Positions 1 to 64,000 of a stretch of 64,000 nucleotides of DNA are shown piece after piece. The DNA lies in the NCBI RefSeq assembly GCF_014764365.1, contig NZ_CP061718.1, forward strand, positions 4,108,501-4,172,500. The letters are read 5' to 3'. The stretch comes from Roseococcus microcysteis. Lineage in GTDB: Bacteria > Pseudomonadota > Alphaproteobacteria > Acetobacterales > Acetobacteraceae. The position numbers were made by a program, and so were the translations under genes. Numbering within the stretch: the first letter of the stretch is position 1; every line of letters starts with the position of its first letter. Under the pieces are notes generated by a model, which had not been told where the DNA came from, ran no database searches, and saw only the letters and a program-made list of their open reading frames with translations.

Positions 1-518
1 ATCACGCGCGAAAGCCCGAGCGAGGGCGCCAGCTCCATCGCCCCGTTCAGATGCACCACCTCGGCCTGGATGCCGCGCGCGGCGAAATGGCGGCGGGCGA
101 TGTTCGGGTATTTCGTCGCCACCGCGATGCGCGACCAGGCGCGCCAATCCTCGCGCCCCGCCGTCACCACCTGCTCCGCCACCGAGACGCGGCAGCGCCC
201 GATGCCGAGGTCGAGCGGCGCGTAGATCTGGTCCGTGTCGTATTCCATCAGCACATCGGCCCCGCAGACGCCGATCTGCGCCGCGCCATGCGCCACGAAG
301 GTGGCGACGTCGAAGGGCCGCACGCGCACCACGTCGAGGGCCGCGTCATTGGTCGGGAAGCGCAGGCGGCGGCTGTCCTCGTCGGTGAAGTCGGGGGCGG
401 GGATGATGCCGGCCCGCGCCAGGAAGGGCGCCAGCTCCTTCAGGATGCGCCCCTTGGGCAGGGCCAGCACCAGGCCGGTGGCGCTGTCGGCGAAATGCGT
501 GGTCATGGGCATGTCCAT
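1..518 (-). CDS. hisG: ATP phosphoribosyltransferase, short form (partial)
   Basis: This is the catalytic subunit of the first step of histidine synthesis, joining ATP and PRPP. The translated start shows the family signature LALPKGRILKEL, followed by a phosphoribosyl-binding type core and GICG-like IGVCGADVL. The gene runs off the left edge of the window, so only about 172 residues are seen. Three in-frame ATGs exist at 518, 512 and 506; 518 is chosen because it overlaps the murA stop in a TGATG arrangement, which suggests translational coupling. Short-form HisG normally needs a HisZ regulatory partner, which is not in this window. Confidence 0.93.
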   Translation of the reverse strand, partial: MDMPMTTHFADSATGLVLALPKGRILKELAPFLARAGIIPAPDFTDEDSRRLRFPTNDAALDVVRVRPFDVATFVAHGAAQIGVCGADVLMEYDTDQIYAPLDLGIGRCRVSVAEQVVTAGREDWRAWSRIAVATKYPNIARRHFAARGIQAEVVHLNGAMELAPSLGLSRV

Positions 519-1779
519 CAATTGGGCAGCCTTTCGATCTCGGCACCCACGGCGGCGAGCTTCGCCTCCACCCGCTCATAGCCGCGGTCGAGGTGATAGA
601 CGCGGTTGACGATGGTCTCGCCCTCGGCGGCGAGCCCCGCCAGCACCAGGCTGACCGAGGCGCGCAAATCCGTCGCCATCACCGGCGCGCCGGACAGCTT
701 CGGCACCCCGCGCACGATGGCGCTGCTGCCATGGAAGTTGATGCGCGCGCCCATGCGCGTGAGTTCCGGCACATGCATGAAGCGGTTCTCGAAGATGGTC
801 TCCGTGATCATGGAGGCCCCCTCGGCCACGCACATCAGCGCCATGAACTGCGCCTGCATGTCGGTGGCGAAGCCGGGGAAGGGCTCGGTCATCACATCGG
901 CGCCGCGCAGCCCGTTCATGCGGGAGACGGTGAGGCCCGTATGCGTCTCGGCCACGTCCACGCCCGCCTCGCGCAGCACGCGCGCCACGGAGCCCAGATG
1001 TTCGAGGCGCGCGCCTTCCAGGTGCAGCGTGCCGCCCGTGATGGCGGCGGCGCAGGCATAGGTGCCGGCCTCGATGCGGTCGGGCACCACGGGGTGGGTG
1101 GCGGGCAGCAGGGTGGCGCCGCCCTCGACGCGCAGCCGGTCGGTGCCGATGCCCTCGATCCGCGCGCCCATCCGCATGAGGCACATGGCGAGGTCGGTGA
1201 TCTCGGGCTCGCGCGCCGCGTTCACCAGCTCCGTCTCGCCCTGGGCGAGGCAGGCGGCCATGAGCAAATTCTCGGTGGCGCCGACGCTCACCTGCGGGAA
1301 GAGGATGCGCGCGCCGCGCAACCCGCCTGGCGGGGCCTTGGCCTCGATATAGCCCGCCGTGATCTCGATCTCGGCGCCCATCTCCTGCAACCCCTTGATG
1401 TGCAGGTCCACGGGCCGGGTGCCGATGGCGCAGCCGCCGGGCAGCGAGACACGCGCGCGCCCGTGCCGGGCCACGAGCGGCCCCAGCACCAGCACCGAGG
1501 CGCGCATCTTCCGCACGATGTCATAGGGCGCTTCGAGGTTGCTGGCCGAACCCGACAGGGTCAGGGTGCGCGCCGCCTTGTCATGCTCCACATTCAGCCC
1601 GTGCTGGCGCAGCAGGGCGCGCATGGTGGCGATGTCGGCCAAATCCGGCGCGTTGGTCAGCGTGAGCGGCCCATCGGCCAGCAGGGCGGCCGCCATCAGC
1701 GGCAGGGTGGCGTTCTTGGCGCCGGAGATGGGGACGCTGCCATTCAGCGCGCGCCCCCGCGGATGCGGATGCGGTCCAT
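518..1779 (-). CDS. murA: UDP-N-acetylglucosamine 1-carboxyvinyltransferase, apparent 5' frameshift
   Basis: MurA transfers enolpyruvate from PEP to UDP-GlcNAc, the first committed cytosolic step of peptidoglycan synthesis. The main open frame holds the catalytic-loop cysteine in [18 protein letters not shown] and the full two-domain EPSP-synthase-like fold. The expected start, MDRIRIRGG, lies at 1779 with an AGGGAG ribosome site, but it is out of frame with the rest. One base is missing in the five-G run (plus-strand C run 1754-1758); restoring it gives [20 protein letters not shown], including the substrate-binding Lys-Asn pair. Without the repair no start codon exists upstream of 1696. It sits 12 nt after dcd and is coupled to hisG. 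Confidence 0.93.
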
Positions 1780-1791
1780 GGTCAGCGCTCC

Positions 1792-2346
1792 CTAAAGCCT
1801 CGGAAGCGCGACGCCGCGCTGCCCCATGTATTTCCCCTTGCGGTCGGCATAGCTCACTTCCGGCGCGCTTTCGCCCTTCAGGAAGAGGAACTGGCAGATG
1901 CCCTCATGGGCATAGACCTTGGCCGGCAGGGGGGTGGTGTTGCTGATCTCGATGGTCACCTGGCCTTCCCATTCGGGCTCCAGCGGCGTCACGTTCACGA
2001 TCAGCCCGCAGCGCGCATAGGTGGATTTGCCGAGGCAGATCACCAGCACGTCGCGCGGGATGCGGAAATATTCCACCGTATGCGTCAGCACGAAGGAATT
2101 GGGCGGGATGATGCAGACGGGACCCTTGCGGGTGACGAAGCCCGTCTCGTTGAAGGCCTTGGGGTCCACCACCGCATTGTCCACATTGGTGAAGACCTTG
2201 AACTCATCGGCCGCCCGCGCGTCATAGCCGAAGGAGGAAAGCCCGTAGCTGATCACGCCCTCGCGCTTCTGCGCCTCGACGAAGGGCTCGATCATGCCGT
2301 GTTCGGCCGCCATGCGGCGGATCCAGTGGTCGGGCATGATGGACAT
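1792..2346 (-). CDS. dcd: dCTP deaminase
   Basis: Dcd deaminates dCTP to dUTP for dTMP synthesis. The 184-residue protein begins [19 protein letters not shown], typical of the family, and carries the conserved core around [21 protein letters not shown] with the catalytic glutamate region in [11 protein letters not shown]. The open frame extends 42 codons upstream, but the family start at 2346 is chosen from the conserved N-terminus. It is followed by murA 12 nt downstream, an arrangement common in Alphaproteobacteria. Confidence 0.95.
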
Positions 2347-2365
2347 GGCTGGGGATCCCCGAAGG

Positions 2366-2551
2366 TTACTCCCGGGGCGGCGCGTCACTCCCCGGAGGCG
2401 GTGGATTACCCGCTTCGGGCGGGTCGCGTCCATCCGCCGGGGTCGCGGGGGGCGTATGCGCCAGCGCCTCACGCGCCCGGGCTTGCGCCTTCCGCCGGCG
2501 CAGGTTGGCCCGCAGGGCGGCGGCCCGCCTAGCCTCCTTGTCGTCGGTCAT
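2366..2551 (-). CDS. Small basic hypothetical protein upstream of dcd
   Basis: A 61-residue product starting [20 protein letters not shown], very rich in Arg and Ala in its first half and in Pro/Asp in the second. It ends 19 nt before dcd on the same strand. Short DDK..[16 protein letters not shown] proteins are, from memory, common conserved hypotheticals near murA in Rhodospirillales. No enzymatic motif is visible. The open frame continues 22 codons upstream without a recognisable N-terminus, so the start at 2551 is preferred. Confidence 0.6.
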
Positions 2552-2674
2552 GGGGCGGCGGCGGCGCGGCAGCGCGGGATGGCGCCGGGCGTGGCGTGGG
2601 TCACCGGGAACACGCATCCCTCCCCGCCGGGCATGGCATGTGGCAAGCTGGCATGGGCGGATTGTGCAAGGGGC

Positions 2675-3151
2675 CTAACCGAGTTCCTGGCACGCCAGAT
2701 AGTACACACGGGCAATTTTCTGCTTCTTCGCCTCCATCACGACGGCTTTCAGGGTCGTCACCTGCGTCGCGATGGGAAAGGGGTGGAAGGAGACAGGGTT
2801 GCCCACTTCGAACAACCCGCACGCGTTATGCCCCGCGGGGCTGATCCAGTCCGCGAAATCCGCGGCGTCGTGCGGTCCGCTCAGCCCGTAGTCGATGACG
2901 GATGTCGGCCATGTCTTGCCCTTGTGCCGCTGGGCGTAGGCCGCGGCCTCCTGGTTGCCTGTCAGCTTGTCCCACAGGTCCCAGCCTTGGGCCATGCTCA
3001 GGTTCACCCCCTGCTCGGTATAGGTGACCAGTTCCACGCCGCGCGGGATGCTGAAATTCTCATAGCTCTGCCGCTTCGTGATGGCGAACCTGGAGCCTGA
3101 CCTCACGTCCGAGTAACCGTGACATGAGATGATCCAATTTGGCTGCGGCAT
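2675..3151 (-). CDS. Orphan protein, possible Stv-like adhesin/effector domain
   Basis: A 158-residue protein with no signal peptide or membrane segment. The N-terminus, with SCHGYSD, FSIPRGVELVTYTEQG and a long polar middle, reminds me of the putative Stv adhesin domain often attached to polymorphic toxins, but that is recollection and not a confirmed match. It stands alone: its neighbours are on the same strand but separated by 92 nt and 123 nt. Its base composition is visibly less GC-rich than the surroundings, with many non-GC third positions, which suggests recent acquisition. Function unknown. Confidence 0.6.
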   Translation of the reverse strand: MPQPNWIISCHGYSDVRSGSRFAITKRQSYENFSIPRGVELVTYTEQGVNLSMAQGWDLWDKLTGNQEAAAYAQRHKGKTWPTSVIDYGLSGPHDAADFADWISPAGHNACGLFEVGNPVSFHPFPIATQVTTLKAVVMEAKKQKIARVYYLACQELG

Positions 3152-3243
3152 GGCCTCGTGCCCCTGTGCGATCGCCTACAGGAAGTTGGGATTGGTGGCG
3201 GCGCTTGCAACGCGCAGCTCCTCCTTTCCTGTGCCTCCCGTCA

Positions 3244-4017
3244 TCAATCCGCGTAGCTCGGGTCGCTGCGGTCCAGCAGCCGCTTCAGCGCCGCGAAGTG
3301 GTATTCGGGGCCGCTCATCGCCATGGTCGGGTCCTTCCAGGCGGCCTGGACGCGCATCTTCTCCAGCACCTCCTCCTTGACGAAGCGGCGGCGGTGGCCG
3401 GTCCACATGGAGAACAGCTGCGTCCGGCAGGCGCGCTCCAGGTAATAGAGGCGGTGATAGGCCTGGGCGACGGAATTTCCCGTCACCACCACGCCGTGGT
3501 TGGCCAGCATCAGGATGGGCTTGCCGTCCATGAGGGCGGCCATGCGCGCCCCTTCCTCATGCTCATGGGCGAAGCCGTTGTAGTCGTAGTCATAGGCGAT
3601 GCGGTTGTGAAACTGCAGGGCGCTCTGCCCCGTCATCTCGATGGTCATGTCCTCCAGCTGCGAGATGGCGGTGCAATAGGGCATGTGGGTGTGCAGCACG
3701 CAGGCCGCGCCCGTGGCTTCATGGATGGGCGCATGGATGCAGATGGCGCTGCGGTCGGCCGGCCCCGTGCCTTCCAGCACCGTGCCGTCGAACGCCACCT
3801 CGATCAGGTTGCTGGCCGTCACCTCCGACCAGTGCAGCCCATAGGCGTTGAGGTAGAACCGACCCGGCCGGCCCGGCACCATCAGGGTGAAGTGGTTGTC
3901 TATGGCCTCGTGGAAGTCATGCAGCACGGCCAGGCGATGGGCGGCGGCCATGTCGATGCGGGCCTGGCGGCGCTGCTCGACATGGATTTCGGCCGCGGGG
4001 TCCTTGACGCTCGACAT
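3244..4017 (-). CDS. Class II aldolase/adducin family protein
   Basis: A 257-residue cytosolic zinc enzyme of the class II aldolase/adducin fold, a family that includes fuculose-phosphate aldolase and decarboxylases. Zinc ligands appear as His109 and His111 in VLHTHMPY and His174 in LMLANHGVVV. The start MSSVKDP at 4017 is preferred over an upstream ATG because the extra 20 residues look like non-coding sequence. The substrate cannot be told from the sequence; members of this particular subgroup often accompany aromatic or TTT-related catabolism genes. It is not tightly linked to its neighbours. Confidence 0.88.
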   Translation of the reverse strand: MSSVKDPAAEIHVEQRRQARIDMAAAHRLAVLHDFHEAIDNHFTLMVPGRPGRFYLNAYGLHWSEVTASNLIEVAFDGTVLEGTGPADRSAICIHAPIHEATGAACVLHTHMPYCTAISQLEDMTIEMTGQSALQFHNRIAYDYDYNGFAHEHEEGARMAALMDGKPILMLANHGVVVTGNSVAQAYHRLYYLERACRTQLFSMWTGHRRRFVKEEVLEKMRVQAAWKDPTMAMSGPEYHFAALKRLLDRSDPSYAD

Positions 4018-4098
4018 GGGGGGCTCCGGTCCGGTGGGGGCGGGGCCCATCAACCCATGTCGGACGGGCGGATGCAAGGCATCAGACGGGGCAGGGCC

Positions 4099-4977
4099 TC
4101 AGGCGGGCGGGAGGCACAGCACATCCTTGTGCGGCACCCGCACGGAAAGCCGCCCCGCCTCGGCCTGCGCGGCGCGGGCCTCCGCCCAGGCCTCGATGCG
4201 CCCGGCCTCGCGGGTTTCGTGGCGCATGGCGGCCTCGGCATGGCCCAGCGCCAATTCGCGCGCCATGGCGCCGGCCTGGCGCGGGATGCGCCAGTCGGTC
4301 GGCGCCGTCAGCACCTGATAGCTCTGGGCCGCGAAGGCGCGGGCGATGGCCGCCGGCGCCTCCACCCCCAGCGCCGGCCCGCCGAAGCCCTTCACCCGCC
4401 GCTGGTCGCGGCCGAAGCCGCGCGCCACCCAGGCATCATCCGGGTGCGGGGGCATGAAACGCTCCCGTCCCGAGACGTTCAGCGCGGCGTAGAAGGGCAG
4501 GCGGTGTTCGGCCAGGGCCGCGGCCAGCGCCTCCACCCAGCGCTCCGACACCAGGTCGCACAGGGCGGAACAGGTCACGGCGTCCACGCGGTCCAGCGGC
4601 AGCCCCTCCGGCGCGCGGGCGAGGTCCGTGAGAATCCCCTCGATGCGCCAGGCGCCGTGCGGCGAGTGCAGCAGCAGCGCCTTCTTCTGCGGCCAGGTGG
4701 CGCGCCAGCCCCAGTCATGGGCGGCCTCCATCATGCTGTCGAAGGCGCGGGACATGAGGTCCGCATCGGCGTCCGCCAGCACCCAGGCATGGGGGCGCTG
4801 GGGCACATGGCCCAGCCAGCGCGTCAGGCTGCCCGTGCCGGCGCCGAGGTCGAGGAAGCGCGGGCGGGCCACCTCGTCCAGGTGCTCCAGCAGGGCTTCG
4901 GCCAGTTCCATGCTGCGCGATTCGGCATCGAAGCCCTCGCGCAGGGAGAGCCAGTCGCCGTCAAAGCTCTCAGCCAT
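4099..4977 (-). CDS. Class I SAM-dependent methyltransferase of the pterin-like cluster
   Basis: A 292-residue Rossmann-fold methyltransferase. Motif I is seen as FLDLGAGTGSLTRWL near residue 38, followed by an acidic AdoMet-binding stretch, VLADADADLM, and a motif IV-like VDAVTCSALCDL. The ATG at 4977 overlaps the glycosyltransferase upstream by 8 bp, so the two are translationally coupled. It is the last gene of a five-gene operon running from 8138 to 4099. Its acceptor is unknown; the neighbours suggest a glycosylated, methylated heterocycle. Confidence 0.85.
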   Translation of the reverse strand: MAESFDGDWLSLREGFDAESRSMELAEALLEHLDEVARPRFLDLGAGTGSLTRWLGHVPQRPHAWVLADADADLMSRAFDSMMEAAHDWGWRATWPQKKALLLHSPHGAWRIEGILTDLARAPEGLPLDRVDAVTCSALCDLVSERWVEALAAALAEHRLPFYAALNVSGRERFMPPHPDDAWVARGFGRDQRRVKGFGGPALGVEAPAAIARAFAAQSYQVLTAPTDWRIPRQAGAMARELALGHAEAAMRHETREAGRIEAWAEARAAQAEAGRLSVRVPHKDVLCLPPA

Positions 4978-6001
4978 GGGGGGCCTCCAGGATGGTGGCG
5001 AGCCTGGCCGCCTGGTCTTCCCAGCGCGGCAGGGCCTGCCCGGCCTTCCAGGCGGCATCCGCCATCTGCGCCCGCAGCGCCGTGTCATAGATGGGCCGGC
5101 GCATGCCCCGCGAGAGGGAGTTGAAATCCCCCGGCGGCGCCAGGATGGCCGAGCCGGGGGCGACCAGATCCGCCACCGCCCCCCCGGTGCAGAGCGCCAT
5201 GGGAAGGCCGCGCGCCTGGGCTTCCGCCACCACCATGCCATAGCCCTCGTAATGGGTTGCGAGCGCGAAGAGGTCGGCCGTGGCGTATTCCGCCTCCAGG
5301 CTGGCGGTGTCGAGCCCGCCCAGGAATTCCACCCGCGCGCCGAGGCCCAGCTCCTCCACCAGCGCCTCCAGGCTGTGCAGGTGAACCGGGTCATGGGCCG
5401 CGCCCACGATGCGCAGCGTCCAGTCCAAATCCGTCAGCCGTTCCAGCGCGCGCAGCAGCACGTCATGCCCCTTGCGCGGGATGATGGAGCCGACCGCCAA
5501 AATCCGGCAGCCCGGCCCGCCCGAGCCCTGGCTGCGTGGCGCGGGGTCCGTGCCGGGCTCCACCACCGACACACGCTCCAGGTCCACGCCAAAGGTGCCG
5601 AGCGTCGTCGCCGTCATGGGCGAGGTGACGACCAGCTTCGCGCAGGCGGCGAAGAGGTCGCGCTCGATAGGCTCCAGCGCCTCCCGGTCCAGCCCCTGTT
5701 CCAGGCTGACCGGGTGATGGATCAGCCCCACCGCGCCGCGCGCCGCCAGCGCATCCCGGTGCGGGGCGAAGGCGGGCAGGCCAAGCCCGTCCACCAGCGC
5801 GACCTCGCCCGCGCGCAGCCCGGAAAGCGCCGCGCCGGCGGCGTCCCGCGCGGCGGCATCGGCCATGGGGTGCGCGCCGGCCAGCTCCACCACGCGCACG
5901 GCATGGCCCCGCGCCCGCAGCCCCTCGACCATGCGACGGTCATAGAGATAGCCGCCCGAGATGGTGTCGAAGGGGGCGGGGACGATCAGCGCGATGTCCA
6001 T
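4970..6001 (-). CDS. Glycosyltransferase family 4 protein of the pterin-like cluster
   Basis: A 343-residue GT-B glycosyltransferase. The N-terminal half starts MDIALIVPAPFDTISGGYLY with the GT4-like nucleotide-free domain. The C-terminal half has ILAVGSIIPRKGHDVLL and the nucleotide-sugar binding motif in ALATHYEGYGMVVAEAQARG. It begins 6 nt after the PTPS-like gene and overlaps the methyltransferase by 8 bp. The sugar and acceptor cannot be read from the sequence. From memory, this GT subgroup is repeatedly found beside RibD-like and PTPS-like genes in Alphaproteobacteria. Confidence 0.88.
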   Translation of the reverse strand: MDIALIVPAPFDTISGGYLYDRRMVEGLRARGHAVRVVELAGAHPMADAAARDAAGAALSGLRAGEVALVDGLGLPAFAPHRDALAARGAVGLIHHPVSLEQGLDREALEPIERDLFAACAKLVVTSPMTATTLGTFGVDLERVSVVEPGTDPAPRSQGSGGPGCRILAVGSIIPRKGHDVLLRALERLTDLDWTLRIVGAAHDPVHLHSLEALVEELGLGARVEFLGGLDTASLEAEYATADLFALATHYEGYGMVVAEAQARGLPMALCTGGAVADLVAPGSAILAPPGDFNSLSRGMRRPIYDTALRAQMADAAWKAGQALPRWEDQAARLATILEAPHG

Positions 6002-6007
6002 GGCTGT

Positions 6008-6412
6008 TCAGCGCTCCACAGGCCCTTCGAAGGCGGCCCAGGCGATATGGCTCTCGCGCAGCAGCACCTTGATGCCCGTCACCCCATCCCCGCCCGGCCC
6101 CATGCGCCCGTCGCGGCAGGCGGCCGCCAGCAGCCCGTGGATGTGCAGGCAGAGATATTCCGTCGTGGTGTTCTTGCCCGCGAAGACCTGTTCCTCGTCG
6201 AGGTTGCGGTAGTCCAGCGCGGAGAGGATCTTCCGCAGCTCATCCTTCGCCAGGCCGATGTCGATCAGCAGGTGCAAGTGGTCGAGCTTGGGCGCGCGGA
6301 ACTCCGCCTCCACCACGAAGGTCGCGCCATGCAGGCGCTGGGCGGGGCCGAACTCCGCGCCGCGGAAGCTGTGCGCGATCATGATGTGGTCCACGACGGT
6401 CAGGCTGAACAT
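6008..6412 (-). CDS. Divergent 6-pyruvoyl-tetrahydropterin synthase / QueD paralogue
   Basis: A 134-residue T-fold protein of the PTPS/QueD family. His14 (IAHSF) and His28 (QRLHGATF) match two of the usual three zinc ligands, but the canonical LHGH is LHGA, so the third ligand is Ala30. The catalytic Cys just before RLHGH is also absent (GPAQRLHG). The C-terminal glutamate survives in LLRESHIAWA, and a subgroup signature YRNLDEE..NTTTEYL is present. This is therefore probably not a classical QueD. It lies 11 nt after the dehydrogenase gene and 6 nt before the glycosyltransferase. Confidence 0.82.
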   Translation of the reverse strand: MFSLTVVDHIMIAHSFRGAEFGPAQRLHGATFVVEAEFRAPKLDHLHLLIDIGLAKDELRKILSALDYRNLDEEQVFAGKNTTTEYLCLHIHGLLAAACRDGRMGPGGDGVTGIKVLLRESHIAWAAFEGPVER

Positions 6413-6423
6413 CGGCAGGCCTT

Positions 6424-7392
6424 TCAGTAGATGACGAGGGGGCAGAGCGGCTGGGCCGCGCCCGGTGGGGGGTCAAGCAAGGCGGTGATGCGCGCGGGAA
6501 GTTGGTCGAAGGGCGTCTCGGGGCCGAGCAGCGCGTCCAGTCGCGCATCGGCCGCCAGCAGGTCCAGCGCCAACGCCATGCGCTGCCCATGGCTGCGCCG
6601 CCCGCGCATGGCGGGGCTGACATGGCCGACCTGGGTGGAGACCAGCCGCAGCCGCTTGTGGTGGAAATCCGCCCCCAGCGGCAGGGCCGGCGTGGCGGCG
6701 CCGAACCAGGAGGCCTCGATGATCCGGGCCTCGAACGCCGCGCGGTTCAGCGCGAGGCACAGCCCCGCCTCGCTGGCCGTCGCGTGGAAGATCAGTTCCT
6801 GTTCACCGGGCGCGTCCTCGGGCGGGGCGAAGCGAGCGCCCAGGCTCTCGGCCAGGGCGGCGCGTGCGGGGTCGCGGTCCACCACCGTCACCTGCACGCC
6901 CGGGATGCGCGCCAGCAGCGCGGCGATCAAGAGCCCCACCACGCCGGCGCCGATCACCATGGCGCGCTCGCCGGGCAAAGGTCCCGCGTCCCAGATGGCG
7001 TTCAGCGCCGTTTCCATATTCGCCCCCAGCACGGCGCGGCGCGTGGGCAGCGCGTCCGGCAGGGGCGCGCAGAGGCCGGCGGGGATGACCAAGCGCGACT
7101 GATGCGGGTGCAGGCAGAACACACGCTGGCCCTGGTGCGGCCCGGCCTCGACCTCGCCCACCAGGCAGTAGCCGTATTTCACGGGGAAGGGGAAATCCCC
7201 CTCCTGCATGGGGCCGCGCATCTGGGTGGCGGCCTCGGGCGGGACGCGGCCGAAATGCACCAGCCGCTCGGTCCCGCGCGAAATCCCCGAGGCCAGGGCG
7301 CGCACCAGGTTTTCGTCCGGCCCGGGTTCGGGGCAGGGGGCGGGGCGCAGCTCGGCCCGGCCCGGCGCCACATGCCAGAACGCCTGCGTCAT
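6424..7392 (-). CDS. MDR-type (zinc alcohol dehydrogenase-like) oxidoreductase without obvious catalytic zinc ligands
   Basis: A 322-residue medium-chain dehydrogenase/reductase. The nucleotide-binding site is VIGAGVVGLLIAALLAR followed by VTVVDRDPAR. The usual zinc Cys after the first beta strand is replaced by SGISRGTERL, and no GHE motif is visible, which recalls BchC-like members. It overlaps the RibD-like gene by 4 bp (ATGA) and precedes the PTPS-like gene by 11 nt. A role in redox modification of a pterin- or pyrimidine-type intermediate is inferred from context only. Confidence 0.82.
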   Translation of the reverse strand: MTQAFWHVAPGRAELRPAPCPEPGPDENLVRALASGISRGTERLVHFGRVPPEAATQMRGPMQEGDFPFPVKYGYCLVGEVEAGPHQGQRVFCLHPHQSRLVIPAGLCAPLPDALPTRRAVLGANMETALNAIWDAGPLPGERAMVIGAGVVGLLIAALLARIPGVQVTVVDRDPARAALAESLGARFAPPEDAPGEQELIFHATASEAGLCLALNRAAFEARIIEASWFGAATPALPLGADFHHKRLRLVSTQVGHVSPAMRGRRSHGQRMALALDLLAADARLDALLGPETPFDQLPARITALLDPPPGAAQPLCPLVIY

Positions 7393-8138
7393 GGCGCGCG
7401 CCGATCCAGCGCGATGTCGAACAGCACGTCGGGCGCGATGTCATGCACATTCCAGCCGAAGCGCATCCCCTGCTCGATGCGGTTCACCTCCGGCAGGGCG
7501 AAGGCCGGGCGGCCGGAGCCCAATATCATGGGCGCCACCGTCACATGCAGCCGGTCGAGGCACCCCGCCGCCAGGAAACGCGAGACGGTCTGCCCGCCCC
7601 CCTCCACGAAGATGCGCGTGAGCCCTCGCGCCGCCAGCGCCCGCAGCAGAGCGGGCAGGTCCAGCCCGCCATCCGCGCCGCGCGCCACGCGCAGCACCTC
7701 GGCCGTGCCGTGCCGCGCCGGCCCGTCCTCGGCCGCGACCAGCAAAGTGGGCGGGCCCTCGCGGAAGATGCCGTAATCGGCGGAAAGCCGGCGCGAGGCG
7801 TCCAGCACCACCCGCACGGGCGAGGGGCCTTCCACCCGCCGCGTGGTCAGGCGCGGGTCATCCTCCCGCACCGTGGCCGCGCCCACCAGCACGGCATGGC
7901 ACAGCGCGCGCAGCCGGTGGGTGTGGCGCAGATCGCCCTCGCCGCCGATCCATTGGCTGTGGCCGCTGCGGGTGGCAATGCGCCCGTCCAGCGTCTGCGC
8001 GAGCCGCCCCACGACCACACAGCCATCGGGCGCCGAAGGGCGGAAGAGGGGCCCGAACAGCCCCGCCATGGCGCCCGCGCGGCCGGGTTCCCCCGCCAGC
8101 AGTGCCTGCCATTCCGCTTCGAACCCGGGGCCATCCAT
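7389..8138 (-). CDS. RibD C-terminal-domain reductase (stand-alone)
   Basis: A 249-residue protein made only of a RibD C-terminal / dihydrofolate-reductase-like domain: VVVGRLAQTLDGRIAT near residue 42, VLVGAATVREDDPRLT near 86, and the NADPH-binding FVEGGGQTVSRFLA near 183. The deaminase half of RibD is missing. In riboflavin synthesis this domain reduces a ribosylaminopyrimidine. Here it heads an operon with PTPS, MDR, GT4 and methyltransferase genes, so a dedicated pathway is more likely than riboflavin synthesis. It starts only 14 nt after the flagellar gene at 8153. Confidence 0.88.
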   Translation of the reverse strand: MDGPGFEAEWQALLAGEPGRAGAMAGLFGPLFRPSAPDGCVVVGRLAQTLDGRIATRSGHSQWIGGEGDLRHTHRLRALCHAVLVGAATVREDDPRLTTRRVEGPSPVRVVLDASRRLSADYGIFREGPPTLLVAAEDGPARHGTAEVLRVARGADGGLDLPALLRALAARGLTRIFVEGGGQTVSRFLAAGCLDRLHVTVAPMILGSGRPAFALPEVNRIEQGMRFGWNVHDIAPDVLFDIALDRRAP

Positions 8139-8152
8139 GCGGCCCGGTTCTG

Positions 8153-8554
8153 TCAGGCCCGCGTCACCACCGCAAGGGCCGCGGCCTGGGCGCCCGGCCG
8201 ATGGCGGCCCTGGCGGCCATAGCCCGGCGCATGGGCCGCGGGGCGGCTGGCCACCGCGATGGTCTCGATCACGCGGGATTGCAGCGCGATGGCCTCCTCC
8301 AGCAATTTCCGGTTCTGCTGGCCGAGCGAGCCGAGGTCGGTCGCCAGGCGTTCCGCCACCTGGCGCAGCCCGCCCTCGGCACGCGCGCCGACCCGGGTGG
8401 CGGCCGCGGTGGCGGCGGCGAAGGCGTCGGTGGCCTGCACCTTGCGCGTGGCCATGGCGGCGGCGCGGGTGAGGTCGAGCGCGGCCAGCGCCTCGTTCTC
8501 GGCGCGAAGGGCCTCGGCGAGGCGCTCCCCGGCGGCGATGACGGCATCCATCAT
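8153..8554 (-). CDS. FlgN-like flagellar protein
   Basis: A 133-residue, mostly helical protein. Its centre, GSLGQQNRKLLEEAIALQSR, resembles FlgN-type export chaperones. The start MMDAV at 8554 overlaps the flgJ-like stop by 4 bp (ATGA), which fixes both the start and membership of the flgI operon. A conserved small gene at this position after flgI-flgJ is usual in Caulobacter-type clusters. The last 30 residues are low complexity. Assignment to FlgN proper is tentative. Confidence 0.6.
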   Translation of the reverse strand: MMDAVIAAGERLAEALRAENEALAALDLTRAAAMATRKVQATDAFAAATAAATRVGARAEGGLRQVAERLATDLGSLGQQNRKLLEEAIALQSRVIETIAVASRPAAHAPGYGRQGRHRPGAQAAALAVVTRA

Positions 8555-8844
8555 GGGCGGTTCTCCTGTGACTGGGCTTGGGTGCGGATCATGTGGGCGA
8601 GGACCATGTCGGCGAGCCCGATGCCCCGCCCGCCGCGCGCGGCGGAAGTGGCGAAGGCCTCGACGAGCATGGGCCGCCATTGCGCCTCGGCGGACCCGCC
8701 GCCGAAGGGGGATTTGTCATTGTGGGCGGCGGCGAAGGCGGGTTGCAGCAGCTGGGCCAGCACCTGGGCCTCGAAGGCCTGGGCCGCCTGCCGCATGCGT
8801 GGGGGCACCTGGGCGGCGGCGGTGGGGGCCATGGGCGTGATCAT
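8551..8844 (-). CDS. flgJ: Rod-binding protein FlgJ-like (N-terminal domain only)
   Basis: A 97-residue protein corresponding to the rod-binding domain of FlgJ, without the muramidase half, as is usual in Alphaproteobacteria. FEAQVLAQLLQPAFA and the C-terminal GIGLADMVLAHMI match the family. It sits between flgI (TGATG overlap at 8844) and the FlgN-like gene (ATGA overlap). It should act in the periplasm during rod assembly. Confidence 0.78.
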   Translation of the reverse strand: MITPMAPTAAAQVPPRMRQAAQAFEAQVLAQLLQPAFAAAHNDKSPFGGGSAEAQWRPMLVEAFATSAARGGRGIGLADMVLAHMIRTQAQSQENRP

Positions 8845-9943
8845 CAGCGGACCTCCAACTCGGCCTGGAGCGCACCCGCCGCGCGGATGGTCTGCAGGAT
8901 GGTGATCAGGTCGCGGGGCCCGACGCCCAGGCTGTTCAGCCCGCGCACCAGCTCCTCCAGCGTCACGCCGCCATCCAGCACGCCCACGCGGCGTTCGCGC
9001 TGGTCATCCACCTCGATCTGGGTGCGGGGCACCACCGCGGTCTCGCCGCCCGCCAGCGGGTTGGGCTGCACCACCTGCGGCGTCTCGGTGATGCGGATGG
9101 TGAGGTTGCCCTGCGCGATGGCCACCGTGGAGACCCGCACATTGGACCCCATGACGATGGTGCCGGACGCCTCCTCGATCACCACCCGCGCCACCTGGTC
9201 GGGGGTGACGCGCAACTGCTCGATGTCGGTGATGAAGGCGACCGGGTCCCGGCTGCCCAGGTTCAGCAGCACGGTGCGCGGGTCGGTGGCCCGCGCCACC
9301 CCCTGGCCCTGGGCGCGGTTGATGGCGGCGGCGATGCGCCGCGCCGTGGTGAAGTCGGGGTTGCGCAAGGCGAGGCGCAGGGTGGGCCGGTTCGCCAGCG
9401 TGAAGGGCACCGCGCGCTCCACGATCGCGCCGGCCGAAATCCGCGCCGAGGTCGGCACGCCGCGCTGCACGCTGCCGCCGGCACCCCGCGCCGCGATGGC
9501 GCCCGTGGCGACGGCGCCCTGGGCCACCGCATAGACCTCGCCATCCGCGCCGAGCAGGGGGTCACCACCAGCATGCCGCCCGTGAGGTTCTGCGCGTCGC
9601 CCAGGGAGGAGATGGCGACATCAATGCGCGAGCCGGGCTGCGCGAAGGCGGGCAAATTGGCCGTCACCATCACGGCCGCGATGTTGCGCGTGTCCAGCCG
9701 CGCCTCATTGTCGCGGGTGTTCACGCCCAGCCGTTCCAGCATCCCCACCAGGGATTGCCGGGTGAAGATGGCGGTGCGGAGCCTGTCGCCGGTGCCGGGC
9801 AGGCCCACCACCAGGCCATAGCCCACCAGCTGGTTGTCGCGCACGCCCTCGACATCCGCGATGTCCTTGATGCGCACGGGCTGGGCGAGCGCCAGGCCCG
9901 GCAGCAGCAGGAGCAGGGCGAGCAAGCCCCCCATCCGCCGCAT
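8844..9943 (-). CDS. flgI: Flagellar P-ring protein FlgI, apparent frameshift
   Basis: FlgI forms the periplasmic P-ring around the rod. The N-terminal part (from 9943) has a signal peptide, MRRMGGLLALLLLLPGLALA, and the signature VRDNQLVGYGLVVGLPGTGD. The C-terminal part in another frame ends with the conserved TLEELVRGLNSLGVGPRDLI. The frames break after LTGGMLVVTP at a five-base run (plus-strand G run 9557-9561). Adding one base restores LLGADGEVYAVAQGAVATG, as expected in the family. It is the first gene of the flgI-flgJ-flgN operon and has a sigma-54 type promoter at 10039-10053. Confidence 0.92.
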
Positions 9944-10038
9944 GGCCGACCACACCCCCTTGGGGGCGGCGCGTTCATCCGCTGGCAACACAATACCTCC
10001 ACCTTCCAGACGCCCCGGAGCGGGGCCCCAGGTGCCTC

Positions 10039-10053
10039 GCAACCGGCATGCCA
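10039..10053 (-). promoter_or_regulatory. Sigma-54 (-24/-12) promoter of flgI
   Basis: Read on the minus strand the site is TGGCATG-CCGG-TTGC, which agrees with the TGGCACG-N4-TTGC consensus at all but one position. Transcription would start near 10027, about 85 nt before the flgI ATG. Rod, ring and hook genes of Caulobacter-type flagella are RpoN-dependent, so the placement fits. Confidence 0.75.
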
Positions 10054-10072
10054 GCCCTGGAGCCCTTTCTGG

Positions 10073-10089
10073 CCGGCAAAGCCTGCCGG
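10073..10089. promoter_or_regulatory. Inverted repeat, possible FlbD (ftr-like) enhancer
   Basis: CCGGCA-AAGCC-TGCCGG, a perfect 6-bp palindrome with a 5-nt spacer, lies 20 bp upstream of the flgI promoter in the flgI-fliX gap. The same core recurs at 17278-17292 beside the flgF/fliL promoters. RpoN promoters need an enhancer-binding activator, which is FlbD in Caulobacter flagellar genes. The match to ftr sites is from memory. Confidence 0.5.
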
Positions 10090-10145
10090 GGATGCGTGAA
10101 ACCTGCCGGGGGGCGGCAGCAGCGGGACGAAAGGAGAGGGCCAGC

Positions 10146-10523
10146 ATGGTCGAGCCGATCCGGGGCTATGGGGTGACGGCGCGGCGTGCCGCGCGCGGGC
10201 CCGCCGGCTTTCGCCTGGCCGAGAGCGAGGCGCCCACCCATGCGGCCGCCATCGCCCCCATGGCCGGGCTCGGTGTGGGCGTGCCCCCGCCCGCCCTGAC
10301 GCCCGCGGAGCGGGACGCCACCGCCGCCCGCCGTGGCCAGGCCCTGTTGCAGGAACTGACGGGGCTGCAGGCCGGGCTGCTGGCCGGGCAACTGCCCGAA
10401 TCGGCCCTGCGGCGCCTCGCGGCCCTGGCGGAGGGCGAGGCCGGCCATGACCCCGCGCTGCGCGAATTGGTGGGAGGAATTGCCCTGCGCGCCCGCATCA
10501 CCCTGGCCAGGCTGGGCCGCTGA
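10146..10523 (+). CDS. fliX: Flagellar assembly regulator FliX
   Basis: FliX is an alphaproteobacterial regulator that couples early flagellar assembly to activation of FlbD. The 125-residue product starts MVEPIRGYGV and has the helical C-terminal part with GQALLQELTGLQAGLLAGQL and LRRLAALAEG, typical of FliX. It is preceded by a GGAGAG ribosome site and is divergent from flgI, the conserved arrangement in this class. The promoter for this gene was not found. Confidence 0.82.
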   Translation: MVEPIRGYGVTARRAARGPAGFRLAESEAPTHAAAIAPMAGLGVGVPPPALTPAERDATAARRGQALLQELTGLQAGLLAGQLPESALRRLAALAEGEAGHDPALRELVGGIALRARITLARLGR

Positions 10524-10580
10524 CGCGCCATTTGTCCGGTCGAAGCCGAACAGGGTCATGCACTTGTCGTGATTGACCCC

Positions 10581-10609
10581 TTGTTGTGACGAATGCTCCC
10601 GCCTATGGT
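10581..10609 (+). promoter_or_regulatory. Possible housekeeping promoter of dksA
   Basis: TTGTTG and TATGGT are separated by 17 nt. The predicted start is about 55-60 nt before the dksA ATG. The match to -35/-10 is moderate, and the call is inference from spacing and position in an otherwise featureless 149-nt gap. Confidence 0.4.
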
Positions 10610-10672
10610 CCGCCCGCCCTGGGAGGGCGGCAGGCGCCGGGCTTGCCGCACCGTGTAGGGGAGGCAAGAAGA

Positions 10673-11089
10673 ATGGTCGTGACGCTGCCGCCCGACTATC
10701 GTCCTTCAGAGGACGAAGAATTCATGAACGCCCTCCAGCAGGAGTATTTTCGCCAAAAGTTATTGAGGTGGCGCCACGAGTTGCTGCGTGAGGCGGGCGT
10801 CACACTGAATTCGCTCTCCGCTGGCGGCATTACCGAGGCCGACTTGACCGACCGGGCCAGTGTCGAGACCGACCGCGCCCTGGAACTTCGCACCCGCGAC
10901 CGCGCCCGCAAGCTGATCTCCAAGATAGATCAGGCGCTGGAACGGATTTCCAACGGCACCTACGGCTATTGCGAGGAAACCGACGAGCCCATCGGGCTGC
11001 GCCGCCTCGAAGCCCGCCCCATCGCCACCCTCTCCATCGAAGCGCAGGAGCGGCATGAGCGGATGGAGAAGGTCCACCGCGACGACTGA
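10673..11089 (+). CDS. dksA: RNA polymerase-binding transcription factor DksA
   Basis: DksA binds the secondary channel of RNA polymerase and works with ppGpp. The 138-residue protein has the coiled-coil tip DLTDRA (residues 67-72) and the zinc-finger region YGYCEETDEPIGLRRLEARP. Only Cys100 remains of the usual four cysteines, the rest being replaced (ATLSIEAQERHE), so zinc is probably not bound; this is the usual alphaproteobacterial form. The ATG at 10673 follows a GGAGGCAAG ribosome site. A strong terminator follows the stop. Confidence 0.93.
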   Translation: MVVTLPPDYRPSEDEEFMNALQQEYFRQKLLRWRHELLREAGVTLNSLSAGGITEADLTDRASVETDRALELRTRDRARKLISKIDQALERISNGTYGYCEETDEPIGLRRLEARPIATLSIEAQERHERMEKVHRDD

Positions 11090-11116
11090 ACGTCGCGGTG
11101 AGGTCCGGACAGGTGA

Positions 11117-11137
11117 GGGGCCTGCCGGCCCCTTTTT
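11117..11137 (+). terminator. Rho-independent terminator of dksA
   Basis: A GGGGCC / GGCCCC stem with a TGCC loop, followed directly by TTTTT, starts 27 nt after the dksA stop. This is one of the clearest intrinsic terminators in the window. Confidence 0.85.
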
Positions 11138-11140
11138 GGC

Positions 11141-11243
11141 GCGGCTGATTCACCGCTCCGGCTTTCGCCTCTGCGGATCAGACGCTAGGCGCCGCGGCTG
11201 ATTCACCGCTCCGGCTTTCGCCTCCGCGGATCAGACGCTAGGC
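11141..11243. repeat. Tandem 50-bp palindromic repeat (two copies, TCA/TGA-bulge hairpin family)
   Basis: Copies at 11141-11190 and 11194-11243 differ at one base. Each folds as CTGAT-(TCA)-CCGC ... GCGG-ATCAG with an inner GGC/GCC stem. The second copy overlaps the last codons and stop of the GMC oxidoreductase gene. The same design, in reverse orientation, occurs at 27595-27698 and 41049-41086. It lies between convergent genes and may act as a terminator or a REP-like element. Confidence 0.75.
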
Positions 11244-12869
11244 CGCCTCGCTCTCCAGCGCCCGCCCGCGGATGAAGTCGCTGGCCTTCTCCGCGATCAT
11301 CAGCGTGGTCGCATAGGTGTTGGCGCTGGTCATGCTGGGCATGATCGAGGCGTCCACCACCCGCAGCCCCTGCATCCCGTGCACGCGCAGCCGGTCATCC
11401 ACCACCGCCGTCGGGTCGGTCGCCGGGCCCATCCGCGCCGTGCCGATCAGGTGGTAGGTCGTGCTGCCATTGCGGTAGGCGAAGTCCAGCAGCTCGTCAT
11501 CCGATTGCGCGTCGAGGCCGGGCAGCGTCTCCGTCTCCAGGAAGGGCGCCATCTCCGGCCGGTTCAGCAGGCGGCGGATGAGGCGGATGCCGCCCAGATG
11601 CACCCGGCGGTCATTCTCATCCTTCAGGTAGTTGGGCTGGATCTCGGGGTCGTCGAACACGTCGCGGCTGGTCGCGCGCACCCAGCCGGTGCTCTCGGGG
11701 CGGTGCTGCCAGGCGCCGGCGGTCACGCCGGGGTAGTCGTCCAGCACATAGACCTGCCCCTCCTTGTAGCTGCCGGGGGTGAAGACGCATTGCAGATCGG
11801 GCTGGTCCAGCCCCTCGAAGCTCTTCCAGAAGACATAGACGTGGGAAGGCGCGGTCGCGAGGATGCTGGGCTGCCCCATGCCCCAGCGCGCCACCTGGCC
11901 CCCCAGCCGCACGCCCCGCGCGAGTTCGTTCAGCGTGGTGACACCGGGCTTGGCGCGCCAGACCACGCGGGAGGCGTAGTGGTCGCGGAAATTCTCGCCC
12001 ACGCCGCGCAGTTCGTGCCGCACCTCCACGCCCAAGGATTGCAGCAGCGGCGCGGGGCCGATGCCGCTCACCTGCAGCAGCCGCGCCGTGTTGACCGTGC
12101 CGCCGCAGAGGATCACCTCGCGCCGCGCGCGCACCGTGGTGGAAGGCCCGCCGCGCTTGCGCTGGTAGGTGACGCCGACCGCGCGCTTGCCCTCCATCAG
12201 GATGGCATTCGCGCGCGCCTCGGTCCGCAGGTCCAGGTTGGGACGCGCCAGCGCCCCGTGCAGGAAGGCGCGATAGGCCGAGACACGCTTGCCGTTCAGG
12301 ATGGCGCGCTGGAAATAGCCCACGCCCGCCTGGTCACCGGAATTGTAGTCGGGGTTGCGCGGGATGCCCGCCGCCTCGCAGGCTGAAATGAAGGCCTCGC
12401 TGAGCGGGTTGATCCAGTCCATGTCGGTGACGGGGATGCCCTGTTCGCGCCCGCGCTTGTCGGCCTCGCCATAGCCGAGGCGGCGTTCGGTGCGGCGGTA
12501 ATAGGGCAGGCTGTCGGCATAGCCCCAACCGCGATTGCCGCGCTGCGCCCAGGAATCGAGATCGCCGGGCTGGCCGCGATTGTAGATCATCCCGTTCACC
12601 GAGGAGGAACCCCCCAGCGTGCGCCCCTGCACGGTGGCGATGGGACGCCCGCCCGTGCGCTCGGTCGGTGCCGTGCGGAACTGCCAGGTGACCGAGGGGT
12701 CCTTCAGCGTCTTGATGAAGCCCGCCGGGATATGGATGAAGGGATTGCGGTCCTTGGGGCCGGCTTCCAGCACGCAGACGCGCACGGCGCTGTCCTCGGA
12801 AAGCCGCGCGGCAAGGAGCGACCCCGCGGCGCCACAGCCCACGATCACATAGTCGAATTCGTCGTCCAT
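11238..12869 (-). CDS. FAD-dependent GMC-family oxidoreductase
   Basis: A 543-residue flavoenzyme of the glucose-methanol-choline family, often annotated as choline or alcohol dehydrogenase. The FAD site is YVIVGCGAAGSLLAARLSE at the N-terminus. GMC signature 1 lies around GRTLGGSSSVNGMIYNRG, and signature 2 around EVILCGGTVNTARLLQVSGI. The catalytic His region is TYHLIGTARMG and the C-terminal motif is SANTYATTLMIAEKA. The start MDDEFDYVIV at 12869 is preferred over an upstream ATG at 12899. No betaine operon partners are nearby, so the substrate is unknown. Confidence 0.9.
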   Translation of the reverse strand: MDDEFDYVIVGCGAAGSLLAARLSEDSAVRVCVLEAGPKDRNPFIHIPAGFIKTLKDPSVTWQFRTAPTERTGGRPIATVQGRTLGGSSSVNGMIYNRGQPGDLDSWAQRGNRGWGYADSLPYYRRTERRLGYGEADKRGREQGIPVTDMDWINPLSEAFISACEAAGIPRNPDYNSGDQAGVGYFQRAILNGKRVSAYRAFLHGALARPNLDLRTEARANAILMEGKRAVGVTYQRKRGGPSTTVRARREVILCGGTVNTARLLQVSGIGPAPLLQSLGVEVRHELRGVGENFRDHYASRVVWRAKPGVTTLNELARGVRLGGQVARWGMGQPSILATAPSHVYVFWKSFEGLDQPDLQCVFTPGSYKEGQVYVLDDYPGVTAGAWQHRPESTGWVRATSRDVFDDPEIQPNYLKDENDRRVHLGGIRLIRRLLNRPEMAPFLETETLPGLDAQSDDELLDFAYRNGSTTYHLIGTARMGPATDPTAVVDDRLRVHGMQGLRVVDASIMPSMTSANTYATTLMIAEKASDFIRGRALESEAA

Positions 12870-13079
12870 GGCGCTTCCCCGGGATTGCTTCGCGGGCATG
12901 AGCCTAATCCGGCCGGGCCGGGCGGGGGAAGGCGGCGCCGCGTGGGATTTGTGGGCGGCGTCGCCCCGCGCGGGGCCGGCTGGCCCGGGGCTTGCTCATT
13001 CCGGTGGCCGCGCCCGTCGCGGCCGGACCTGTGCGCCCCGCGCCTGGCCGCAACGCCATGGCCCAGGAGGACCGCCACC

Positions 13080-13679
13080 ATGCACGACGTGCCGGACGAA
13101 CCGCAGATGCCGCCCGAGGCGCGCGCCTTCCTGGAGGAACGGCTGAAGGCCGCCACCTGCTATCTCGAATATGGCACGGGGGGCAGCACGCTGCTGGCGC
13201 TGCGGCTGGGTGTGCCTCGGGTCTATTCCGTCGAATCCGACCGGCCCTTCGCGGAACGCGTCCAGCGCGCCGCCGCGCAGGCGCGCCGGCCGGGCACAGG
13301 CTTCTGGCTGATGCTGGCCCATGTGGGCGAGACCGCCGAATGGGGCCGCCCCGCCAACACCCAGGCCTGCCGGCAATGGCCGGGCTACCCGCTGCAGATC
13401 TGGCACGAGATCGAGAAGCGCGGGCACGCGCCGGACCTGATCCTGATTGACGGCCGTTTCCGGGTGGCCTGTTTCCTGGCCTGCCTGCTGAAGGCTGGGC
13501 CGGGCACGCTGATCCTCTTCGACGACTACATGGACCGCGCGCAGGACTACCATGTGGTGGAGCGGCACCTGGCCCCCGCCTCGACCATGGGGCGGTGCGC
13601 GGTCTTCTCGGTGCCGGAGGCGGTGGATGCGGCAGCCATCGCCTTCGACCTGGCGCGCCACGTGGTGCGCCCCGAATAG
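13080..13679 (+). CDS. Rossmann-fold methyltransferase-like protein
   Basis: A 199-residue cytosolic protein. YLEYGTGGSTLLAL near residue 22 looks like a SAM-binding motif I, VYSVESDRPFAERV like motif II, and DLILIDGRFRVACFLA like motif IV. GTLILFDDYMDR follows. An AGGAGG ribosome site stands just before the ATG. It is a single gene in its own unit, divergent from the GMC oxidoreductase and convergent with flgH. The substrate is unknown. Confidence 0.72.
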   Translation: MHDVPDEPQMPPEARAFLEERLKAATCYLEYGTGGSTLLALRLGVPRVYSVESDRPFAERVQRAAAQARRPGTGFWLMLAHVGETAEWGRPANTQACRQWPGYPLQIWHEIEKRGHAPDLILIDGRFRVACFLACLLKAGPGTLILFDDYMDRAQDYHVVERHLAPASTMGRCAVFSVPEAVDAAAIAFDLARHVVRPE

Positions 13680-13747
13680 GAGGCGTGGCCCCGCGGTCGG
13701 CGCCGCGGCAACGGAGCCGGCCAGGCAGGAAGAGGGCCCGGTGGGGC

Positions 13748-13859
13748 CCCCGCGAAAGCGCGAAGCGATTTCGTGGGGTGTCGTCCGGGGCCCCCGCGAA
13801 GGTTTCGCCGGCGCATACGGCGCTTCCGCGCCGTTGCCGCCGGCGAAAACTTCGTGGGG
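13748..13859. repeat. Two nested intergenic hairpins sharing CCCCGCGAAR...YTTCGTGGGG ends
   Basis: Hairpin 1 (13748-13778) pairs CCCCGCGAAA with TTTCGTGGGG. Hairpin 2 (13792-13859) has the same outer stem and continues with GTTTCGCCGGCG / CGCCGGCGAAAAC and an inner ACGGCGC / GCGCCGT. Both lie between the convergent genes ending at 13679 and 13863. They could end transcription in both directions, but the shared arms look like a mobile or REP-type repeat family. Confidence 0.75.
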
Positions 13860-13862
13860 AAG

Positions 13863-14615
13863 CTAGAAGGGCAGTAGGATGTCGAGCAGTTGCTGCCCCA
13901 GCCGCGGCTGCTGGATGTCGCTGAGCGAACCGCGCCCCCCATAGGCGATGCGCGCCTCCGCCAGCCGGTCATGCCGCACCGTGTTGTCGCTGCCGATATC
14001 CTGCGGGCGGACGATGCCCTGCACGGTCAGCTCGCGCATCTCGTTGTTCACCCGCACCTCCTGCCGGCCCATCACCACCATGTTGCCGTTGGGCAGGGAT
14101 TGGGTGATGACGCCGGCCAGCCGCAGCGTGATCTGCTCGGTGCGGCGCACGCTGCCCGTGCCATCGGCCGTGCCGGTGCTGTTGGTGCCGATCAGCCGCG
14201 CGGGGTCCACCGTGTTGGGCAGCACGCGCGGCACCGCGTTCTCCAGGCCGAGCAGCGCGGGCATGCCCATCTCCTGCGTGCCGCCGCGCGTCGCCTGGGT
14301 GCGGTTCTGCAGCTGCGCCTGGTCCTGGATGGAGACGAGGATAGTGATCAGGTCGCCCACCTGCGCCGCGCGCTGGTCGCGCAGGAAGGTGCGGCTGCCC
14401 GGCCGCCAGAGGGAATTGGCCATGGCTGGCGCCTCCTGCGGCGCGGGCATGGGCATGGAGACGGGCCGCCAGCGTGGATCGGCCGTGGGGTCCGAGACGG
14501 GCGTGAAGTCCGGCGCGCGGCCGACGCGCGAGAGGCGCTCGGCCTGGCCGCAGCCGGCCAGCAGCAGGAGGGCGAGAAGGGCAGGGGCGGCGCGCTTCAT
14601 GGCGGGCTTCCTCAT
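13863..14615 (-). CDS. flgH: Flagellar L-ring lipoprotein FlgH
   Basis: FlgH forms the outer-membrane L-ring. The 250-residue product has a lipoprotein signal ending LLAGC, with Cys22 as the lipidation site. Typical FlgH stretches follow: DLITILVSIQDQAQLQN, a Gly/Thr-rich middle, and ITLRLAGVITQSLPNGNMVV with VRVNNEMRELTVQGIVRPQDI. The ATG at 14615 overlaps flgA by 4 bp; an internal ATG at 14600 is an alternative. It is the last gene of flgF-flgG-flgA-flgH. Confidence 0.95.
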   Translation of the reverse strand: MRKPAMKRAAPALLALLLLAGCGQAERLSRVGRAPDFTPVSDPTADPRWRPVSMPMPAPQEAPAMANSLWRPGSRTFLRDQRAAQVGDLITILVSIQDQAQLQNRTQATRGGTQEMGMPALLGLENAVPRVLPNTVDPARLIGTNSTGTADGTGSVRRTEQITLRLAGVITQSLPNGNMVVMGRQEVRVNNEMRELTVQGIVRPQDIGSDNTVRHDRLAEARIAYGGRGSLSDIQQPRLGQQLLDILLPF

Positions 14616-15565
14616 CGGGCGGCAGTGGAAACGGGCACGCTGCCCATGGCGACGCGCACGCGGCCGGGGGCGATGGCGATGCCCTCCACCACGTTGCGGC
14701 TTGTCAGGTTCATCACCGTCACCGCCTCGCCACGGGCCGCGGCGCGCATGGCGCGGCCCTGCACAGCGAGTTGCAGGCCCGGCGCCTCCAGCAGAAGGGT
14801 GACGAGGGCGTTGCGCTGCACGATGGAGGGCGGGCCCAGATCCACCAGCGCGAAGCTCTGCTCCACGGCCATGGGGCGGCGCAGCTCCTGCCCCACCACC
14901 TGTTCGAGCTGCTGCGCCTGGCCCGGCCGCACACGTTCGGCGCGCAGGCGGATCAGGCGCGCATCCTCGGGCGCGATGATCTCGTTCAGGGCGAGGCGCC
15001 GGGTGGCCACCACCACGGGCGTCGTGGGGGCCGCGCGGCCCACCAGGCGCATGCGCTGGGCGGGCATGCCGTCCGCCAGCACCAGCAGGGTGGCGGCGAA
15101 GCGCAGGGAGGGCTGTTCCAGCACCACCCCCTCCAGCGCCATCTCGTAGAAGGCGGCACCCGGGATCATGGGCGGGATCAGGCCGGGCAGGTCCATCTCC
15201 ATCTCCTCGTCCATGCCGTGCCGGACCAGTTCGGCGCGCAGCAGCGCCTCGATCTCCGCGCGGGGCACGGGGCGGCCGGGGCGTTCGATGACGGCACGCT
15301 CCTGCCCCGTCAGGGGCCGCCAGGGAACGCCATGGGCGCGGGCGATGTTCCAGAGGTTCTGCGCCTCCAGCACCATGCGCCTTCCGGGCAGGGGGGCGGC
15401 GGCCAGCGGGGTGGCGCCGCGCGGCCCGGCCTGGTCGAAGAGGTCGGAGACGCGCAGCGTATCCCCCTCCAGCAGCACATGCGGGCGCAGCAGGGCGGGC
15501 GGCGTCTCGGCGCGGGCCAAGGCGGGCGCGGCCAGCAGCGCGGCAAGAAAGGCCCGGCGCGACAT
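14612..15565 (-). CDS. flgA: Flagellar P-ring assembly chaperone FlgA
   Basis: FlgA is a periplasmic chaperone for P-ring formation. The 317-residue protein has an N-terminal signal, MSRRAFLAALLAAPALARA, and the C-terminal SAF/ChapFlgA domain with RLALNEIIAPEDARLIR, VVGQELRRPMA, and the closing AVTVMNLTSRNVVEGIA. It overlaps flgG (TGATG at 15565) and flgH (ATGA), so it is coupled at both ends. Confidence 0.92.
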   Translation of the reverse strand: MSRRAFLAALLAAPALARAETPPALLRPHVLLEGDTLRVSDLFDQAGPRGATPLAAAPLPGRRMVLEAQNLWNIARAHGVPWRPLTGQERAVIERPGRPVPRAEIEALLRAELVRHGMDEEMEMDLPGLIPPMIPGAAFYEMALEGVVLEQPSLRFAATLLVLADGMPAQRMRLVGRAAPTTPVVVATRRLALNEIIAPEDARLIRLRAERVRPGQAQQLEQVVGQELRRPMAVEQSFALVDLGPPSIVQRNALVTLLLEAPGLQLAVQGRAMRAAARGEAVTVMNLTSRNVVEGIAIAPGRVRVAMGSVPVSTAAR

Positions 15566-16350
15566 CAGCGCAGCCTCGTCAGCGTGGAGAGCATCTCGTC
15601 GGAGGCGGTGATGATGCGGCTGTTCATCTCATAGGCGCGCTGGGCGGTGATCAGCGACGTGATCTCCTGCACCGTGTTCACGTTGGAGGTCTCGATGAAG
15701 CCCTGCATCAGCGTGCCATGGCCCGGCTGGCCGGGGGCGGCCGCCTGGGCCTCGCCCGAGGCGGGGGTGGCGAGGAAGAGGTTGTCGCCCATGGCGACGA
15801 GGCCGCCCTCATTGGCGAAGATGGCCGTCTGGATCTGCCCCACATTCTGCGGCGCGACCTGCCCGTCGAGCGAGACCAGCACCTCGCCCGAAGCGTTGAT
15901 CGTCACGTCGCGCGCGGCGGCCGGCACGTTGATGCCGGGGTTCACCACGAAGCCCTCGGCGGTGACGATCACGCCCTCCGGGCTCAGGCTGAAGGTGCCG
16001 TCACGGGTGTAGGCCACCTCGCCGGTGGGAAGCTGCACCTGGAAGTACCCGTTGCCGCGGATGGCGAGGTCGAAGCGGTTCTCGGTCTGCTGCAGGTTGC
16101 CCTGCTCGCTGATGCGGTAGATGGCCGCCGTCCGCACGCCGAGGCCCACCTGCGCGCCGGAGGGCAGCACCGTGCCGGCATCCGAGCTCTGCGAACCCAC
16201 GCGGCGCAAATTCTGGTAGATCAGGTCCTGGAACTCGGCGCGCCTTCGCTTGTAGCCGGTGGTGTTCATGTTCGCGAGGTTGTTGGAAATCACCTCGACA
16301 TTGGTCTGCTGGGCCAGCATGCCCGTCGCGGCGATGTGCAATGAGCGCAT
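15565..16350 (-). CDS. flgG: Flagellar distal rod protein FlgG
   Basis: FlgG builds the distal rod. The 261-residue product starts MRSLHIAATGMLAQQ with the rod-hook signature ISNNLANMNTTGYKR, has FDLAIRGNGYFQVQ in the middle, and ends with the conserved helix SLITAQRAYEMNSRIITASDEM. The ATG at 16350 is set by this family N-terminus. Just upstream lies a partial duplicate of the first codons that forms a separate 21-codon frame ending 2 nt before this ATG. Confidence 0.95.
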   Translation of the reverse strand: MRSLHIAATGMLAQQTNVEVISNNLANMNTTGYKRRRAEFQDLIYQNLRRVGSQSSDAGTVLPSGAQVGLGVRTAAIYRISEQGNLQQTENRFDLAIRGNGYFQVQLPTGEVAYTRDGTFSLSPEGVIVTAEGFVVNPGINVPAAARDVTINASGEVLVSLDGQVAPQNVGQIQTAIFANEGGLVAMGDNLFLATPASGEAQAAAPGQPGHGTLMQGFIETSNVNTVQEITSLITAQRAYEMNSRIITASDEMLSTLTRLR

Positions 16351-16352
16351 GG

Positions 16353-16418
16353 TCAGCGGGCCTTTCCGGTGAGCCGCGACAAAGCGCAAAGGTCGGCGGC
16401 GATGTGCAGGGAGCGCAT
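16353..16418 (-). CDS. 21-codon leader ORF derived from a duplicated flgG start
   Basis: The frame begins MRSLHIAA, the same eight residues as flgG, then continues DLCALSRLTGKAR and stops 2 nt before the true flgG ATG. The strong ribosome site (AAGGAGAA just after the flgF stop) serves this ORF, not flgG. The arrangement suggests an internal duplication of about 68 bp, leaving flgG dependent on reinitiation or coupling. Whether the peptide is made is unknown. Confidence 0.55.
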   Translation of the reverse strand: MRSLHIAADLCALSRLTGKAR

Positions 16419-16430
16419 GGAAAATTCTCC

Positions 16431-17174
16431 TTAGGCGCGGCGGCGCAGCAGGCGGTCGATCGCGCTCTGCTGCCGTTCGGATTCACGTTCGAGGAATTGC
16501 GTGGCCATCTGGAACTCGCGCAGCTCGGCCATCATCCGCGTCATTTCCAGCACGGAGACGACATTGCTGCCCTCCACCGCGCCCTGGACCATGCGGGGCT
16601 GGGGCACCTCCTGCGGCTCCTGCCCGGCGGCGGCGAAGAGGCGGTCGCCCTCGGACTGCAAGGCCTGCTCATTGTCGAAGCGCACCAGGCGGATGCGGCC
16701 CAATATGCCGTTCTCGCTGCGGATGGTGCCATCGCCCGAAATCTCGATCTGCGTGTCGTTGGGGGCGATGGCGATGGGCTGGCCATTGGCGTTCAGCACC
16801 GCATGGCCGTGGTGGTCCACCAGCTGGCCATTGGCGCCCATGGCGAAGCGGCCGGCGCGGGTGAAGCGCTCGCCGCGCGGGGTTTCCACGGTGAAGAAGC
16901 CATCGCCCTGGATGGCGACATCCAGCGGGTTGCCGGTGCGGGTGATGGCGCCCGGCTGGCTGTCGCGCCAGGTCGCGCGGTCCCAGGCATAGGCCACCTC
17001 CCGCCCCTCGCGCGGGCCCTCCACGCGGCCCTGCCGGGCCAGATGCTCGGCGAAGATGGGGCGCGCGGCGCGGAAACCCGGCGTGTCGGCATTGGCGAGG
17101 TTGTGCGCCGTCACCTGGCTCGCGCGGAGCTGCGAGGTGAGGCGGGAGAGGATGATGTAGCTCGGGCTGTCCAT
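16431..17174 (-). CDS. flgF: Flagellar proximal rod protein FlgF
   Basis: A 247-residue rod protein. It starts MDSPSYIILSRLTSQLRAS with the rod signature TAHNLANADTPGFRA, then DVAIQGDGFFTVET, and ends with the helical VLEMTRMMAELREFQMATQ. The start at 17174 is chosen from the family; the longer frame upstream runs into the promoter region. It is the first gene of flgF-flgG-flgA-flgH, with a sigma-54 type promoter 48-62 bp upstream. Confidence 0.94.
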   Translation of the reverse strand: MDSPSYIILSRLTSQLRASQVTAHNLANADTPGFRAARPIFAEHLARQGRVEGPREGREVAYAWDRATWRDSQPGAITRTGNPLDVAIQGDGFFTVETPRGERFTRAGRFAMGANGQLVDHHGHAVLNANGQPIAIAPNDTQIEISGDGTIRSENGILGRIRLVRFDNEQALQSEGDRLFAAAGQEPQEVPQPRMVQGAVEGSNVVSVLEMTRMMAELREFQMATQFLERESERQQSAIDRLLRRRA

Positions 17175-17221
17175 GGCGCGGTCCTCGGGCCCCGGCCGAG
17201 GGGCCAGGTGCCGCCCTGGGG

Positions 17222-17236
17222 GCAAGCCGCGTGCCA
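17222..17236 (-). promoter_or_regulatory. Sigma-54 promoter of flgFGAH
   Basis: On the minus strand the site is TGGCACG-CGGC-TTGC, an exact match to the -24/-12 consensus. The start would be near 17210, about 36 nt before flgF. It is back to back with the fliL promoter at 17253-17267. Confidence 0.82.
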
Positions 17237-17252
17237 GCCCGGGGCGGGGGGG

Positions 17253-17267
17253 TGGGGCAGGCTTTGC
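17253..17267 (+). promoter_or_regulatory. Sigma-54 promoter candidate of fliL operon
   Basis: TGGGGCA-GGCT-TTGC has the invariant GG and GC at correct -24/-12 spacing. The start would be near 17279, about 105 nt before fliL. It is weaker at the CACG positions than the flgF promoter. In Caulobacter fliLM is an early, CtrA-controlled unit, so sigma-54 control here would be a difference. Confidence 0.55.
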
Positions 17268-17277
17268 CGCGGGGCGG

Positions 17278-17292
17278 CGGCAAGCCCTGCCG
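17278..17292. promoter_or_regulatory. Inverted repeat CGGCA-N5-TGCCG, second possible FlbD site
   Basis: The core and spacing equal those of the repeat at 10073-10089. It lies at the predicted start point of the fliL promoter and about 40 bp upstream of the flgF -24 box, so one protein could repress one promoter and activate the other. No protein binding is shown. Confidence 0.45.
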
Positions 17293-17383
17293 GGTGGCGG
17301 CATGAAGGGGGTGGTGCGCCGCGCAACGCTTCCTTAACGCCCTGCCCCCCATCCTGCCGCCTCACGCAACAAGGGTGGGCCCG

Positions 17384-17920
17384 ATGGCCGCGGCAGCGAA
17401 GGCCGAGACGGTTGGCGAGGCGGGGGGCGAGGGGGATGCCCCGCGCCGCTCGAAGAAGAAACTCGTCCTGCTCGCCCTGCCGCTCCTGCTGCTGGGCGCG
17501 GGCGCGGGGCTGTGGTTCTCGGGCGTGCTGCCCGGGCTGCTCGGCATGAACGCGGCCCCGCCGGTCGAGGAAGCCGCCGCCGAGGAGGTGGACACCGGCC
17601 CCCGCCCTGCCGAACCCGCCGTCTTCGTCGCCATGCCGGACATCGTGGCCAACCTCAACTCGGGCAACCGCCGCCCCGTCTTCATCCGGCTGCGCAGCCA
17701 GATCGAGGTGCGGGGCCAGGCCGATGCCGCCGCCCTGCAAGCCGCCATGCCCCGTCTGCTGGACCTCTTCACCACCTATCTGCGCGAGGTGCGCCCCGAG
17801 GAGCTGCGCGGCAGCGCCGGCACCCACCGCCTGCGCGAGGAGCTGATCGCCCGCGCGAACATCGCGGCGACCCCCGTGCGCGTCACCGACGTGCTCTTCA
17901 CCGAGATTCTCGTGCAATGA
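17384..17920 (+). CDS. fliL: Flagellar basal body-associated protein FliL
   Basis: FliL is a single-span membrane protein around the motor that supports stator function. The 178-residue protein has a basic RRSKKK patch, one transmembrane helix (about residues 24-45), an acidic/Pro linker and the stomatin-like periplasmic domain beginning FVAMPDIVANLNSGN. ATG 17384 is preferred to the in-frame GTG at 17375. The stop overlaps the fliM start (ATGA). Confidence 0.88.
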   Translation: MAAAAKAETVGEAGGEGDAPRRSKKKLVLLALPLLLLGAGAGLWFSGVLPGLLGMNAAPPVEEAAAEEVDTGPRPAEPAVFVAMPDIVANLNSGNRRPVFIRLRSQIEVRGQADAAALQAAMPRLLDLFTTYLREVRPEELRGSAGTHRLREELIARANIAATPVRVTDVLFTEILVQ

Positions 17921-18987
17921 GCACCGAGGAAGACGATCTCGCCGCCGCCTGGGGTGCGGCGCTGGACGCGGAGGAGGAGAGCGGCACGCCCGCGCCCGCC
18001 CCCACGCCCGACGCCACGCGCGTCCTGAACCAGGCCGAGATCGACAGCCTTCTGGGCTTCGAGCAGGCGGGCGAGGGCGAGGTCGGCAAGTCCGGCATCG
18101 AGCGGATGATCCATTCCGGGCTGGTCTCGTATGAGCGCCTGCCCATGCTCGAGATCATCTTCGACCGTCTCGTGCGCATCCTCTCCACCAGCCTTCGCAA
18201 CTTCACCTCCGACAACGTCGAGGTGAGCATCGACAGCATCGCGAGCCAGCGCTTCGGCGACTACCTGAACAGCGTGCCGCTGCCGGCCATGATCGCGGTC
18301 TTCAAGGTCGAGGAATGGGACAATTACGGGCTGATCGTGGTGGACAGCGCCATGATCTACTCGGTGGTGGACGTGCTGCTGGGCGGCCGCCGCGGCACGG
18401 CCGCCATGCGCGTGGAGGGCCGCCCCTACACCACCATCGAGCGCACCCTGGTCGAACGCCTGATCTGCGTGGTGCTGAAGGATCTCTGCGACGCCTTCGG
18501 CCCGCTGACCGAGGTGGAATTCCGCTTCGAGCGGCTGGAGGTGAACCCGCGCTTCGCCACCATCTCGCGCCTGTCCAATGCCTGCGTGCTGACCAAGCTG
18601 CGCATTGACATGGAGGATCGTGGCGGCGCGCTGGACCTGCTGCTGCCCTATGCCACGCTGGAGCCGGTGCGTGAGCTGCTGCTGCAGCAATTCATGGGCG
18701 AGAAATTCGGCCGCGACAGCATCTGGGAAACCCATCTGGCGCGGGAGCTGCGGGACACCGCCGTCTCGCTCGACGTGGTGCTGGACCAGCAGGTGATGCC
18801 GCTCTCCGCCATCATCGCGCTCAAGCCCGGGGACCGCATCACGCTGAACGCCCAGCCCCAGGCGCCGGTGAAGCTGCAATGCGGCCCCGTGGCGCTGTTC
18901 GAGGCGGAGTACGGCCGGCGGGAGACGCGGCGGGCGGTGCGGATTTCGCAGGTGTTGCGCGCGCCGTCGGAGGTGCTCGGCACATGA
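17917..18987 (+). CDS. fliM: Flagellar motor switch protein FliM
   Basis: FliM is the middle part of the C-ring switch and binds phosphorylated CheY. The 356-residue protein has the CheY-binding EIDSLLGF near residue 42 after a charged N-terminus, the CheC-like middle domain with LRNFTSDNVEVSIDSI and VDVLLGGRRGT, and a SpoA domain at the C-terminus (MPLSAIIALKPGDRITLNAQ). It overlaps fliL and the next gene by 4 bp each. Confidence 0.96.
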   Translation: MSTEEDDLAAAWGAALDAEEESGTPAPAPTPDATRVLNQAEIDSLLGFEQAGEGEVGKSGIERMIHSGLVSYERLPMLEIIFDRLVRILSTSLRNFTSDNVEVSIDSIASQRFGDYLNSVPLPAMIAVFKVEEWDNYGLIVVDSAMIYSVVDVLLGGRRGTAAMRVEGRPYTTIERTLVERLICVVLKDLCDAFGPLTEVEFRFERLEVNPRFATISRLSNACVLTKLRIDMEDRGGALDLLLPYATLEPVRELLLQQFMGEKFGRDSIWETHLARELRDTAVSLDVVLDQQVMPLSAIIALKPGDRITLNAQPQAPVKLQCGPVALFEAEYGRRETRRAVRISQVLRAPSEVLGT

Positions 18988-19400
18988 GTCAGCTTGCCTT
19001 CCTCCTCGACATCGCGGTGGTGCTGCTGCTGGCGCTGACCCTGCCCATGGCCTGGCGGCTGGACCGCATGCTGCGCGCCCTGCGCGCGGACCGCGAGGCA
19101 TTGGCCAGCGGTGCCGACGGGCTGGCGGACGCGACGCGCGAGGCCGATGCCGTGCTGACCCGGCTGCGCGCCGCGACCGAGCAGGCGGACCGCCAATTCG
19201 GCGAAAGGTTGAAGGCGGCGGGCCTCGCGCAGGATGACCTGCGCTATCTGCTGGAACGCGCCGAGACCATCGCCGACCGGCTGGAGGCCGCGGTGCAGGC
19301 CGGCCGCCCGCTGGCCGCGAGCCCCGCCGCGCCCGGCACGCCCGCGCCCCGCAGCGAGGCGGAGCGGGAATTGCTCCGGGCCCTGGGGCGCGTGGCATGA
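18984..19400 (+). CDS. DUF6468-like single-span membrane protein of the motor operon
   Basis: A 138-residue protein with one N-terminal membrane helix (about residues 4-24) and a long charged coiled-coil region. It sits between fliM and motE with ATGA overlaps on both sides, the place where a DUF6468 gene is usual in Rhodospirillales. A role in motor assembly is inferred from its position only. Confidence 0.68.
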   Translation: MSQLAFLLDIAVVLLLALTLPMAWRLDRMLRALRADREALASGADGLADATREADAVLTRLRAATEQADRQFGERLKAAGLAQDDLRYLLERAETIADRLEAAVQAGRPLAASPAAPGTPAPRSEAERELLRALGRVA

Positions 19401-19999
19401 GGCGCTGGCGCCCCCGCCTGCTGCCGCTCGCCATCCTCGCCATGGCGGGGCTGCTGCTGACGCGCGGCCTGATGCTGCATGACGGTTTCGGCGCGCCCGC
19501 CGCGGCACAGGCCCCTGCCGCCGCGCCGGAGGCCCCGGTGGCGCAGGCGCCCGCCGCCCAGCCGGAAGCCCCGCCCGACGAAATCCAGGCCGCCGAGCGC
19601 GCCCTGCTCGAATCCCTGCGCGAACGCCGCCTGGCGATCGAGGCGCGGGAGGCCGAGGCGGCGCAGCGCGAGATGCTGCTGGCCGCCGCCGAACGCCGCC
19701 TGGCCCAGCGCATCGAACAGCTCGGCACGCTCCAGCAGCGGCTGGAGAGCGAGACCGCCGCGCAGGACGAACGCGCCGAACAGCGTCTGCGCCAGCTTGT
19801 ACGGCTCTATGAGGCGATGCGCCCGCGCGACGCCTCCGTGATCTTCAACGACCTGGACATGGAGGTGCTGCTGCCCGTCCTCGCCCGCATGCGCGAAGCC
19901 CGCGCGGCGCCCATCCTTGCCGCCATGCAGCCCGACAGGGCGCGGCAGGCCACCACCGAGCTGGCGCGGTTGCGCGCCCGCCTCGCCCCTTCACCCTGA
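19397..19999 (+). CDS. motE: MotE-type motility chaperone
   Basis: A 200-residue periplasmic/membrane protein. It has an N-terminal signal anchor, a Pro/Ala-rich linker, a heptad-rich coiled coil (about residues 60-120) and a C-terminal MgtE-N-like domain, [20 protein letters not shown]. MotE acts as a chaperone for MotC in rhizobia. Overlap with the previous gene and a 20-nt gap to cheY place it in the motor operon. Confidence 0.75.
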
Positions 20000-20019
20000 C
20001 CCCCGGAGACAGACCGCCG

Positions 20020-20406
20020 ATGGCCATCGACAAGAACATGAACGTGCTGATCGTGGATGACTACAAGACCATGCTGCGCATCATCCGCAACCTGCTCAAG
20101 CAGCTCGAATTCGACAATGTGGAGGAGGCGACGGACGGCGCCGAGGCGCTGGCCAAGCTGCGCGCCGGCAATTTCGGCCTGGTCATCAGCGACTGGAACA
20201 TGGAGCCGATGACGGGCCTGGACCTGCTGAAGGAGGTGCGCGCCGACAGCCGGCTCAAGAGCCTGCCCTTCATCATGATCACGGCCGAGAGCAAGACCGA
20301 GAACGTGGTCGCCGCCAAGCAGGCCGGCGTCTCCAACTACATCGTCAAGCCCTTCAACGCCGAGACGCTGAAGGAGAAGATCGAGAAGGTGCTCGTCCAT
20401 GCCTGA
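20020..20406 (+). CDS. cheY: Chemotaxis response regulator CheY
   Basis: A 128-residue single receiver domain. The acidic pair is Asp13/Asp14 (IVDDYKTM), the phosphorylation site is Asp58 ([12 protein letters not shown]), a Thr is seen in IMITAES, and the conserved Lys in [11 protein letters not shown]. Phosphorylated CheY binds FliM. It overlaps cheZ by 8 bp, so kinase output and phosphatase are made together. Confidence 0.95.
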
Positions 20407-20986
20407 TCAGAACCCCGAGCAGATCGAGCGTGCCGTACGTGAGGTGCTGGGCAGCCTCTCCGGCGACCTGACGACCACCGAGATCTCCCTGCTGGGAGAG
20501 CTGGAGGCGTTGGGCCGCGAGGTGGCGCGCGCCAAGTCCGAGATCGCCGCCCTCAGGGTGGACGACATCAACGACCGCCACATCCCGACCGCGACGGATG
20601 AGCTGGACGCGGTGGTGGAACACACCGCCACCGCCACCAACGAAATCCTGGACGTGTGCGAGGGGCTGGAGAAGCTGCAGACCAAGCTGCCGGCCGAGCA
20701 CGCCGATGCGCTGGGCGTGGCCGTCACGCGCATCTACGAGGCGTGCAGCTTCCAGGACATCACCGGCCAGCGCATCACCAAGGTGGTGAGCGCGCTGAAG
20801 GTGATCGAGCAGCGCGTCTCCGACGTGACGCGCCGCTTCGGCACGACCGAAAGCCAGCCCACGCCGGAGCCCGAGGTGGTCATCACGCCCGAGACCGAGG
20901 GCCGCGCGCTGGCCAATGGCCCGCAGCTGCCCACCGCCGCCAGCAGCCAGGCGGACATTGACCGCCTGCTGGCGAGCTTCGACTGA
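20399..20986 (+). CDS. cheZ: CheY-P phosphatase CheZ
   Basis: A 195-residue helical protein that speeds CheY-P dephosphorylation. The catalytic segment is [14 protein letters not shown], with Asp120 and Gln124 equivalent to the E. coli Asp/Gln pair. The C-terminal CheY-tether peptide is [12 protein letters not shown]. The start overlaps cheY by 8 bp and the stop overlaps the next ATG (TGATG). Confidence 0.92.
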
Positions 20987-23900
20987 TGCGCCGCATGGCC
21001 CGGCTTGTCGCGCTGCTGGCGCTGCTGCTGGCGGGGTTCGCCCCGCTGGCGGCGGCGCAGGAGCGTGTGGGCGTCCGCACCGGGAACCACCCCGGCTTCG
21101 GGCGCATCGTCTTCGACTGGACGGCGCCACCCGCCTACACGGTCGAAACCACGCCGGGCCGCGTGCTGCTGCGTTTCCGCAACGCCGATTCCGTGGACCT
21201 GCCCGGGCGCGGCCGCCTGCCACGCAACATCACCGCCGCGAACCGCGTCGAAGGCGGCATCGAGCTGCTGATTGCCGAGGGCAGCCGCGTGCGGCACTTC
21301 CGCAACGGCCCCAAGGTGGCGGTGGATGTGATGGACGCGGCTGCGCCCGAGGCCGAGCCGCCGCCCGTCGCGGCCCCGGCCGCCGCCCCGCGTCCGGCCG
21401 CGCAGAGACCGGCCAGGCCCGTCGCCACGGCGCCGCCGGCGCCCCGGCTTGTGCCGAACGTCGCCGCACCGGGCCTCGATGCGCCCACTGCCGCACCCGC
21501 GCCCGCGCCCACCGCCCCTGTCGCGGCCGCGCCCACTGCCCCTGTCGCGACCGCTCCGGCCCAGCCCGCCTCCACCATTCCCAGCGGCGCCTTCGCGCAG
21601 CCTCCGCCGCCCGCCGATGAGCCGCCCGCGCCGCTGGCGGCCGCGCCGCCGCCCGCGCCGACGCGCCCCGCGCCCGCGGCCCCTGTCGCGACCGCGCCCG
21701 CAAGCCCCGCCGCAGCCGTGCCGGCCGCGCCGCCCGCACGGCCCGCGCCCTTGGCTCCGCCGGTGGCCGAGCCCGCGTCCACCGCCAACCCGCCATTGAA
21801 CAGCCTGGCCGGGCCGCCGCCCATCCGCGCGCGCGCCGTGCTGCGCGCCAACCAGCCCAGCGCCCTGCGCCTGCCCCAGGCCGCGGGCTTCGGCCTGGCC
21901 GCCCTGCGCCGGGGGGATGTGGCGCTGGTGGTGCTGGCCTCCGAACGGCCGCTCGAACTCGGCGCCGTCCGGGCCGACCGCGCCTTCGCCGCCGCGCAGG
22001 TGCAGCGCCTGCCCGGCGCCAGCGTGCTGACCTTCCCGCTTGCCGCCGACCAGCGCCTGGTCGTGGAGCGCGACGGCGCCGACTGGCTGCTCATCCCCGG
22101 CCCCCGCGCGCCGGGCGGGCCCGATGTGGCGCATCTGCGCGCCGTGCCGGAGGCCGAATCCCTTCTCCTCACGGCACCCGGCGCCGCGCAGGTGGTCGCG
22201 CTGACCGATGCCGAGACGGGCCTGCCCCTGCTCATCGGCACGCTGCGCGAACCGCTCGCCCGCCAGCCCGTCACCCGCCGCCTGCCCGAGATGGAACTGC
22301 CCGAGACCTTCCACGGCGCCGCCATCCTCGCGCGCTCCGACCGCATCGCGTTGCGCGCGGGCGCGGGACGCTTCGTGCTGACCGGCGCCACGCCGGCCCC
22401 CGAGGTCAGCCCGCTCACCGAGGGCGCGGGCGCCATGACGCGCAGTTTCGACTTTCCCGCCGCGCCCGTGCCTGCGCTGATGGAACGGCTGCGCGCGCAG
22501 CAGGCGGCCGTGGCCGGCGCCGCACCCTTGCAGCGCGCGCCCTTGCGCTTCGCCGTGGCCGAGACGCTTCTCTCGCTGGGCCTGCCGCAGGAGGCGCAGG
22601 CCATGCTCCGAATGGCGGCCGAGGAGACGCCCGCCGCCGCGCGCGACCCGCGCCACCTCTTCCTCTCCGGCGCCGCCGCGCTGCTGGCCGGGCGCACCCC
22701 GCCCGCCGGCGCGCTGGAGGCCGAGATCGCGCCCAGTGACGAGGTGATGCTCTGGCGCGCCCTGCGTGACGCCTCCCGTGGCGAGACGCGCACCGCCGCC
22801 GCTTCCCTCGCCGCCACCGCGCCGCTGCTCATGTCCTACCCCGAAGGGTTGCGTCGCCGCCTGCTGCCCGTGCTGGCCGAAACGCTGGCCGCCGGCGGCG
22901 AGGGTGCCGCCGCCGCCCGCGTGCTGGAACAGGCGGGCCCGGACCCGAGCCTGGCTTTGGCCCGCGCGCTCACTGAAAACGCGCAGGGCCGCACGGAGGA
23001 GGCGCTGGAACTCTTCGACGCCGCCGCCCGTTCGCGGGACCGGCTGATGCGCGCCCGCGCGCTGCGCCACGCGCTGGAACGGCGCCTGGAACTCGGCCGC
23101 GTCACGCCGGCCGAGGCGGCGCAGGGCCTCGAGCAGACGCTCTTCGCCTGGCGCGGCGACGCGCAGGAGGTGGTGACGCGGCTGCGCATCGCCGACCTCC
23201 GGCGCGAGGCGGGCGATGCGCGCGCCGCCATGGCCCTGCTGCGGGAGACGGCCTCGCTCTTCCCCGAGCAGGCCGCCGCCATCCGCCCGCGCCTGCAACA
23301 GGCCTTCCTTCAGGCGCTGGAGACGGATGCGCCGCTCGCCGCCGTCGCCATGCACGACGCCCAGCCGGACCTGATGCCGACCGGCGATGCGGCGGCCGCG
23401 GTGCTGGAGGGGCTGGCGGGCCGCCTCGCCGCGCTGGACCTCAACGACCGCGCGGCGGCGCTGCTGACCCGCGCGCTGGAACGCACGCCGGCGGGCGAGG
23501 GGCGGGCGGCGCTGGGCGCGCGCCTCGCGGAGCTGCGCCTGGATGCGCGCGATGCGGATGCGGCGCTGGAGGCGCTCTCCGCCACCTCCGCGCGCAACCT
23601 GCCCGTGGCGCTGGCCCGCCGCCGCGCCATCCTCGCCGCGCGCGCCGAGGCGCTGCGCGGCCAGACGGACCGCGCCGTCGAATCGCTCACCGCGCTGGGC
23701 GCCGAGGGTGATCTGGCGCTGTCCGGCATTCTCGCCGCCGCGCGGGACCATGCGGGGGCAGCCATCGCGCTGGCCCGCCACCTGGACCGCACGGATGACA
23801 CGGCGCCACTGCCCGCCGGAGCCCAGCGCGAGGTGCTGCGCCTGGCCGCCCTGCGCATCCTGGCGGGCGAGGAGGACCAGCTTCCCGCACTCCGCGCCCG

Positions 23901-24042
23901 CTATGCCGCGCGCATGACGGAGGCGCCGTTGAAGGCCGGTTTCGACGCGCTCACGAGCGACCCTGTGCGCGGCCTCGCCGACCTGCCGCGCCTCGCGCGC
24001 GAACTCGATCTCTTCCGCAGCCTGCCGCAAGACCGGGGATGA
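20986..24042 (+). CDS. Large periplasmic protein of the cheYZ operon, unknown function
   Basis: A 1018-residue protein. It has a signal peptide (about residues 1-25), a beta-rich AMIN-like domain (26-116; ERVGVRTGNHPGFGRIVFDW), and a Pro/Ala low-complexity linker (about 118-280) with repeats of APTAPVA type. A second beta-rich region follows (about 280-450), then a long alpha-helical repeat region resembling TPR/Sel1 solenoids (about 470-1010). It is coupled to cheZ by TGATG and is the last gene of the fliL operon. A motor- or envelope-anchoring role is suggested only by location. Confidence 0.78.
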   Translation: MRRMARLVALLALLLAGFAPLAAAQERVGVRTGNHPGFGRIVFDWTAPPAYTVETTPGRVLLRFRNADSVDLPGRGRLPRNITAANRVEGGIELLIAEGSRVRHFRNGPKVAVDVMDAAAPEAEPPPVAAPAAAPRPAAQRPARPVATAPPAPRLVPNVAAPGLDAPTAAPAPAPTAPVAAAPTAPVATAPAQPASTIPSGAFAQPPPPADEPPAPLAAAPPPAPTRPAPAAPVATAPASPAAAVPAAPPARPAPLAPPVAEPASTANPPLNSLAGPPPIRARAVLRANQPSALRLPQAAGFGLAALRRGDVALVVLASERPLELGAVRADRAFAAAQVQRLPGASVLTFPLAADQRLVVERDGADWLLIPGPRAPGGPDVAHLRAVPEAESLLLTAPGAAQVVALTDAETGLPLLIGTLREPLARQPVTRRLPEMELPETFHGAAILARSDRIALRAGAGRFVLTGATPAPEVSPLTEGAGAMTRSFDFPAAPVPALMERLRAQQAAVAGAAPLQRAPLRFAVAETLLSLGLPQEAQAMLRMAAEETPAAARDPRHLFLSGAAALLAGRTPPAGALEAEIAPSDEVMLWRALRDASRGETRTAAASLAATAPLLMSYPEGLRRRLLPVLAETLAAGGEGAAAARVLEQAGPDPSLALARALTENAQGRTEEALELFDAAARSRDRLMRARALRHALERRLELGRVTPAEAAQGLEQTLFAWRGDAQEVVTRLRIADLRREAGDARAAMALLRETASLFPEQAAAIRPRLQQAFLQALETDAPLAAVAMHDAQPDLMPTGDAAAAVLEGLAGRLAALDLNDRAAALLTRALERTPAGEGRAALGARLAELRLDARDADAALEALSATSARNLPVALARRRAILAARAEALRGQTDRAVESLTALGAEGDLALSGILAAARDHAGAAIALARHLDRTDDTAPLPAGAQREVLRLAALRILAGEEDQLPALRARYAARMTEAPLKAGFDALTSDPVRGLADLPRLARELDLFRSLPQDRG

Positions 24043-24071
24043 GGGAGGAGCCTTGCGCTGGGGGCGTGCCG

Positions 24072-24101
24072 CCTTGCACAGGGATCACATCGCAAGGTCC
24101 C
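24072..24101 (+). promoter_or_regulatory. Pseudoknot-capable leader upstream of speD
   Basis: CCTTGC (24072-24077) pairs with GCAAGG (24092-24097). The loop GGGA (24081-24084) can pair with TCCC (24098-24101) right after the stem, giving an H-type pseudoknot. This shape resembles small riboswitches such as preQ1-I or SAM-II, but no known consensus was recognised. It lies 26 nt before a short ORF and 126 nt before speD. Confidence 0.35.
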
Positions 24102-24126
24102 GATTTCATTTGACCCCCAGGCCCCC

Positions 24127-24213
24127 ATGCCCCAGAACGCGCCCCCACTGACCATGATCGAACCGACGGCCACGGTGGCCGCACAGCCGATACACCTGGT
24201 CATCTGCTGGTAG
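24127..24213 (+). CDS. 28-codon leader ORF upstream of speD
   Basis: The frame codes MPQNAPPLTMIEPTATVAAQ and then PIHLVICW, and stops 13 nt before the speD ATG. No strong ribosome site precedes it. Position and size fit a regulatory leader peptide or an unannotated small protein. Its stop codon lies just before the speD ribosome site (GGAAAGGGA), so translation could affect speD initiation. Conservation has not been tested. Confidence 0.4.
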   Translation: MPQNAPPLTMIEPTATVAAQPIHLVICW

Positions 24214-24226
24214 GAAAGGGAACCGA

Positions 24227-24700
24227 ATGGACTCTCTCGTCCGACTGGGGATGAACTCGGACACGCTCCCGAGCAACGCCCAGACTGTCTCTCACGGTGA
24301 CGCCGGTCACGGTTCGGTCAGTGAGGCGAAGGATTACTTCGTCGAGCGGAACGGCGTGCGCTACGCCGGCACGCATCTGATCATCGACCTGTGGGGTGCC
24401 ACCAACCTTGACGACCCCGGCCATATCGACGCCGTGCTGCGCGAGGCCGCGATCGCCACGGGTGCCACCATCCTGCACGGGCATTTCCACCACTTCTCGC
24501 CCAATGGCGGGGTGTCGGGCGTGCTGGTGCTGGCCGAGAGCCATGTCTCCATCCACACCTGGCCGGAGCGCGACTACGCGGCGCTGGACATCTTCGTGTG
24601 CGGCGATTGCGACCCCTACAAGGCGATCCCGTTCCTGAAGCGCGGCTTCCTGGCCGAGCGCGTGCAGCTCGCCGAGCACAAGCGCGGCCTGATCGGCTGA
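24227..24700 (+). CDS. speD: S-adenosylmethionine decarboxylase proenzyme
   Basis: SpeD makes decarboxylated AdoMet, the aminopropyl donor for spermidine. The 157-residue prokaryotic (short) form contains the self-cleavage site Glu104-Ser105 in LAESHVSIHTWPE; Ser105 becomes the pyruvoyl group. The catalytic Cys lies in FVCGDCDPYKA. The N-terminus is about 30-40 residues longer than minimal family members. speE follows 76 nt later, after a strong hairpin. Confidence 0.95.
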   Translation: MDSLVRLGMNSDTLPSNAQTVSHGDAGHGSVSEAKDYFVERNGVRYAGTHLIIDLWGATNLDDPGHIDAVLREAAIATGATILHGHFHHFSPNGGVSGVLVLAESHVSIHTWPERDYAALDIFVCGDCDPYKAIPFLKRGFLAERVQLAEHKRGLIG

Positions 24701-24727
24701 ATGCCGGCCGCATGTGGTGACTGATCG

Positions 24728-24756
24728 GGGCCGGGTGGCGACACCCGGCCCTTCTT
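24728..24756 (+). terminator. Strong hairpin between speD and speE
   Basis: A perfect 10-bp stem, GGGCCGGGTG / CACCCGGCCC, with a GCGA loop is followed by TTCTT. It could be a partial terminator or a processing site that sets the speD:speE ratio, because speE has no obvious promoter of its own in the short gap. Confidence 0.6.
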
Positions 24757-24776
24757 ACGTGCAGGAGACGATGACG

Positions 24777-25643
24777 ATGGCGACCGATTCCTGGGTGAAC
24801 GAGACCCTCTACCCCGACTGGGGCCAGCGCTTCCTGGTGAAGCGCGAACTCGCCCGCGTGCAGAGCGATTTCCAGGACATCATGGTGTTCGAGAGCACCA
24901 GCCACGGCCGCGTCATGCTGCTGGACGGCGTGGTGCAGATCACCGAGCGCGATGAATTCGTCTATCAGGAAATGCTGACCCATGTGCCCCTGCTGGCGCA
25001 TGGCGCGGCGAAGCGCGTGCTGATCATCGGCGCGGGCGATGGCGGCGTGCTGCGGCGCGTGCTGCAGCACCGCAATGTCGAGCGCGCCGTGATGGTCGAG
25101 ATTGATGGCGAAGTGATCCGCCTCGCCAAGGAATTCATGCCCGGGATCGCCGGCGACGCCTGGAACGACCCCCGCGCCGAGGTCATCGTGGGCGATGGCA
25201 TTGACTATGTCCGCCAAGCCGCCTCCGGCAGCTTCGACGTGGTGATCGTGGACAGCACGGACCCCATCGGCGTGGGCGAGGTGCTCTTCACCGACGAATT
25301 CTACGCCAATGCCGCCCGGCTGCTGAGCGAGCGCGGCCTGATCGTGAATCAGTGCGGCGTGCCCTTCATGCAGGCCGACGAGCTGCGCGAGACGAATATC
25401 CGCCGCGCCAAATCCTTCCCCGACACCTGGGCCTATGTCGCCGCGGTGCCGACCTATGTGGGCGGCTTCATGACGCTGGGCTGGGCCGCGAAGGACGCCA
25501 GCCTGCGCGAAGTGGACGTGGCCACCATCCGCGCCCGCGCCGAGGCCGCGGGCATCCTCGGCCAGACGCGCTACTGGACGCCCGAGATCCATGTCGGCGC
25601 CTTCGCCCTGCCGCCCTATATCGCGGAAAACCTGGCGCGCTGA
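24777..25643 (+). CDS. speE: Spermidine synthase
   Basis: SpeE transfers the aminopropyl group from decarboxylated AdoMet to putrescine. The 288-residue enzyme starts MATDSWVNETLYPDWGQRF, has ESTSHGRVMLLDGVVQ, the nucleotide motif LIIGAGDGGVLRRVLQH, and the catalytic aspartate region VIVDSTDPIGVGEVLF. ATG 24777 is chosen over 24771 and 24714 because the AGGAGA site is 8 nt upstream of it. It forms a unit with speD. Confidence 0.95.
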   Translation: MATDSWVNETLYPDWGQRFLVKRELARVQSDFQDIMVFESTSHGRVMLLDGVVQITERDEFVYQEMLTHVPLLAHGAAKRVLIIGAGDGGVLRRVLQHRNVERAVMVEIDGEVIRLAKEFMPGIAGDAWNDPRAEVIVGDGIDYVRQAASGSFDVVIVDSTDPIGVGEVLFTDEFYANAARLLSERGLIVNQCGVPFMQADELRETNIRRAKSFPDTWAYVAAVPTYVGGFMTLGWAAKDASLREVDVATIRARAEAAGILGQTRYWTPEIHVGAFALPPYIAENLAR

Positions 25644-25648
25644 CGCCA

Positions 25649-25682
25649 TGCGATGCGCGCGGGGCCATCCGCGTGCATCGCA
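25649..25682 (+). terminator. Hairpin after speE
   Basis: A 14-bp stem (one G-U pair), TGCGATGCGCGCGG / CCGCGTGCATCGCA, with a GGCCAT loop starts 6 nt after the speE stop. There is no T tract, so it may act with Rho or as an RNA-stabilising end. Confidence 0.55.
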
Positions 25683-26007
25683 CTTCAAAAGCGGAGAGGG
25701 GCACCCTATCTCCGCCGTCCTTCCGGCCGCTGCCGGTGCCGCGCGCGTGTTTCGCGGCGAGAGCCTTGTCCGGCATTTCGATGCCGGTCCCGCCACCTCC
25801 GTTCCGGCCCGCGGGCCGTGGCGGAGGGCGTCCCGCCGGATGGCGGGCGTGCGGACGGTTCCTCGCCTGGGCCGACCCCCCGCAAGGGGGTCCATGGGCC
25901 CGCTCACGTCGTGGCCCGCAGCGGCCGGTTTCCCACCCTGTCAAAGCTGTTGCGCCGCACCACGCCGCACCCCCAGGATGCGTCCCGTCAACCTTGGGAT
26001 GATCCGG
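25683..26007. other. Gene-free stretch between speE and the solute-binding protein
   Basis: Together with the preceding hairpin this is a 364-bp gap. I see a second hairpin, GACCCCC-CGCAA-GGGGGTC, at 25874-25892, and GC-rich imperfect palindromes around 25800-25850. No convincing promoter, tRNA or short gene is seen. Long frames across it are shadows without ribosome sites. Confidence 0.5.
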
Positions 26008-27591
26008 ATGCCCCGCCTGCCGCGCCGCGCGCTTCTTGCCACGCCCCTCGCCGGGGCGCTCGCCGCGCCCGCCACCGCCCAGGCCGCGCGCGTGATGCGC
26101 TTCGTGCCGCAGGCGGATGTGACGGTGCTGGACCCGCTCTGGTCCACCGCCTTCGTCAGCCGCAACCACGCCTACCTGGTCTATGACACCCTCTATGGCA
26201 CGGATGCCGAATTCCGCGCCCAGCCGCAGATGGCCGAGGGCCATGTGGTCGAGGATGACGGCCGGACCTGGACCATCACCCTCCGCCCCAATCTGCGCTT
26301 CCACGATGGCGAACCCGTGCGCGCCGCCGATGCGGTGGCCAGCCTGCGGCGCTGGGGCGCGCGCGACCCCTTCGGCCAGGCGCTCTTCGCCGCGACGGAT
26401 GAACTCACGGCGCTGGATGACCGGCGCCTGCGCTTCCGCCTGAAGGCGCCTTTCCCGCTGCTGCCGGCGGCGCTGGGCAAGACCACCGTCACCGTCCCCT
26501 TCATCATGCCCGAGCGCCTGGCCCGCACCGACGCGGCGACGCAGGTGAGCGAGATCGTGGGCTCCGGCCCCTATCGTTTCGTGGCGAATGAGCGCGTGGC
26601 CGGCGCGCGCACCGTCTATGCGAAGTTCGACGGCTATGTGCCGCGCGAGGGCGGCGCACCCTCCTTCACCGCCGGCCCCAAGGTGGCGCATCTGGACCGC
26701 GTGGAATGGGTGGTGATGCCCGATGGCGCGACGGCGGCGGCCGCACTCCAGGCGGGCGAGGTGGATTGGTGGGAACAGGCCGTGACCGACCTGCTGCCCG
26801 TGCTGCGCCGCCACCGCCAGGTGGAGGTGAAGACGCTGGAGACGACTGGCTTCATCGGCTTCCTGCGCTTCAACCACCTCCAGCCGCCTTTCAACAACCC
26901 GGCCGTGCGGCGTGCCGTGCTGGGCGCCATCCACCAGCCGGACTTCATGCAGGCCATCGTGGGCAACAACCCCGAGCTGTGGCGCGGCGATGTGGGCGTG
27001 TTCACGCCCGGCACGCCGCTGGCGTCCAATGAGGGGCTGGCGCCGCTGACCGGCCCGCGCGACCCGGCCGCCGTGCGCCAGGCCCTGGCCGCCGCCGGCT
27101 ACAACAATGAGCGCGTGGCGCTGATCGTGCCGACGGATCTGCCCTTCCTGCGGGCCATGAGCGAGGTGGGCGCCGACGCCTTCCGCCGCATCGGCCTGAA
27201 TGTGGACTACCAGGCGCTGGACTGGGGCACGGTGCTGCAGCGCCGCACCTCGCGCGAGCCGGTGGAGCGCGGCGGCTGGAGCGCCTTCTTCACCTTTGGC
27301 GGTGGGCTCGATTTCGCCTCGCCGGCCGGGCATCTGGGGCTGCGCGGCAATGGCACCAATGGCTGGATCGGCTGGCCCGACAGCCCGGCGCTGGAAGCGC
27401 TGCGGCAGGAATGGTTCACGGCACCCGACCTCGCGGCCCAGCAGGCCATCGGCCGGCGCATCCAGGCGCAGGCCATGCAGGACGTGCCGATGATCCCGCT
27501 CGGCCAGTATTTCCTGGCCACGGCGCACCGGCGCAACGTGACGGACATGCTGAGCGGCATGCCGCTGTTCTGGAATGTGAAGAAGGGGTGA
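26008..27591 (+). CDS. ABC transporter substrate-binding protein, family 5 (peptide/nickel/opine type)
   Basis: A 527-residue periplasmic binding protein. The N-terminal signal (RRALLATPLAGALAAPATAQA) may be Tat-type (double Arg). Family 5 features follow: DPLWSTAFVSRNHAYLVYDTL, the signature WTITLRPNLRFHDGEPVRAAD, and VGSGPYRFV. No permease or ATPase genes are beside it, so it is an orphan receptor or works with a distant transporter. The start is uncertain: 25978 and 25999 are in-frame alternatives. Confidence 0.88.
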   Translation: MPRLPRRALLATPLAGALAAPATAQAARVMRFVPQADVTVLDPLWSTAFVSRNHAYLVYDTLYGTDAEFRAQPQMAEGHVVEDDGRTWTITLRPNLRFHDGEPVRAADAVASLRRWGARDPFGQALFAATDELTALDDRRLRFRLKAPFPLLPAALGKTTVTVPFIMPERLARTDAATQVSEIVGSGPYRFVANERVAGARTVYAKFDGYVPREGGAPSFTAGPKVAHLDRVEWVVMPDGATAAAALQAGEVDWWEQAVTDLLPVLRRHRQVEVKTLETTGFIGFLRFNHLQPPFNNPAVRRAVLGAIHQPDFMQAIVGNNPELWRGDVGVFTPGTPLASNEGLAPLTGPRDPAAVRQALAAAGYNNERVALIVPTDLPFLRAMSEVGADAFRRIGLNVDYQALDWGTVLQRRTSREPVERGGWSAFFTFGGGLDFASPAGHLGLRGNGTNGWIGWPDSPALEALRQEWFTAPDLAAQQAIGRRIQAQAMQDVPMIPLGQYFLATAHRRNVTDMLSGMPLFWNVKKG

Positions 27592-27594
27592 CCC

Positions 27595-27698
27595 GCGTCC
27601 GATCGCTCCCGGCGCAGCCGGGGGCGTGAATCGGCCGCGCGGCGAAGCGTCCGATCCCTCCCGGCGCAGCCGGGGGCGTGAATCGGCCGCGCGGCGAA
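27595..27698. repeat. Tandem 52-bp repeat, TGA-bulge hairpin family
   Basis: Copies at 27595-27646 and 27647-27698 differ at one base. Each folds as CCGAT-CGCT-CCCGGC-GCA-GCCGGG-GGCG-(TGA)-ATCGG. The architecture matches the repeats at 11141-11243 and 41049-41086. It lies between convergent genes. Confidence 0.78.
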
Positions 27699-27718
27699 AA
27701 GGGGCGCCAGGGCGCCCC
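27697..27718 (-). terminator. Rho-independent terminator of the SDR gene
   Basis: On the minus strand GGGGCGCC / GGCGCCCC with a 2-nt loop is followed by TTTT. It starts 9 nt after the SDR stop. Confidence 0.75.
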
Positions 27719-27726
27719 CCGCGCCC

Positions 27727-28512
27727 TCAGTCCTCGCTCACCAACGGCGGCCCGGCCAGCACGCCGCCATCAATCACCATGCTCTGCCCCGTCATGAAGC
27801 CCGAGGCGGGCGAGGCCAGGAACACCGCGGCCCCCGCGATCTCATCCGGCTCGCCGATGCGCAGCAGCGGCGTGTCGCGCGTGCGCTTCTTCAGGTTCAC
27901 GGGGTCCTCCCACAGCGCCCGGGCGAAATCGGTGCGCACCAGGCCGGGCGCGATGGCGTTCACGCGCACGCCCGAAGGCCCCCATTCGGTCGCCAGCGCG
28001 CGCGCCAGCTGCATGTCGGCGGCCTTGCTGACGCCATAGATGCCCAGCCGCGGCGAGCCCCGGAACCCGCCAATGGACGAGACGATGATGACCGAACCCG
28101 AACCCCGCGCCGCCATCTCCGGAATCGCCATCTGGCACAGCCAGAGATTCGACCGCACGTTGGAGTTCATGATGCGGTCATAGGCCTCGTCTGGAATGTC
28201 CTGGGACGGGCCGAAATAGGGGTTCACCGCGGCGTTGCAGACCAGTACGTCCACCGGGCCATAGGCCGCGCGCGTGGCGTCCACCAGCTTCTGCAATTCC
28301 TCCTTGCGGCCGATGTTGCAGGCCACGGCCATGGCGGTGCCGCCCTTGGCCGTGATGGCGTCCACCACCTCCTGGCAGGCATCGAGCTTGCGCGAGGACA
28401 CGACGACCTTCGCGCCATGTTCCGCCAGCCTTTCGCAGATGGCCCGCCCGATGCCGCGGCTGCCGCCGGTGACGATGGCGACCTTGCCGGTCAGGTCGAA
28501 CAATGTGGGCAT
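27727..28512 (-). CDS. Short-chain dehydrogenase/reductase
   Basis: A 261-residue classical SDR. The cofactor motif is VTGGSRGIGRAI (about 14-25), then CNAAVNPYFGP, the catalytic Ser in VIIVSSIGGF, and YGVSK as YxxxK. The C-terminal MTGQSMVIDGG matches 3-oxoacyl-ACP-reductase-like SDRs. The ATG at 28512 has a GAGGAGG ribosome site 5-6 nt upstream, which rules out the longer start. The substrate is unknown; 11 residues around PYFGPSQDIP resemble DHRS4-like dehydrogenases. Confidence 0.88.
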   Translation of the reverse strand: MPTLFDLTGKVAIVTGGSRGIGRAICERLAEHGAKVVVSSRKLDACQEVVDAITAKGGTAMAVACNIGRKEELQKLVDATRAAYGPVDVLVCNAAVNPYFGPSQDIPDEAYDRIMNSNVRSNLWLCQMAIPEMAARGSGSVIIVSSIGGFRGSPRLGIYGVSKAADMQLARALATEWGPSGVRVNAIAPGLVRTDFARALWEDPVNLKKRTRDTPLLRIGEPDEIAGAAVFLASPASGFMTGQSMVIDGGVLAGPPLVSED

Positions 28513-28571
28513 CGGCTTCCTCCTCAAGGGTTTGGAGGAAGCCTACAGAACATGGCGCGTTTGGGAACGCC

Positions 28572-30554
28572 TCAGGCGGCGATACCCAGTTCGCGCGTCA
28601 CGGCCTCCATCACCGCCGTGCCGATGGGCTGGTCGAAGTTGACGGCCAGCACACCCTCCTCCCAGCGCATCACGCTTGCCGTGGCGGGGCCGCCAGCGCC
28701 TGGCAGGGCGATGGTCAGCGCCGCGCCCTGGGGCAGGGGCAGGGCCCGGCGCAGCGCCGCCCCGCCCAGCGAGATGTCGAGCAGGCGCAGCCGCTCCGTG
28801 CCACCTTCCACCACCACCGTGGCGTCGCGGCCCTCCACCGCCAGGCGGTCGAAGCGGCGGCGTTCCTCCATCTGCTCGTGCAGGGTGGCGAGGAAACCAT
28901 CCACCTCGGCGCGCAGCACCCCGGCCTCGCCCTGCACGGTGGCGGCGCTGCTCTCCACCTCCAGCGTGGCATCGGCCGCGGCCTCGGCCATGCGCGCCAC
29001 CTCGGCCATGGTGTCGGCCACCTGGGCATTGCCGCGCGCCACCAATTGCAGCCGGCCCGTGATCTCGCGCGTGGCGGCCCCCTGTTCCTCGACGGCGGCC
29101 GCGATGCCGCCCGCCACCTCGTCCATCCGGCCGATCGCGGCGGAGATGGCGCGCATGCCCTGCGCGGCCTCGGCCGTCGCCTGGCGGATGGCCGCGATCT
29201 GCGCCGCCACGTCCTGCGTCGCGCCCGCGGTCTGGGTGGCGAGGTTCTTCACCTCGGACGCCACCACCGCGAAGCCCTTGCCCGCCTCGCCCGCCCGCGC
29301 CGCCTCGATGGTGGCGTTGAGCGCCAGCAGGTTGGTGCGCGAGGCCACGTCCGAAATCACGTTCAGGATGTCGCCGATGCGGTCCGCGCTCCTGGTCAGG
29401 GCCTCGATGCGCGTATCGCCGCGCTGCGCCTCGGTCACCGCCTCGGCCGCGACGACGGCGGCGCGGCTGACCTGGTTGCTGATCTCGCTCACGCTCGCGG
29501 CCAGCTCCTCCACCGCGGAGGCCACGGCCTGCAGGTTCGCGTTGCTCTCGGCCGAATGCCCCGCCGTCTCGGTCACCTGGGCGGAGGTGCGGCCCATCGC
29601 GTCCGACAGCCGCGTGGTCGCGGTCAGCATGGTGCTGGCGGAATCCTCGAAGCCCGCCATGACCGAGCCGACATTGCTGCCGAACTCCTCCGCGCTGCGC
29701 TCCATGGCGGCGCTGCGGCGCTTGCGCCCCTCCTCGGCCGCGCGCAGGGCGGCCTCCAGCCGGGCCTTCTCCTGCGCGGTGCTGCGATTCTCCTCCAGGG
29801 CGCGGGCCAGCGCGCCCAGCTCATCCCGCCGCGCGAGATGCGGCACGGGCTGTTCCGCGACCCCGGCCGCGACCCATTGCCGCAGCTCCTCCAGCGGGCG
29901 GAGCGACCGGCGCAGCCCCAGCCAGAGCAGCCCGCCCGCCAACCCCACCAGCAGCAGCGTGGCCACCAGCGCGTGCCACAGCCTGTCCATCAGCGCCGCG
30001 TCCATCGTGGCGCGGGACTGGCCCACGAAGAGCATCCCGATCACCTGGCCGCCCGCGTCGCGGATGGGGCTGTAGATCGCGATATGCGGCGCACCCTCGA
30101 TCCGGGTGGGGCCGCGGTAGATGCGCCCCTCGCCCAGGGCGGTGTCGCGGTGCGGCCCGGCGGCCGTGCGCTGGCCCGTGAGGCGCGAGCCATCGGGGCG
30201 GCCCGTGCCGGCCACCACCTCATCGCCGCGGAAGATGGCCGTGCGCGCGCCGGTGGCCGCGCGCACCAGATCCACCAAATCATTGGCGCCTTCCATCACG
30301 ACATCGCCCCGGGCGAGCCGCCCCGCCTCGGTCAGCCGCCAGGCGCCGCCGCCCGCCACCCGGGCGGTGAGGCCATCGAGCAGGACCAGGTCCCGTTCGA
30401 GCTGCGCCTCCAGCGCGGCGTGGTCCGCGCGATGGTCCCGCCATGCCGTCGAGCCTTCGACGGCCAGGACCGAGACGGTGATGGCAAGGAGCCCCACGAC
30501 CGTGACACGGGCGGCGAGGCTGAGGCGGGCGAGGGGGGCTGTGAGGCGTCGCAT
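28572..30554 (-). CDS. Methyl-accepting chemotaxis protein with C-terminal PilZ domain
   Basis: A 660-residue chemoreceptor. TM1 is about 14-34, with a periplasmic single-Cache domain (35-190; IAIYSPIRDAGGQVIGMLFVG) and TM2 about 191-213. HAMP is 214-265, and the signalling hairpin about 290-540 has the tip ASRTNLLALNATIEAARAGE (404-423). A PilZ domain follows (about 563-655) with RRRFDR (565-570) and DISLGG (593-598), the residues that bind c-di-GMP. It may thus respond to c-di-GMP as well as to a periplasmic ligand. No CheW-binding pentapeptide is seen. Confidence 0.92.
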   Translation of the reverse strand: MRRLTAPLARLSLAARVTVVGLLAITVSVLAVEGSTAWRDHRADHAALEAQLERDLVLLDGLTARVAGGGAWRLTEAGRLARGDVVMEGANDLVDLVRAATGARTAIFRGDEVVAGTGRPDGSRLTGQRTAAGPHRDTALGEGRIYRGPTRIEGAPHIAIYSPIRDAGGQVIGMLFVGQSRATMDAALMDRLWHALVATLLLVGLAGGLLWLGLRRSLRPLEELRQWVAAGVAEQPVPHLARRDELGALARALEENRSTAQEKARLEAALRAAEEGRKRRSAAMERSAEEFGSNVGSVMAGFEDSASTMLTATTRLSDAMGRTSAQVTETAGHSAESNANLQAVASAVEELAASVSEISNQVSRAAVVAAEAVTEAQRGDTRIEALTRSADRIGDILNVISDVASRTNLLALNATIEAARAGEAGKGFAVVASEVKNLATQTAGATQDVAAQIAAIRQATAEAAQGMRAISAAIGRMDEVAGGIAAAVEEQGAATREITGRLQLVARGNAQVADTMAEVARMAEAAADATLEVESSAATVQGEAGVLRAEVDGFLATLHEQMEERRRFDRLAVEGRDATVVVEGGTERLRLLDISLGGAALRRALPLPQGAALTIALPGAGGPATASVMRWEEGVLAVNFDQPIGTAVMEAVTRELGIAA

Positions 30555-30577
30555 GCCCCCACTCAACCCAAAGTGCC

Positions 30578-31918
30578 TCAACAATCCGTGAAGGTCGTTT
30601 CCATTTCCCGCCGAATTCGCACCGCCAGCGCGCCATCGTCCAGCGCCACGTCGGAATGCCGCAGCATGGCCCCGCGCGGGACGTCCCGCAGCAGCCGCAC
30701 CCCGTGGGCGAGGCCGATGGGCAGCAGCCCCTCGGCCAGGCTGCGCGCGGCGGGGACGCATTTGCCCCAGACCATGGACCCGCCCTCGCCATCCAGGATT
30801 TCGCCCGCGCGCAGGTCGCGCTTGGCGGTGGCGGCCACATCACCGCGCCAGGCATCGCCGCAGCCCGTGGGCTCGCGCCGCAGCGCGGCGCTCGCGACGC
30901 TCACGCCGAGTTCGAGGCCGATCAGATGATAGGGCCGCCACAGCGCCGCGTAATGGCCCGTGCCGTCGGTGTGCACGCCATATTCGGAGAAGCAGCGGCG
31001 GATATAGTCCGTCTCGCCCTCGAACACCGCATAGACGCCCCAGCGCAGATCACCCACCACCGGCCGCGCGTCGCGCTCGAGGGAGGAGATCACTTCCACC
31101 ACGCCCTTCTGCGCCAGATGCCCGCCCACCTCGCGCGGGCGGAACACATGCGGCAGGTCCTGCACGCCGACGGGCGGGAAGGCGAGGCCATCCTCCGGCG
31201 GTGTCAGGCCGGTGGCATTGGCGATGGCCGCCATCTCGATGCCGCTCTTGGTGCCGTCGAGGAAGGAGTTGAACATCTGCGGGTTCATGCCGCCCGCCAC
31301 CGCCTGTTCCGGCGTCAAGCCGTAATGGCCCCAGACGGTCTCGGGCGTGCTTTCGTGGAAGGCGGGAAGGTACTTGGTGCCCTTGCCGGCGGCGATGACG
31401 GGCATGCCCATGGCGCGCAGCGTGTCCACCATCTCGCAGACCAGGGCGGGCTGGTCCCCATAGGCCATGGAATAGACGCAGCCGGCGGCGGCGGCCTTCC
31501 GCGCCAGCAGGGGGCCGGCCAGCACATCGGCCTCCACATTCACCATGACGATGTGCTGGCGGGCTTCGATGGCGGCCAGCGCATGCGCGATGCCGGCGGC
31601 GGGGTTGCCGGTGCTCTCCACCACCACCTCGATGCGCGGATCGTTCACCAGCGCGGCATTCTCGGTGAGATGTGTCGTGCCGCCACGCAGCGCATCATCC
31701 AGGCTCGCGGCCGCCGATTGCTCCGCGCTCCAGCCAATGCGCGACAGGTTCTCCCGCGCGCGGGCGGGCGAGAGGTCCGCGATCACGGCCACATGGATGC
31801 CCGGCGAGCGCGCCGCCATGGCGAGGAACATGGAACCGAACTTGCCGGCGCCGATGACGCCGACGGTGATGGGCTTCTGGGCGGCCGCGCGGGCGGCCAG
31901 CATGCGGGAGAGGTTCAT
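30578..31918 (-). CDS. NAD(P)-dependent oxidoreductase with SAF domain
   Basis: A 446-residue protein. An N-terminal NAD(P)-binding Rossmann domain (VGVIGAGKFGSMFLAMAAR) is followed by a homoserine-dehydrogenase-like catalytic part (NVEADVLAGPLLARKA; AYGDQPALVCEMVDTL). The C-terminal SAF domain (about 365-430) contains AKRDLRAGEILDGEGG. SAF domains cause such genes to be misnamed FlgA. The Bug receptor gene ends 5 nt upstream, so they are probably one unit for uptake and use of an unknown sugar acid or carboxylate. Confidence 0.78.
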   Translation of the reverse strand: MNLSRMLAARAAAQKPITVGVIGAGKFGSMFLAMAARSPGIHVAVIADLSPARARENLSRIGWSAEQSAAASLDDALRGGTTHLTENAALVNDPRIEVVVESTGNPAAGIAHALAAIEARQHIVMVNVEADVLAGPLLARKAAAAGCVYSMAYGDQPALVCEMVDTLRAMGMPVIAAGKGTKYLPAFHESTPETVWGHYGLTPEQAVAGGMNPQMFNSFLDGTKSGIEMAAIANATGLTPPEDGLAFPPVGVQDLPHVFRPREVGGHLAQKGVVEVISSLERDARPVVGDLRWGVYAVFEGETDYIRRCFSEYGVHTDGTGHYAALWRPYHLIGLELGVSVASAALRREPTGCGDAWRGDVAATAKRDLRAGEILDGEGGSMVWGKCVPAARSLAEGLLPIGLAHGVRLLRDVPRGAMLRHSDVALDDGALAVRIRREMETTFTDC

Positions 31919-31923
31919 GTCCC

Positions 31924-32892
31924 CTATTCTACACGGATATTCTGCGCGCGGATGATCTGCCCCCAGCGCTCCCGCTCCGCCGCCGCGCGGGTGGCGAATT
32001 CGCCCGGCGCGTTGGGCAGGGTGATGAGGCCGAGGTTGGAGAGCGTCGCCTGCACCTCCGGCAGGGCGCCGGCGCGGATGTATTCGGCGTGCAGCCGGTC
32101 CACCACCGGCTGCGGCGTGCCCCGCGGGGCGATCACGCCATACCAGGTGGCGACATCGATGTCGGCATAGCCGCTTTCCTTCAGCGTCGGCACATCGGGC
32201 AGCTGCGGCACGCGCGCGGGCGTGGTGACGGCCAGCGCGCGGATGCGGTTGTCACGGAGTTGCGGCAGCATCAGCGGCAGGGTGTCGAACATGGCCTGCA
32301 CATCGCCGCGCATCATCGCCGGCAGGCTTTCATTGGTGCCGCGGAAGGGCACATGTTCCATGGCGATGCCGTCGCGCTGGCGGAACATCTCGAAGATCAG
32401 ATGCTGCGCCGTGCCCACGCCGACGCTCGCGTAGTTGGACCGCCCCGGCCGCTGCCGCACCCAGGCCAGGAATTCGGCGACATTGTTCGCCGGCACGTCA
32501 TTCGCCACCACCAGCACCAGCGGCGAGGCCGCGAACATCACGATGGGGATGAGGTCCGTCGCCGCGTCATAGGGAATGTCGCGGAAGAGATGCGGGAAGA
32601 TGGTCAGTGGCCCCAGATTGCCCATGCCGATGGTGTGCCCATCGGGCGCCGCCCGCGCCACCTCCGCCACCCCGATGCGCCCGCCCGCCCCGGCGCGGAA
32701 ATCATTCACGATGGGCTGGCCCAGCGCGCGCGAGACGGGGTCGTTGAAGCTGCGCGCCACGATGTCGTTCAGCCCGCCCGAGGGCCAGGGCACGATGAAG
32801 CGCACCGGCCGCGTGGGCGCCCATGGCGCGGCCTGGGCCTGCGCCAGCGCGGGCAGGAGAAAGGGGGCGGCGAGAAGGCTGCGGCGGCGCAT
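31924..32892 (-). CDS. Bug-family (TTT) solute receptor, orphan
   Basis: A 322-residue periplasmic binding protein of the Bug/TctC family with a twin-Arg-like signal, MRRRSLLAAPFLLPALAQA. Family features are VRFIVPWPSGGLNDIVAR, RAGAGGRIGVAEVARAAPDG, and IRALAVTTPARVPQLPDVPT. No TctAB genes adjoin it. It precedes the SAF oxidoreductase by 5 nt and is divergent from the TauD-like dioxygenase. Confidence 0.9.
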   Translation of the reverse strand: MRRRSLLAAPFLLPALAQAQAAPWAPTRPVRFIVPWPSGGLNDIVARSFNDPVSRALGQPIVNDFRAGAGGRIGVAEVARAAPDGHTIGMGNLGPLTIFPHLFRDIPYDAATDLIPIVMFAASPLVLVVANDVPANNVAEFLAWVRQRPGRSNYASVGVGTAQHLIFEMFRQRDGIAMEHVPFRGTNESLPAMMRGDVQAMFDTLPLMLPQLRDNRIRALAVTTPARVPQLPDVPTLKESGYADIDVATWYGVIAPRGTPQPVVDRLHAEYIRAGALPEVQATLSNLGLITLPNAPGEFATRAAAERERWGQIIRAQNIRVE

Positions 32893-32971
32893 GCGGGGAG
32901 CTCCGGTTGGTGCGAAATTGTCGCGGCAGTTTCCCCTTCCGCCAAGACCGTTTCGGGCGCAGTCTTTCCCC

Positions 32972-34015
32972 ATGGACACCACCGTGATCGGCGGCCTGGC
33001 CGCCTGGGAGGGCGCCGCGCTGCGCGCCGACCCGAATTCCTGGATCAAGCCGCTCCCCGCCGGCGCCAAGGCCGAGATCGCCGCCGCGCTGCGCGCCCTG
33101 GGCGACCGCCCCCCGGGCCAGTTCGGCCGCGAGGCCTTCCCCCTGCCCGAGACCGCGCCCTTCCTGGCCGATGTGGCGCATGGGCTGGAGCATGGGCGCG
33201 GCGTGGTCCGCATCACGGGGCTGAACCCGGCCGACTATTCCCGCGCGCAGCTGCGCCAGCTCTTCTGGGGGCTGATGTGCCATCTGGGCGTGCCGCTGCC
33301 GCAGAACACCACGGGCGAAATCCTGGCCGATGTGACCGACGAGACGGGCATGGGCGAGGCGCGGGCCGAGGGCTCCGCCCGCAACCGCAGCCGCTCCACC
33401 GCCGCCCTTCGCTTCCACACCGACAAGTGCGACCTGCTGGCGCTGATGTGCGCCTCCAACGGGATTTCGGGCGGGCTGTCGCGCATCGTCTCCACCGTCG
33501 CCATCCATGACGCCATGGCGCGCGAGCGGCCCGATCTGCTGCGCGAACTCTATGGCGATTACTGGCGCGCCCGCCCGGCCGATGAGGAAGGCGAGGGCAT
33601 GGCGAGCCGGCCCTTCCCCATGCCCGTCTTCGCGCGCGGGCCGGGCGGCGGCTTCACCAGCCAGTACAGCCGCACCTATGTGGAAATGGCGCAGGGCCAG
33701 CCCGGCGTGCCGGCGCTGACGCCGCGCCAGGTGGAGGCGCTGGACGAACTCGCGCGGCTCGCGGATGCGCTGTGCATCGAGATCCCCTTCGAGCCGGGGC
33801 AGATCCAGCTGATGAACCAGCACGTGACCTATCACGGCCGCACCGCCTATGCGGATTCGGTGGAGGCGGGGGCGAAGCGCAACCTGCTGCGCATCTGGCT
33901 GTCCTCGCCCCTGTCGCGCGCGCTGCCCGAGGGCCATGCGAGCCAATGGGGCGACACCCGCGCCGGCGCGCTGCGCGGCGGCGCGATGCCGGGGCGGAGC
34001 GCGCTGGCGGCTTGA
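32972..34015 (+). CDS. TauD/TfdA-family Fe(II)/2-oxoglutarate dioxygenase
   Basis: A 347-residue non-haem iron oxygenase. The HxD iron ligands are His149 and Asp151 (RFHTDKCD); the distal His is in HVTYHGR (His288), with a following Arg-rich stretch for 2-oxoglutarate. The divergent Bug receptor gene 79 bp away suggests they share a substrate. The ATG at 32972 fits the family N-terminus; the frame upstream is non-coding. Confidence 0.82.
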   Translation: MDTTVIGGLAAWEGAALRADPNSWIKPLPAGAKAEIAAALRALGDRPPGQFGREAFPLPETAPFLADVAHGLEHGRGVVRITGLNPADYSRAQLRQLFWGLMCHLGVPLPQNTTGEILADVTDETGMGEARAEGSARNRSRSTAALRFHTDKCDLLALMCASNGISGGLSRIVSTVAIHDAMARERPDLLRELYGDYWRARPADEEGEGMASRPFPMPVFARGPGGGFTSQYSRTYVEMAQGQPGVPALTPRQVEALDELARLADALCIEIPFEPGQIQLMNQHVTYHGRTAYADSVEAGAKRNLLRIWLSSPLSRALPEGHASQWGDTRAGALRGGAMPGRSALAA

Positions 34016-34036
34016 CGTCGGTATAGGAATATGTGA

Positions 34037-34276
34037 CTATAGCGCGCCGGTTTTTTCGCGCGCCTTGCGTTCGGCCAGGAGGCGCTGGGCTTCGCGCAGC
34101 ACCTCCGGCGGAATGCCCGCCGTCTCCGCCTGCCGTTCCAGCGAGACCACGCGGCCGGGCCAGAGGATGAGCGCGCCCTTATGCACCTGGATCTCAAAAT
34201 GGGTGGGGTTGCCCAGCGCGTCCACGACGCGCTTGGGCAGGGTCAACTGGTTCTTGGCGGTGAGTTTGGCGAGCAT
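34037..34276 (-). CDS. AbrB/MazE-like (SpoVT-AbrB) DNA-binding protein
   Basis: A 79-residue protein with an N-terminal swapped-hairpin fold: KLTAKNQLTLPKRVVDALG is the AbrB signature, followed by FEIQVHKGALILWPG. The C-terminus is helical. This family includes antitoxins, but no toxin gene lies next to it; it is flanked by the dioxygenase and tctA. Four tandem octamers in its upstream region look like its own operator. Confidence 0.8.
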   Translation of the reverse strand: MLAKLTAKNQLTLPKRVVDALGNPTHFEIQVHKGALILWPGRVVSLERQAETAGIPPEVLREAQRLLAERKAREKTGAL

Positions 34277-34301
34277 GGGGCGGCCTCCGGGGTAGGGGCC
34301 G

Positions 34302-34333
34302 GTAAGATAGTAAGATCGTAAGATGGTAAGGAA
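34302..34333. repeat. Four tandem octamers GTAAGATN upstream of the AbrB-like gene
   Basis: GTAAGATA, GTAAGATC, GTAAGATG and GTAAGGAA follow each other without gaps, 26 bp before the ATG at 34276, in a short AT-rich island. AbrB-type proteins bind such AT-rich repeats. Autoregulation is an inference; the tract also lies just after the tctA stop. Confidence 0.7.
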
Positions 34334-34343
34334 GAAAAAACTC

Positions 34344-35840
34344 CTATTCCGCCGGCGCCCGCCCCTGCCTCCGCGTCCGGAACAGCCGTCCCAGCAGCCC
34401 CGTGCTGGCCGCCACCGTCACCACCAGCACCAGGATCAGCGCGAGGCTGAGCGGCCTTGTGTAGAGCGGCTCCAGGCTGCCATGGCTCGCTGACAGGGCG
34501 CGGCGGAACTCCGCATCCGCCATCGGCCCCAGGATCATGCCCAGCACCAGCGGCGGCGTGGGGATGGACAGCGCCCGCATTCCCCAGCCCAGCAGGCCGA
34601 AGGCGAACATCACCCACACGTCGAAGATGCGGTTGTTCACCGCGAAGGCGCCCACGATGGCCAGCAGCACCACCACCGGGAACAGCACCCAGGCGGGCAC
34701 GCCCAGCACGCGCGGGGTCACGCGCGCCATCATCAGCCCGAAGATGGCCAGGAAGATCGCGGCCATGACCATGATGGTCGGGATGATGGTGAAGTATTGC
34801 GGGCTTTCCAGGAAGAACATGGGCCCCGGCCGCAGCCCGTGCAGCACCATCCCGCCCAGGATCACCGCCGTCACCGCATCGCCCGGGATGCCCAGCGTCA
34901 GCATCGGGATATAGGTGCCGCCGATGGCCGCGTTGTTGGCCGTCTCGGCCGAGACCACGCCCTCGGGCGTGCCCTTGCCGTACTGGTCCTTCTCCCGGGA
35001 GAGCTGCTTGTTGCTGCCATAGCTCACCCAGGCGGCGATGTCGGCCCCCACGCCCGGCAGCGCGCCGATGACGACGCCGATGACGTTGGCGCGCAGGATG
35101 GCCATGCGGTAGCGCCAGTATTCGCCGAAGCGCGTCGCCACCCGCCCCACCTTCTCGGCCAGCGGCTTGCCGCCGCGGTGCGACAGCGCGTGCAGCACCT
35201 CGGCCAGGCCGAACAGGCCGATCATGGCCGGGATGAAGGCGAAGCCCGCCGCGAGGTCGGTATAGCCATAGGTGAAGCGCTGGTAGCCCCAGACGCTGTC
35301 CATTCCCACCAGCGCCACCAGCACGCCCAGGAAGGCCCCCATGAGGCCGAGCGCCATGGACCGCCCGCACAGCGCGGCACTGATGGCCATGCCGACCACG
35401 GCCAGCAGGAAGTACTCCCAGGCTGAAAACTTCAGCGCGAACTCCGCCACCAGCGGCGCCACGGCGAAGAGCACCAGCGCGCCGAAGATGGTGCCGAGCG
35501 CCGAGGAGATGGTGGAAAAGCCGATGGCCTGCCCCGCCCGCCCCGTCTTGCACATCACATGCCCTTCAAGGGCGGTCGCCGCCGCCGCCGGGCTGCCGGG
35601 CACGTTGATCAGGATGGCCGATTGCGACCCGCCATAAAGCCCGCCCACGAAGACGCAGGTCAGCACGATCAGCGCGTCGAGCGCGGGCATCCCGAAGGTG
35701 AGGCCCACCAGCAGCCCCACGCTCATGGTCACGGTGATGCCGGGCAGCAGCCCCACCAGGATGCCCCCCAGCGTCGCCACGGCCATGAGGCCGACATAGT
35801 AGGGTGTGAACAGCGACGACGCGTGGGCCCAGACGTCCAT
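34344..35840 (-). CDS. tctA: Tripartite tricarboxylate transporter large membrane subunit TctA
   Basis: A 498-residue protein with about 12 membrane segments. The family signature is GGILVGLLPGITVTMSVGLL at the N-terminus, with a repeat later in VIGALPGVGADIAAWVSYG. GSQSAILINVPGSPAAAATA is the conserved substrate loop. The gene order is bug (37345), tctB (36323), tctA, with 2 and 15 nt gaps, so this is a complete TTT system. The substrate is unknown. Confidence 0.95.
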   Translation of the reverse strand: MDVWAHASSLFTPYYVGLMAVATLGGILVGLLPGITVTMSVGLLVGLTFGMPALDALIVLTCVFVGGLYGGSQSAILINVPGSPAAAATALEGHVMCKTGRAGQAIGFSTISSALGTIFGALVLFAVAPLVAEFALKFSAWEYFLLAVVGMAISAALCGRSMALGLMGAFLGVLVALVGMDSVWGYQRFTYGYTDLAAGFAFIPAMIGLFGLAEVLHALSHRGGKPLAEKVGRVATRFGEYWRYRMAILRANVIGVVIGALPGVGADIAAWVSYGSNKQLSREKDQYGKGTPEGVVSAETANNAAIGGTYIPMLTLGIPGDAVTAVILGGMVLHGLRPGPMFFLESPQYFTIIPTIMVMAAIFLAIFGLMMARVTPRVLGVPAWVLFPVVVLLAIVGAFAVNNRIFDVWVMFAFGLLGWGMRALSIPTPPLVLGMILGPMADAEFRRALSASHGSLEPLYTRPLSLALILVLVVTVAASTGLLGRLFRTRRQGRAPAE

Positions 35841-35855
35841 GCGCGCATCTCTCCG

Positions 35856-36323
35856 CTAGGGCAGGGGGGTGAGGAAGACCTGTGTGAACAGCCAATGCGT
35901 GCCGAAGGGCAGGGCGAGCGAGACCCCGGCGATGAGCAGCGCCTCCGCCGGCCGCGGCCGGCGGCCGAGGCCCACCAGCATCAGCCCCGCGGTCGCGACC
36001 ATGCCCGCTGCCACGAAGCCCGCCGGGCGCATCATCGCGATGGCGGTGCCGGTGACGATGAGGCACAGCACCACCTTGGGGATGGAGCCCAGCCCCTCCT
36101 CCGGTGGCGCGGGCGGGATGGGCCGCCAGCCCAGCGCCTGCGGCACCCGGTCCGCGAGGACGGCCAGGGCGAGCAGCCCGATCGCCGCCGCGGTGATCAT
36201 CGGGAAGAGGCCGGGCGCGGTCAGCGCCTGGCCCCCGAAGACGGGCATGTTCCAGCTCTCGCGGAACACCACGGCGGCGAAGACCAGCATCACCGCCGCC
36301 ACCGCGATGTCGCGGCCGACCAC
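35856..36323 (-). CDS. tctB: Tripartite tricarboxylate transporter small membrane subunit TctB
   Basis: A 155-residue protein with four predicted membrane segments (about 6-22, 40-58, 85-118 as two, 125-145). It has the typical TctB layout PGLFPMITAAAIGLLAL near residue 37. It starts 2 nt after the receptor stop and ends 15 nt before tctA. Confidence 0.88.
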   Translation of the reverse strand: MVGRDIAVAAVMLVFAAVVFRESWNMPVFGGQALTAPGLFPMITAAAIGLLALAVLADRVPQALGWRPIPPAPPEEGLGSIPKVVLCLIVTGTAIAMMRPAGFVAAGMVATAGLMLVGLGRRPRPAEALLIAGVSLALPFGTHWLFTQVFLTPLP

Positions 36324-36325
36324 GC

Positions 36326-37345
36326 TCAGCTCGTCAGCCGCTCGAGGTTGACGGTGGCCGGGTCGCGCTGCGAACGGCCATTGTCGTGCAGCAGCCAGGA
36401 GATGCGGCGCGTCTCGCGCTCCGCATGGGCGTTGGCCTCGTCGCGCACCAGGCGGCCGGGCAGGGTGCCCGTGTCGTCCAGGAAGCGCTGCGCGGCGGGG
36501 TCGGCGGCCGCGCGGGTATAGGCCTGGGTGAGGCGTTCCAGGATGGGCTGCGGCGTGCCGCGCTTCACCGCGGGGCCGAACCAGCCGCCCAGCGGCAGCA
36601 TGTCATCCATCGAGCGCAGCTCGGGCGAGACGCCCGGGATCTCGCCGAAGCCCGCGACCTGGGTGGGCTGCGCCGCCCAGTGGAAGACGGGGCGGATGCG
36701 CCGGCCGATGATGAGCTCGCGCCCCGAGGCGGCGTCGGTGGTCACGATGCCCACATCGCCGCGCAGAAGACCCGTCTGGGCCGGGGCGTGGCCGGGGAAG
36801 GAGACCTCGTTGTAGCGGACGCGCTCCCGCGCCGTGAACGCCGTCATGGCCACGAAGCCCATGGTGCCCGGCCCCGCCGTGCCGATGGACAGCCGCCCAT
36901 CCTGCGCGCGCAATTCGCGCACGAAGTCGGTCGCGTTGCGGATGGAGCTGTCGGGCCGCACGCAGAGATAGGTGGTGGCGATGACGAAGACGCCGATCAT
37001 GTCGAAGTCGCGCCAGGTCAGGTGGGACTGGCCCATGGCGGGATAGGTGCGGATGGCGTCGGTCTGCAGCAGGATGGTATTGCCATCCGCCGGCTGGTCC
37101 GCCACGTGCTGCTTGCCGACCGCGCCCGAGGCGCCTGTCATGTTCACCACCCCGATGGGCACGCCCAGTTCGCGCTGCATCAGCGGCTGGAGGGCGCGGG
37201 CCGTCCGGTCGGTCAGGCCGCCGGCGGCGAAGGGCACCACCATGGTGATGGGACCGCGCGGCCAGGCCTGCTGGCCGATGGCGGGTGCGGCAAGGGCGCT
37301 CGCGCCGGCCGCGCCGGCACCGAGCAGGAGGCTGCGCCTCTGCAT
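36326..37345 (-). CDS. Bug-family solute receptor of the TTT operon
   Basis: A 339-residue periplasmic receptor with a signal peptide (MQRRSLLLGAGAAGASALAA), VVPFAAGGLTDRTAR, TGASGAVGKQHVADQPADGN, and a C-terminal helical part. It is the first gene of the TTT operon, so this is the cognate receptor for TctAB. An A/T-rich patch upstream (37420-37432, GGAGATTAATT) may hold part of the promoter. Confidence 0.92.
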   Translation of the reverse strand: MQRRSLLLGAGAAGASALAAPAIGQQAWPRGPITMVVPFAAGGLTDRTARALQPLMQRELGVPIGVVNMTGASGAVGKQHVADQPADGNTILLQTDAIRTYPAMGQSHLTWRDFDMIGVFVIATTYLCVRPDSSIRNATDFVRELRAQDGRLSIGTAGPGTMGFVAMTAFTARERVRYNEVSFPGHAPAQTGLLRGDVGIVTTDAASGRELIIGRRIRPVFHWAAQPTQVAGFGEIPGVSPELRSMDDMLPLGGWFGPAVKRGTPQPILERLTQAYTRAAADPAAQRFLDDTGTLPGRLVRDEANAHAERETRRISWLLHDNGRSQRDPATVNLERLTS

Positions 37346-37437
37346 GGATGATCTCTCCCGTTCTGGCCGGCTTCTCTGGCCGGGCCGCGGCCGATGTGGC
37401 CGAACCGGAAGAAGATTTCAAGGAGATTAATTGGGGG

Positions 37438-38853
37438 TCATGTGGCGGTTGGCGGCGCCTCCGCCGCCAGCACAATCCTGGCCAGCGCCTCATCCCGCCC
37501 CAGCGCCTCCAGCGTCAGGTCAATGGGCGGGCTCATCGTGCTGCCGGTCAGCGCCACGCGCAGCGGCTGGGCCACATCCTTCAGCTTGATGCCCTTCACA
37601 TCGGCATAGTCGCGCAGCCAGTGTTCCAGGTCGGCCCGCGTCCATTCGGGCATGGCCGAGAGGAATTCCGCCAGGTTCAGCAGCCGCGCCCGCGCCTCTT
37701 CCGTCAGCAGGGCGGCGGCCTTGGCATCGGGCACCGGCGCGCTGTCGGCCACCGCGAAGGCGGCGCTCTGCGCGAGTTCCACCAGCGACTTCGCGCGCTC
37801 CTGCAGCGCCGGCAGCAGGGCGCGCACGCGCGCGATCTTCTCCGTGCCGAAATCCTGGCCCATGGCGGCCAGGCGCCGCATCACCTCGGGCAGCAGCGCC
37901 TCCGGGTCCGCCTGGCGCAGATAGACGCCGTTCAGGTGCATCAGCTTCGCATAGTCCATGCGGCTGGCGGCGCGGCCCACATCCTTCAGGTCGAAGATCT
38001 TTTCCGCACGCTCGCGCGGGATGATCTCCTCATCGCCATGGCCCCAGCCCAGGCGCAGCAGGTAGTTGCACACGGCCTCGGGCAGCAGCCCCTGCTCGCG
38101 GAACTCCAGCACCGAGACGGCGCCGTGGCGCTTGGACAGCTTCGCGCCATCCGCGCCATGGATCAGCGGGATATGCGCGAAGCGCGGCCGGTGCCAGCCC
38201 ATCGCGTCATAGACCATGCACTGACGAAAGGTGTTGGTCAGGTGGTCATCGCCGCGGATGACATGGGTGATGGCCATGTCATGGTCGTCCACCACCACCG
38301 CGTGCAGATAAGTGGGCGTGCCGTCGCTGCGCAGGATGATCATGTCGTCGAGCTCCGACGCCGCCACGCGCACGGTGCCCTGCACCAGGTCTTCCACGAC
38401 GGTCTCGCCCTCGGTCGGCGCCTTGAGGCGGATGGCGAAGGGCTTGCCCTCCTGCTCCGGGCCGGGGGTGCGGTCGCGCCAGAAGCCGTCGTAGCGGGGG
38501 GGGCGCTTCTCGGCCATCGCGCGCTCGCGCATCGCGGCCAGTTCCTCGGGGGTTTCGTAGGCGCGGTAGGCGCGGCCCGCCGCCAGCAATTCGTGGGCGA
38601 CCTCGGCATGCCGCGCCTCGCGCGCGGACTGCATCACGGGCGGCTCATCCGGGCTCAGGCCCAGCCATTCCAGGCTTTCCAGGATTTGCGCGACGGCCTC
38701 GGGCGTGGAACGCGCGCGGTCCGTGTCCTCGACGCGCAGCAGATACTGCCCGCCATGGCGCCGGGCGAAGAGCGCGTTGAACAGGGCGGTGCGGGCGCCG
38801 CCGATATGCAGGAAGCCGGTGGGGGAGGGCGCGAAGCGCGTGCGGACGGTCAT
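37438..38853 (-). CDS. gltX: Glutamate-tRNA ligase
   Basis: A 471-residue class I aminoacyl-tRNA synthetase. The HIGH-type motif is FAPSPTGFLHIGGARTALFN (7-26) and the KMSKS-type motif is KLSKRHG (238-244). LLRVEDTDRARS and RGDDHLTNTFRQ are family stretches. The start at 38853 is set by MTVRTRFAPSPTG; the frame upstream overlaps comEC and is not coding. Alphaproteobacteria often have two gltX paralogues, so another may exist elsewhere. Confidence 0.95.
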   Translation of the reverse strand: MTVRTRFAPSPTGFLHIGGARTALFNALFARRHGGQYLLRVEDTDRARSTPEAVAQILESLEWLGLSPDEPPVMQSAREARHAEVAHELLAAGRAYRAYETPEELAAMRERAMAEKRPPRYDGFWRDRTPGPEQEGKPFAIRLKAPTEGETVVEDLVQGTVRVAASELDDMIILRSDGTPTYLHAVVVDDHDMAITHVIRGDDHLTNTFRQCMVYDAMGWHRPRFAHIPLIHGADGAKLSKRHGAVSVLEFREQGLLPEAVCNYLLRLGWGHGDEEIIPRERAEKIFDLKDVGRAASRMDYAKLMHLNGVYLRQADPEALLPEVMRRLAAMGQDFGTEKIARVRALLPALQERAKSLVELAQSAAFAVADSAPVPDAKAAALLTEEARARLLNLAEFLSAMPEWTRADLEHWLRDYADVKGIKLKDVAQPLRVALTGSTMSPPIDLTLEALGRDEALARIVLAAEAPPTAT

Positions 38854-38910
38854 ACCCCTGTTCCTAACATGGCCCTTGCCGCGCGCGGAGGGGTGGTTCA
38901 TCACTGCGCC

Positions 38911-41045
38911 ATGCTGGCCCCGCCACAACCCTGGGTGACCCGGACGCTGGAAGCGGAGCGCCGCCGCCTGGCGCTGTGGCTGCCCGTGGCGCTGGCCTGC
39001 GGCATCCTGCTCTATTTCGCATTGTGGAACGAACCGCACCCGGCCTGGGCGCTGGTGGCGATGCTGCCCTTGCCGGTGGCGGTCTGGCTCGCGCGCCGGA
39101 CCGTGCTGGCGGGCTGGGCCATGGGGCTGGCCGCGGCGGCGGGGCTGGGCTTCGCGCTGGCCCTACTGCACGCGGCGCTGGTGCCGCCCATGCTGGACCC
39201 GCCGCGCACCGCGCTGGTCATCACCGGCACCGTGGCCGAGACCGACCTGCTGCCGGAGGGCGTGCGCCTCACCCTCTCCGGCATTCGCTGGGCCGAGGAC
39301 ATGCCGCCCGCCCGTCGCAACATCCGCGTGCGTCTGCGCGCCGATGACCGCGCCCGCCCCCAGCCGGGCGACATGGTCCGCATCCGCGCGCTGCTGCGCC
39401 CGCCACCCCCGCCCACCCATCCGGGCGGCTGGGATTTCCAGCGCGCGGCCTATTTCGCGGGGCAGGGCGGTTCGGGCTTCGCGCTCGGGCCGGTGGAGGT
39501 GCTGGCGCGGGGCGGCCGCGCGCCCCCGCTCTCGGGCTGGCGTGCCTTGATCGAGGCGCGGGTCGCGGCCGCGCTGCCCGGCGCGCCGGGCGCCATCGCG
39601 GCGGCCCTGCTGACGGGGGGGCAAAGCGCCGTGCCGCCAGCGGACCTCGCGGCGATGCGCGACAGTGGCCTCGTTCACCTGCTTTCGGTGTCAGGGCTGC
39701 ATATCGGCCTGGTCATGGGCATGGCGTTCTTCGTGGTGCGGGGGGCCTGGCCCTCTGGCCCGGCTTCGCGCTGCGCTTCGGCACGCGGGCGCCTGCGGCC
39801 GTGGCGGCCCTGGCGGCGGGCGGGTTCTACATGGTGCTGACGGGCAGCCAGGTGCCCATGCAGCGCAGCTTCGCCATGGCCGCGCTGGTGACGGTGGCGC
39901 TGCTGGCGGGGCGGCGGGCCTTCTCGCCGCGGGTGCTGGCCTTCGCGGCCGTGGTCGTGCTGGCGCTGCACCCGGCGGTGGTGCTCGGCCCCTCCTTCCA
40001 GATGAGCTTCTTCGCCGTCATGGCGCTGGTGGCGGGGTGGGAGGTGGCGCGCCCCTGGCTGCGCCGCGACCCGGGGCCGCGCCCCTGGTGGTGGTGGCCG
40101 CTCGCGGCCATCGCGGGCACGGCGCTGACCTCGGTGCTGGCGGGCCTCGCCACCACCCCGCCCGGGCTGCACCATTTCGGGCGCGTGCAGCTCTTTGGCG
40201 TCGCGGCCAATGCGCTGGCGGTGCCGCTGACCTCGGTGCTGGTGATGCCGGCCGGCATGCTCGCCCTGCTGCTGATGCCGCTGGGGCTGGAGGCTTGGCC
40301 GCTCGCCATCATGGGCTGGGGGGTGCGGGGGATTCTGGCGGTGGCGCATGCCGTGGCGTCCTGGCCGGGGGCGGCGCTGTCCCTGCCGCCGCCGCCCGCC
40401 TGGGGGCTGCTGGTGACGGCGCTGGGCATGTGCTGGCTGTGCCTGTGGCGGACGCGCTGGCGGCTCTGGGGGCTGCCGGCGGTGCTGGGCGGGATGCTGG
40501 CGGGCGCCGTCACGCCGCCGCCCGATGCGCTGGTCTCCGGCGATGGCCGCCTCTTCGCCCTGCGCGTGGAGGGCGAGGTCTTCCTCGAACGCCGCCCCGG
40601 CGCCGCCCGCTTCGTGCAGGAGGCGTGGCTGCGCGCCTGGGGTGCTTCCAGCGCCACGAACCTGCCGGCGCAGGGCGAGGTGGCCGGCGGCCGCATCACC
40701 TGCGTGCCCGATTCCTGCACCCTGCGCGACGCTGCCGGCGCCCCGCGCCTCGTCCTGCTGCGCCCGCCCATCCCGCGCCGCAACGAACGCCTGCCGCCGC
40801 AATACGCCCCGCGCGAGCTCTGCGGCATGGTGCCGCTGATCCTCTCGCCCGAACCGCTGCGCGGCCGCTGCCCGGGCACGCTGGTGGTGGACCGCTTCAG
40901 CCTGTGGCGGAACGGCGCGCACGCGGCCTGGAGCGCGGAGGGGCGCATTCTCTCCGACCGCGACTGGCGCGGCGACCGCCCCTGGGTGCCGCCCGAACCC
41001 CGCCCGCGCGGCGAGGAGGCGCTGCCACCCGCAGCCATCGAGTAG
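38911..41045 (+). CDS. comEC: ComEC/Rec2-family DNA-uptake channel protein, apparent frameshift
   Basis: A polytopic inner-membrane protein of about 712 residues that would pass single-stranded DNA in competence. The N-terminal part has the OB-like domain (VITGTVAETDLLPEGVRLTL) and the competence signature LVHLLSVSGLHIGLVMGMAF. It then leaves frame at a six-G run, 39740-39745. With one added base it continues LALWPGFALRFG into the second part, which has MVLTGSQVPMQRSFAMAAL and FQMSFFAVMALVAG. No metallo-beta-lactamase domain is seen at the C-terminus. An upstream start at 38869 is possible. Confidence 0.88.
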
Positions 41046-41048
41046 AGC

Positions 41049-41086
41049 GCGATCCGCTGAGGCGGCACGCCGAGGCGGTGAATCGC
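41049..41086. repeat. Single copy of the TGA-bulge hairpin family
   Basis: GCGAT-CCGC-TGA-GGCG-GCA-CGCC-GAG-GCGG-(TGA)-ATCGC forms a long hairpin with one 3-nt bulge, between the convergent comEC and fliP genes. The design matches the repeats at 11141-11243 and 27595-27698. Confidence 0.7.
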
Positions 41087-41097
41087 CCTCTCAGCGC

Positions 41098-41823
41098 CTA
41101 CATCGCGAAGCCCTGCACCAGGCTCGCCGCCAGCAGCGTCCAGCCATCCACCAGCACGAAGAAGATCAGCTTGAAGGGCAGCGACACCACCGAGGGCGGC
41201 AGCATCATCATGCCCAGCGACATCAGGATGGACGCCACCACCATGTCAATCACCAGGAAGGGCAGGAAGAGCAGGAAGCCGATCTCGAAGGCCCGGCGCA
41301 GCTCCGTCACCAGGAAGGCCGGCACCAGCGCGCGCCAGGGCGCCTCGGCCGGCGTCGCGGAGGGCAGGCGCGCGAGGTCGAGGAACATGGCCAGGTCCGT
41401 CTCGCGCACATTGGCCGCCATGAAGCGGTGGAAGGGCTGGGCGGCGGCGGTGAGGCCCGCCATCTCGTCCATGCGCCCCTCGGTCATGGGCTGGATGCCC
41501 TGCACCCAGGCGGCCTCCAGCACCGGCTGCATCACGAAAAAGGAGAGGAAGAGCGCCAGCCCGATCAGCACCGGGTTGGGCGGCACGCCCTGCGCGCCGA
41601 TGGCGCTGCGCAGCAGGGCCAGCACGATGACGATGCGCGTGAAGGCCGTGGCCATCACCAGCAGCGAGGGCGCCAGCGACAGCAGCCCGACCAGCGCCGT
41701 GAGCTGGACGAGCCGCGCCGTCGCCCCCGGCTGCCCCGTGGCGCCCAGGTCAATGGCGACGGATTGCGCCGAGGCGCCGCCGGCCAGCAGGGCCAGGACA
41801 AGGGCGAATGCGAACACCCTCAT
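41098..41823 (-). CDS. fliP: Flagellar export gate protein FliP
   Basis: FliP is a core part of the type III export channel. The 241-residue protein has a cleavable-type signal, MRVFAFALVLALLAGGASA, then FTRIVIVLALLRSAIG, LALFLSFFVMQPVLEAAW, ELRRAFEIGFLLFLPFLVID, and VSLPFKLIFFVLVDGWTLL. It overlaps fliO by 4 bp. Confidence 0.96.
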   Translation of the reverse strand: MRVFAFALVLALLAGGASAQSVAIDLGATGQPGATARLVQLTALVGLLSLAPSLLVMATAFTRIVIVLALLRSAIGAQGVPPNPVLIGLALFLSFFVMQPVLEAAWVQGIQPMTEGRMDEMAGLTAAAQPFHRFMAANVRETDLAMFLDLARLPSATPAEAPWRALVPAFLVTELRRAFEIGFLLFLPFLVIDMVVASILMSLGMMMLPPSVVSLPFKLIFFVLVDGWTLLAASLVQGFAM

Positions 41824-42074
41824 GGCGCGCGCTCCGGCAGCCAGCCCAGGAACTGGTCGCCCATGGGGCCGGTCAGCAGCAGCCCCTCCCGCCCGTCGCA
41901 GCGGAACAGCACCAGGCGCCGCCGCGCATCCAGCGCGCAGGCCTCCGCCACGCGCAGCCGCGCATCGGGCCGCGCCACCAGGCCCCGGCGCTGGAGCAGC
42001 TGCGCCCCGCCCCAGAGCAGCAACAGCACGGCGACCAGCGCGGCGCCTGCCTGGAGATAGTCAGGTGATGTCAT
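41820..42074 (-). CDS. fliO: Flagellar biosynthetic protein FliO
   Basis: A short 84-residue FliO with one membrane helix (about 8-26) and a cytosolic tail with VAEACALDARRRLVLFRCDG and LLLTGPMGDQFLGWLP. FliO helps FliP assemble. The start MTSPDYLQAG at 42074 is chosen because the longer frame upstream is low-complexity and lacks family likeness. Confidence 0.8.
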   Translation of the reverse strand: MTSPDYLQAGAALVAVLLLLWGGAQLLQRRGLVARPDARLRVAEACALDARRRLVLFRCDGREGLLLTGPMGDQFLGWLPERAP

Positions 42075-42105
42075 GGCGTGGCCTCCTGCCGACGCGGATG
42101 GGGGT

Positions 42106-42438
42106 TCAGGGCAGGCGGAGCGCGAGGTCGAGGCGCTCCAGCTCCCGCAGGCAGTCATCGAGGGCGGGGCGAAGCAGCGGGGCCGAACCCGGCTCCAGGC
42201 AGGCCAGCGCGGCGGCGAGCCGCGCGGCCTCGGCCTCCAGCCCCTCCAGCTCCACCGCGCGGCCGGAGGTGACGAGCGCACGCGCCACGGCCATGGTGGT
42301 GGCGAGCGACCGGATGGCCGCCAGCACCGCCTGGATTTCGGGCGCGTCCTCGGCAGGGGGCGGCACCGCGGGGCGGGGGGAGGGGCCATCGGGCCTTTCT
42401 GCCCGCCAGGCCCTTAAGGAAACCTGACCGACCCACAC
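42106..42438 (-). CDS. Small hypothetical protein upstream of fliO
   Basis: A protein of up to 110 residues from a GTG start, mostly helical and Ala/Leu-rich in its second half (EIQAVLAAIRSLATTMAVAR). It ends 31 nt before fliO on the same strand, so it probably belongs to the fliOP unit. Its start is uncertain and lies close to the divergent flgB promoter region. No family was recognised. Confidence 0.5.
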   Translation of the reverse strand: MWVGQVSLRAWRAERPDGPSPRPAVPPPAEDAPEIQAVLAAIRSLATTMAVARALVTSGRAVELEGLEAEAARLAAALACLEPGSAPLLRPALDDCLRELERLDLALRLP

Positions 42439-42485
42439 CGGGCCGCTTCAGCCTTTCTTAACCTTCCCCCGCCAAGCTGCGCCTC

Positions 42486-42872
42486 ATGGACCTCATGCGC
42501 TCCGGCCCCATGGCCCTTGTGGAACAGCGGCTGCATTGGCTGGATGGGCGGCAGCGCATGCTGGCCGCGAACATCGCCAATGCCGACACGCCGGGCTACC
42601 GCGCGCGCGATGCCGTGCCCTTCGCCGAGATCCTCGCCCGCCGCGTGGCGCGGCCCGCCATGGCCACCACCGATGCGCGGCATGTGATGCCCGCGGGCGG
42701 CGCCAATCGCGGGCTGGTGGCCGCGGTGAGCGAGCGCACGCCCAATGGCAACGCCGTCTCCATTGACGAACAGGCCATCCGCATCGCCGAGAACGACCAG
42801 TCCCATGCCATGACCATGGGGCTGCACCGCAAATACCTGGCGCTGTTCCGCACCGCGCTGGGCCGCCCCTGA
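42486..42872 (+). CDS. flgB: Flagellar proximal rod protein FlgB
   Basis: A 128-residue rod protein. It has the rod signature RMLAANIANADTPGYRARD near residue 24 and the C-terminal helix with MTMGLHRKYLALFRTALGRP. It is the first gene of flgB-flgC-fliE-fliQ-fliR-flhB. A TTAACC at 42458 in the 47-bp gap could be half of a CtrA site. Confidence 0.92.
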   Translation: MDLMRSGPMALVEQRLHWLDGRQRMLAANIANADTPGYRARDAVPFAEILARRVARPAMATTDARHVMPAGGANRGLVAAVSERTPNGNAVSIDEQAIRIAENDQSHAMTMGLHRKYLALFRTALGRP

Positions 42873-42886
42873 CGGAGTGAACCGCC

Positions 42887-43294
42887 ATGGATCTCGACCG
42901 CGCCCTTTCCATCTCCGCCGCCGGCATGGCCGCGCAATCCTCGCGGCTGCGCGTGGTGGCCGAGAACATCGCCAACCGCGACAGCACGGGCAACGCCCCG
43001 GGCGCCGAGCCCTATCGCCGCAAGACCGTCACCTTCGCCAACCGCCTCGACCGCGCGCTGGGGGTCGAGACGGTGCGTGTGGCGCGCGTGGGCCGCGACA
43101 ACAGCGCCTTTCCGGAGCGCTTCGAGCCCGGGCACCCCGCCGCCGATGAACGTGGCTATGTCCGCACGCCCAATGTGGACGGCCTCGTGGAGAACATGGA
43201 CATGCGCGAGGCCAATCGCAGCTACACCGCCAACCTCGCCGTGCTGGAGACCACGCGCGGCATGTTGATGCGCGCCATCGAGGCGCTGCGCTGA
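42887..43294 (+). CDS. flgC: Flagellar proximal rod protein FlgC
   Basis: A 135-residue rod protein starting MDLDRALSISAAGMAAQS. It has VVAENIANRDSTGN, YVRTPNVDGLVENMDMREAN and the terminal helix SYTANLAVLETTRGMLMRAI. It starts 14 nt after flgB; the stop overlaps the fliE ATG (TGATG). Confidence 0.94.
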   Translation: MDLDRALSISAAGMAAQSSRLRVVAENIANRDSTGNAPGAEPYRRKTVTFANRLDRALGVETVRVARVGRDNSAFPERFEPGHPAADERGYVRTPNVDGLVENMDMREANRSYTANLAVLETTRGMLMRAIEALR

Positions 43295-43608
43295 TGGCCG
43301 CCCCCATCCTTGGCGCGGCACTCGGCGCGGCGGCGGCCTATCGCGCCGCGCAAGGCCTGGGCGAGGCCGCGTCCACCGCCGCCGGCGCCGCGGGCGGCTT
43401 CGGCGATGCGCTGAGCCGCGCCGTGCGTGGCGCCATCCAGACCGGCCACCAGGCCGATGCCAGCGCGACCGCCGCACTGACCGGCACGGGCAGCGTGACC
43501 GATGTGGTGCTGGCCATCTCCCGCGCCGAACTCGCGCTCCAGACCGCGACCACGGTGCGGGATCGCGTCGTCACCGCCTACCAGGACGTGATGCGCATGC
43601 CGATCTGA
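43294..43608 (+). CDS. fliE: Flagellar hook-basal body complex protein FliE
   Basis: A 104-residue protein linking MS ring and rod. The C-terminal half has the family pattern VTDVVLAISRAELALQTATT and the end RDRVVTAYQDVMRMPI. The N-terminal half is Ala/Gly-rich. It is coupled to flgC by a TGATG overlap. Confidence 0.92.
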   Translation: MAAPILGAALGAAAAYRAAQGLGEAASTAAGAAGGFGDALSRAVRGAIQTGHQADASATAALTGTGSVTDVVLAISRAELALQTATTVRDRVVTAYQDVMRMPI

Positions 43609-43651
43609 CGGCACCGCACCACCCACCCGCAAAACGCGAGGGGCCAACCGC

Positions 43652-43927
43652 ATGCTTGAACAGGCCACCGTGATGGCCATGCGCGAGGCCGTCTGGGTCG
43701 CGCTGCAACTGGCCGGCCCGCCATTGCTGGCGGTTCTGTGCATCGGCCTCGTCGTCTCGCTCGTCCAGGCGCTGACGCAGATCCAGGAGCCGACCCTGGC
43801 CTTCCTGCCCAAGCTCGCCGCCATGGTGGTGCTGCTGCTTTTCCTCGGGCCCCATATGTCGGGGCTGATGCGCGGCTGGGCCGCGACCCTCTTCGACCAG
43901 GTGGTGGCGCTGGGCGGCGCGCCCTGA
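43652..43927 (+). CDS. fliQ: Flagellar export gate protein FliQ
   Basis: A 91-residue protein with two membrane helices. LVVSLVQALTQIQEPTLAFLPK is the conserved loop between them, and PKLAAMVVLLLFLGPHMSGLM starts the second helix. It follows fliE by 43 nt and overlaps fliR (TGATG). Confidence 0.95.
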   Translation: MLEQATVMAMREAVWVALQLAGPPLLAVLCIGLVVSLVQALTQIQEPTLAFLPKLAAMVVLLLFLGPHMSGLMRGWAATLFDQVVALGGAP

Positions 43928-44712
43928 TGATCACCCCCGCCGACCTCGCGCTGCTGGAGGCCCTGCCGGTGCTGGCCTTCCACGCCGCGCTGGTCTTCTG
44001 CCGCATGGGGGCGGCGGTGATGCTGCTGCCGGGCCTGGGCGAATCCGAAATCCCCATGACGCAGCGCCTGGCGCTGGGCGTGCTGCTGGTCTTCGTGCTG
44101 ACCCCGGTGCTGAGCCCCGAGCTGCCGCCCTTGCCGGACCAGGTCGCGGCCCTGGCCCTGCTGGTCGCGGTGGAGGTGCTGGTCGGCGCCTGGATCGGAC
44201 TTTGCGCGCGCTTCGTGGCCCTGGCCCTGGCCCAGGCGGGGCAGGTCATCGCGCTGATGATGGGCCTCGCCTCGCCCTTGCAGGGCGACCAGTTCCTGGG
44301 CAGCAGCGTGACGGCGCCGGCGCGCATGCTGGGCCTGCTGACGGCGGCGCTGTTCCTGGCCACGGGCCTCTACGAGGTGCCGCTGCGGGCGCTGGCCGGC
44401 AGCTATGCCACGCTGCCGCCCGGGCAGCCGCTGCCGATGGGCGATGCCGCCGAATTGCTGACGCGCTTCGTGGCCGGCGTGCTGGCGGTGGCCATGCAGC
44501 TGGCCGCGCCCTTCGTGCTGGCGGCCATCTTCTTCAACGCGGCCATGGGGCTGCTGGCGCGCGTCGCGCCGCAGTTGCAGGTCTTCGTCGTCGCCGCCCC
44601 CGCGCAGCTGCTGGGCGGCTTCCTGCTGCTGATCCTGCTGATGCCCGCTTTCTTCCACGCCTGGTGGCGCGCCACGAATGAGGCGCTGTCCCGCCTGCCC
44701 GGCCTGGGCTGA
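43927..44712 (+). CDS. fliR: Flagellar export gate protein FliR
   Basis: A 261-residue membrane protein starting MITPADLALLEALPVLAFHA. It has MTQRLALGVLLVFVLTPVL, QAGQVIALMMGLASPLQGD, and the Pro-rich LQVFVVAAPAQLLGGFLLL. ATG 43927 overlaps the fliQ stop, which fixes the start against a longer frame. It ends 3 nt before flhB. Confidence 0.95.
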   Translation: MITPADLALLEALPVLAFHAALVFCRMGAAVMLLPGLGESEIPMTQRLALGVLLVFVLTPVLSPELPPLPDQVAALALLVAVEVLVGAWIGLCARFVALALAQAGQVIALMMGLASPLQGDQFLGSSVTAPARMLGLLTAALFLATGLYEVPLRALAGSYATLPPGQPLPMGDAAELLTRFVAGVLAVAMQLAAPFVLAAIFFNAAMGLLARVAPQLQVFVVAAPAQLLGGFLLLILLMPAFFHAWWRATNEALSRLPGLG

Positions 44713-44715
44713 GCC

Positions 44716-45774
44716 ATGGCCGAGGACGAGGAAGGCGGTGGCGAACGCACGGAAGAGGCCTCCGCCCGCAAATTGCAGAAGGCGGCGCAGGAAGGCCAGG
44801 TGGCCCTCTCGCGCGAGGCGGTGCAGTTCACCACGCTGCTGGTCGCCTCCCTCGGCGCCGCCATCATGCTGCCGGGGCGCGTGGCGGAGCTTGCGGCTGC
44901 GATGGCCGGGGGCTTCGCGCGCGCGCATGAGCTCGACACCGGCTGGGCGGCGCGGGAATGGGGCTGGCTGTTCTTCCATCTGGCCTGGCCGGTGGCCGGG
45001 GCGGCCATCCTGGGCGCCGTGCTGGCCACGCTGTTGCAGACGCGCGCCGCGCTGAACTTCAAGTCCATGGCGCCGAACCTCGCCAAGCTCTCGCCCATGA
45101 AGGGCTTCGGGCGGATGTTCGGCAAGGACGGGCTGATGGAGTTCCTCCGCACCCTGCTCAAGATGCTCATCGTCATGGCCGCGCTCTGGTTCGTGGCGCG
45201 GGATTTGCCGGGGCTTTCCACGCTGATCGAGGCGCCGCCGGGCGCCCTGTTCGGCGCGGCGGGGCAGGGGGTGGCGCGGCTGCTGGCGGCGACGCTCGCC
45301 GCCTTCGCCCTGCTGGCGCTGGCCGACATCCTGTGGGTGCGTCACCGCCACCTCGAACAGCTGAAGATGACCAAGCAGGAGGTGAAGGACGAGGCGAAGG
45401 AAAGCGAGGGCGACCCCGCGATCCGCGGCCGCATGCGCCAGCTTCGCCAATCCAAGGGCCGCGCGCGCATGATGGCGGCCGTGCCCAAGGCCGCCGTCAT
45501 CATCACCAACCCCACCCATTATGCCGTTGCCCTGGCCTATGACCCCGGCCAGTCTGCCGCGCCCAAGGTGGTGGCGAAGGGGGTGGATGCCATGGCGGCC
45601 CGCATCCGGGAGGTGGCGAAGGAGGCGGGCGTGCCCATCATGGCCGACCCCCCGCTGGCGCGCGCGCTGTACCGGCTCGACCTCGACGCCGAAATCCCCG
45701 CCCAGCATTGGGACGCGGTGGCGCGCATCATCGCCCTCGTCATGCGGCGCGCGGGCGGGGCGGCCGCGCGGTGA
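44716..45774 (+). CDS. flhB: Flagellar export switch protein FlhB
   Basis: A 352-residue protein with four membrane segments and a cytosolic C-terminal domain. The self-cleavage motif NPTH is residues 265-268, and KKA-like EEASARKLQKAAQEGQVA marks the N-terminus. It controls the change from rod/hook to filament export. The stop overlaps a GTG start of the following kinase gene by 4 bp. Confidence 0.96.
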   Translation: MAEDEEGGGERTEEASARKLQKAAQEGQVALSREAVQFTTLLVASLGAAIMLPGRVAELAAAMAGGFARAHELDTGWAAREWGWLFFHLAWPVAGAAILGAVLATLLQTRAALNFKSMAPNLAKLSPMKGFGRMFGKDGLMEFLRTLLKMLIVMAALWFVARDLPGLSTLIEAPPGALFGAAGQGVARLLAATLAAFALLALADILWVRHRHLEQLKMTKQEVKDEAKESEGDPAIRGRMRQLRQSKGRARMMAAVPKAAVIITNPTHYAVALAYDPGQSAAPKVVAKGVDAMAARIREVAKEAGVPIMADPPLARALYRLDLDAEIPAQHWDAVARIIALVMRRAGGAAAR

Positions 45775-47204
45775 AGGGCATGGTGGCCCCGGGCGCGCTG
45801 CTGGACGCGCTGCCCCAGCCGCTCGCCCTGCTCGATGCGCGGGGGGAGCTGCTGGCCGCCAACCCCCCCTTCCGCGCCCAGCTGGAGGGTTTCGCCCCCG
45901 GCTGCAAGGCCTGGGACCTGCTGCCCGAGGCGGCCGAGGCGCTGGCGGCCGGGCTGCGCGGCACGCCGGGGCGGGTCGGCATCGCGCGGCTGTCCGTCTC
46001 GCTCGCCATCACCCCCTGCGCGCGGGGCGTGCTGCTGGCCCTGACCCCCACGGGCGATGGGCAGGATGAGCGGCTTGCGCTGCTGGGGCGGCTCGCGGGC
46101 GGCATCGCGCATGACTTCAACAATTTGCTGGGCGTGATCCTGGGGGCCGCCGCCGCCGCCCGCGTGGCGCCCCTGCCGGACGAGGTCGCCGTCGAGGTCG
46201 CGGCCATCGAGGCGGCGGCCGAGCGGGGGGCCGCGCTGGTGCGCCAATTGCTCGCCTTCGCGCGGCAGCAGGTGCTGGCCCCGCGCAGCGTGGCGCTGAA
46301 CGACACGGTGATGCAGTTCGTGCGCCTGCTGCCGCGGCTGATGGGGCCGGGCATCACGGTCGAGATGCATCTCGAACAGCCCTCGCGCCACATCCTGGTG
46401 GACCCCGACCAATGGTCGCGCGTGCTGCTGAACCTGGCCGTGAACGCGCGGGAGGCGATGGGGGCAAGGGGGCGCCTCACCTTCACCACCGGAAGGCGCC
46501 TCGTGCTGGCGGACGAGATCGCGGCCGGCGAAGTGCTGCCGCCCGGCCGCTACGTCACGCTGGAGCTGCGCGACACCGGCCCCGGCATCCCGCCCGAGGT
46601 GCTGCCCCGCATCTTCGAGCCCTTCTATTCCACCAAGCTCGAATCCGGCGGCACCGGGCTGGGCCTCGCCACCGTGCAGGGCATCGTGGGCCAGTCGGGC
46701 GGGCGGATCGAGGTGGAATGCCCGCCCGAGGGCGGCACCCTCTTCCGCATCCTGCTGCCCCGCGCGGAGCCGCCGGCCGAAGCCTCCGCGGAGGCCGCGC
46801 CCACGCTCCCCTTCCCGGAACCTGTGGTGGCACACCCCGCCGGCCCCATCCTGCTTGTGGATGACGAGCGCACCTTGCTGCGCGTCGCCGCGCTGACGCT
46901 GACCCAGGCCGGGTATGAGGTGTTGTCGCAGGAGGATTCGCAGGATGCGCTGGACGCCATCCGCGAGGGGCTGCGGCCCGTCCTGCTGGTCACCGACGTG
47001 GCGATGCCGGGGCTGGACGGGCTGGAACTGGCCCGCGCCGCGCGCGCCGTGCAGCCGGACCTGCCGGTTCTGCTGCTGTCGGGCTATTCGGCGGCCTCGG
47101 TCGGCGGCGCGCCGGAGCGCGAGGGCTTCGCCTTCCTGGCCAAGCCCTTCACCCCCGAGGCGCTGTGCGCCGCCGTCGCCGCGCGGATCGCAGCCTCTGG
47201 TTGA
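45771..47204 (+). CDS. cckA: CckA-like hybrid histidine kinase without membrane anchors
   Basis: A 477-residue soluble hybrid kinase. It has an N-terminal PAS-like region (about 5-90), a DHp helix with RLAGGIAHDFNNLLGVIL (His114), and an HATPase domain with LLNLAVNAREAM, LRDTGPGIPPEV, FEPFYSTK and GGTGLGLATVQG. The C-terminal receiver has LLVDDERTLLRVAALTL, the acceptor Asp in LLVTDVAMPGLDG, and FLAKPFTPEAL. The HDFNNLL box and the place after flhB match CckA of Caulobacter, which controls CtrA. Unlike CckA, no transmembrane helices are seen. The GTG at 45771 overlaps flhB; ATG 45780 is an alternative. Confidence 0.75.
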   Translation: MKGMVAPGALLDALPQPLALLDARGELLAANPPFRAQLEGFAPGCKAWDLLPEAAEALAAGLRGTPGRVGIARLSVSLAITPCARGVLLALTPTGDGQDERLALLGRLAGGIAHDFNNLLGVILGAAAAARVAPLPDEVAVEVAAIEAAAERGAALVRQLLAFARQQVLAPRSVALNDTVMQFVRLLPRLMGPGITVEMHLEQPSRHILVDPDQWSRVLLNLAVNAREAMGARGRLTFTTGRRLVLADEIAAGEVLPPGRYVTLELRDTGPGIPPEVLPRIFEPFYSTKLESGGTGLGLATVQGIVGQSGGRIEVECPPEGGTLFRILLPRAEPPAEASAEAAPTLPFPEPVVAHPAGPILLVDDERTLLRVAALTLTQAGYEVLSQEDSQDALDAIREGLRPVLLVTDVAMPGLDGLELARAARAVQPDLPVLLLSGYSAASVGGAPEREGFAFLAKPFTPEALCAAVAARIAASG

Positions 47205-47234
47205 GGGGGCCGCCCGCGCGCAACCGGGTCTTCC

Positions 47235-47263
47235 TTGCGACTCACCGGGTCCCGGCACATAGT
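47235..47263 (+). promoter_or_regulatory. Probable promoter of recA
   Basis: TTGCGA and CATAGT are separated by 17 nt in the 116-bp gap before recA. The start point would be near 47270, 50 nt before the ATG. No GTTC-N7-GTTC type LexA box was found beside it. Confidence 0.5.
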
Positions 47264-47320
47264 GTCTGACCCGAATTTGCCCGGCCAGAACCGCCGGGCG
47301 TGACCCAAGGATGAAGCCAG

Positions 47321-48347
<1,027 letters not shown>

Positions 48348-48358
<11 letters not shown>

Positions 48359-49514
48359 CCCCTTCCTGCCCGGCCCCGCGATCCGCATCGCGGGGAGGGC
48401 AGGGGGGCCTCTTTCCGGCCTGAGCTTCGCCGCCAAGGATCTGTTTGACGTGGCCGGCCACCCCACGGGCGGCGGCAACCCGGATTGGGCGGCGCATTGT
48501 CCGGTTCCGGACCGTCATGCCTGGGCGGTGCAGGCGCTGCTGGATGCGGGCGCCGACCTCGTGGGCAAGACCGTCACCGATGAGGTCTCGCTCGGCATCC
48601 TGGGCGAGAACGCCTTCGACGGCACGCCGCTGAACCCCGCCGCACCCGGGCATGTGCCGGGGGGTTCCTCCTCCGGCTCGGCGAGTGCCGTGGCGCAGGG
48701 GCTGTGCGACATCGCGCTGGGCACGGATACGGGCGGCAGCGTGCGCGTCCCTTCCAGCTTTTGCGGGCTTTATGGCATCCGCCCCACCCATGGGCGGCTG
48801 GACCTGAGCGGCATGCTGCCCCAGGCGCCCAGCTCCGACACCACGGGCTGGTTCGCGCGGGATGCCGGCACCTTCGCGCGGGCCAGCGCGGTGCTGCTGC
48901 AGGAGGCGATCCCGGACGCGCTGCCCACGCGGCTGATCATCGCCACCGACGCTTTCGGCTTCGCGGAGCCTGACACCGCCGCCGCGCTGCAACCCCTGCT
49001 GGACCGGCTGAAGGCCCTGCTGCCCGATTGGCGCGAGGATGTGCTGGCGCCGGGCGGCCTCACCGCCTGGGCCCGCGCCCAGCGCACGCTGCAGCCCGTC
49101 GAGGCCTGGGAGACCTTCCGCCCCTGGGTCGAGACGCACAACCCGCGCATGGCCTTCTCGGTCGCGCGCGGGCTGGTGCTGGGGGCCGCCACGCCGGAAG
49201 CGGAGCGCAACTGGGCCGCCATGGTGCGGCAGGAGGCGCGCGGGCGGCTCCGGCACCTGCTGCCGCCGGGCACCATCCTCGCCATGCCGACCACGCCCTT
49301 CCCGGCGCCGAAGGCCGGGCTGCCGCTGCCGGCGCTGGGGCCCATCCGTGACGCCATATTGGGCCTCTGCGCGCATGGGGGGCTGGCGGGGCACCCGCAG
49401 ATCAGCATTCCCGGCAGCCTCGCCGATGGCCGCCCGGTGGGCCTCTCCCTGCTGGCCGCACGCGGGGCCGATGCGCTGCTGGTCCGCACCGCCCTTGCTT
49501 TGGAGAAGGCCTGA
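48348..49514 (+). CDS. Amidase-signature enzyme (HpxY/AtzE-like)
   Basis: A 388-residue amidase. The catalytic Lys is in [10 protein letters not shown] (Lys30), the cis-Ser in [12 protein letters not shown] (about 107) and the nucleophile Ser131 in [14 protein letters not shown]. The gene starts inside the end of recA and overlaps the next gene (TGATG). Pairing with an AtzH/HpxZ-like gene recalls the oxalurate or carboxybiuret amidases, but HpxX/AtzG and HpxW are absent. The substrate is therefore open. An in-frame ATG at 48336 is possible. Confidence 0.82.
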
Positions 49515-49909
49515 TGGAGTTGAACATCCCCGAGGTGGTGGAGGAAATCCGCGCCCTCTTCGAACGCTACGAACAGGCGCTGATCGACAAGGATGTGGAG
49601 GTGCTGGACGCCACCTTCTGGAACAGCCCGCTCACCATTCGCGCCGCCATCCATGAGAATGGCTATGGCTTCGACGAAATCCATGCCCATCGCGTGCGCC
49701 GCCCGCCCGGCCCGGGCATCAAGCTGGCGCGCCGCCGCGTGGTGATCACCACCTTCGGGCGGGACATGGCGACCGTGCATCTCGAATTCGACATGCGCGG
49801 CCGCGACATGCCCGCCCGCCAGAGCCAGACCTGGGTGCGCTTCCCCGATGTGGGCTGGAAGGTGGTGCTGGCGCAGGTCTCCGTCACGGAATCCACGCCA
49901 GCCTTTTGA
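49514..49909 (+). CDS. AtzH-like / HpxZ family protein (DUF3225)
   Basis: A 131-residue NTF2-like (SnoaL-type) protein: EIRALFERYEQALIDKDVEV at the N-terminus, FWNSPLTIRAAIHENGYGFD, and RQSQTWVRFPDVGWKVVLAQ at the end. HpxZ is needed for oxalurate use in Klebsiella, role unclear; AtzH belongs to the same family. It is coupled to the amidase by TGATG and convergent with the Bug gene 7 nt away. Confidence 0.8.
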   Translation: MELNIPEVVEEIRALFERYEQALIDKDVEVLDATFWNSPLTIRAAIHENGYGFDEIHAHRVRRPPGPGIKLARRRVVITTFGRDMATVHLEFDMRGRDMPARQSQTWVRFPDVGWKVVLAQVSVTESTPAF

Positions 49910-49916
49910 GGGGCGC

Positions 49917-50894
49917 TCAGGCCCCCGCGACGATCCCCAGCTGCCGCGCCGCGCCGCCCCACTTCTCCGCGAATTCACGGATGAAGGCGGTGTAGGCCTC
50001 GCCCGTCACGGGCGGGTTGGGCGCGTAATTGGCCAGCTGCTCCAGCCGCGCCGTCACATTGGGCGTGGCCATGGCGGCGACCGAGGCCTCGGTCAGCTTC
50101 GTGGCGATGTCGGCGGGCAGGCCGCGCGGGCCCGACAGCCCGGCCCAGGTGGTGTTGGTCAGCACCGGCATGCCCTGTTCCGCGAAGGTCGGGATGTCAG
50201 GGAAGGCCGGGATGCGCGCGGGGGTGGACAGCGCCAGCACCCGCACCTGCCCGTCGCGGATCATGCCCGTGTTGGTGGTGATGGGGTCGAACATGCTCTC
50301 GATGCGCCCGCCCAGCAGGTCCGCGAGGCCGGCCGCACTGCCGCGATAGGGGACGTGGTCCATGTTGGGCAGGTTCATCTGGCGCGACATCACCTCGCCC
50401 ATCAGATGCGTGCCCGAGCCGATGCCGGAGGAGCCGTAGCGGATGGGCCCGCGCCGCGCGGCCTCGATGTAGTCGGCCAGCGTGCGGATGGGGCTGTCGC
50501 TCTTCACCATCAGCAGATTGGCGCTTTCGGCCAGCAAGGCGAGGTGGGTGAAGCTGTCCACCACATTATAGGCCAGGTTCGGATAGGTGCCGTAGGCCAC
50601 GCCGAAGGGCGAGGAATGGCTCATCACCAAAGTGTAGCCATCGGGCGCCGCCTGGGCGGCCAGGTTCGCCCCAAGTGTGCCGCCGGCGCCGGCGCGGTTT
50701 TCCACCACCACCGACTGGCCGATGCGCGGCGTCAGCTCGGCGGCCAGCAGGCGCGCCATGGTGTCGGCGAAGCCGCCGGGCGGGAAGGTCGAGATCAGGC
50801 GGACGGGCCCGCGGGCCGGCCAGGCGGATTGCGCCAAAGCGGGTGCGGCGAGGGGAAGGGCGGCGCCCCCCAGGATCAGTTGACGGCGAAACAT
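49917..50894 (-). CDS. Bug-family (TTT) solute receptor, orphan
   Basis: A 325-residue periplasmic receptor: signal [59 protein letters not shown], and [20 protein letters not shown]. No TctAB neighbours. Convergent with the amidase/AtzH pair, so a shared pathway is possible but not shown. The ATG at 50894 is set by the signal peptide. Confidence 0.92.
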
Positions 50895-50915
50895 GAGGCA
50901 CTCTCCAGCGAACAT

Positions 50916-50934
50916 CTGCCCAGGGGGTGGGCAG
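50916..50934 (-). promoter_or_regulatory. Hairpin in the leader of the Bug receptor gene
   Basis: CTGCCCA / TGGGCAG with a five-base loop lies 22-40 bp upstream of the ATG at 50894. It may be an operator or an mRNA leader hairpin. The remaining gap up to alaS (51045) has a short direct repeat TTGAGGGG at 50998 and 51010, and nothing else clear. Confidence 0.3.
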
Positions 50935-51045
50935 AACCCGGCCCGTGGGCGGTCAGGCACAGGATGTCTGCAAGGGCCGTGCCGCGCCTCCCCCACTTTG
51001 AGGGGCAACTTGAGGGGAAACCGGCACCACGCTACAGCACGCAGC

Positions 51046-53688
51046 ATGAGCAGCAGCAACGACATCCGCGCCACCTTCCTCGGCTATTTCGCCCGCCATG
51101 GCCACGCCGTGGTCGAGAGCAGCCCCTTGGTGCCGCGCAACGACCCCACGCTGATGTTCGCCAATTCCGGCATGGTGCAGTTCAAGAACGTGTTCACGGG
51201 GGCCGAGCGCCGCCCCTACAGCACCGCCACCACCGCGCAGAAATGCGTGCGCGCGGGCGGCAAGCACAATGACCTGGACAATGTGGGCTACACCGCCCGC
51301 CACCACACCTTCTTCGAGATGCTGGGGAATTTCTCCTTCGGCGACTATTTCAAGGAACAGGCGATCGAACACGCCTGGACGCTGATCACCAAGGACTTCG
51401 CGCTGCCGAAGGACAAGCTGCTGGTCACCGTCTATTCCGAGGACGAGCAGGCGGCCGGCTTCTGGCGCAAGATCGCGGGGCTGCCCGACAGCCGCATCAT
51501 CCGCATCCCGACCGATGACAATTTCTGGCGCATGGGCGACACCGGCCCCTGCGGCCCGTGCAGCGAGATCTTCTACGACCACGGCGACAAGATTCCCGGC
51601 GGCCCCCCCGGCAGCCCCGATGAGGATGGCGACCGCTTCATCGAGATCTGGAACCTCGTCTTCATGCAGTTCCTGGAGGAGCCGAAGGGCACGCGCAACC
51701 CGCTGCCCCGCCCCTCCATTGACACCGGCATGGGGCTGGAGCGCTTCGCCGCCATCCTGCAGGGCAAGCACGACAACTACGACACGGACACCTTCCGCGC
51801 GATCATCCTGGAGAGCGCGCATCTGACCGGGCAGGAGCCGGACGGCGCCTTCCGTGCCTCGCACCGCGTGGTGGCGGACCATCTGCGCGCCGGCGCCTTC
51901 CTGATGGCCGATGGGGTGCTGCCCTCCAATGAGGGCCGCGGCTATGTGCTCCGCCGCATCCTGCGCCGCGCCATGCGCCACGCGCACATGATGGGCGCCG
52001 CGCAGCCCCTGCTGCACCGCCTCTTCCCGGTGCTGGAGCGGCAGATGGCGGCCGCCTATCCCGAGCTGTCCCGCGCCGCTTCCCTCATCACCGAGACCTT
52101 CCAGCTGGAGGAGACGCGCTTCCGCTCCCTGCTGGAACGCGGCCTGCATCTGCTGGAGGGCGAGAAGGAGAAGCTGGGCGAAGGCCAGCCCTTGCCGGGC
52201 GACGTCGCCTTCCGCCTCTACGACACCTATGGCTTCCCGCTGGACCTGACGCAGGACGCACTCCGCGCCGAGGGCCGCGCGGTGGATGTGGCTGGCTTCG
52301 AGGCCGCCATGGCCGAGCAGAAGCAGCGCGCCCGCGCCGCCTGGGCCGGCAGCGGCGAGGCCGCCACCGAGACCGTCTGGTTCGACGTGAAGGAGAAGGT
52401 CGGCGCCACCGAATTCCTCGGCTACAGCACCGAGCGCGCGGAGGGCACCATCACCGCCATCCTGGCCGGCGGCTCGCCCGTCAATTCCGTGGCGGTGGGG
52501 CGTGAGGTGGCGGTCATCCTCAACCAGACCCCCTTCTATGGCGAGAGCGGCGGCCAGCAGGGCGATGCGGGCGTGATCCGCGCGGGCGATGCCGTCATCC
52601 GCATCCGCGACACGCAGAAGAAGCTGGGCGACCTGTTCGTGCATCTCGGCGTCGTCGAGCAGGGCGACGTGAATGTGGGCATGGCCGTGGTGGCGGAGGT
52701 GGACCATGAGCGCCGCTCCGCCATCCGCGCGCACCATTCCGCCACCCACCTGCTGCACGAGGCACTGCGCCGGCGCCTCGGCACCCATGTGGCCCAGAAG
52801 GGCTCGCTGGTGGCGCCCGACCGGCTGCGCTTCGACGTGTCCCAGCCCACGCCCATCCCGGCCGAGGATTTGGCCTGGGTCGAGGCCGAGGTGAATGCCC
52901 GCATCCGCGAGAATGCCGAGGTCACCACGCGCCTCATGACGCCAGAGGCCGCGGTGGCCGAGGGCGCGATGGCCCTCTTCGGCGAGAAATATGGCGAGGA
53001 GGTCCGCGTCGTCGCCATGGGCCGCGACGAGGCGGCGACCGAACGCGGCGGCCACTACTCCATCGAACTCTGCGGCGGCACCCATGTGCGCCGCACCGGC
53101 GATATCGGCTTGCTGCGCCTGGTGGCCGAGGGCGCGGTCAGCGCCGGCGTGCGCCGCGTGGAGGCGGTGACCGGCGCGGCAGCCCTGGCCGTGGTCGAAG
53201 CCGAGGCGCGGCTGCTGCGCGAGGCGGCGCTGGCCCTGAAGGTCACGCCCGCCGACCTGCCCGCCCGCGTGGCCACGCTCATCGAGGAGCGCCGCAAGCT
53301 GGAGCGCGACCTCGCCGAGACGCGGAAGAAGCTCGCCACCGGCAGCAGCGCCGAGATCGAGGTGGTGGGCGGGCTGCGCGTGGCGCTGCGCGACATGGGC
53401 GATGTGCCCGGCCGCGAACTCAAGGGCCTCGCCGAGGCCATCCTGAAGTCCGGTGCCGCCGACGTGGCCGCGCTGGTGTCCAATGAGGGCGGCAAGGCCA
53501 GCATCGTGGTCGGCGTGGGCGAGGTGGCCAAGGGCCGCGCCGATGCGGTCGCGCTGGTGCGCGCGGCCTCGGGCGCGGTCGGCGGCAAGGGCGGCGGCGG
53601 GCGGCCCGAGATGGCCCAGGCCGGCGGGCCCGATGGCGACAAGCTGGAGGACGCGCTGGCCGCCATCAAGGCCGCGCTGGCCGGCTGA
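51046..53688 (+). CDS. alaS: Alanine-tRNA ligase
   Basis: An 880-residue class II synthetase. The catalytic domain starts [20 protein letters not shown], with [17 protein letters not shown] and [19 protein letters not shown]. The editing domain has zinc-type [12 protein letters not shown] and [14 protein letters not shown] coiled coil and a C-Ala domain ending in the Gly-rich [16 protein letters not shown] follow. The start at 51046 is set by the family N-terminus. Closeness to recA resembles Caulobacter. Confidence 0.97.
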
Positions 53689-53690
53689 AA

Positions 53691-53706
53691 CCCGCCTCTC
53701 GGCGGG
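53691..53706 (+). terminator. Hairpin after alaS
   Basis: CCCGCC-TCTC-GGCGGG begins 2 nt after the alaS stop. There is no T tract, so it is a weak terminator candidate. Confidence 0.4.
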
Positions 53707-53763
53707 GCGGCCTGAAACCCGGCTCCGGTCCGGCGCGTTCCCTCTGCTGTAGAGGGCAAAGCC

Positions 53764-54144
53764 ATGACCGGAACGAACGATCTGCCGCGACATAACGACC
53801 CGACGGAGATCAATCCCCGTCCGCGTCCCACGGCGGCCGCCACCGCGGCCCCCAATGTGACGCATCTGCGCCGCGACATCGAGGCGGGGGCGACGGGCGA
53901 CAAGCTGCCGATGCTGGACCCCGCCGCCTCGCCGCTCGGCACGGATGACGAGGCGGGCGGCACCTCCCCCACCACCGCCGAGGTCACGGCCGCCCGCGCG
54001 GCGGAACGCGGCCCCGAGAGCGCCTCGCGCGGGGTGGGCGGCAGGACGGGGCCCAACCCGGCGCGCGTGCCGCTGCTGCTGGCGCTGGTGGTGCTGCTGG
54101 CGGGGACGGCGCTGTATTTCTCCTTCACGACGCCCTGGTGGTGA
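53764..54144 (+). CDS. Hypothetical protein with C-terminal membrane anchor
   Basis: A 126-residue protein. About 100 polar, Pro/Thr/Ala-rich, probably disordered residues are followed by one membrane helix near the C-terminus (VPLLLALVVLLAGTALYFSF) and the end TTPWW. This tail-anchored layout has no assigned function that I recognise. The 3' end overlaps the end of the convergent NDH-2 gene by 20 bp. Confidence 0.6.
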   Translation: MTGTNDLPRHNDPTEINPRPRPTAAATAAPNVTHLRRDIEAGATGDKLPMLDPAASPLGTDDEAGGTSPTTAEVTAARAAERGPESASRGVGGRTGPNPARVPLLLALVVLLAGTALYFSFTTPWW

Positions 54145-55396
54145 CGGGCTGCTCGGCGGGCGGCGCCTCGGTGATGAGGCGCGCGCCGCGCTGCCGCGTG
54201 GCATAGCTCCAGAGCCACTGGAAGGAGACCAGCGCCCGGCTGCGGAAGCCCACCAGGTACCAGACATGGGCGATGCCCCAGAACCACCACCCGAGCCGCC
54301 CGGTCAGCCGCCAGCGCCCCAGCGCCACCACCGCCGAACGCCGGCCGATGGTGGCGAGGTCGCCATGGTGCCGATAGGCGAAATCCGGCCGCTGGGCCGC
54401 GCCGCGCGCCTCGGCGGCCAGCAGCCGGCCCACATGGCGGCCCATCTGCTTGGCGGCGGGCGCATTGCCGGGCACCGGCTTGCCCGCGCCGTCGCGCGCG
54501 GCGGCCAGGTCGCCCACCGCGAAGATCTCGGGCATCAGCGGAATGGACAGGTCGGGTGCGACCTGGATGCGCCCCGCCCGGTCGCGCGGCGCGCCGAGCC
54601 AGGCGCCGGCGGGCGAGGCCATGACCCCCGCCGCCCAGACCATGGTGGCGGCCGGGATGCGTTCCTCGCCGCATTGCACGCCATGGCCGTCGGCGCCCGT
54701 CACCCGCGTGCCGGTGCGGATTTCCACGCCCATGCGGCGCAGCGAGGCCTCGGCCACGGCGGAGAGATCCTCGGGGAAGCTGGGCAGCACGCGCGGCCCG
54801 GCCTCCACCAGCACCACCCGCGCCTCGGCGGGATTGATGCGGCGGAAATCCCGCGGCATGGCGTGGCGCGCCAGCTCGACCATGGCGCCGGCCAGTTCCA
54901 CGCCCGTGGGCCCGGCGCCGATCACGACGAAGGTGAGCAATTCGCGGCGCGCCTCGGCATCGGATGTCAGCTCCGCGCGCTCGAAGGCGAGCAGCAGGCG
55001 GCGGCGGATGGCGGTGGCGTCCTCGATGGTCTTGAGGCCGGGTGCGACGCCCGCCCATTCGTCATGGCCGAAATAGGAATGGGTGGCGCCAGTGGCCAGC
55101 ACCAGCCGGTCATAGGGCAGGGGTGCGGCCCCGCGCAGGCGGACGCGGCGCGCGGCGGCGTCCACCCCCTCCACCTCCGCCATCAGCACGGTCAGGTTGC
55201 GCTGGCGGCGGAAGATGGCGCGGATGGGCCAGGCGATGTCGCCCGGCGAGAGGGCGGCGGTGGCCACCTGGTAGAGCAGGGGCTGGAACAGATGGTGGTT
55301 GTGCCGGTCCACCAGCGTGACCTGCACCTCGGTGTCGGCCAGGGCGCGGGCCGCCTCCAGCCCGGCGAAACCCGCGCCCAGGATGACGACCCGCAC
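54125..55396 (-). CDS. Type II NADH dehydrogenase (NDH-2)
   Basis: A 423-residue FAD enzyme that passes electrons from NADH to quinone without proton pumping. The FAD site is VRVVILGAGFAGLEAARAL at the start, the NADH site VVIGAGPTGVELAGAM near 160, and AVGDLAAA near 295. The C-terminal GWWFWGIAHVWYLVGF is the membrane-binding part. A GTG start at 55396 is chosen: it lies 7 nt after the Mn-catalase stop and begins directly with the FAD motif. The longer frame upstream is not coding. Confidence 0.9.
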   Translation of the reverse strand: MRVVILGAGFAGLEAARALADTEVQVTLVDRHNHHLFQPLLYQVATAALSPGDIAWPIRAIFRRQRNLTVLMAEVEGVDAAARRVRLRGAAPLPYDRLVLATGATHSYFGHDEWAGVAPGLKTIEDATAIRRRLLLAFERAELTSDAEARRELLTFVVIGAGPTGVELAGAMVELARHAMPRDFRRINPAEARVVLVEAGPRVLPSFPEDLSAVAEASLRRMGVEIRTGTRVTGADGHGVQCGEERIPAATMVWAAGVMASPAGAWLGAPRDRAGRIQVAPDLSIPLMPEIFAVGDLAAARDGAGKPVPGNAPAAKQMGRHVGRLLAAEARGAAQRPDFAYRHHGDLATIGRRSAVVALGRWRLTGRLGWWFWGIAHVWYLVGFRSRALVSFQWLWSYATRQRGARLITEAPPAEQPVTTRAS

Positions 55397-55403
55397 CTTC
55401 CGT

Positions 55404-56264
55404 TCAGCCCTTGATCTGCTCGGCCTGCGCGCCCGAGAGGGGCTGGGCGGGGCCGAGCACGGGCTTCTCGCCCATGGGCGTGCTCTGGGCCACGGTGAAC
55501 TCGCCCTGTCCGTCCAGGCTCGGCCCCGCCGTCCAGCGGCCCTGGGCGGGGGGCACGCCTTCATGGTTGTGGGCGAAGAAGACATGGCTGAACCGCGACG
55601 CCTCCTGCGAGCGGTCGAAGCTGTTCGGGATGGGCAGGGCCGCGTTCCCGCCCAGCTCCTCGATGACGGCCAGCCATTGCTGCTGGTGCATCGTGTCGCG
55701 CGCGATGAGGAATGACAGCATGTCGCGCATGCCCGGGTCCTTGGCCGCGTTGAACAGCCGCACGGCCAGGACGCGGCCGGTGCTCTCGGCCGTCACATTG
55801 GCGTACATGTCGGCGGCCAGGTTCCCGCTGGCATAGACGTGCGAGCAGTCGAAGGGCACGCCGTCCGCATCCACCGGCATGGCGGCGAGGCCGGTGGAGA
55901 GGATGTGCCGCTGCAGCATCCCTTCCAGCACATGGCGCGGCCGCTCGCCGCCCATTACGGCGTTCACCACGGGGTGCGCCTCGGCGGCGCTTTCCTGCAG
56001 CGAGAGCGGCGCGGTCTCGAGGTTCATCGCCACGGCGGTGGCGAGCATCTCGATATGGCCGATCTCCTCCGTCGCGGTGTGCAGCAGCATATCGCGGTAT
56101 TTCGGGTTGGGGCCGCGCGCGCCCCAGGCCTGGAAGAAATACTGCAGGCAGACGCGGATCTCGCCCTCGATGCCGCCAATGGCCTGCTGGAGCTGGCGGG
56201 CGAAGAGGGGGTCCGGCGTCTCGACGCGGACGGGGTATTGCAGGCGGGGGTCGTGGAAATACAT
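55404..56264 (-). CDS. Manganese catalase
   Basis: A 286-residue ferritin-like protein that removes hydrogen peroxide with a dimanganese centre. Ligands appear as Glu35 (GGIEGEIRVC), Glu67 and His70 (TEEIGHIEML), and the second helix pair Glu/His in TAESTGRVLAVR and RDTMHQQQWLAV. The start MYFHDPRLQY at 56264 is typical. It lies between the SPW gene (13-nt gap) and NDH-2 (7 nt), a stress-type operon. Confidence 0.92.
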   Translation of the reverse strand: MYFHDPRLQYPVRVETPDPLFARQLQQAIGGIEGEIRVCLQYFFQAWGARGPNPKYRDMLLHTATEEIGHIEMLATAVAMNLETAPLSLQESAAEAHPVVNAVMGGERPRHVLEGMLQRHILSTGLAAMPVDADGVPFDCSHVYASGNLAADMYANVTAESTGRVLAVRLFNAAKDPGMRDMLSFLIARDTMHQQQWLAVIEELGGNAALPIPNSFDRSQEASRFSHVFFAHNHEGVPPAQGRWTAGPSLDGQGEFTVAQSTPMGEKPVLGPAQPLSGAQAEQIKG

Positions 56265-56277
56265 GGGGGCGTCTCCG

Positions 56278-56667
56278 TCAGGGCTTGCCCACGCCGCTGC
56301 CGCCATAGGGGCCGGCAGGGGTGGAGGGGGTCGTGCGGGTGAGCAGCCCCGTCCCGATCGCGATCAGGCCGAAGACCACATGCGGCCAGGCGATGAAGCC
56401 CGAGAAGCCGAAGATCCAGGGCGAGGCGGCGAGGAAGGCGCCGGCGCCCAGGTCGAAGTTGAGGTGGACGGGCATGGGGATCAGCCGCAGCAGCCCCATC
56501 TCATAGTTCGTGAGCAGGCTGAGCCCGATGATGAGCACGCCCATCACCTGCGGCACGAGCTGGGCCGGGCCACGGTCGGCGAAGCCCAGCAGCATGGGCG
56601 CGAAGATCAGGATCAGGCCGACGAGATAGTCCAGCGCGCCATGGGCGCTGGTGGGGATGACGCGCAT
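56278..56667 (-). CDS. SPW-repeat membrane protein
   Basis: A 129-residue inner-membrane protein with four helices arranged as two repeats: SAHGALDYLVGLILIFAPML and NFDLGAGAFLAASPWIFGFS, the latter with the SPW motif. The function of the family is unknown, but it often appears with general-stress genes. A GGAGGA ribosome site fixes the ATG at 56667. First gene of the SPW-Mn catalase-NDH-2 operon. Confidence 0.85.
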   Translation of the reverse strand: MRVIPTSAHGALDYLVGLILIFAPMLLGFADRGPAQLVPQVMGVLIIGLSLLTNYEMGLLRLIPMPVHLNFDLGAGAFLAASPWIFGFSGFIAWPHVVFGLIAIGTGLLTRTTPSTPAGPYGGSGVGKP

Positions 56668-56748
56668 CGCGAAGTCCTCCGGCGAGGGGTTGCAGCGGGG
56701 TCGGCGTGGCGTGCGGCGCGGCCCGTGGTGCCGGCGCCATGGGGAGAA

Positions 56749-56773
56749 AACCATGGCCGGGCAAAAGGGTTGC
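56749..56773 (-). promoter_or_regulatory. Possible EcfG-type promoter of the SPW operon
   Basis: On the minus strand GCAAC-N16-GGTT resembles the general-stress consensus GGAAC-N16/17-CGTT, with one mismatch in each box. The start would lie about 70 nt before the SPW ATG. Confidence 0.3.
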
Positions 56774-56788
56774 GGGGGGGGCATCGCG

Positions 56789-56813
56789 GGAACCCGGGCG
56801 GCGGGGGGGTGTT
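56789..56813 (+). promoter_or_regulatory. Possible EcfG-type promoter of the SDR-patatin operon
   Basis: GGAAC-N16-TGTT matches the consensus except for the first base of the -10 box. The start would be near 56820, 22 nt before the SDR ATG. Being back to back with 56749-56773, it makes joint general-stress control plausible. Confidence 0.45.
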
Positions 56814-56841
56814 GTAGCAGGGACACTTCCCCGGAGTTCCC

Positions 56842-57879
56842 ATGTCCCCCTCGCCGCGCACCATCGTCATCACCGGCGCCTCCAGCGGCATCGGCCGCGC
56901 CACCGCCCATGCCTTCGCCGCGGCCGGCTTCCATATAGTGCTCGCCGCGCGTCGCCAGGCCGCGCTGGAGGCGGCGGCGGAGGAATGCCGCGCGCTCGGC
57001 GCCGAGGCGCTGGCCCATGCCGCCGACGTGACCGAGGAAGCCTCGGTGGAGGCCCTGGCCGATGCGGCCATGGCGCGCTTCGGCCGCGTGGATGTCTGGT
57101 TCAACAATGCGGGCGTGGGCGCCTTCGGAAGGCTGGACGCCATCCCCACGCGCGAATGGAAGCGCGTGGTCGAGACCAACCTCTTCGGCTGCATGCACGG
57201 CGCCCGCGCGGCGCTGCGCATCTTCCGCGCCCAGGGTGGCGGCGTGCTGATCCAGAACGCCTCCATCGTCGGCCAGACCGCCAAGCCCGACGGCACGCCC
57301 TATGCGGCCAGCAAATTCGCCATCCGCGGCTTCTCCGAGGCGCTGCGGCAGGAGGTGCTGGACGAGCCCGGCCTGCATGTCTGCACCGTGCTGCCCTCGG
57401 TGATCGACACGCCCTTCTTCCAGCACGCGGCCAACCACACGGGCCGCGCCATCCGCGCGGCGCCCCCCGTCTACCCGGCGGAGGAGGTGGCGCGCGCCGT
57501 GCTGGCGCTGGCCGAGCGGCCGGTGGCCGAGGTGGTGGTGGGCGGCTTCGGCCAGATGGCGGTGGCGCAGGCGGCGCTCGCGGCCTCGGGCCTCGCCCCG
57601 CGCCTGCACAGCCTCGCGAATGGCCGCGCCCTGCACCGCGGCTTCCTGGAGGACGCGGCCGCGCCGGAGAGTGAAGGCAGCCTCTTCAGCCCCGCCGCCG
57701 ACAACCTCACCGTCTCGGGCGGATGGCGCGAGACGCCCGAAGCCGCCGCGGCCGCCACGCTGGCCGATGCCGCCGCCCTGCCGCTGTTGCTGGCCGCCTG
57801 GCCCTTCCGGCTGCTCGATGCCTCGCTCGCGCCGCTGCTGCGCGCCGCGAGCACGGGCAGCGGACCCCAGTCCCGATGA
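56842..57879 (+). CDS. Short-chain dehydrogenase/reductase with C-terminal extension
   Basis: A 345-residue SDR. The cofactor motif is VITGASSGIGRATA (about 9-22), then FNNAGVGAFG, a Ser in NASIVGQ and YAASKFAIRGF as YxxxK. About 90 residues beyond the SDR core form a helical, Ala/Leu-rich tail that may contact membrane. It is followed at once by the patatin gene. Confidence 0.87.
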   Translation: MSPSPRTIVITGASSGIGRATAHAFAAAGFHIVLAARRQAALEAAAEECRALGAEALAHAADVTEEASVEALADAAMARFGRVDVWFNNAGVGAFGRLDAIPTREWKRVVETNLFGCMHGARAALRIFRAQGGGVLIQNASIVGQTAKPDGTPYAASKFAIRGFSEALRQEVLDEPGLHVCTVLPSVIDTPFFQHAANHTGRAIRAAPPVYPAEEVARAVLALAERPVAEVVVGGFGQMAVAQAALAASGLAPRLHSLANGRALHRGFLEDAAAPESEGSLFSPAADNLTVSGGWRETPEAAAAATLADAAALPLLLAAWPFRLLDASLAPLLRAASTGSGPQSR

Positions 57880-57895
57880 GCCGCCCCACACCCCC

Positions 57896-59029
57896 ATGGC
57901 CGTCGTCCTCTCGGGCGGCGTCGCGCTGGGCGCCTTCGAGGCCGGGGCCTGCGCCGCGCTCGAAGCCTCCCGCCAGCCCATGCCGGGCTGGATCGCCGGC
58001 AGCTCGGTGGGGGCCGTGAACGCGGCGCTCTTCGCCGCCGCCCCGCCGGGCCAGGGGGGGGCGGCGCTGCGCGACTTCTGGGCCTCGCTCGCGCAGGAGC
58101 CCACGCCGCTCACCACCTTCCTGCTCGGCCCGCCGCCGGCCAGGGGCGCCTGGCGCGCCGCGCACAACCGCGCCGCCGCCTGGCAGACGCTGCTGATGGG
58201 CCGGCCCGGCCTGTTCCGCCCCGATCTGCGCCTGGGTGGCGGGCCGGCCTTCTATGACCTGGCGCCGTTGCGCGCCCGGCTGGAGGCGACGCTCGACCTC
58301 GACCGGCTGAACCGCGGGCCCACGCGCCTGTCCATCGTCACCACCGATGCCGAGACCGGCGCGCGCGTGGTCTTCGACACCGCGCGCGGCGATTGGCTGA
58401 CGGCCGAGCACATCCTCGCCTCCAGCGCCATGCCCGGCCTGTTTCCGCCCGCCGAGTTGGAGGGGCGGCGGCTGGTGGATGGCGGGCTTTCGGCCAATGC
58501 GCCGCTCGACCTCATCCTGAGTGAGGTGGGGGAGGAGGCGCTGACCTGCCTCGTCGTCGAACTCTTCCATCGGGCGGGCCAGCGGCCGCGCCACGTCTCC
58601 GCGGCCCTGTCGCGCGCGGCGGACCTCGCCTTCGGCAACCAGACGCGCCAGGCCCTGGCCGCCCATGCGCGGGAATGGGAGGTGCGGGCGCGCATGGCCT
58701 GCCTCGCCCGGCACCTGCCCGAGGAGCGCCGGGCCAACCCGGAGGTGGCGCAGCTTCTGCGCGCGGCCGGCGTGGGCGCGCGCGCGACCGTGGTGCTGAT
58801 GGGCTATCGCGCCGCCTTCGACGAGGCGGGGCCGGGCAAGGCCTTCGACTTTTCCACCGCCACCCTGGCCGACCGCTGGCGGGCGGGCGAGGCGGCGATG
58901 GCGGCCGCGCTGCGTCGCCTCACGACCCCGGACCGCGCCGAGGAGCTGGCGCCCGGCCTGCACCTGCATGAGGTGACGGCGATGCCGCCCCAGGTGGAGG
59001 CGGAGGCGGAGATGGCCATCCGCGGCTGA
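57896..59029 (+). CDS. Patatin-like phospholipase
   Basis: A 377-residue lipid acyl hydrolase. The oxyanion loop is LSGGVALGAFEAGA at the very N-terminus, the nucleophile Ser37 is in GSSVG and the catalytic Asp195 in VDGG. The ATG at 57896 gives a rather short N-terminus. If one C were missing in the run 57891-57895, an upstream ATG at 57876 overlapping the SDR stop (ATGA) would join in frame as MSRPTPPMAVVLSGG. It probably forms an operon with the SDR. Confidence 0.88.
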   Translation: MAVVLSGGVALGAFEAGACAALEASRQPMPGWIAGSSVGAVNAALFAAAPPGQGGAALRDFWASLAQEPTPLTTFLLGPPPARGAWRAAHNRAAAWQTLLMGRPGLFRPDLRLGGGPAFYDLAPLRARLEATLDLDRLNRGPTRLSIVTTDAETGARVVFDTARGDWLTAEHILASSAMPGLFPPAELEGRRLVDGGLSANAPLDLILSEVGEEALTCLVVELFHRAGQRPRHVSAALSRAADLAFGNQTRQALAAHAREWEVRARMACLARHLPEERRANPEVAQLLRAAGVGARATVVLMGYRAAFDEAGPGKAFDFSTATLADRWRAGEAAMAAALRRLTTPDRAEELAPGLHLHEVTAMPPQVEAEAEMAIRG

Positions 59030-59163
59030 GGCCCGGGCGGAGCGGCGCCGGCATCCTCCCTCGCGTCACGGGCTCGGGACGGAGGGGCGGGATGTCATCG
59101 CCCCGAAGCCGCCGGCGGCGCGACGCGCCCTTCACGGCGCGCCATCACGGCCGAGGCCGCGCG

Positions 59164-60237
59164 CTACTGCCGGGAATGCCGCAGGATGTGCTCCTGCAGC
59201 CGCGGCACGAGACCCTTCCGCGCCATCGCGGGCAGCGGCACCGCGAGCTCGTCGAGGGTGAGGACCGCGGCGGCGCCGAGACGCGGTTCGGGACCGGCGT
59301 CCGGCGGGACGAGGCCCAACCGGGAGCGCGCGATGAAGCATTGCCGCGCGATCCGCATCACATTCACCTGGTCGCCGATGACCCAGATATTGGCCATCAG
59401 GTCCTGGGCCTGCACCACGGGCTTCACCCCCTCGATGCCGGCCTCCAGGCTGGCGCGCGCGGCGTCGGGATCGCCCAGCATGTGGGACAGCACCCCGTGC
59501 AGGAAACAGCCCGACACCATGTTCAGCGCGCTGACCTTGGACAGGGCCGCGTGGTGCAGGCAGTGGCGGGGCAGGGCGAACATCTCCCGCGCGGCGGCGT
59601 AGTCTCCGCCCGCCATGTGCAGCAGCCCCGCCACGGTCGCGAGGGAGACGCTCCAGCGCACCTCCTGCCAGGCCAGGCGGGGGGGATCGGGCACATGCGC
59701 GGGCAGGCGGCGCCAGGCCTCGGCCATCAGCGGCCGCGCGCGTTCCAGCAGCCAGGCGATGCGCGCCTCCTCGGCGGGGGCGCGCTGGGTGCCGAGGCGC
59801 TCGATGTGGCGATGGCCCAGGATGGCGAGTGCGGCCGCCCGGGTCAGCGGGTCATGGGTGAAGCGCTCATGCGCGCAGCGCGCGCCCAGTTCCAGCAGCA
59901 GGGGCGAGGCGTAGCGCGAATGGTTCAGCTGCACCTTCTGGAAGAAGGTCGCGGCGTCGGGCAGGGCCAGCGCCTCGAAGAACTCCCCCTCGGGCCGCAG
60001 CGCGCCGGGCGGCGGGGGCGCGCCACCGGGCCGGAAGGCGAGCTCGCCCCGGCTGATGTCGCGCAGCGCCTCGAAGGGCAGGACAAGGGTTTGCGCCCCG
60101 GGATCGCCCGCCGGGATGCGGGCCAGAACCACGCCGTCCAGCGTCACCTCGACGGGGGCGGGCAGCGCCTTGTCCGGCGTGGCGGTGAAGCGCGCTTCCT
60201 GCGCGCTGTCGTCGAGCTGGGCGAGGAGACGGATCAT
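59164..60237 (-). CDS. Unknown protein, paralogue A of a tandem pair
   Basis: A 357-residue protein. It has an N-terminal beta-rich domain (about 1-95; VEVTLDGVVLARIPAGDPGA) and a helical C-terminal domain with LMANIWVIGDQVNVMRIARQ. It shares with the upstream gene a GVLxxxLGxxxxARxxLExG motif and RIARQCFIARSRLGLVPPD. The ATG overlaps the stop of paralogue B (ATGA). No known family was recognised; the neighbourhood (beta-domain protein and glycosyltransferase) suggests surface glycan or secretion. Confidence 0.68.
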   Translation of the reverse strand: MIRLLAQLDDSAQEARFTATPDKALPAPVEVTLDGVVLARIPAGDPGAQTLVLPFEALRDISRGELAFRPGGAPPPPGALRPEGEFFEALALPDAATFFQKVQLNHSRYASPLLLELGARCAHERFTHDPLTRAAALAILGHRHIERLGTQRAPAEEARIAWLLERARPLMAEAWRRLPAHVPDPPRLAWQEVRWSVSLATVAGLLHMAGGDYAAAREMFALPRHCLHHAALSKVSALNMVSGCFLHGVLSHMLGDPDAARASLEAGIEGVKPVVQAQDLMANIWVIGDQVNVMRIARQCFIARSRLGLVPPDAGPEPRLGAAAVLTLDELAVPLPAMARKGLVPRLQEHILRHSRQ

Positions 60238-61409
60238 GGCCGTGCGATCCCGAGCGAGGCCAGGCCGTCGGCGAGGCGGGGGCAGAGCCCGGCCGCGAGG
60301 AGGCGCGGCACGGACGGGGCGAAGTGCCGAAGTTCGAACGGCGTGCCCTCGTTGTAGCGCGGCGTGGCGCGCACCGTCAGCAGGCCGAACTTCGCCAGCG
60401 CGACGAAGCATTGCCGCGCCATGCGGCCCGCCGCGATCAGCTCATCCAGGGCCGCGATGTCGGTCATCAGGTTCCGTGCCGTCACGCTGGGCTGCAGGGC
60501 GCGCACGCCGCGCTCCAGCACCTGGCGCGCGGCCTCGGCCTCGCCCTCCAGGCCCAGCAGCACCCCCTCCATCAGGCAGGCATGCACGAGGTCCAGCGCG
60601 GCCTCCGGCGCCAGGTGCAGCGCCGACGCCTGTGCCGCCGCCGCGCCGAAGCAGGCGCGCGCCTCCGTCATGTCGTCCTGGCAGAGGCAGAGCATTCCGC
60701 AGGCGGCGCCGAGTGCCATCATCCAGCGCAGCGCCAGGGGCTCCGGGGCCGTGTTGTCGTCCAGCAGCGCCCGGCCTTCGGCCAGCAGGACGCGGCCCTC
60801 GGCGCGCAGCCAGCGCGCCTCGGCATGGTCATCGGCGGTCAGCCGCGCCAGGTCCCGCGCCAGCAGGAGCTGGGCCAGCAGGGTCAGCGCCGCCGCGCGC
60901 GCGGCGAAGCCGGGCAGGGCGCGATAGGCCGCCCGCGCGCCCAGGACCGCCAGCAGCGGGTTGCCCTCGGGGCCGTCGCGGCGCGCCGCCCTGGCCAGGA
61001 AGTCCGCTTCGTCGGTCACCGCCATGGCCTGCAGCGCCGCACCCGCCAGCCGGCCGGGCGGAAGGGGGGGCAGGCCCTCCGCCAGCAGGCGTGGGGGGCT
61101 GCCGGCATGGCGCAGCGCATCCGCGAGCGTCAGGCGCAAGGGGCCGAATTGCGCAGGGCCGGATTGCGCAAGGGCGGCCCGCAGCGGCACCGCCATCAGG
61201 CCCGTCTCGCCCAGGCGCAGGTGCAGCCGCCGCCCGGCCAGGGCGGGCGGCACCGCGGCCAGGTCGAGAAAGAGCGTCACATGCCGCCCCCCGGCCTCCA
61301 GCTCCCCCGACAGGCACGCGCCGGCCGCGAGCCGGGCCCAATCGGAGATGTGCCCTGAAAAGGGGTCGGAGGTGGGGGCAACCTGGGCGGGGCTGGCGGC
61401 TTCGGTCAT
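60234..61409 (-). CDS. Unknown protein, paralogue B of a tandem pair
   Basis: A 391-residue protein of the same two-part build as paralogue A: a beta-rich N-terminus (about 25-120; HVTLFLDLAAVPPALAGRRL) and a helical C-terminus with LMTDIAALDELIAAGRMARQ followed by CFVALAKFGLL. It is the first gene of the pair, divergent from the gene starting at 61611. The long frame upstream of 61409 is not coding. Function unknown. Confidence 0.66.
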   Translation of the reverse strand: MTEAASPAQVAPTSDPFSGHISDWARLAAGACLSGELEAGGRHVTLFLDLAAVPPALAGRRLHLRLGETGLMAVPLRAALAQSGPAQFGPLRLTLADALRHAGSPPRLLAEGLPPLPPGRLAGAALQAMAVTDEADFLARAARRDGPEGNPLLAVLGARAAYRALPGFAARAAALTLLAQLLLARDLARLTADDHAEARWLRAEGRVLLAEGRALLDDNTAPEPLALRWMMALGAACGMLCLCQDDMTEARACFGAAAAQASALHLAPEAALDLVHACLMEGVLLGLEGEAEAARQVLERGVRALQPSVTARNLMTDIAALDELIAAGRMARQCFVALAKFGLLTVRATPRYNEGTPFELRHFAPSVPRLLAAGLCPRLADGLASLGIARP

Positions 61410-61610
61410 GCCGCGTTCCTGCCTCCTCCCATCGCCGGGCGCAACATGCGCTTCCAGCCCGCGGCCGCCCGGGACGAAGCCCCTCCCCAGGGGGTGGCCC
61501 GGATGGTATCCTTGTAACATGCATGATGTGCCGCGCCCCCTTCCGCTCCGGCCCAGCGCTTGCGTCCGGCCGTGTTGGGGCGCCCCGGGGGCCGCGCCGG
61601 GGGGCGGGCG

Positions 61611-63817
61611 GTGAGCGTCTATGCCTTCGATGGCTATGTGGACACCGCCGAGCACGGCGATGGCATCACCCTGCTGGGCGGCTGGGTGCGCCTGCCCGAG
61701 GCCGGCATCCCCAGCGCCCGGCTGCGCCTGACCACGACCGGCGGCCTGCGCCAGGACTGGCCGCTGGCCCGCCTGCTGGCGCGGCGCGACCTGCCGGCCG
61801 AGGGCCCGATTCCCGCCGGGCGCGGCTTCCAGCTTCTGGTGCGCGGCCTGCCCGACTGGAGCGAGGGCGCGCTGACCGTGGTCCATGCGGGGGGCGAGAT
61901 CCCGCTCCATCCGCCCGTGCTGAACCCCGCCCCCTTCCGCCCGCGCGGCCATCTCGACGGCGCCGATGGCAAGGAGGCCTGGGGCTGGCTGGTCCATGCG
62001 CCCGGCACCGAGGCCGTGATCGAGATGGAGGGCATGGGCCGGCTGCCCGTGCGCTGCGACGTGCACCGCGCCGACCTGCCCTTCGACGATGGCAGCCCGC
62101 TGCCCGCCTTCGGCTTCCACCTGCACTTCGCCGGCACGGCGCTGGCGAATGGGCGGGGGCCGCGCCGCGTGACGCTCCACGCGGCCGGGGTGAAGCTGGG
62201 CGAGGTGATGCTGGAAGGCCAGCTGGCCGCCGGCCTGCCGCCCTTCCTGGCCGCCGCCGCGCTGGGCACCGGGGCCGAGGCCGGTGGCCGCTCCAACAGC
62301 CGCATCACCGGCCTGCTGGCCGAGACCGCGCCGGCCGGGGAGCCGGCCGCCGCGAGCCCTCCGGCCGCGCCGCCCCTCCTGGTCCTGAACGTCTGCCGCG
62401 CGGTCGGGCTCGGGCATCTGCTGCTGGCCGGCCGGGTCGAGTGGACCGAGGATGGCAGCGAGCCCACATTGCGCCTGCTGCCGGCCGCCCCCGCGCAGAG
62501 CCTCGTTCTCTTCGACGAGCCCGAGCTGCTGGCCGCCCTGCCCCCCGGCCGGACCTGCCGCGGCTTCCTGCTGGTGGGGGCCCGCCCTGGCGGGACGGAG
62601 CCGCCCTTTCTCGAATGGGTGGCCGGGGGCCAGTCCGGCCGCCAGGCCCTGCCTGGCGACGCGCATGGCCCCACCCCTGACGCGGCGCTGCACCAGGCCG
62701 GCTGGGGCGGCGTGTTCCATCTGCTGCGCGAGGCGGCGGGGGGTGGCGCCGCGGCCGCGCTGCTGTCGCCGCAGCTCGGCCCCGTCGGCGCCTTCACCCG
62801 CTGGCTGGCCGGGGTGCCTTGGCTGGAACCGGCCGATTTCCCGCGCGTGGAGGCCTGGGCCGCGCCCTCGGGCGAATGCGCCATGGCCTTCACGCTGGAC
62901 CCCGCCATCGGTCCCGACACGCGCCTCTCCCTGCTGGCCCTGCTGCTGGAGGAGGGGCGGGTGCGGCCCCTGCCCATGGCCCAATCCCCCGCGCTGACCA
63001 GCGAGACGATGCTGCTGGCCCATGGCCTGCTGCCCCAGTTGACCGAGCTGCCCGCCCCCCCTTCGAGCTGGTGATGGAGATGCGCCACGCGGGCGAGGCG
63101 CAATGGTTCCGCGTGAACCCCCGCACCCTGCCCGCGCCGCTGCTGCTGGCCGCGCTGCACCGCCACGCCGCCCTGCCCGCGGGGCCGGAGCTGGGCGACA
63201 CCCTGTCCTGGCTGCGGGACCTGTTGCAGGCGCGCGAGGAAAGCTTCGCCGCCATGCTCATCGGCGCGCCGCCGCCCCCGCCCGCCGCGCGGCCCGTGCT
63301 GCTGGTGCTGCACGGGCTGGACGATGCCGAGGCGGTGCGGCTGCTGGCCATGGCCGCGCCGGCGATCGAGGCGCGGGCCGATGCCCTGCTGCTGCTGGGC
63401 GCGCGGGAATTCACCGAACCGGCGCTGGAGGTCTTTCTCTCGCGCGGGCGCATCGCGGCGCATGGCGGGACGGGGCTCGCCGCGCTGCGCGGGCCGCTGC
63501 GGCGCGGGCTGGACGTGGCGGGGGGCCTCGTCATCCTCGACATGCTGGAACTGGCGGCGGCGCTGGAGCGGGATGACGCCTTCCAGCCCCGCCTGCCGCT
63601 CTCCGCCCTGCCGCTGCTCGAACAGATCGCGACCGTGGCGGGGCTGCCCGACGCGGCCGATGCGGTGGCGCGGCTTTCCGCCGCCACCGGGGCGGGCCTG
63701 CCCCCGCCCGGCTTCGGCGCGCAGGACAGCGCGGCGGCGCGGATGGTGGCCACGCATCTGCACGGCTTCTGGCGCGGCCTCGCCCCCCTCTTCCAGCCGG
63801 AGGCGGCCGATGCCTGA
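61611..63817 (+). CDS. Large beta-domain protein of a probable glycan locus, apparent frameshift
   Basis: A product of about 735 residues when one base is restored. The N-terminal 200 residues hold two beta-sandwich-like units, the second with GHLDGADGKEAWGWLVHAP and VRCDVHRADLP, resembling the GxLDGxxxGxxxGWA domain often fused to alphaproteobacterial glycosyltransferases. The frame breaks after TELPAPP at a seven-C run (63055-63061); one more C gives FELVMEMRHAGEAQWFRV and the second half. A GTG start at 61611 is likely. It overlaps the next glycosyltransferase by 8 bp. Confidence 0.7.
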
Positions 63818-64000
63818 GGCGCCCATCGCCGTCTGCGTCATCGCCCATGCCCACCCCGCCTTCACCAAGGGCGGCGGCGAGATGGCGGCCTGGCGCGAAT
63901 GCGCCACGCTGCGCGCGGCGGGCCACCGCGCCATCCTGGTCGCGGCGGCCGAGATGGGCCCCGCCGCCCCGGGCGGGCGCCTGCTGCGCCACGCCCCGGA
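63810..64000 (+). CDS. Glycosyltransferase N-terminus (partial)
   Basis: The first 63 residues are seen before the window ends. IAVCVIAHAHPAFTKGGGEM followed by AAWRECATLRAAGHRAILVA is the typical GT-B (GT4-like) acceptor-domain start with a Gly-rich loop. The 8-bp overlap with the preceding gene shows co-translation. Confidence 0.65.
   Translation, partial: MPEAPIAVCVIAHAHPAFTKGGGEMAAWRECATLRAAGHRAILVAAAEMGPAAPGGRLLRHAP

What the first reader, a model, noticed from the sequence alone, without database searches (positions are those of the whole stretch)
4099..8138. Five-gene operon for an unknown pterin- or deazapurine-like glycoside
RibD-like reductase, MDR dehydrogenase, PTPS/QueD paralogue, GT4 glycosyltransferase and SAM methyltransferase are packed with overlaps or gaps of no more than 11 nt. 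Seen: the order, spacing and motifs. Known: RibD-C reduces GTP-derived pyrimidines, and PTPS acts on GTP-derived dihydroneopterin triphosphate. Inferred: a GTP-derived heterocycle is reduced, glycosylated and methylated. GTP cyclohydrolase is missing and must be supplied elsewhere. I recall similar gene sets in other Alphaproteobacteria without an assigned product.
Basis: partly seen in the sequence, partly recalled or inferred. Interest (0 to 1): 0.78.

Follow-up and report, generated by a model that had tools for sequence, protein, structure and literature searches.

The report
Orphan GTP-to-glycoside biosynthesis gene cassette
Five side-by-side genes form a cassette, also found in very different bacteria, that probably turns GTP into an unidentified sugar-bearing, pterin-like small molecule; a close relative of one of its proteins has a solved structure but no known job, and its gene neighbours now suggest where the pathway starts.

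Summary
Confirmed: five minus-strand genes (RibD_C reductase, BchC-like MDR dehydrogenase, PTPS paralogue, GT4, class I methyltransferase; 4099-8138), overlaps or gaps of at most 11 nt.

It belongs to a described orphan group. The PTPS bears the published PTPS-IV signature FGPAQ; its closest solved relative is SCO6650 (3d7j, E 4e-60). A zinc histidine and the catalytic cysteine of QueD are replaced in 44 of 44 rows: it is not QueD.

The subfamily is in 45 of 385 alphaproteobacterial genomes and in other phyla. All five genes share 30 of 44 sampled loci.

New here: GTP cyclohydrolase II lies beside it in 44 of 125 loci. A creatininase-family gene lies beside GCH II that lost Tyr105 (14 of 14) or Glu53 (8 of 18), not canonical GCH II (0 of 20). 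This suggests a FAPy-plus-deformylase start towards DARoPP, on only 2-3 independent contrasts.

CDP-alcohol phosphatidyltransferase (44 of 125) and flippase-like neighbours hint at a membrane-linked product. Product, PTPS-IV reaction and sugar are unknown. "Pterin-like glycoside" is plausible; "deazapurine" is not supported.

The parts
7389..8138 (-). RibD_C-type reductase without a deaminase domain; likely reduces the ribose of a GTP-derived diaminopyrimidine
   Evidence: Pfam RibD_C E 1.8e-45; best solved relative 6p8c, 2,5-diamino-6-ribosylamino-4(3H)-pyrimidinone 5'-phosphate reductase, E 9.5e-29; homologue in 35 of 44 sampled loci
6424..7392 (-). MDR-family dehydrogenase, BchC-like; the usual zinc-ADH ligand motifs (recalled) are not seen
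   Evidence: TIGR01202 bchC E 8.8e-13, below its cut-off; bchC matched by 37 of 37 alignment members; invariant columns; 43 of 44 loci
6008..6412 (-). PTPS-IV (SCO6650-type) T-fold protein: one zinc His and the catalytic Cys and His replaced, anchoring glutamate kept
   Evidence: PF01242 E 1.5e-19; alignment A1, 44 rows; PDB 3d7j E 3.9e-60; the only PF01242 match in the genome
6338..6352 (-). FGPAQ signature of PTPS-IV (residues 21-25)
   Evidence: F21 G22 P23 A24 invariant, Q25 at 90% or more; signature named in PMC5445326
6323..6331 (-). His-Gly-Ala (residues 28-30) in place of the His-Gly-His of QueD/PTPS
   Evidence: Ala in 44 of 44 rows at the position of QueD His33
4970..6001 (-). GT4 glycosyltransferase; donor and acceptor unknown
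   Evidence: Glycos_transf_1 E 7.6e-26; PDB relatives include phosphatidylinositol monomannoside mannosyltransferase and inositol 3-phosphate glycosyltransferase; 42 of 44 loci
4099..4977 (-). class I SAM-dependent methyltransferase of a family without a specific model
   Evidence: weak Pfam methyltransferase matches below cut-off; AlphaFold2 pLDDT 96.6; Foldseek best 3mgg E 2e-10; 38 of 44 loci

Best explanation
The operon is the core of a PTPS-IV (SCO6650-type) pathway that starts from GTP through GTP cyclohydrolase II rather than FolE. Proposed route: (1) GCH II, in this genome encoded elsewhere, makes 2,5-diamino-6-ribosylamino-4(3H)-pyrimidinone 5'-phosphate (DARoPP), in some relatives through its formyl form (FAPy) plus a creatininase-family formamidase; (2) the RibD_C enzyme reduces the ribose to a ribityl chain, keeping the 2-amino group because no deaminase domain is present; (3) the BchC-like MDR oxidises a side-chain hydroxyl, and PTPS-IV, without the full zinc site, binds the 2-amino-4-oxo ring and helps cyclise or remodel it to a pterin-like product; (4) GT4 adds a sugar and the methyltransferase a methyl group. 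Shown by computation: gene order, conservation, loss of zinc and triad residues, GCH II and creatininase neighbours. Inferred: every chemical step, above all 3 and 4.
For: Cassette conserved: all five genes in 30 of 44 loci, 19 family-level groups, and in other phyla. GCH II beside it in 17 of 44 sampled alphaproteobacterial loci against 1 of 40 control stretches, and in 44 of 125 loci overall. GCH II residue state goes with creatininase: Tyr105 lost 14 of 14, Glu53 lost 8 of 18, canonical 0 of 20. A creatininase-family formamidase acting on FAPy is published (PMC9478397). RibD_C's best solved relative is a DARoPP reductase. PTPS-IV keeps the counterparts of QueD Asp54, Glu86 and Glu110 in 44 of 44 rows. 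The own genome holds a canonical stand-alone GCH II related to the cluster-linked ones. Palleronia has ribA-MDR-PTPS-MT-RibD on one strand.
Against: No product, substrate or activity was tested. Neither the window nor the 43 loci of its closest relatives (L076-L117, L121) has GCH II or creatininase nearby. The residue/creatininase link rests on 3 state changes in the GCH II tree, 2-3 independent contrasts, in which creatininase followed in only 1.3 of 2 on average; the Glu53 part was noticed after looking, and the plasmid set gave 0 of 6 for it. RibD_C is absent beside 10 of the 12 contig loci with Tyr105-less GCH II. GT4 is absent from one Rhodobacteraceae plasmid stretch and displaced in Palleronia, so glycosylation may not be universal. 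Three Streptomyces plasmids carry PTPS-IV without the other genes.
Confidence: 0.5

Rival explanations
1. The cassette makes a modified flavin: GCH II, creatininase and RibD_C feed riboflavin synthesis, and GT4 and the methyltransferase decorate a secreted flavin.
For: GCH II and RibD_C are riboflavin-branch families; creatininase-family BrbF is a riboflavin enzyme in Sinorhizobium.
Against: No deaminase domain in the RibD_C protein; the most conserved members, MDR and PTPS-IV, have no known role in riboflavin synthesis; none of the ten neighbour families that I scanned is RibB, RibH or RibE, although I did not search for these with models.
Confidence: 0.14
2. A lipid pathway: the GTP-derived alcohol is joined to a phospholipid by the CDP-alcohol phosphatidyltransferase and flipped, giving a pterin or pyrimidine glycolipid.
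For: CDP-alcohol phosphatidyltransferase in 44 of 125 loci (family; motif residues invariant in the 16 aligned), 15 of 44 against 0 of 40 controls; LPG_synthase_TM flippase-like gene in 28 of 28 actinobacterial loci and in rhizobial plasmid clusters.
Against: Neither gene lies near the window operon or in the 43 loci of its closest relatives, and the flippase-like gene is in 0 of 44 sampled alphaproteobacterial loci. The families were picked because they recur, so the control flatters them.
Confidence: 0.18
3. Deazaflavin F420 synthesis, the role that PMC5041015 assigns (unpublished) to PTPS-IV.
For: That sentence; a RibD-branch pyrimidine is an F420 precursor (recalled).
Against: CofH absent from the window's genome and over cut-off in only 7 of 35 carriers. 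The two papers may use 'PTPS-IV' for different groups.
Confidence: 0.04
4. The PTPS is the QueD of this genome, within queuosine or deazapurine synthesis.
For: The genome has QueC and no other PTPS.
Against: A zinc His and the Cys replaced in 44 of 44 rows. Of 60 family genomes, 4 of 28 PTPS-IV carriers lack QueC and 6 genomes have QueC without any PTPS (some are incomplete drafts). TIGR03367 cut-off not reached (38.7 against 89.25 bits).
Confidence: 0.03

Closest known systems
SCO6650 of Streptomyces coelicolor (PDB 3d7j), PTPS homologue of unknown function
   Same: Profile match over the full length, E 3.9e-60; same FGPAQ and HGA motifs in the printed alignment. Recalled, not read (look-up failed): the 2008 structure paper reports no zinc, no triad, no PTPS activity.
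   Different: Different phylum; I did not see the S. coelicolor neighbourhood itself. In 28 actinobacterial loci the flippase-like gene (28) and GCH II (23) are close by; in the window they are not.
PTPS-IV group of the PTPS/QueD family (PMC5445326, passages read)
   Same: FGPAQ signature; neighbours PF00925 and PF01872.
   Different: That paper calls PF00925 'GTP cyclohydrolase I' including FolE2; it is the GCH II family. The passages that I read name neither the MDR, GT4, MT, creatininase nor CDP-alcohol genes.
BrbF formamidase of Sinorhizobium (PMC9478397; abstract, passages, Discussion and one Results section read)
   Same: Creatininase-family enzyme that turns FAPy into DARoPP; the cluster creatininases would do this step.
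   Different: The two cluster creatininases tested fall below the ArfB model's cut-off and score best with MftE. The paper has no FAPy-forming enzyme; the cluster GCH II variants are candidates for such an activity.
Pteridine glycosyltransferase of Chlorobium (start of abstract in listing) and cyanobacterial pterin glycosides (passages of PMC13259868)
   Same: Would end in a glycosylated pterin.
   Different: There tetrahydrobiopterin is glycosylated; its FolE/PTPS origin is recalled. Here the start is probably GCH II.

Membership tests
PTPS-IV / SCO6650-type | FGPAQ signature | tested here: met
   F, G, P, A invariant and Q at 90% or more in 44 rows
PTPS-IV / SCO6650-type | a zinc His and catalytic Cys and His replaced, anchoring Glu kept (recalled for 3d7j) | tested here: met
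   Ala for His33 and Phe for Cys27 in 44 of 44, Tyr/Phe for His71 in 43 of 44, Glu110 in 44 of 44; two zinc histidines (window H14, H28) are kept
PTPS-IV / SCO6650-type | no PTPS activity | not testable with these tools
   recalled for SCO6650 only
QueD (PTPS-I) | CxxxHGH motif and TIGR03367 cut-off | tested here: not met
   HGA, no Cys; 38.7 against 89.25 bits
QueD (PTPS-I) | co-occurrence with QueC | tested here: not met
   4 of 28 PTPS-IV carriers without QueC; 27 of 32 non-carriers with QueC
F420 biosynthesis | CofH/FbiC in the same genome | tested here: not met
   0 in own genome; 7 of 35 carriers over cut-off
RibD (bifunctional) | N-terminal deaminase domain and TIGR00326 cut-off | tested here: not met
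   only RibD_C found; 119.3 against 156.35 bits
DARoPP reductase (archaeal type, TIGR01508) | model cut-off | tested here: not met
   117 against 186.45 bits; still the best solved relative is such a reductase
BchC | TIGR01202 cut-off | tested here: not met
   48 against 291.25 bits
BrbF/ArfB formamidase (neighbour in relatives) | NF033501 cut-off | tested here: not met
   34.2 and 31.3 against 180 bits for the two tested; function inferred from linkage with GCH II variants only
FAPy-forming GCH II (SCO6655-type, recalled) | Tyr105 replaced | tested here: not met
   Own GCH II keeps Tyr105 and Glu53; Met or His in 14 actinobacterial relatives

The most novel reading that the evidence does not exclude
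A widespread, unrecognised cofactor-like or envelope metabolite: a reduced pterin made from the riboflavin-branch pyrimidine DARoPP without GTP cyclohydrolase I, glycosylated and methylated, and in many lineages coupled to a phospholipid by a dedicated CDP-alcohol phosphatidyltransferase and flipped across the membrane. PTPS-IV carries out a new T-fold reaction without the usual zinc site. Two GCH II lineages independently became FAPy-forming (Tyr105 or Glu53 lost), each joined by a creatininase-family deformylase; the Glu53 type is a candidate for the missing enzyme that PMC9478397 calls BrbG.
Probability: 0.15. Interest if true: 0.87.

Novelty: new member of a known kind. Interest (0 to 1): 0.6.

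Why it matters
A relative of a protein crystallised without a known job (SCO6650, 3d7j) belongs to a cassette held in many bacterial lineages, including genomes of 1.4-1.6 Mb, so its product is probably useful rather than decorative. The GCH II/creatininase pattern proposes the first two steps, and with them a concrete labelled-precursor experiment. It also offers candidates for the FAPy-forming GTP cyclohydrolase that the BrbF authors could not find.

Tried and rejected
Class II aldolase (3244-4077) as a sixth gene: rejected; no homologue in the 44 sampled stretches at E up to 1e-4. QueD role: rejected. F420 role: rejected for this genome. Stand-alone GCH II as a genome-wide marker of the cassette: inconclusive, 29 of 35 carriers (35 of the 45 were searched) against 15 of 40 non-carriers at 150 bits or more, a cut chosen after seeing the lists, with many small genomes among the non-carriers. 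Creatininase anywhere in the genome: not informative, 31 of 35 carriers have the family. Viral contigs: none of 3 candidate stretches encodes a relative.

Limits of the counts. The 40 control stretches were picked by hand at round positions, not drawn at random; two lie on cluster contigs more than 11 kb from the PTPS, and one holds a creatininase already listed. Several of the 44 sampled stretches are cut by contig ends, so genes missing there may lie beyond the end. The 80 contig loci are the best of at least 587, not a random sample. L033 was left out of the PTPS alignment because its match is partial.

Correction on the way: my own simple gene caller missed creatininase genes, giving 12 of 24 against 0 of 20. 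tblastn gave 20 of 24 against 0 of 20 (Fisher p 6e-9). The tree shows that this p-value overstates the evidence: only 2-3 independent contrasts, sign test not significant; the two residue columns were not taken out of that tree. The plasmid loci (17 of 20 hits fetched: H1, H3-H7, H9-H13, H15-H20), looked at afterwards as an outside test, held eight GCH II genes: 2 of 2 Tyr105-less ones with creatininase, 0 of 6 Glu53-less ones; no canonical GCH II was among them.

Papers: I found no product for the cassette in print, in an open-licence library only, by searches. Subscription journals are mostly absent. The two Spoonamore papers (2006, 2008) are recalled, not read.
Full report
Observation. All are on the minus strand: RibD_C 7389-8138, MDR 6424-7392, PTPS 6008-6412, GT4 4970-6001, methyltransferase 4099-4977. 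Junctions are -4, +11, +6 and -8 nt. Pfam and NCBIfam support RibD_C, PTPS and GT4 clearly. The MDR matches BchC best but far below cut-off (48 of 291 bits), and BchC matches 37 of 37 members of its alignment, window included. The methyltransferase has only weak family matches. Its AlphaFold2 model from 36 sequences is confident (pLDDT 96.6), and Foldseek finds class I methyltransferases (best 3mgg, E 2e-10).

Host and spread. The window lies in a 4.2-Mb genome. Its PTPS is 100% identical over 133 aa to that of Roseococcus thiosulfatophilus RB-3, so it is probably that species or a near one. The PTPS subfamily is in 45 of 385 alphaproteobacterial genomes, own included, and in 28 of 60 genomes of the window's family, own included. 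The best 80 kept include Micromonospora, Streptomyces, Actinoplanes, Amycolatopsis, Marinobacter, Thauera and assemblies titled Gemmatimonadota and Acidobacteria.

Do the genes travel together? I fetched neighbourhoods for 44 of the 45 class-level carriers; the forty-fifth is the window's own genome. They span 23 family-level and 33 genus-level groups. By tblastn over 60 bits: MDR in 43, GT4 in 42, MT in 38, RibD_C in 35, all five in 30 of 44 (19 groups); in the 80 contig loci all five in 53. Forty hand-picked 17-kb stretches of carrier genomes gave MDR 0, GT4 2, MT 1, RibD_C 1. RibD_C is either upstream on the same strand (as here) or downstream on the other strand. Exceptions: in L043 the MDR lies 2.3 kb away on the other strand and the rest is absent, and three Streptomyces plasmids have PTPS-IV without any of the other genes.

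What the PTPS is. In an alignment of 44 sequences and against E. coli QueD, the residues at QueD His33 (zinc) and Cys27 (catalytic) are Ala and Phe in 44 of 44 rows. His71 is Tyr or Phe in 43 of 44, and Asp70 is kept in 5. Asp54, Glu86 and Glu110 are kept in 44 of 44. The other two zinc histidines survive (window residues H14 and H28 are invariant). The closest solved structure is SCO6650, 3d7j, E 3.9e-60, against 2e-8 for the next. From memory, the 2008 paper on 3d7j reported the lack of zinc and triad and no PTPS activity; I could not read it. The FGPAQ motif is given as the PTPS-IV signature in PMC5445326, which also reports PF00925 and PF01872 as neighbours (passages). PMC5041015 says PTPS-IV acts in F420 synthesis, unpublished (passage). 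The two statements may concern different groups. CofH is absent from the window's genome and over cut-off in 7 of the 35 carriers searched.

It is not QueD. The window's genome has QueC and no other PTPS, which could suggest a substitute QueD. But of 60 genomes of its family, 4 of 28 PTPS-IV carriers have no QueC (E up to 1e-20), and 6 genomes have QueC with no PF01242 match at all. Some of these are incomplete drafts, but one of the four is a single contig at 98% completeness and one of the six is rated 100% complete. The two genes are dissociated both ways. How those genomes make queuosine precursors is a separate puzzle.

Where the pathway starts. GCH II lies in 44 of 125 neighbourhoods (window included, which has none) and a creatininase-family gene in 24 of 125. 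In the 44 sampled loci GCH II is found in 17 against 1 of 40 controls, and creatininase in 8 against 1 (the creatininase difference is slight, p 0.03). I aligned the 44 GCH II proteins to E. coli RibA. I looked at Tyr105 because I recalled that SCO6655, with Met there, makes FAPy. Of the 52 sequences that include eight from plasmids, 14 have Met or His at 105, and all 14 have a creatininase nearby. Another 18 have lost Glu53, next to the zinc Cys54 (Ala, Ser or Cys), and 8 of these have a creatininase nearby. Of 20 with both residues, none has one. Two of the four exceptions in the first set (L042, L073) lie in genomes with creatininases elsewhere, but so do most carriers; the genomes of the other two were not searched for it. 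On the tree there are 3 changes in GCH II state and 3 in creatininase presence, giving 2-3 independent contrasts, in which creatininase went the same way in 1.3 of 2 on average and never the other way. The pattern is therefore consistent but statistically thin. The Glu53 rule was noticed after the fact, and the plasmid set did not add to it (0 of 6 with local creatininase). A creatininase-family enzyme that deformylates FAPy to DARoPP has been shown in Sinorhizobium, and its authors state that the FAPy-forming enzyme is yet to be discovered (Discussion read). The two cluster creatininases that I tested score best with MftE and below cut-off with ArfB, so their role rests on linkage.

In the window's genome no GCH II is near the operon. 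A second, stand-alone GCH II lies at C1:3.51 Mb, with Tyr105 and Glu53, 48-51% identical over about 370 aa to cluster-linked copies; the separate RibBA-like copy scores far lower with the same queries. Such a gene is also common in genomes without the cassette, so this is permissive, not diagnostic.

Further neighbours. CDP-alcohol phosphatidyltransferase is in 44 of 125 loci; the charged residues of its motif are invariant in the 16 aligned. An LPG_synthase_TM flippase-like protein is in 28 of 28 actinobacterial loci, 4 of 9 other distant loci and 0 of 44 sampled alphaproteobacterial loci, but in five rhizobial plasmid clusters. In the alphaproteobacterial sample there are also YceI (12 of 44), an MdoH-like glucosyltransferase (10), cytochrome b561 (9), an FkbM methyltransferase (6) and a sulfatase-like protein (5), against 0 of 40 controls each. 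These families were chosen because they recur, so the comparison favours them. Together they point to the envelope in many lineages. The CDP-alcohol and flippase-like genes are not near the window operon.

Most likely mechanism. GTP to DARoPP by GCH II (directly, or through FAPy and a formamidase), reduction to the ribityl form by RibD_C, oxidation by the MDR and ring closure or remodelling with PTPS-IV to a pterin-like compound, then glycosylation and methylation. The order of the last steps, the sugar and the methyl acceptor are unknown. I put about 0.75 on a GCH II-derived pyrimidine as entry, about 0.5 on the whole outline.

Novelty. The PTPS-IV group, its signature and two neighbours are in print, and a structure exists. 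What I did not find in the open literature is the full cassette, its spread over phyla, the GCH II residue/creatininase pattern, and the lipid-type neighbours. The window is a new member of this known orphan kind.

Noticed in passing
window 3244-4077 (-): Class II aldolase/adducin protein directly downstream of the operon; 35 related loci carry a sugar-acid-kinase-like family there and 31 an aldolase-like family (families F6 and F8, named by eye, not tested), so the spot is variable.
   Followed up: partly
window 8153-9527 (-): The operon follows flagellar flgI/flgJ-like genes (named by eye, not tested), an arrangement shared by 28 loci, window included (families F10-F12).
   Followed up: partly
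genome G000 C1:730122-730772, and family genomes G390, G391, G396, G415, G424, G439: QueC present although no canonical QueD-type PTPS is found; the six relatives have no PF01242 match at all. The step before QueE may be done by another enzyme.
   Followed up: partly
L237, L239, L247: Three Streptomyces plasmids carry PTPS-IV alone, near a BTAD regulator, sigma-70 factor, cupin, MBL-fold and (two of three) MEKHLA genes: a second recurring context for PTPS-IV.
   Followed up: no
L181:71-871: A response-regulator-like gene (named by eye) lies head to head with the stand-alone GCH II of the window's genome; a response-regulator-like family also sits near the cassette in 10 loci (F22).
   Followed up: no
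L244: A cassette with CDP-alcohol phosphatidyltransferase, MDR, PTPS, GT4, MT, flippase-like gene and RibD lies on a 59-kb plasmid of Microbacterium predicted to be mobilizable.
   Followed up: no
window 2675-3151 (-): Small protein matching the Pfam 'Putative adhesin Stv domain' (E 7.5e-7).
   Followed up: no
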